Below are positions 1 through 12,028 of a DNA stretch of 12,028 nucleotides, piece by piece (the first letter of the stretch is position 1; every line of letters begins with the position of its first letter). The translations under genes and the position numbers were made by a program. Source of the DNA: Azonexus sp. (GTDB taxonomy: Bacteria; Pseudomonadota; Gammaproteobacteria; Burkholderiales; Rhodocyclaceae); assembly GCA_023150195.1 (NCBI GenBank), contig JAKLLI010000028.1:1-12028 (forward strand). The letters run 5' to 3'. The notes beneath the pieces were generated by a model that saw only the letters and a program-made list of their open reading frames with translations, did no database searches and was not told the origin of the DNA.

Positions 1-156
1 GGCCTCGGCGGGAAATAGCCCACGGCGCAGGATTTCACGAAAGATGCTGTCCGAGGAGAGCTTGCCGCGCGCGTAGTGGTAGGCGAATTTGCCACCGCTC
101 AGGAAAGGGGCGCTGGCTTCATCGAGCAGGGTCTTGAGGAAGGCGTTGGTTTTCAT
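1..156 (-). CDS. Probable class I SAM-dependent methyltransferase, N-terminal part (runs off window edge)
   Basis: Only the first 52 residues are inside the window and no stop is reached. The reading starts MKTNAFLKTLLDEAS and contains an F-A-Y-H-Y-A-R-G-K-L stretch near residues 24-33, then a segment ending G-L-F-P-A-E-A. From memory this resembles the lead-in before the glycine-rich SAM-binding loop of methyltransferases found in aryl-polyene clusters. The SAM loop itself would lie just beyond the edge, so the assignment cannot be confirmed here. The ATG overlaps the stop of the upstream deacetylase gene as ATGA, so it belongs to the same operon and is probably translationally coupled. In aryl-polyene pathways a methyltransferase modifies the aromatic head group. 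Another alpha-helical N-terminus remains possible. Confidence 0.55.
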   Translation of the reverse strand, partial: MKTNAFLKTLLDEASAPFLSGGKFAYHYARGKLSSDSIFREILRRGLFPAEA

Positions 157-953
157 GGGCAGGCGTGGTCGAGTGTGACGGGCGTGAGGCCTTGTTCGGC
201 GAGAGTGGCCAGCAGGCGCGGCAAGACGGAGAGGATGACCGCATTGCCGCTGGCGTCGAGCGCCGCATGGCCATCGTGCAGCAGCAGGATATCGCCGGCG
301 GCGAGATTTTGCGTTAACCGGGCGTGGACCGTATCGGGGTCGCCGCAGCGGGTGTCGTAGGCACGGCGGGTCCACGCTGCCAGATCGAGGTCGAGGCGGG
401 CCAGTACCGGATCGAGAAAAGGGTTGCGCAGCCCGGCGGTGGCGCGGAAGAAGCGTGGCGCCTGCCCACTGAGCTCGCTGAGTGTGGCTTGCGCGGCGGC
501 AATGTCCGCCTGCATGCGGCGCGGCCCCCAGAGCGAAAAGACCTTGGAGTGTGCATCACCGTGATTTTCGATGCGATGCCCACGGGCCACGATTTCGCGG
601 CAGAGCGCGGGGTTTTCCCGCGCCCGCCAGCCAATGCAGAAGAAGCTGGCCTTGGCGTCAGCGGCATCCAGCAGGTCGAGCACGCGCGGGGTGACGTTGG
701 GGTCCGGGCCATCGTCGATGGTGAGGGCGACTTCGCGGCAGGCGATGGCGGCACGTGGCAGGCGCGTGAGCGTGGGGCCGAGTAATTGGCAGCGTGGCAG
801 CAGGCCGGCACTGCTCAAGACCGCGTGATTGGCGACCAGGGCCGCTGCCGCCCAGGGCCAATGGCCCGGCGCCAGTGCCAGACCGGCAGCGGCGGCACCG
901 TGAATGGCCAGGCTGGCCTTGACCGTGGGCGTGGGTTTCCAGTGACGTGGCAT
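153..953 (-). CDS. Polysaccharide deacetylase (NodB-homology, carbohydrate esterase 4 family)
   Basis: The product is 266 residues. NodB-fold signatures appear in order: motif 1 T-I-D-D-G-P-D-P with Asp80 and Asp81, a metal-binding motif 2 with His131 and His135 in E-N-H-G-D-A-H-S, R-F-F-R-A near Arg170, and a C-terminal L-L-L-H-D-G with His226. The family hydrolyses N-acetyl (or other acyl) groups from sugars using a divalent metal. Residues 14-52 are alanine/leucine-rich and probably one or two membrane segments, so the enzyme may be anchored in the inner membrane. The ATG at 953 was chosen because it follows the hydrolase stop by one base; a longer in-frame start at 1193 would run deep into that gene and encode non-family sequence. 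Within this cluster it may act on a glycosylated or amide-linked product, which is inference. Confidence 0.88.
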   Translation of the reverse strand: MPRHWKPTPTVKASLAIHGAAAAGLALAPGHWPWAAAALVANHAVLSSAGLLPRCQLLGPTLTRLPRAAIACREVALTIDDGPDPNVTPRVLDLLDAADAKASFFCIGWRARENPALCREIVARGHRIENHGDAHSKVFSLWGPRRMQADIAAAQATLSELSGQAPRFFRATAGLRNPFLDPVLARLDLDLAAWTRRAYDTRCGDPDTVHARLTQNLAAGDILLLHDGHAALDASGNAVILSVLPRLLATLAEQGLTPVTLDHACP

Positions 954-954
954 C

Positions 955-1605
955 TCAGGCACGCACCGGAAAATGGCCGAGATCGAGAAAATGCGCCCAC
1001 AGTTGACGCCAGGCCGGCCAGTCGTGGTCGCCATCAACGATCCGCCGGGCGGCGGGTGGGAAGCAGTCGGCGATCTGCTGCATGCCTTCGGCAAAACGGT
1101 CGTCCCGGCCATGGCCGGCAAACACCGGCAGCGTGGCGGGAGGCGATTTGAGCCAGCGCCAGACGCGGAACTCCGGATCGCCGAGTTGCTCAACCGTGGC
1201 TTCCCACACGGGCAAGCCGCCGGCGCGGGCGATGGCGTTGGTGGTCAGGCGGCTGCCCGGATAGGGGGCGATCAGGCAGAGGCCGTCGATACTCGCCGGC
1301 TGGTCGGCGGCCTGCATCAGGCTGAGCAGACCCCCCAGCGAAATACCGCCCAGCCACACCCGGCGATAGTGTTGCCGCGCCGGACGCAATAATTGTTCAT
1401 GCACCGCAAGCAGTCCCTGCCCGCTGGAAATGGCTTCCAGATCGAGGTCGACCGCACACAGGTCGAGGTCGAGATTTCGCGCTTCGACGGCGTCAAAAAA
1501 GCCATGGGCGACGAAGTCGCTGGCGGTCATGTAGGCGCCGGGCAGCAGGACCAACAGGTTGCTGCTTTGCCGTTGGAGGCGTTGCGTACTCAGCGGGGCC
1601 GTCAT
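955..1605 (-). CDS. Alpha/beta hydrolase fold protein
   Basis: The product is 216 residues with no signal peptide, so it is likely cytoplasmic. An early beta-strand plus oxyanion segment (L-L-V-L-L-P-G-A-Y) is followed by the nucleophile elbow G-I-S-L-G with Ser89. A late acid lies in G-H-G-R-D-D-R (Asp168 or Asp169), and the catalytic His194 is in D-G-D-H-D-W. This is a complete serine-hydrolase triad of esterase/thioesterase type, in the usual order and spacing. The start ATG overlaps the exporter stop (ATGA), and the next gene begins one base after this stop. It could release or trim an acyl chain from an ACP or the finished lipid; it could also be a carboxylesterase. The substrate cannot be read from sequence. 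Confidence 0.85.
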   Translation of the reverse strand: MTAPLSTQRLQRQSSNLLVLLPGAYMTASDFVAHGFFDAVEARNLDLDLCAVDLDLEAISSGQGLLAVHEQLLRPARQHYRRVWLGGISLGGLLSLMQAADQPASIDGLCLIAPYPGSRLTTNAIARAGGLPVWEATVEQLGDPEFRVWRWLKSPPATLPVFAGHGRDDRFAEGMQQIADCFPPAARRIVDGDHDWPAWRQLWAHFLDLGHFPVRA

Positions 1606-3941
1606 TTTGCCGTTCCACGTGGAACGAACATGGCCCCGAGCAGCAGGGCCAGAATGGCGCCTGGCCCCACGCTGGTGCCAATGGCGTTGAGCACCGGCAC
1701 CGAAGACAAGGCGAGCGTGCCGAAGCCGATGGCGGTGGTGAGGTTGGCGACGCCCATCGAGGTCAGGGTTTCGGGATCGAGCTCGCCCTGCCCCGCTGCG
1801 CGGTCAAAAAACAGCGCGTAGTTGGAGCCCACCGCGACGATCAGCAAGAGCCCGATCAAATGCAACAGATGCAGACGTTGACCGGCCAGATGCAGGCCGG
1901 CCACCACAAAAATCACCGCCAGTGCCAGCGGCAGCATCACGGCGCCGAGGCGGCGCGCGGAGCGCAGGTTGAAGGCCAGCAGGACAACGATGGCCAGCAC
2001 GCCGGCCAGCGAGAGGGTGATGGCCTCGCCGAGATAGCTGGCGTAGAGGGCGTCGAACTCCGCCTTCATGTCGATGAAAAGGGCATCGCTGCCGGCCAGT
2101 GCGGCGCGGATGTCGTTGGCGGGAATCTGCAATTCCCCGCTGCCCATCGCGGGATGCAGGGGCAGCAGCACGCTCCAGCCATTGATCCGCTGCAACATCA
2201 GTGAATCCACGGCCAGTGCGAGGTTGCTGCCATTCAGGTCGGCGCGCGTGATGTCCGGGGCATCGCGGGCGGCGACGACGTCGGCGATGAAGGTATCCAG
2301 TTTGTTGGCGTTCAGCGGCAGGTCGGCCAGGGCTTCGGCGGTGCGCGTCCGCAGGGTGTCGGCATCGGGCAGGGCCGCGCGACGGGCGGCCTGGGCGGCG
2401 TGGCTGGGCAGGAAGCGGGCGGGATTGTCGTAACCGGCGATGACGCCCTGGGCCACCAGCCCGTCCAGCGCCTTGCCGGCGCGTTCGGCAGCGGCCAGCG
2501 CGGCTTCGCGATCCGTGCCGGTGACGACGACCAGATAGCGGGAATCCGGGGCGCCCAAATCGGCCCGCAGGGCGCCGTCGACCGCAGAATCGGCCTCGCT
2601 GGCCGTGCTGAGGGCGGAGAGGTTGGGATGCCAGAGATCATCGCGTACCGCGCCGATGTAGATCAGCGCCAGCAAGGCCAGTCCCAGGGTGGGCCAGCGC
2701 AGACTTTGCAGGGCGGCGAGTACCTTCGCGATGCCCGGCCAGGGTCGGGTGGGCGCGGCGCTATGCACCAGCGGGCCGGCCAGATCGGGCAGGATGTAGC
2801 CGGTGACCAGCGCTGCCGTGAGCACGCCGGCCAGCGAGTAGAGGCCGAGTTGGGCCAAGCCGGGGAAGCCGGAAAAGAGCAAGGCGCCAAAGCCGAAGAC
2901 CGAGGTCGCCACGCCGAGCCGGATGGTGGGCCAGAAACGCTCACGCCACGCGGCCAGCCCGAGGCGGCCGGATTGCACGAAATAGTAGGTGGAATAATCG
3001 ACGGCCTCGCCAATCAGCGCGGCACCAAAGCCCACCGTAATGCCGAACACGGTGCCGTAGGCCAGGCTGACGGCGACCACCCCGGCCAGCATGCCGCTGA
3101 CCACGGGGAGCAGACCCAGCGTCATCAAACGGAGCGAACGATAGACAAAAAACAGCACGGCAATGATCGCCAGGCTGCTGATCACGGTCAGGCGGAAGAC
3201 TTCTTCCTTGATCGTGGCGCGCGCCTTGACGGCAAAGTGCCCGGGTCCGGAGAGCAGCAGGCGGATGTCGGAGCGCCCGGTCGACGCGCGAATCGCCTCA
3301 AATTCGCTGCGGATCAGGGTCAAGGCGCGCTCCTGCCCATCGGTATCGGCGCCCTGGGCCTTGGTTTGTGCGAGCAACATGGCACGCTCGCCATCACGCG
3401 ATGCCCAAACCCCCGAGCGGCTGGCCGGTTGATTGCCCCCACTCAGCGTCACCAGCAGCGCCGGCAGTTCGCCGGTGGGGTCGCGGGTCAGAAAAGGCTT
3501 GAACAGCATGCCGGCGGGCGAGGTGAGCAAGTCGATGCTGTCGGAAAACGCCCGATGCAGGCCGTCGACCGTAAACCGTTCAGGATTGACTGCGGGGCTG
3601 AGGAGGTAGCGATGGGCCAGCAGCAGGTCGCGATCCGCATCGAGGCTGCCGGATTCGCCGTTCTGCACGGCGACAAATTCCGGCATCGCCGCCAGTCGAC
3701 CGCGCAATTCGCGCGACACCTGCGCCCGCTGGCTGGCGTTGCCGCCTTCGATGCCCAGCATCAACAGGCGGGAGACCGCGCCATCCTTGATCTGTTCGAC
3801 CAGGACCTGCTGTTCTGCCGTCGGGTGCGAGGGCAGGAAGAAACTCATGTCCGCCGAAAAGCGGGTCTGCGCCACAATGGCCGCACCGGCCAGCATGGCC
3901 AGCAGCCAGATCAGAAAGCTGCGCAGGGCTTTGGATTTCAT
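1602..3941 (-). CDS. MMPL/RND-superfamily exporter (COG4258-type)
   Basis: The product is 779 residues in the classical duplicated RND layout: TM1 at about 8-25, a periplasmic loop to about 248, a TM block at about 250-390, TM7 at about 416-431, a second loop to about 636, and a final TM block at about 638-775. The first TM block carries G-E-A-V-D-Y with Asp315-Tyr316, the proton-relay pair of MmpL-like transporters. The equivalent place in the second half reads G-S-N-Y (Asn707-Tyr708). Predicted exporters of this type are standard members of aryl-polyene and xanthomonadin clusters and are thought to carry the acylated product across or out of the inner membrane. The gene overlaps both neighbours by ATGA. 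Its last codons contain a parS-like palindrome. Confidence 0.93.
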   Translation of the reverse strand: MKSKALRSFLIWLLAMLAGAAIVAQTRFSADMSFFLPSHPTAEQQVLVEQIKDGAVSRLLMLGIEGGNASQRAQVSRELRGRLAAMPEFVAVQNGESGSLDADRDLLLAHRYLLSPAVNPERFTVDGLHRAFSDSIDLLTSPAGMLFKPFLTRDPTGELPALLVTLSGGNQPASRSGVWASRDGERAMLLAQTKAQGADTDGQERALTLIRSEFEAIRASTGRSDIRLLLSGPGHFAVKARATIKEEVFRLTVISSLAIIAVLFFVYRSLRLMTLGLLPVVSGMLAGVVAVSLAYGTVFGITVGFGAALIGEAVDYSTYYFVQSGRLGLAAWRERFWPTIRLGVATSVFGFGALLFSGFPGLAQLGLYSLAGVLTAALVTGYILPDLAGPLVHSAAPTRPWPGIAKVLAALQSLRWPTLGLALLALIYIGAVRDDLWHPNLSALSTASEADSAVDGALRADLGAPDSRYLVVVTGTDREAALAAAERAGKALDGLVAQGVIAGYDNPARFLPSHAAQAARRAALPDADTLRTRTAEALADLPLNANKLDTFIADVVAARDAPDITRADLNGSNLALAVDSLMLQRINGWSVLLPLHPAMGSGELQIPANDIRAALAGSDALFIDMKAEFDALYASYLGEAITLSLAGVLAIVVLLAFNLRSARRLGAVMLPLALAVIFVVAGLHLAGQRLHLLHLIGLLLIVAVGSNYALFFDRAAGQGELDPETLTSMGVANLTTAIGFGTLALSSVPVLNAIGTSVGPGAILALLLGAMFVPRGTAK
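1611..1626. promoter_or_regulatory. Perfect 16-bp palindrome matching the ParB-binding parS core
   Basis: The bases CGTTCCACGTGGAACG are a perfect inverted repeat. The inner 14 bases, GTTCCACGTGGAAC, equal the parS core described for Pseudomonas and differ from the Bacillus subtilis core (GTTTCACGTGAAAC) at one symmetric pair. ParB binds such sites to nucleate chromosome segregation complexes. The site sits within the exporter gene, coding V-P-R-G-T three codons before its end. Chance occurrence of an exact 14-mer in 12 kb is very unlikely, but ParB binding is inferred from the match alone. Confidence 0.65.
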
Positions 3942-4504
3942 GGGTTGATCGGCTCGATGCTGAGGACGGTGCGGTCGCCGTCGGCCTGGAGGTATTCGAT
4001 TTGCCGCATCTGACCCCGGTTCCCATTGACCACGATGCGCTGGACGAAGTTGGCGATTTTTTCATCGCGCGGCAATAAGGTGAGCACCCACTTGTCGCTG
4101 GCGCCTGATAAATGCAGGGCGTAGTTTTTTTCCAGCGCGGCGCGATTCCCCGACAGGGTGCCGCGGATGCTATCCACAAAAGCCAGGGCTTCGGGCTGAC
4201 TGGCGAGGTTGATGGAAAAGGTCTGCTTGTCGCGGGCCAGGGTCAGCTGATCCTTGTCGAGGACCATGCTTTCCACCTTGGGCTTGAGGGTTTGCTTTTC
4301 CAGGCGATCGGGCGCGACATAGGTCATTTCACCACTGGAGATCAGCGGTTTGTCGAGCACCGCCAAATAACGGGTTTCGACAAAGCGGGCCTTGCCGCCC
4401 TTGTGGCGGGCCAGATCGGACATCAACTGGGTGATGTCGAAAGTGGCGAACGCAGGGAGCGCGGCACAGGCAAGGCAGAGGGAGAGCATCAGGCGCTTGA
4501 TCAT
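3938..4504 (-). CDS. LolA-like outer-membrane lipoprotein carrier protein
   Basis: The product is 188 residues. It begins with a clear Sec signal peptide (M-I-K-R, hydrophobic to about residue 19, likely cleavage after A-F-A at 20), so it is periplasmic. The mature part has the LolA/LolB-like beta pattern: F-V-E-T-R-Y near 41-46, S-S-G-E-M-T-Y near 57-62, and alternating strands to the end. Canonical LolA shuttles lipoproteins from the inner to the outer membrane through a hydrophobic cavity. Paralogues in aryl-polyene clusters are believed to carry the lipidic product handed over by the adjacent MMPL exporter, which is an inference from conserved neighbourhood. Start and stop overlap both neighbours by ATGA. 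This is a cluster-specific paralogue, not the housekeeping lolA. Confidence 0.87.
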   Translation of the reverse strand: MIKRLMLSLCLACAALPAFATFDITQLMSDLARHKGGKARFVETRYLAVLDKPLISSGEMTYVAPDRLEKQTLKPKVESMVLDKDQLTLARDKQTFSINLASQPEALAFVDSIRGTLSGNRAALEKNYALHLSGASDKWVLTLLPRDEKIANFVQRIVVNGNRGQMRQIEYLQADGDRTVLSIEPINP

Positions 4505-5406
4505 TTTTTCTGCCAGAAATCGAAGAAGTTGAACCAGTTATAGGGGGCGAGGCGGCAGTAATGCGCCAGTCGGTCGGCGTAGTTTTGCACGGCGGCCTCG
4601 ATGGCGGCGTTCCGTTCGCTGCGCCGTACATTCGAAAAATCGGCGATTTTTTCGAAATGAATCTGGTAGCGATTGCCGCCCAGATAGAGGCCCGTCATGA
4701 AAAAGACCGGGCGACCGAGCATGGCCGCCATGCGCCACGGCCCCAATGGAAAGGGCGCGGTTTCACCGAGAAATTCGCAGTCGACCGTAGGATCGCCACC
4801 CAGGCTGCGGTCGGCCAGCATGCCGACAAGATAGCCTTGATCGAGCTTGTCGCGGGCGATCAGCATGGAGTCGAACTGGCCAAGCGGGATGATGTCCTCG
4901 GTGGCTTTCGGATTGATGGCTTCGAGGGTGGCGTTGATCTTTCGCGCGTTTTCCTCGTACATCATCATCGCCACCTTGCGCTTCGACTTGCCGCGACCGA
5001 CCGAGCGCAGCACTTCGAAGCTGCCCAGATGGGCGCCGATCAGGAGGGCGCCGGGATGGGTGTCGGCAGCTTCGTGAATGGCATCGGCACCGATCATCTC
5101 GATGTCGAACAGGTCGAAACGGTCGTTGAGCAGGTAAATGCGGTCGTGAATCGTGCTGGCAAAACTGAACACATGGCGGTAGCCGTCGGTCCATTCGGCC
5201 CAGCGTCCCAGCGCCCGATGCAGATAGTCGCGGCTGGCGATGCGTGCGCGGGGCGCAAACAGCGTGAAATAGGCCGCGATGCCGTGCAGCACGATACGAC
5301 CGATGCCCCGGCCGAAGGTGAGCGAAATCCACACCATCAGACGCAGGATGGCGAGATTGCTGCGTTCCTGCTGGCGCATCCAGTCCGGGTTGGCAGGCCG
5401 TGTCAT
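4501..5406 (-). CDS. LpxL/HtrB-like lipid acyltransferase (LPLAT superfamily)
   Basis: The product is 301 residues. It has an N-terminal hydrophobic segment (about 18-50), and then the acyltransferase signature G-A-H-L-G-S-F-E, in which His126 and Glu131 form the HX4E catalytic pair of LpxL-like enzymes. Downstream, A-D-R-S near residues 200-203 and the F-P-L-G-P region resemble the lauroyltransferase substrate-binding blocks. Family members transfer acyl chains from ACP to a lipid or glycolipid at the inner membrane. In an aryl-polyene cluster the natural reading is transfer of the polyene chain, or a companion acyl chain, to a membrane lipid before export. The gene overlaps the upstream dehydratase and downstream LolA-like gene by ATGA each. 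The length is typical for the family. Confidence 0.92.
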   Translation of the reverse strand: MTRPANPDWMRQQERSNLAILRLMVWISLTFGRGIGRIVLHGIAAYFTLFAPRARIASRDYLHRALGRWAEWTDGYRHVFSFASTIHDRIYLLNDRFDLFDIEMIGADAIHEAADTHPGALLIGAHLGSFEVLRSVGRGKSKRKVAMMMYEENARKINATLEAINPKATEDIIPLGQFDSMLIARDKLDQGYLVGMLADRSLGGDPTVDCEFLGETAPFPLGPWRMAAMLGRPVFFMTGLYLGGNRYQIHFEKIADFSNVRRSERNAAIEAAVQNYADRLAHYCRLAPYNWFNFFDFWQKK

Positions 5407-5705
5407 GCGGTCTCCGGACTCAGGCTGCCACTGGCCACCGCGCGCTCACTGGCGATCACGGTGAATGCCAGGCTGCCGCTGGCTTTGGTCACCAGGGAAA
5501 AACGCAGGCTTTCTCCCGGCCCGACCGGGCTCAGAAACTTGGCGTTGCCGATCTGCCAGCGGCTGATTTCCGGCCGCAGCTGGGCGGCCAGTTGCAGGGC
5601 ATGATCGAGCAGGACGACACCGGGCACGATCGGTTGCCCCGGAAAATGGCCGGGAAAGGCCGGATGATCGGCAGGAACGGTCCACTCGGCGTGCAGTTCA
5701 GTCAT
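5403..5705 (-). CDS. Single-hotdog 3-hydroxyacyl-ACP dehydratase, ApeI/FabA-FabZ-like
   Basis: This is a short protein of 100 residues. It contains the FabA/FabZ active-site segment H-P-A-F-P-G-H-F-P-G-Q-P-I-V-P-G-V with His20, and Asp34 fourteen residues later, the same separation as the His-Asp pair of FabA (FabZ uses Glu). This fits a hotdog-fold enzyme that removes water from beta-hydroxyacyl-ACP to give the double bonds of a polyene. The start is the ATG at 5705, eight bases inside the ligase gene; a longer frame upstream to 6002 only reads the ligase out of frame. It overlaps the acyltransferase by ATGA. In known aryl-polyene systems ApeI pairs with a second subunit, ApeP, which is not in this window. 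Confidence 0.88.
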   Translation of the reverse strand: MTELHAEWTVPADHPAFPGHFPGQPIVPGVVLLDHALQLAAQLRPEISRWQIGNAKFLSPVGPGESLRFSLVTKASGSLAFTVIASERAVASGSLSPETA

Positions 5706-7035
5706 GGCGGGTATGGGTCCGGTGCAGGGCCTGAAGCGCGTCGCGCGGTAATTTGCCGGTGCTGTTGCGGGGCAGCGCGGCCACCCGGACCAGCGGGCGC
5801 GGCATGAACACGGCGTCGATGCGTGAACGCAGTGCGGCCTGAATGTCGCGGACACTGAGTGCCGGGGCGACCACGAAGGCGGCAAGCCGGGTGATGCCGT
5901 CGGGCCGTTCATCGTCCGGCAGGTAGAAACAGGCATCGACGATGCCGGGAATGGTGGCGATCTGGTGATTGAGATAGGCCAGCGAGGTGCGCTTGCCGGC
6001 AATGTTGATCAGGTCGGCGTGACGACCGAGCAGCGTAAAGTGGCAGTCGTCGTGAATCTCGATGCGATCGCCCATGGGCATTTCGCCTTCGATATGGCCG
6101 CCGCTGGCAAAGGTGATTTCCTCGTGCTGGCGTAGCCGGATCGCCGGTAACAAAGCCCAGCGCGGGCCATCCGTGGTGCGGCGGACGGCGATTTGCCCAG
6201 TTTCCGTGGAACCGTAAATTTCGTGCAGCGGTGCGCCGGTGCGCTGTTCCGCCCTGGCGGCGAGTTCCAGCGAGAGTGGCGCGGTGGCGGAGAGCAGTAA
6301 ATCGATGGACGGGAGTTCAATCTCTGCAGCCAGCAGCGCCGAGAGATGGAAAGGGGTGGTCACCAGCAGCCGGGGTTGCGGCACGGTACTCAAGGCAGCC
6401 GCAATATCCTGCGGGTAAAAGGGCTTGCCCGCCCAGAAACTGCAGCGTCCATGCAAGGCCAGCAGCAAGGTCGACTCGAAGCCATAGCTGTGCTGGACCG
6501 GCACGGTGCCGACGATGGTATGGGGGCAGTTGTTCAACGCCAGCGCCGCCGCCCCGGCAAGCCCGTTGGCGAGCAGTTTTCCCCAGGATTTGCGGTGCGC
6601 CTGCGGGATGCCGGTGGAGCCGGAGGTGAACAGGATGGCGGCCACCTGATCGGCGGGCACGCTGGGGATTTCCATCACATGCGGCCGGTCGACCGCGTGC
6701 AGTTCGGGAAAATCGAGGCGAGGCAGATCGCCGCTCTCGAACGCGCTATCGCACAGGCAGACGGTGCCCGGAAAATCGTGCTGGATGCGCGACAGGGTTT
6801 CGGCGGATTGCGAGGCCGGCTGCAGGCTGCCCTTGCCGGTGAGCAGGCCGGCGGCAAAGCCCACGGCAAAGCGGTAACGATCCTGACAAACGTTGAGCAG
6901 CCAGTCGCCCGCAGGCAGGCGTGCGGCCAGCAGCTGCGCATCGGCGAGGAATTCACGCACGCTCACCGGCCCGTCGCTGCGCCAGGCAAGGCAGTCATCC
7001 AGCGCGTGGCCGGTAATCAGCGGGAGCGTGTTCAT
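5698..7035 (-). CDS. AMP-forming acyl/aryl ligase (ANL superfamily, ApeH-like)
   Basis: The product is 445 residues, shorter than common acyl-CoA synthetases but usual for cluster-bound aryl-ACP ligases. Visible ANL motifs are A3 F-T-S-G-S-T-G-I-P-Q (136-145), A5 Y-G-S-T-E-T-G (274-280), an A8-like G-R-H-A-D-L-I-N-I-A-G-K-R (337-349), and the A10 lysine Lys428 in N-S-T-G-K-L-P-R. These predict adenylation of a carboxylic acid and transfer to a phosphopantetheine thiol. In aryl-polyene pathways the ApeH ligase activates 4-hydroxybenzoate and loads it on an ACP; the substrate here is inferred from context. The A3 motif ends in Pro-Gln where Pro-Lys is commoner. The gene overlaps the COG4648 gene by ATGA and the dehydratase by 8 bases. 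Confidence 0.92.
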   Translation of the reverse strand: MNTLPLITGHALDDCLAWRSDGPVSVREFLADAQLLAARLPAGDWLLNVCQDRYRFAVGFAAGLLTGKGSLQPASQSAETLSRIQHDFPGTVCLCDSAFESGDLPRLDFPELHAVDRPHVMEIPSVPADQVAAILFTSGSTGIPQAHRKSWGKLLANGLAGAAALALNNCPHTIVGTVPVQHSYGFESTLLLALHGRCSFWAGKPFYPQDIAAALSTVPQPRLLVTTPFHLSALLAAEIELPSIDLLLSATAPLSLELAARAEQRTGAPLHEIYGSTETGQIAVRRTTDGPRWALLPAIRLRQHEEITFASGGHIEGEMPMGDRIEIHDDCHFTLLGRHADLINIAGKRTSLAYLNHQIATIPGIVDACFYLPDDERPDGITRLAAFVVAPALSVRDIQAALRSRIDAVFMPRPLVRVAALPRNSTGKLPRDALQALHRTHTRHD

Positions 7036-7703
7036 GCTTGCGGGTCCGACTGGCGGGCGGGGGACTGCATGCCTTGACGGTAGGCCCGAATGGCGGTGGC
7101 CATGCTCGGGCGTTCTGCGGGCGGCAAGACGCGAATGCGCCAGAGATGCTCGGCCACGAACATCACACCCATCAGCGGGCCGGAGAGCACGTTGGCGTGC
7201 AGCGACCAGATGGCCGGCGAGGCAAAGAGGAAGAGCACGGTCGACACCAGCCCGTTGGCCAAAAAGAACAGTGCCCAGACCAGTGTGACCTGTCGGGTGT
7301 AGCGGGCCTTGAGCGGCGAGATCTCGCCTTGCGCCGCTGCCCGGGCGATGCGGGTGATCAGGGCTTCGCCGGGGCCAAACAGGGTGCGTCCGAAGAACAC
7401 CGCCAGCGCCAGTTGTGAGCCGACGTGCTGCAGGTAATAGAGCAGCGGCACATTGGCGCGCAAGTGCGGCCAGGCCCAGAAGAGCGCCACGCTCGTCAGT
7501 CCGACCCCGGCGGCGATCAGTAGCGGCTGACGCACCCGCCAGAGCAGCCAGGCAATGATCAGCACGAAGGGACCGACCCCGAGGGTGGTGGTGAGATTCG
7601 GACTGCCCTCGCCGGTACTGCCGATGTGTGCGGCAACGGCCCAGGCCACCAGCAGGCCAATGACGGCCAGGCCGCGCAGCAACTGGGCCGGCGTCAGGCT
7701 CAT
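7032..7703 (-). CDS. COG4648-type integral membrane protein of aryl-polyene/xanthomonadin clusters
   Basis: The product is 223 residues, with about six hydrophobic stretches near 9-26, 41-56, 59-78, 85-105, 138-161 and 168-187, so it is an inner-membrane protein. The recognisable central block L-L-Y-Y-L-Q-H-V-G followed by F-G-R-T-L-F-G-P-G-E-A-L (about 87-115), and K-A-R-Y-T-R-Q-V-T-L-V-W-A-L-F-F (about 132-147), is as remembered for the conserved membrane protein regularly found between the ACP and ligase genes of aryl-polyene clusters. Its biochemical role is not established. Location suggests involvement in membrane-associated assembly. It overlaps the ACP upstream and the ligase downstream by ATGA. 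Family membership is fairly sure; function is unknown. Confidence 0.82.
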   Translation of the reverse strand: MSLTPAQLLRGLAVIGLLVAWAVAAHIGSTGEGSPNLTTTLGVGPFVLIIAWLLWRVRQPLLIAAGVGLTSVALFWAWPHLRANVPLLYYLQHVGSQLALAVFFGRTLFGPGEALITRIARAAAQGEISPLKARYTRQVTLVWALFFLANGLVSTVLFLFASPAIWSLHANVLSGPLMGVMFVAEHLWRIRVLPPAERPSMATAIRAYRQGMQSPARQSDPQA

Positions 7704-7984
7704 TTGCTGCGGTGAGCGGCGATGTGTGCGGTCAACGCGCGCAGGGAGGAAAAAATGCGGATGTTGTCTTCGTTGTCGGAGCGCAGCTGAAAGCCGTAGC
7801 GCTTGGAAACGACCAGCGCAATTTCCAGTACGTCGATGGAGTCCAGTCCCAGCCCTTCGCCAAACAAGGGGGCATCGGCTTCGATTTCATCCGCCCCCAT
7901 GTCCAGATTGAGCGCCGAAATGATCAGTTCGGCGACTTCCGGCAACAGGCCGGTGACGACTTCCGGGGAAAGGGCTTCGGACAT
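7700..7984 (-). CDS. Acyl carrier protein (second in operon)
   Basis: The product is 94 residues, acidic, with the phosphopantetheine attachment motif G-L-D-S-I-D; Ser49 would carry the prosthetic group. The segment before it (E-A-D-A-P-L-F-G-E-G-L) and after it (V-L-E-I-A-L-V-V-S-K-R-Y-G) follows the four-helix ACP pattern. The G-E-G-L-G-L-D-S-I-D-V-L-E form is the variant seen in aryl-polyene ACPs rather than the housekeeping AcpP motif D-S-L-D-T-V-E. It lies 17 bases after the ketosynthase stop, with a GGAA ribosome-binding sequence six bases before the ATG, and overlaps the membrane-protein gene by ATGA. It presumably carries the starter or the growing chain. Confidence 0.94.
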   Translation of the reverse strand: MSEALSPEVVTGLLPEVAELIISALNLDMGADEIEADAPLFGEGLGLDSIDVLEIALVVSKRYGFQLRSDNEDNIRIFSSLRALTAHIAAHRSK

Positions 7985-8001
7985 GATGAGTTCCGTGAAG
8001 A

Positions 8002-9249
8002 TCAGGCGGGCACGGCGCGGAAGGCCAGCACCGCGTTGCTGCCACCAAAGGCAAAGGAATTGGAGAGTGCGGCGCGCAGGGGCTGGGCGCGGCTGTGGGT
8101 GATGTGCTCCACCCCGGTGCAGGCGGGATCGAGGGACTCGAGATGGGCCGTCGGCGGAATGCGTTGCTCGCGCAGGGCCAGTACCGTGGTGATGGCTTCG
8201 ATGGCGCCGGCAGCACCCAGCAGGTGGCCGTGCATGGACTTGGTGGCGCTGACCGGCAGTTGCGCTGCCCGCTCGCCAAAGACCTGCTTCAGTGCGGCCA
8301 CTTCCACGGGATCGCCCTCGCTGGTCGCGGTGCCGTGGGCATTGATGTAATCGATGTCGTCAGCGGTCAAACCGGCATCGGCGAGCGTGTCCCTGAGTGC
8401 CCTCACCTGCCCGGCGGCCTCGGGCCTGACCAGATGGCTGTGGTCGCAACTGGTGCCGTAGCCGACGATTTCCCCGAGAATGCTGGCGCCACGGGCTTCG
8501 GCGTGCGCCCAATCTTCCAGTACCAGCGCCGCCCCGCCCTCGCCCAGCACCAGACCACGGCGGTCCGCAGAGAATGGCCGGCAGGCGCGCGGCGAGCTTT
8601 CGGCATCGCCCGGCGCCATGACGCGCAGCGCTTCCCAGGCACGGGCCACGCCGTAGGCTTGCGGTACATCGGAGCCGCCGGTCACCATCACCGTGGCCTC
8701 GCCGGAACGTACCCGCCGAAAGGCTTCGCCGATGGCGATGGCCGACGAGGCACAGGCCACCGTGTGGCTCATGCTGACGCCGCCAAGGCCCAGCTGAATG
8801 GAAATGTGCGCATTGGCGGCATTGTTCATGCCGAGAATGACGGCCAGAGGTGACAGGCGCTCGCGCCCCTTTTGCCAGAGTTCGCGATAGCCTTTTTCGT
8901 AAGCCAGCGTGCCGCCCAGTGCCGTACCCCAGGCACAGCCCCAGGTGGTGCGTGCTTCGCCATCGGTCGTACGGGGTAGACCGGCGTTGTCCCAGGCCGC
9001 GAAGGCTGCGGCCATGCCCAGTTGGGCGAAGCGATCCATCATCGATGCCAGCGGCTTGCCGAGCACGGCTTCCGGATCGAAAGCCGGACAACTGACAAAG
9101 GGGATGGAGAGCGGTCGGGGCAGGTCGTCGGTCAACAGGTGGCGAACCGCAGATTCGCCGGCACAGAGCCGGGCAAAGTAATCGTCGAGGTCGCCGCCAT
9201 ACGGGCTGACCAGACCGAGGCCGGTAATTGCCACGCGCCGCTGGCTCAT
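8002..9249 (-). CDS. Beta-ketoacyl-ACP synthase (KAS I/II-type ketosynthase)
   Basis: The product is 415 residues, full length for FabF-like enzymes. The complete Cys-His-His active site is visible: Cys166 in T-V-A-C-A-S-S-A, His305 in N-A-H-G-T-A-T-S-E-G-D, and His340 in K-S-M-H-G-H-L-L-G-A-A-G. The glycine-rich G-E-G-G-A-A-L-V-L-E and the terminal S-F-A-F-G-G-S-N-A loop are also present. It therefore should be a condensing enzyme and not a decarboxylase-only chain length factor. It would extend an ACP-bound chain with malonyl-ACP. It sits three bases downstream of one ACP gene and 17 bases upstream of another. Aryl-polyene clusters usually have more than one KS; only this one falls in the window. 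Confidence 0.95.
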   Translation of the reverse strand: MSQRRVAITGLGLVSPYGGDLDDYFARLCAGESAVRHLLTDDLPRPLSIPFVSCPAFDPEAVLGKPLASMMDRFAQLGMAAAFAAWDNAGLPRTTDGEARTTWGCAWGTALGGTLAYEKGYRELWQKGRERLSPLAVILGMNNAANAHISIQLGLGGVSMSHTVACASSAIAIGEAFRRVRSGEATVMVTGGSDVPQAYGVARAWEALRVMAPGDAESSPRACRPFSADRRGLVLGEGGAALVLEDWAHAEARGASILGEIVGYGTSCDHSHLVRPEAAGQVRALRDTLADAGLTADDIDYINAHGTATSEGDPVEVAALKQVFGERAAQLPVSATKSMHGHLLGAAGAIEAITTVLALREQRIPPTAHLESLDPACTGVEHITHSRAQPLRAALSNSFAFGGSNAVLAFRAVPA

Positions 9250-9252
9250 GGC

Positions 9253-9492
9253 TTAGCTCTTTTGCGTGGCGATCAGGCCGTCCATCAGCGTGATCATTTC
9301 GCCGACGGAGTTCGGGGTCTTGAGATCAGGGGAAAGCTTGATGCCGAAGCGGTCTTCGAACTCGAAAATCAGTTCGAGCATCATCAGGGAGTCGACCCCC
9401 TGGTCGGACAGGACAGCCTCCGGCGTCACCGCATCCGGTTCAACGCCAAGGCGCTCCTTGAGAAATTCGCGAATCAGGCCAATGGAATCCAT
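9253..9492 (-). CDS. Acyl carrier protein (first gene of the operon)
   Basis: The product is 79 residues, with the carrier motif Q-G-V-D-S-L-M-M-L-E and Ser35 as phosphopantetheine site, an acidic helix II/III (L-E-L-I-F-E-F-E-D-R-F-G), and normal ACP length. It differs from the other ACP in the operon in having D-S-L instead of D-S-I and in charge pattern, so the two probably have separate partners. The ATG at 9492 is the only start giving a full-length ACP. No Shine-Dalgarno precedes it, and a good promoter ends only nine bases upstream, so the mRNA may be almost leaderless. The stop is three bases before the ketosynthase start. Confidence 0.93.
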   Translation of the reverse strand: MDSIGLIREFLKERLGVEPDAVTPEAVLSDQGVDSLMMLELIFEFEDRFGIKLSPDLKTPNSVGEMITLMDGLIATQKS

Positions 9493-9635
9493 AGGCTGCG
9501 GATTTTAGCCGAAAGGCCCTGTTTTCCCAAGGTTTTTACGGGGAAATCTTGTCGAAATCGACTCGGGGCGTTCCGATAAAGCGGGATTTGTTACCATGAC
9601 GTTGCCTTTTTCCTGTCGCATCGGCCTTTTTCTCC
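9493..9635. other. Divergent intergenic region between the operon and the PAP2 gene
   Basis: These 143 bases separate two divergent transcription units and are visibly less GC-rich than the flanking genes, with several T tracts (for example GGTTTTTACG at 9531-9540, and C-T-T-T-T-T runs near 9606 and 9627). The minus-strand promoter lies at its left end. For the plus strand, TTGTCG (9549-9554) and GATAAA (about 9575-9580) are the best elements, but their spacing of 20 is too long to call a promoter with confidence. No operator or RNA gene was recognised. Confidence 0.6.
9502..9530 (-). promoter_or_regulatory. Candidate sigma-70 promoter of the aryl-polyene-type operon
   Basis: On the minus strand TTGGGA (9530-9525, four of six bases of the -35 consensus) and TAAAAT (9507-9502, five of six of the -10 consensus) are separated by exactly 17 bases. 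Transcription would begin about seven bases downstream, around 9495, leaving only two to four bases before the ACP ATG at 9492. That gives a leaderless or near-leaderless message, consistent with the missing Shine-Dalgarno. The call rests on motif matching only. Confidence 0.5.
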
Positions 9636-10310
9636 ATGAATCGCTCTGTTTCTTCCCCTTGGTATTGTCAGCTGGGCTCGCGGATTGCCACGTTGTGGCC
9701 GCTCAAGGCCATTGGGACTTCTGCGTTCATGGCCGTGTTCTTTTGGGCCTATTTTTCGGTGATGGCGGCGCCTGCTTCAAGTCCCGTCGTCATGCCCCGC
9801 CTGTTCCTGGACCATGCCATTCCCTTTTCCACACTGGCGTTTCCCGCCTATGTGTCGTTGTGGGTTTACGTGTCCCTGCCCACGGCCCTGATGCCCGGTT
9901 TTCGGCCCTTGCTGTTGCTGGGCCTGTGGTCGGCAGCGCTCTGCCTGTTTTGTCTGGGGGTGTTCTGGGCCCTGCCGACGGCGGTGCCACCGGCGGAGAT
10001 CGATTGGCAGTTGTACCCGGAAATGGCCTTCATCAAGGGCATTGATGCGGCGGGGAATGCCTGCCCTTCCCTGCATGTCGCCTCGGCCGTGTTTTCCGCC
10101 GTCTGGCTGGCGCGGGTATTGGCCAACGTTGGGGCGCCGGTCTGGCTGCGCTGGGCGAGCGGCCTGCAATGTGCGGTCATCATGTGGTCGACCGTGGCCA
10201 CGCGCCAGCATGTGGTCCTCGACGTCATTGCCGGCGCGCTGGTCGGGCTGGCCTTCGGCTGGGCTTCCTTGCGCCAGATCGAATCGGCGCTTGGTCCGCA
10301 GCGTCTTTAG
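9636..10310 (+). CDS. PAP2-family membrane phosphatase / phosphotransferase
   Basis: The product is 224 residues, very hydrophobic, with about five or six membrane segments (near 27-45, 68-84, 90-113, 148-164, 172-188 and 194-210). PAP2 motif 2 is P-S-L-H (144-147). Motif 3 is S-T-V-A-T-R-Q-H-V-V-L-D (185-196), with His192 and Asp196 as expected catalytic residues. The classical motif 1 (K-x6-R-P) is not evident, which fits the Aur1-like branch instead of standard lipid phosphate phosphatases. The enzyme would act on a lipid phosphate or diphosphate at the membrane. It is divergent from the operon, so a functional link is only suggested by adjacency. The ATG at 9636 lacks an obvious Shine-Dalgarno; an out-of-frame ATG at 9596 reads through the same region without motifs. 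Confidence 0.87.
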   Translation: MNRSVSSPWYCQLGSRIATLWPLKAIGTSAFMAVFFWAYFSVMAAPASSPVVMPRLFLDHAIPFSTLAFPAYVSLWVYVSLPTALMPGFRPLLLLGLWSAALCLFCLGVFWALPTAVPPAEIDWQLYPEMAFIKGIDAAGNACPSLHVASAVFSAVWLARVLANVGAPVWLRWASGLQCAVIMWSTVATRQHVVLDVIAGALVGLAFGWASLRQIESALGPQRL

Positions 10311-10313
10311 GAG
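10308..10313 (+). promoter_or_regulatory. Shine-Dalgarno TAGGAG overlapping the PAP2 stop codon
   Basis: TAGGAG includes the TAG stop of the PAP2 gene and stands ten bases before the ATG (10324) of the Hint gene. A nearer ATG at 10319 opens a frame of only 19 codons. The arrangement suggests re-initiation, coupling the Hint gene to PAP2 translation. Confidence 0.5.
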
Positions 10314-10323
10314 CTTTGATGAA

Positions 10324-11100
10324 ATGGTGCGTGCCCGCAGCAAGGAATACGCAGGCGATGCGTTGTACCGGCAGGTGATCGCCGATGCCCAGGCCGAAAT
10401 GCGCCAAGCGGGCAAGGCGCCCGCGCCCTACGGCTTGTGCTTCGCTACGGGGACGCTGATCCACACCAAGGATGGCTTGAAGCCGATCGAACAAATCCAG
10501 ATCGGGGACTGGGTGCTGACCCAGCCGGAGGAGACCGGGGAGCGGACTTATAAGCGGGTAACACGAACCACGCGCTTTGAGGATGCGGCGGTTTGGACGC
10601 TGACGTACTACCCGAAGGCAGAACGGGACAAGGCCCGGGCAGAGGGGCGGATGATGCCTCGTGGCATCGATCGTCGTTTGGTGGTCACGCCCAATCATCC
10701 GTTCTGGGTGAAAGATAAGGGTTGGATCCAGGTCAAGGATCTTGAGAGACATGACTTGGGCGGCGAGGAATTGGAGTTGAGCGACGGGCAGGGCGCAATT
10801 GTCAGTTCGGTGTCCCCACTCTACCGTACGGTGACTGAGGAAGTGGCATGGCAGGAAGGCGATTTTGATCCCGACAATGGCACGTTAATCGATTTGCGTC
10901 ATGGCGCATCCGGCGAACTGGCGTTTAGGGCTACCGGTGCTTTGCGCGCGATTCAGCCTGACTTCGTCGAGCGTTGGAACGAGGAGTCCTATTTCCGGTG
11001 TTCGGTGTTTAACTTCGAAGTTGAGGATTGTCATACCTACTATGTAGGCACTTTGGGTGTATGGGTTCACAACACGAATGCGTTGATTCATCACGTATGA
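10324..11100 (+). CDS. Orphan Hint-domain (intein/hedgehog-like autoprocessing) protein, polymorphic-toxin type
   Basis: The product is 258 residues. After a 38-residue lead it shows an almost complete Hint module. Block A is C-F-A-T-G-T-L-I-H-T-K-D-G with nucleophile Cys39, followed by I-x-x-I-Q-I-G-D-W-V-L. Block B is V-V-T-P-N-H-P-F-W-V with His125. Block F is F-N-F-E-V-E-D-C-H-T-Y-Y-V-G (229-242), and block G is G-V-W-V-H-N (245-250). In polymorphic toxins such a domain releases a C-terminal toxin; here only eight residues, starting Thr251, follow Asn250. There is no long Rhs or filamentous N-terminus, although P-Y-G-L just before Cys39 resembles the D-P-x-G-L that precedes pretoxin Hint domains. 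The reading frame stays open upstream through the PAP2 gene, so the true start is uncertain; the ATG at 10324 is preferred. GC content drops along the gene. Confidence 0.8.
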   Translation: MVRARSKEYAGDALYRQVIADAQAEMRQAGKAPAPYGLCFATGTLIHTKDGLKPIEQIQIGDWVLTQPEETGERTYKRVTRTTRFEDAAVWTLTYYPKAERDKARAEGRMMPRGIDRRLVVTPNHPFWVKDKGWIQVKDLERHDLGGEELELSDGQGAIVSSVSPLYRTVTEEVAWQEGDFDPDNGTLIDLRHGASGELAFRATGALRAIQPDFVERWNEESYFRCSVFNFEVEDCHTYYVGTLGVWVHNTNALIHHV

Positions 11101-11134
11101 AGCGAAAAAAAACTGGTAACGCACCAGGGCAGCA

Positions 11135-11872
11135 TTGGCCGCGCTGGGGGTTCCCAGTGCCGCTACGGCGACGCATTACCATCACTACCACATCGATTTC
11201 AATGCACCGGCCCGGCAGGGCATTATCCATAGCCGGAATTTGCTGAGTGATGGCGTAAGTATGGATAGCGTTGCGGAGCAACAGAACGGCGAACCGCTTG
11301 ATACAACTGTCTTCCATGATCTGGCGTTCGAACTGGCAAGAGAATGGGGGCTCTCGGAGAACGACATGGACATGTATTTCCCGCCTGATCAGGCCTCAAC
11401 CCAGCCCCCAATGATGATTGTTGCCGCAGCCAATCCGACGAAGGAACGGGTTATTGGTGTGTGCGATGTTGCCCAAGGGAATTCGGCAGAAGGAGGATGG
11501 GTCAGTTTTGGCACAGCTGCACAAAGCTATTTGGTACGTTACGAACACAAGGATCCGATGGATGTCGATATTTCCCGGGTGCAGATCAAGCTGCTCGCCG
11601 TGACTCGACAGCCGGAACATGGATCGCTGACCATGACTAATAACGACCCGTACCCAAGTGCCTTGTATCGCCCCGACGCTGGCTACTACGGCAAGGATCG
11701 AATTGAAGCCACGGTGGCTGTCGGCAATGACGTCGTGCGAGTGGTGTACAACTTCGTTGTGCAGCGCAAAGCTGTCGACAATTTGCAAAACGCCGAATAC
11801 CGTAAGCTTTGCCCCAAAGGACTTAACAGGTTACCCAAAAACACCGTGATGCCTTCGGCTATTCATTGCTGA
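11135..11872 (+). CDS. Predicted exported protein with C-terminal cadherin/Ig-like module; 5' end uncertain (TTG start or frameshifted)
   Basis: The 245-codon frame begins at TTG and reads A-A-L-G-V-P-S-A-A-T-A-T, which looks like the tail of a signal peptide, followed by a histidine-rich H-Y-H-H-Y-H and then I-D-F-N. The middle part (about 45-145) is not recognised. Residues about 155-210 show the pattern Q-P-E-H-G-S-L-T ... Y-R-P-D-A-G-Y-Y-G-K-D ... V-V-R-V-V-Y-N-F-V-V, typical of single cadherin/Ig-like beta-sandwich repeats of bacterial surface proteins. An ATG at 11097 overlapping the Hint stop (ATGA) would give a basic M-K-R-K-K amino end in another frame, and a TAA at 11117-11119 blocks direct extension of this frame. 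A one-base loss between about 11117 and 11134 would explain both. The function is unknown. Confidence 0.6.
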   Translation: MAALGVPSAATATHYHHYHIDFNAPARQGIIHSRNLLSDGVSMDSVAEQQNGEPLDTTVFHDLAFELAREWGLSENDMDMYFPPDQASTQPPMMIVAAANPTKERVIGVCDVAQGNSAEGGWVSFGTAAQSYLVRYEHKDPMDVDISRVQIKLLAVTRQPEHGSLTMTNNDPYPSALYRPDAGYYGKDRIEATVAVGNDVVRVVYNFVVQRKAVDNLQNAEYRKLCPKGLNRLPKNTVMPSAIHC

Positions 11873-12028
11873 CGATGCAAAAATTTCTGGCGGTGTCCCG
11901 CGGAGTGGTGTAAGAGCTGAGGGTTTGGGGTTTGCCGTGGGTGCCCTGCAGGGCACCCACGGCGGGCGCGATCGGGAGGTCATCGGAGAACTCCGGTAAG
12001 GTTGGGTTTGCGAATCTCAATCTCTACT
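11873..12028. other. Gene-free right end of the window
   Basis: No reading frame with family features was found. The stretch contains G-rich sequence (GAGGGTTTGGGGTTTG near 11919-11934), the 30-bp palindrome described separately, and a region after 11964 without recognisable motifs. The next gene presumably begins beyond the edge. Confidence 0.6.
11934..11963. repeat. Perfect 30-bp palindrome (possible terminator or intergenic palindromic element)
   Basis: Two 15-base arms, GCCGTGGGTGCCCTG and CAGGGCACCCACGGC, are exact reverse complements with no spacer, centred on CTGCAG. It lies 62 bases after the stop at 11872. As RNA it would form a very stable GC stem. No T tract follows on either strand, so it is not a textbook intrinsic terminator. 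A dispersed intergenic palindromic repeat or the end of a mobile element are alternatives. Confidence 0.7.

Follow-up and report, generated by a model that had tools for sequence, protein, structure and literature searches.

A probable chromosomal parS site in the last codons of an Azonexus exporter gene, and the dispersed array to which it appears to belong

The window, as we call the whole stretch of 12,028 nucleotides analysed here, comes from an Azonexus draft genome (G000) of 2.52 Mb, which is 77% complete and distributed over 425 contigs. It contains an open reading frame on the minus strand (1602..3941) for an MMPL/RND-type exporter (Pfam MMPL, PF03176), whose gene cluster we take to be of the aryl-polyene/xanthomonadin-like pigment type. 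The rest of this cluster forms a block on the same strand (3938..9249), in which Pfam and NCBIfam matches identify a LolA-like carrier (3938-4504), an acyltransferase (4501-5406), an AMP-ligase (5698-7035), an ACP (7700-7984) and a ketosynthase (8002-9249), while the frame at 7032-7703 has no Pfam match. The gene downstream of the exporter (955..1605, minus strand) overlaps the exporter stop by 4 bases, with its start codon on the shared ATGA. Its product has no Pfam or NCBIfam match and is, judging from its sequence, presumably a hydrolase-like protein. A member of the polysaccharide-deacetylase family (Pfam PF01522) is encoded at 153..1193, again on the minus strand; these are the limits of a mechanically called reading frame, and the true start probably lies further in, since the frame overlaps 955-1605.

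A perfect 16-bp palindrome, CGTTCCACGTGGAACG, occupies positions 1611..1626, inside the final seven sense codons of the exporter gene; it is its own reverse complement and thus has no strand, and its inner 14-bp core, GTTCCACGTGGAAC, lies at 1612-1625. The palindrome is in frame on the minus strand, where the exporter tail reads F-V-P-R-G-T-A-K-stop and the site itself encodes V-P-R-G-T. Direct reading of the sequence therefore bears out the original prediction in the palindrome, its core and its position and frame within the gene. That prediction had also equated the inner 14 bases with the parS core of Pseudomonas, and an identical 14-bp core is indeed given for Pseudomonas aeruginosa in the excerpts of PMC4368675 available to us. 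The palindrome matches the parS core GTTYCACGTGRAAC exactly, and such a site fits a tolerant protein tail because GTT-YCA-CGT-GRA-AC reads V-[SP]-R-[GE]-T in frame.

Chemically, there is nothing remarkable about the peptide V-P-R-G/E-T, and exporter tails that lack the site also contain V-P-R or V-S-R, as would be expected if the palindrome had arisen by chance within coding sequence and had no function. Its distribution, however, is difficult to reconcile with coincidence. The window contains no other match at up to three mismatches (0.54 such matches expected by chance). Across the draft genome, there are three exact copies of the 14-mer, each with the same outer C...G pair, against 0.010 expected under a base-composition model, and GTTYCACGTGRAAC occurs 12 times, against 0.027 expected under such a model, with no copy of the reversed control in either case. 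Given V-P-R-G and the codon use of the nine window ORFs, the chance of the spelling GTT-CCA-CGT-GGA is 2.8e-5. Considering, in addition, that all 12 copies are origin-proximal by synteny, that the wobble bases are invariant and that 22 of 80 exporter loci carry a single site per junction at shifting positions (see below), we regard a chance origin as highly improbable.

The palindrome could also act locally in the control of the pigment cluster, as a transcription-factor operator, a hairpin or a terminator that merely resembles parS. As RNA, it could fold back on itself into a 6-bp stem closed by a loop of 4 nt, and the 81 nt around it fold slightly better than shuffled sequences (z -1.93). 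Moreover, a second site of the genome lies in a chorismatase gene that belongs to the same type of pigment cluster. However, there is no T-run 3' of the palindrome, as an intrinsic terminator would have, and the only terminator-like match nearby is formed by a separate stem at 1631-1651, so that the terminator/hairpin reading was rejected. The other ten copies of the motif are found within or next to genes with no relation to the cluster, gyrB, metH and a lytic transglycosylase gene among them, and the position of the site slides in relatives from within the exporter gene to past its stop codon, which makes a local regulatory role a very unlikely explanation.

The exporter junction was compared across 80 exporter loci of relatives. 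The motif GTTYCACGTGRAAC is found in 22 of them, as a single copy within stretches of up to 22 kb, and is absent from the remaining 58. Measured from the last base of the exporter stop, all 22 motifs start between -24 and +106 nt: at -24 in ten loci, at +8 in four, at +49 in another four, and at +31, +52, +61 and +106 in a single locus each. In some relatives parS is thus located past the exporter stop, toward or within the start of the counterpart of 955-1605. Nine of the ten -24 loci encode V-P-R-[GE]-T, as in the window, and the tenth (L055) encodes V-S-R-G-T within a longer tail. When the window is aligned with the first nine of these loci, 13 of the 14 site columns are invariant and the 14th varies only between A and G, with the wobble bases of GTT-CCA-CGT-GRA constant throughout, and the G-to-E replacement in the tail leaves the parS pattern intact. 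Of the 15 upstream wobble positions in the same ten sequences, by contrast, only one is invariant and 14 vary. Taken alone, the invariance of the -24 set would be a circular argument, because this set was chosen by the pattern. The case for constraint rests instead on the contrast with these flanking wobble positions and with tails that use other codons: [VM][PS]R is present in 17 of the 80 tails, ten with the parS codons at this place and seven otherwise spelled, and two of these seven have parS at +8 instead. According to the original prediction, synonymous variation at these codons among relatives would have pointed to coincidence; the relatives with the site at this position show none, whereas similar tails without the site do vary.

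The site is nevertheless not present at this junction in every genome. Of the 14 genus genomes that have the exporter and for which site coordinates were listed, ten carry it there and four (G030, G032, G016 and G022) do not. In 11 of the 58 site-less exporter ends, which were checked for a decayed parS, the best match has at most four mismatches in four cases and five to six in the other seven, compared with a baseline of ~12.5% of random stretches with at most four mismatches; the four closest matches all lie at -24, where the peptide is homologous, and the reading of these ends as decayed sites was set aside. By the alignments above, the exporter-junction site is kept at the nucleotide level in relatives, although it is not universal.

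The original prediction had left open two locations for the cluster, one close to the replication origin and one on a plasmid or secondary replicon. We placed the ORFs from the ten site-bearing contigs of the draft on the origin regions of three genus genomes, namely G008 (A. hydrophilus ZS02), in which dnaA, dnaN and gyrB were identified, G030 and G035; the closest named relatives by exporter are likewise Azonexus hydrophilus strains. G008 was equated with A. hydrophilus ZS02, and the genus with Azonexus, because its site coordinates are identical to those of the genome that carries L054. All 12 copies of GTTYCACGTGRAAC, on these ten contigs, proved to be syntenic with the dnaA region. By the same synteny, the window lies ~22 kb (G030), ~21 kb (G035) or ~24 kb (G008) from dnaA, its own contig not being joined to this gene. 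G030, a single contig, carries twelve sites from -65.5 to +144 kb relative to the start of the record, which is the location of dnaA, and G035, also a single contig, carries nine from -41 to +62 kb around an equivalent start, so that the scan for the motif near oriC, far from coming back empty, returned copies that are all close to dnaA in these two genomes. The origin-proximal location is thus supported. For a plasmid or secondary replicon, one may point to the 425-contig assembly, in which the window's contig has no physical join to dnaA. However, the gene order of the window matches the dnaA-proximal region in three genus genomes, the matching region lies on the single large contig in G030 and G035, and the draft genome, at 77% completeness, contains one ParB HTH-family match. 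We have rejected this alternative, which we consider extremely unlikely.

In the known family, parS serves as the nucleation site for ParB, which then forms a closed CTP clamp, slides and spreads along the DNA, interacts with ParA and loads SMC. In the draft genome, the corresponding genes form an mnmG-rsmG-parA-parB block on contig C226, with a parA-like gene at 4973-5734 (Pfam AAA_31 and CbiA) and parB at 5731-6582 (all three ParB Pfam domains), both beside mnmG and rsmG. The single ParB HTH-family match mentioned above falls within this block. The ParB protein reaches 195.7 bits on TIGR00180, for which the cut-off is 58.45, and among solved structures it is closest to 7bnk, a ParB-family protein. 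The ParA-like ATPase remains below every cut-off among the 25 NCBIfam families listed and is putatively named by its Pfam type and its position beside parB. As expected for a genome using parS, the chromosome thus encodes a cognate ParA and ParB. Full-length SMC was found in five of the six genus genomes tested, and the draft contains only a C-terminal SMC fragment, at a contig edge. In G030, the parAB block lies outside the array, separated from dnaA by ~92 kb and from the nearest exact site by ~26 kb, with a one-mismatch site at a shorter distance.

The recognition residues of ParB were assigned by counting from the GxSR and GHAR motifs against the Caulobacter protein (PMC7383237). Counted in this way, its motif GRSR...N...GHAR places R, N, G and R at the equivalents of Caulobacter positions 173, 178, 201 and 204, which are reported as parS contacts in the excerpts of that paper, whereas the equivalents of K171 and Q162 are R and H, respectively. 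At the two switch positions, the protein has R and G, compared with Q and R in Noc, and its score on the Noc model (215.3 bits) is under the cut-off of 315. By residue count, ParB therefore appears to keep parS-type rather than Noc-type recognition residues. The possibility that the palindrome represents a Noc-binding site (NBS) was rejected on these grounds, with the genome's ParB lacking Noc-type residues and scoring under the Noc cut-off.

Taken together, the motif, its copy number, its clustering at the origin by synteny, the presence of parA and parB and the nucleotide-level conservation at a shifting junction position leave us in little doubt that the palindrome represents a functional chromosomal parS site of a ParABS system, located ~21-24 kb from dnaA and forming one station of a dispersed array. 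ParB very probably does dock there. By analogy with the known family, ParB dimers would bind the palindrome, close into CTP-dependent clamps and slide onto the flanking DNA, whereas ParA would move these clamps and ParB would load SMC. Taken singly, the window's site is an ordinary parS. The unusual part is the layout, a dispersed and nearly even array, which was absent from the original prediction and is the aspect worth following up.

The motif is present in 34 of 35 same-genus relatives, with 2-15 copies each, and absent from G033, which is 83% complete. Members of the genus have up to 15 parS sites over about 30-230 kb at a roughly even spacing of ~14 kb, and single-contig runs with at least nine sites span about 100-230 kb. 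By gene context, the sites fall into slots that are common across the genus. The site in the window corresponds to slot D and would thus be one station of up to 15 at the ~14-kb pitch typical of Azonexus. One of the other sites of the draft is at the dnaN/gyrB junction, and the rest are associated with the lytic transglycosylase gene, the chorismatase gene, metH and others, either within the gene or next to it. Where a site lies within a conserved gene, its distance from the end of that gene is constant (900/903 nt in metH and 1617 nt in the lytic transglycosylase gene), whereas sites at gene junctions drift in position, as at the exporter. Based on mechanical gene calls, 77 of 110 sites are inside a called gene, and 73 of 110 are at most 120 bp from a called gene end, compared with 26.3% of 8400 random positions. 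One-mismatch sites are also in excess (ten versus 0.78 expected) and may represent weak or decaying parS; some of them continue the array, such as the one at -58813 in G030, which falls on slot B.

The regularity of the array was assessed on 122 gaps from 17 contig runs in 16 genus genomes. These have a median of 14.1 kb and a minimum of 5.97 kb, with 70 of them within 11-18 kb and only one under 6 kb, versus 34.4 expected under uniform placement; a further 21 gaps outside this count include none under 6 kb. Evenness was above random at P<0.05 in 12 of the 17 runs, with P 0.0001 for G008 and a value matched in 0 of 20,000 simulations for G014, and was not significant in the other five (G018, G016, G027, G028 and G024). 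The values for A. hydrophilus DSM 23864 (G070) and D. agitata (G060) are P 0.0005 and P 0.55, respectively, the latter not significantly even, and G147, which was outside the run tests, contributes two of the 21 further gaps, with neighbouring sites ~239 and 278 kb apart. The spacing is thus more even than chance, but these tests are not independent between genomes, because most sites are orthologous. In a control based on lone half-sites, run for three genomes, the spacing again exceeded the evenness of random draws (P <0.00005 for G008, 0.00015 for G014 and 0.00425 for G030). The idea that doubled gaps are filled by weak sites was rejected for G008, whose two 26-28-kb gaps contain none. These gaps probably reflect insertions, because the matching gaps in G030 measure only ~15 and ~10 kb.

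In a 399-genome sample of the order, sister genera of the same family have two sites each (ten of ten genomes from eight genera), and by our reading of the sample table at least seven sites occur in 10 of the 392 genomes outside the genus, among them one with a tandem repeat (G125) and two in which the sites are tightly clustered (G168 and G171). A dispersed layout is seen in five genomes of one genus (g80) of another family (f27), with 8-10 sites each. Four of them have long single-contig runs, with median gaps of 10.8-13.8 kb and an evenness that is clear in G260 (P 0.011), marginal in G283 (P 0.048) and not significant in G153 (P 0.051) and G345 (P 0.15). The lower limit seen in Azonexus does not apply to them, since a gap of 2.5-3.4 kb occurs in three of these four. 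In G156, which represents yet another family, evenness did not reach significance (P 0.18). For 6 of the 8 sites in G260 and 7 of the 10 in G153, nothing within 1.5 kb matched an Azonexus slot gene. Both genomes have metH ~1 kb from a site and a weak slot-I gene match (30-39% identity) 0.5-1.1 kb from a site, and G153 also has a slot-O gene match (27%). Going by these gene contexts, the f27 array suggests a separate expansion to a similar layout.

How the even spacing came about can be explained in two ways. We tentatively propose a tiled centromere in Azonexus, made up of a dozen or more parS sites whose ~14-kb spacing would be selected to match the reach of sliding clamps and would provide ParB coverage over ~200 kb. 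Each site would load clamps over its own stretch, such that a second site within a few kb would be redundant and lost, whereas a large hole would be disfavoured. Selection would then act on spacing more than on exact position, with sites dying and being reborn in gene junctions, such as the 3' end of the exporter gene, while the ruler is kept, and a similar layout would have emerged independently in one or more other families of betaproteobacteria. We infer tiling from the fact that the 14-kb pitch is of the order of B. subtilis-like ParB spreading. In the excerpts of PMC5815017, Spo0J of B. subtilis is reported to spread ~10 kb at a single site and Caulobacter ParB at most 2 kb in E. coli, whereas a 50-kb ParB peak over four sites is described for P. 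aeruginosa in those of PMC7022226. It is at least as likely, however, that the sites are real parS whose even spacing has no function, having arisen as a scatter at tolerant gene ends and been frozen by the conservation of gene blocks, a scenario to which we give somewhat less than an even chance. It is consistent with the excess of sites near gene ends, which indicates that tolerance to a new site matters, with the orthology of most slots and with the short gaps and weak regularity of the f27 lineage. Conversely, G008, G014 and G030 are still more even than lone-half-site draws, and the f27 sites show similar median gaps although they lie mostly off the Azonexus slot genes. The sister genera have two sites and members of the genus up to 15 near-even ones, with traceable gains, losses and small shifts, so that comparative genomics, ChIP-seq and Hi-C can address the question of scattered parS directly.

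In our literature search, which covered listings and excerpts of the papers cited, we recognised no earlier report of this array; the phrase 'regularly spaced' in the excerpts of PMC12511625 refers to ParB complexes in hyphae rather than to sites. As far as excerpts of PMC4368675 show, P. aeruginosa has ten known parS sites, of which the four nearest oriC do the work; parS2 and parS3 read TGTTCCAC/GTGGAACA. The window's site has the identical 14-bp core but a C-G instead of a T-A outer base pair. The Azonexus sites resemble those of P. aeruginosa in their proximity to the origin and their multiple copies, but number up to 15 and are set apart at ~14 kb. Dispersed sites around the origin are shared with Bacillus subtilis, from which Azonexus differs as a betaproteobacterium with a denser and more even array. 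Azonexus is not known to sporulate. According to excerpts of PMC8357415, B. subtilis has 8 parS sites over ~0.75 Mb, parS lies within 5-40 kb in most bacteria, and scattering, which seems counterproductive for avoiding SMC collisions, is confined to a few lineages including Bacilli and perhaps tied to sporulation. A high number of sites near the origin is also found in Streptomyces coelicolor and Listeria innocua, with 22 each (PMC5815017, excerpts). Corynebacterium glutamicum similarly has about ten copies near oriC, but its 10 sites are packed into 35 kb and, with 9 of them, mostly intergenic (PMC7083940, excerpts), whereas Azonexus runs cover ~100-230 kb and 77 of 110 sites are intragenic.

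A two-site arrangement, with parS beside mnmG and at dnaN/gyrB, is known from betaproteobacteria. The dnaN/gyrB slot (slot F) is old, its site being found in four of the eight other-family genomes examined (G043, G046, G058 and G059), and next to mnmG these four each carry one or two more. Azonexus shares slot F with this arrangement but differs from it in that the mnmG-parAB contig of the draft carries no exact copy of GTTYCACGTGRAAC and in the many further sites that make up its array.

An exact copy of the parS 14-mer core, GTTCCACGTGGAAC, also lies in a second gene of the Azonexus draft genome, close to the 5' end of a chorismatase gene (G000:C198, locus L161, 9869-9882), where it is likewise translated as V-P-R-G-T. 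The host gene encodes an FkbO/Hyg5-type chorismatase and belongs to the same type of pigment cluster as that in the window, so that one biosynthetic region holds two parS sites. Directly beyond the pigment cluster, the window carries a forward-strand ORF with a PT-HINT (pretoxin-HINT) domain (10042-11100; Pfam), followed by a second forward-strand ORF (11135-11872) for which the Pfam search returned no family match. Together, these two ORFs (10042-11872) are perhaps part of a variable insertion separating two parS slots, the site positions shared among relatives.

One-mismatch parS-like sites were also overrepresented, with 10 observed versus 0.78 expected, and were positioned at or past the array of dispersed parS sites around dnaA. 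Several of the ten, which include G030 -78226, -58813 and 129928, G014 401753 and 421980, and G027 416621 in same-genus relatives, carry on the array pitch, and such sites may represent weak or decaying parS sites.

Multiple parS sites also occur in other arrangements. The Azonexus-genus genome G147 (contigs C13, C21 and C35) possesses 12 sites; its array looks disrupted by rearrangement, because some adjacent sites on the same contig are separated by about 239-278 kb. In another genome of the order, at least 10 copies of the degenerate motif GTTTCACGTGAAAC follow each other in steps of ~220 bp (G125:C61, 134635-136635), a multiplication of parS by a quite different route. Moreover, a second betaproteobacterial genus (g80 of family f27; G153, G211, G260, G283 and G345) has 8-10 dispersed parS sites, mostly away from the Azonexus slot genes.

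The mnmG-parA-parB block is located on G000:C226 (locus L166) in the draft genome and at -95 to -91 kb in the single-contig relative G030. Whereas parS adjoins mnmG in other families, this block lies outside the exact-match array, ~92 kb from dnaA.
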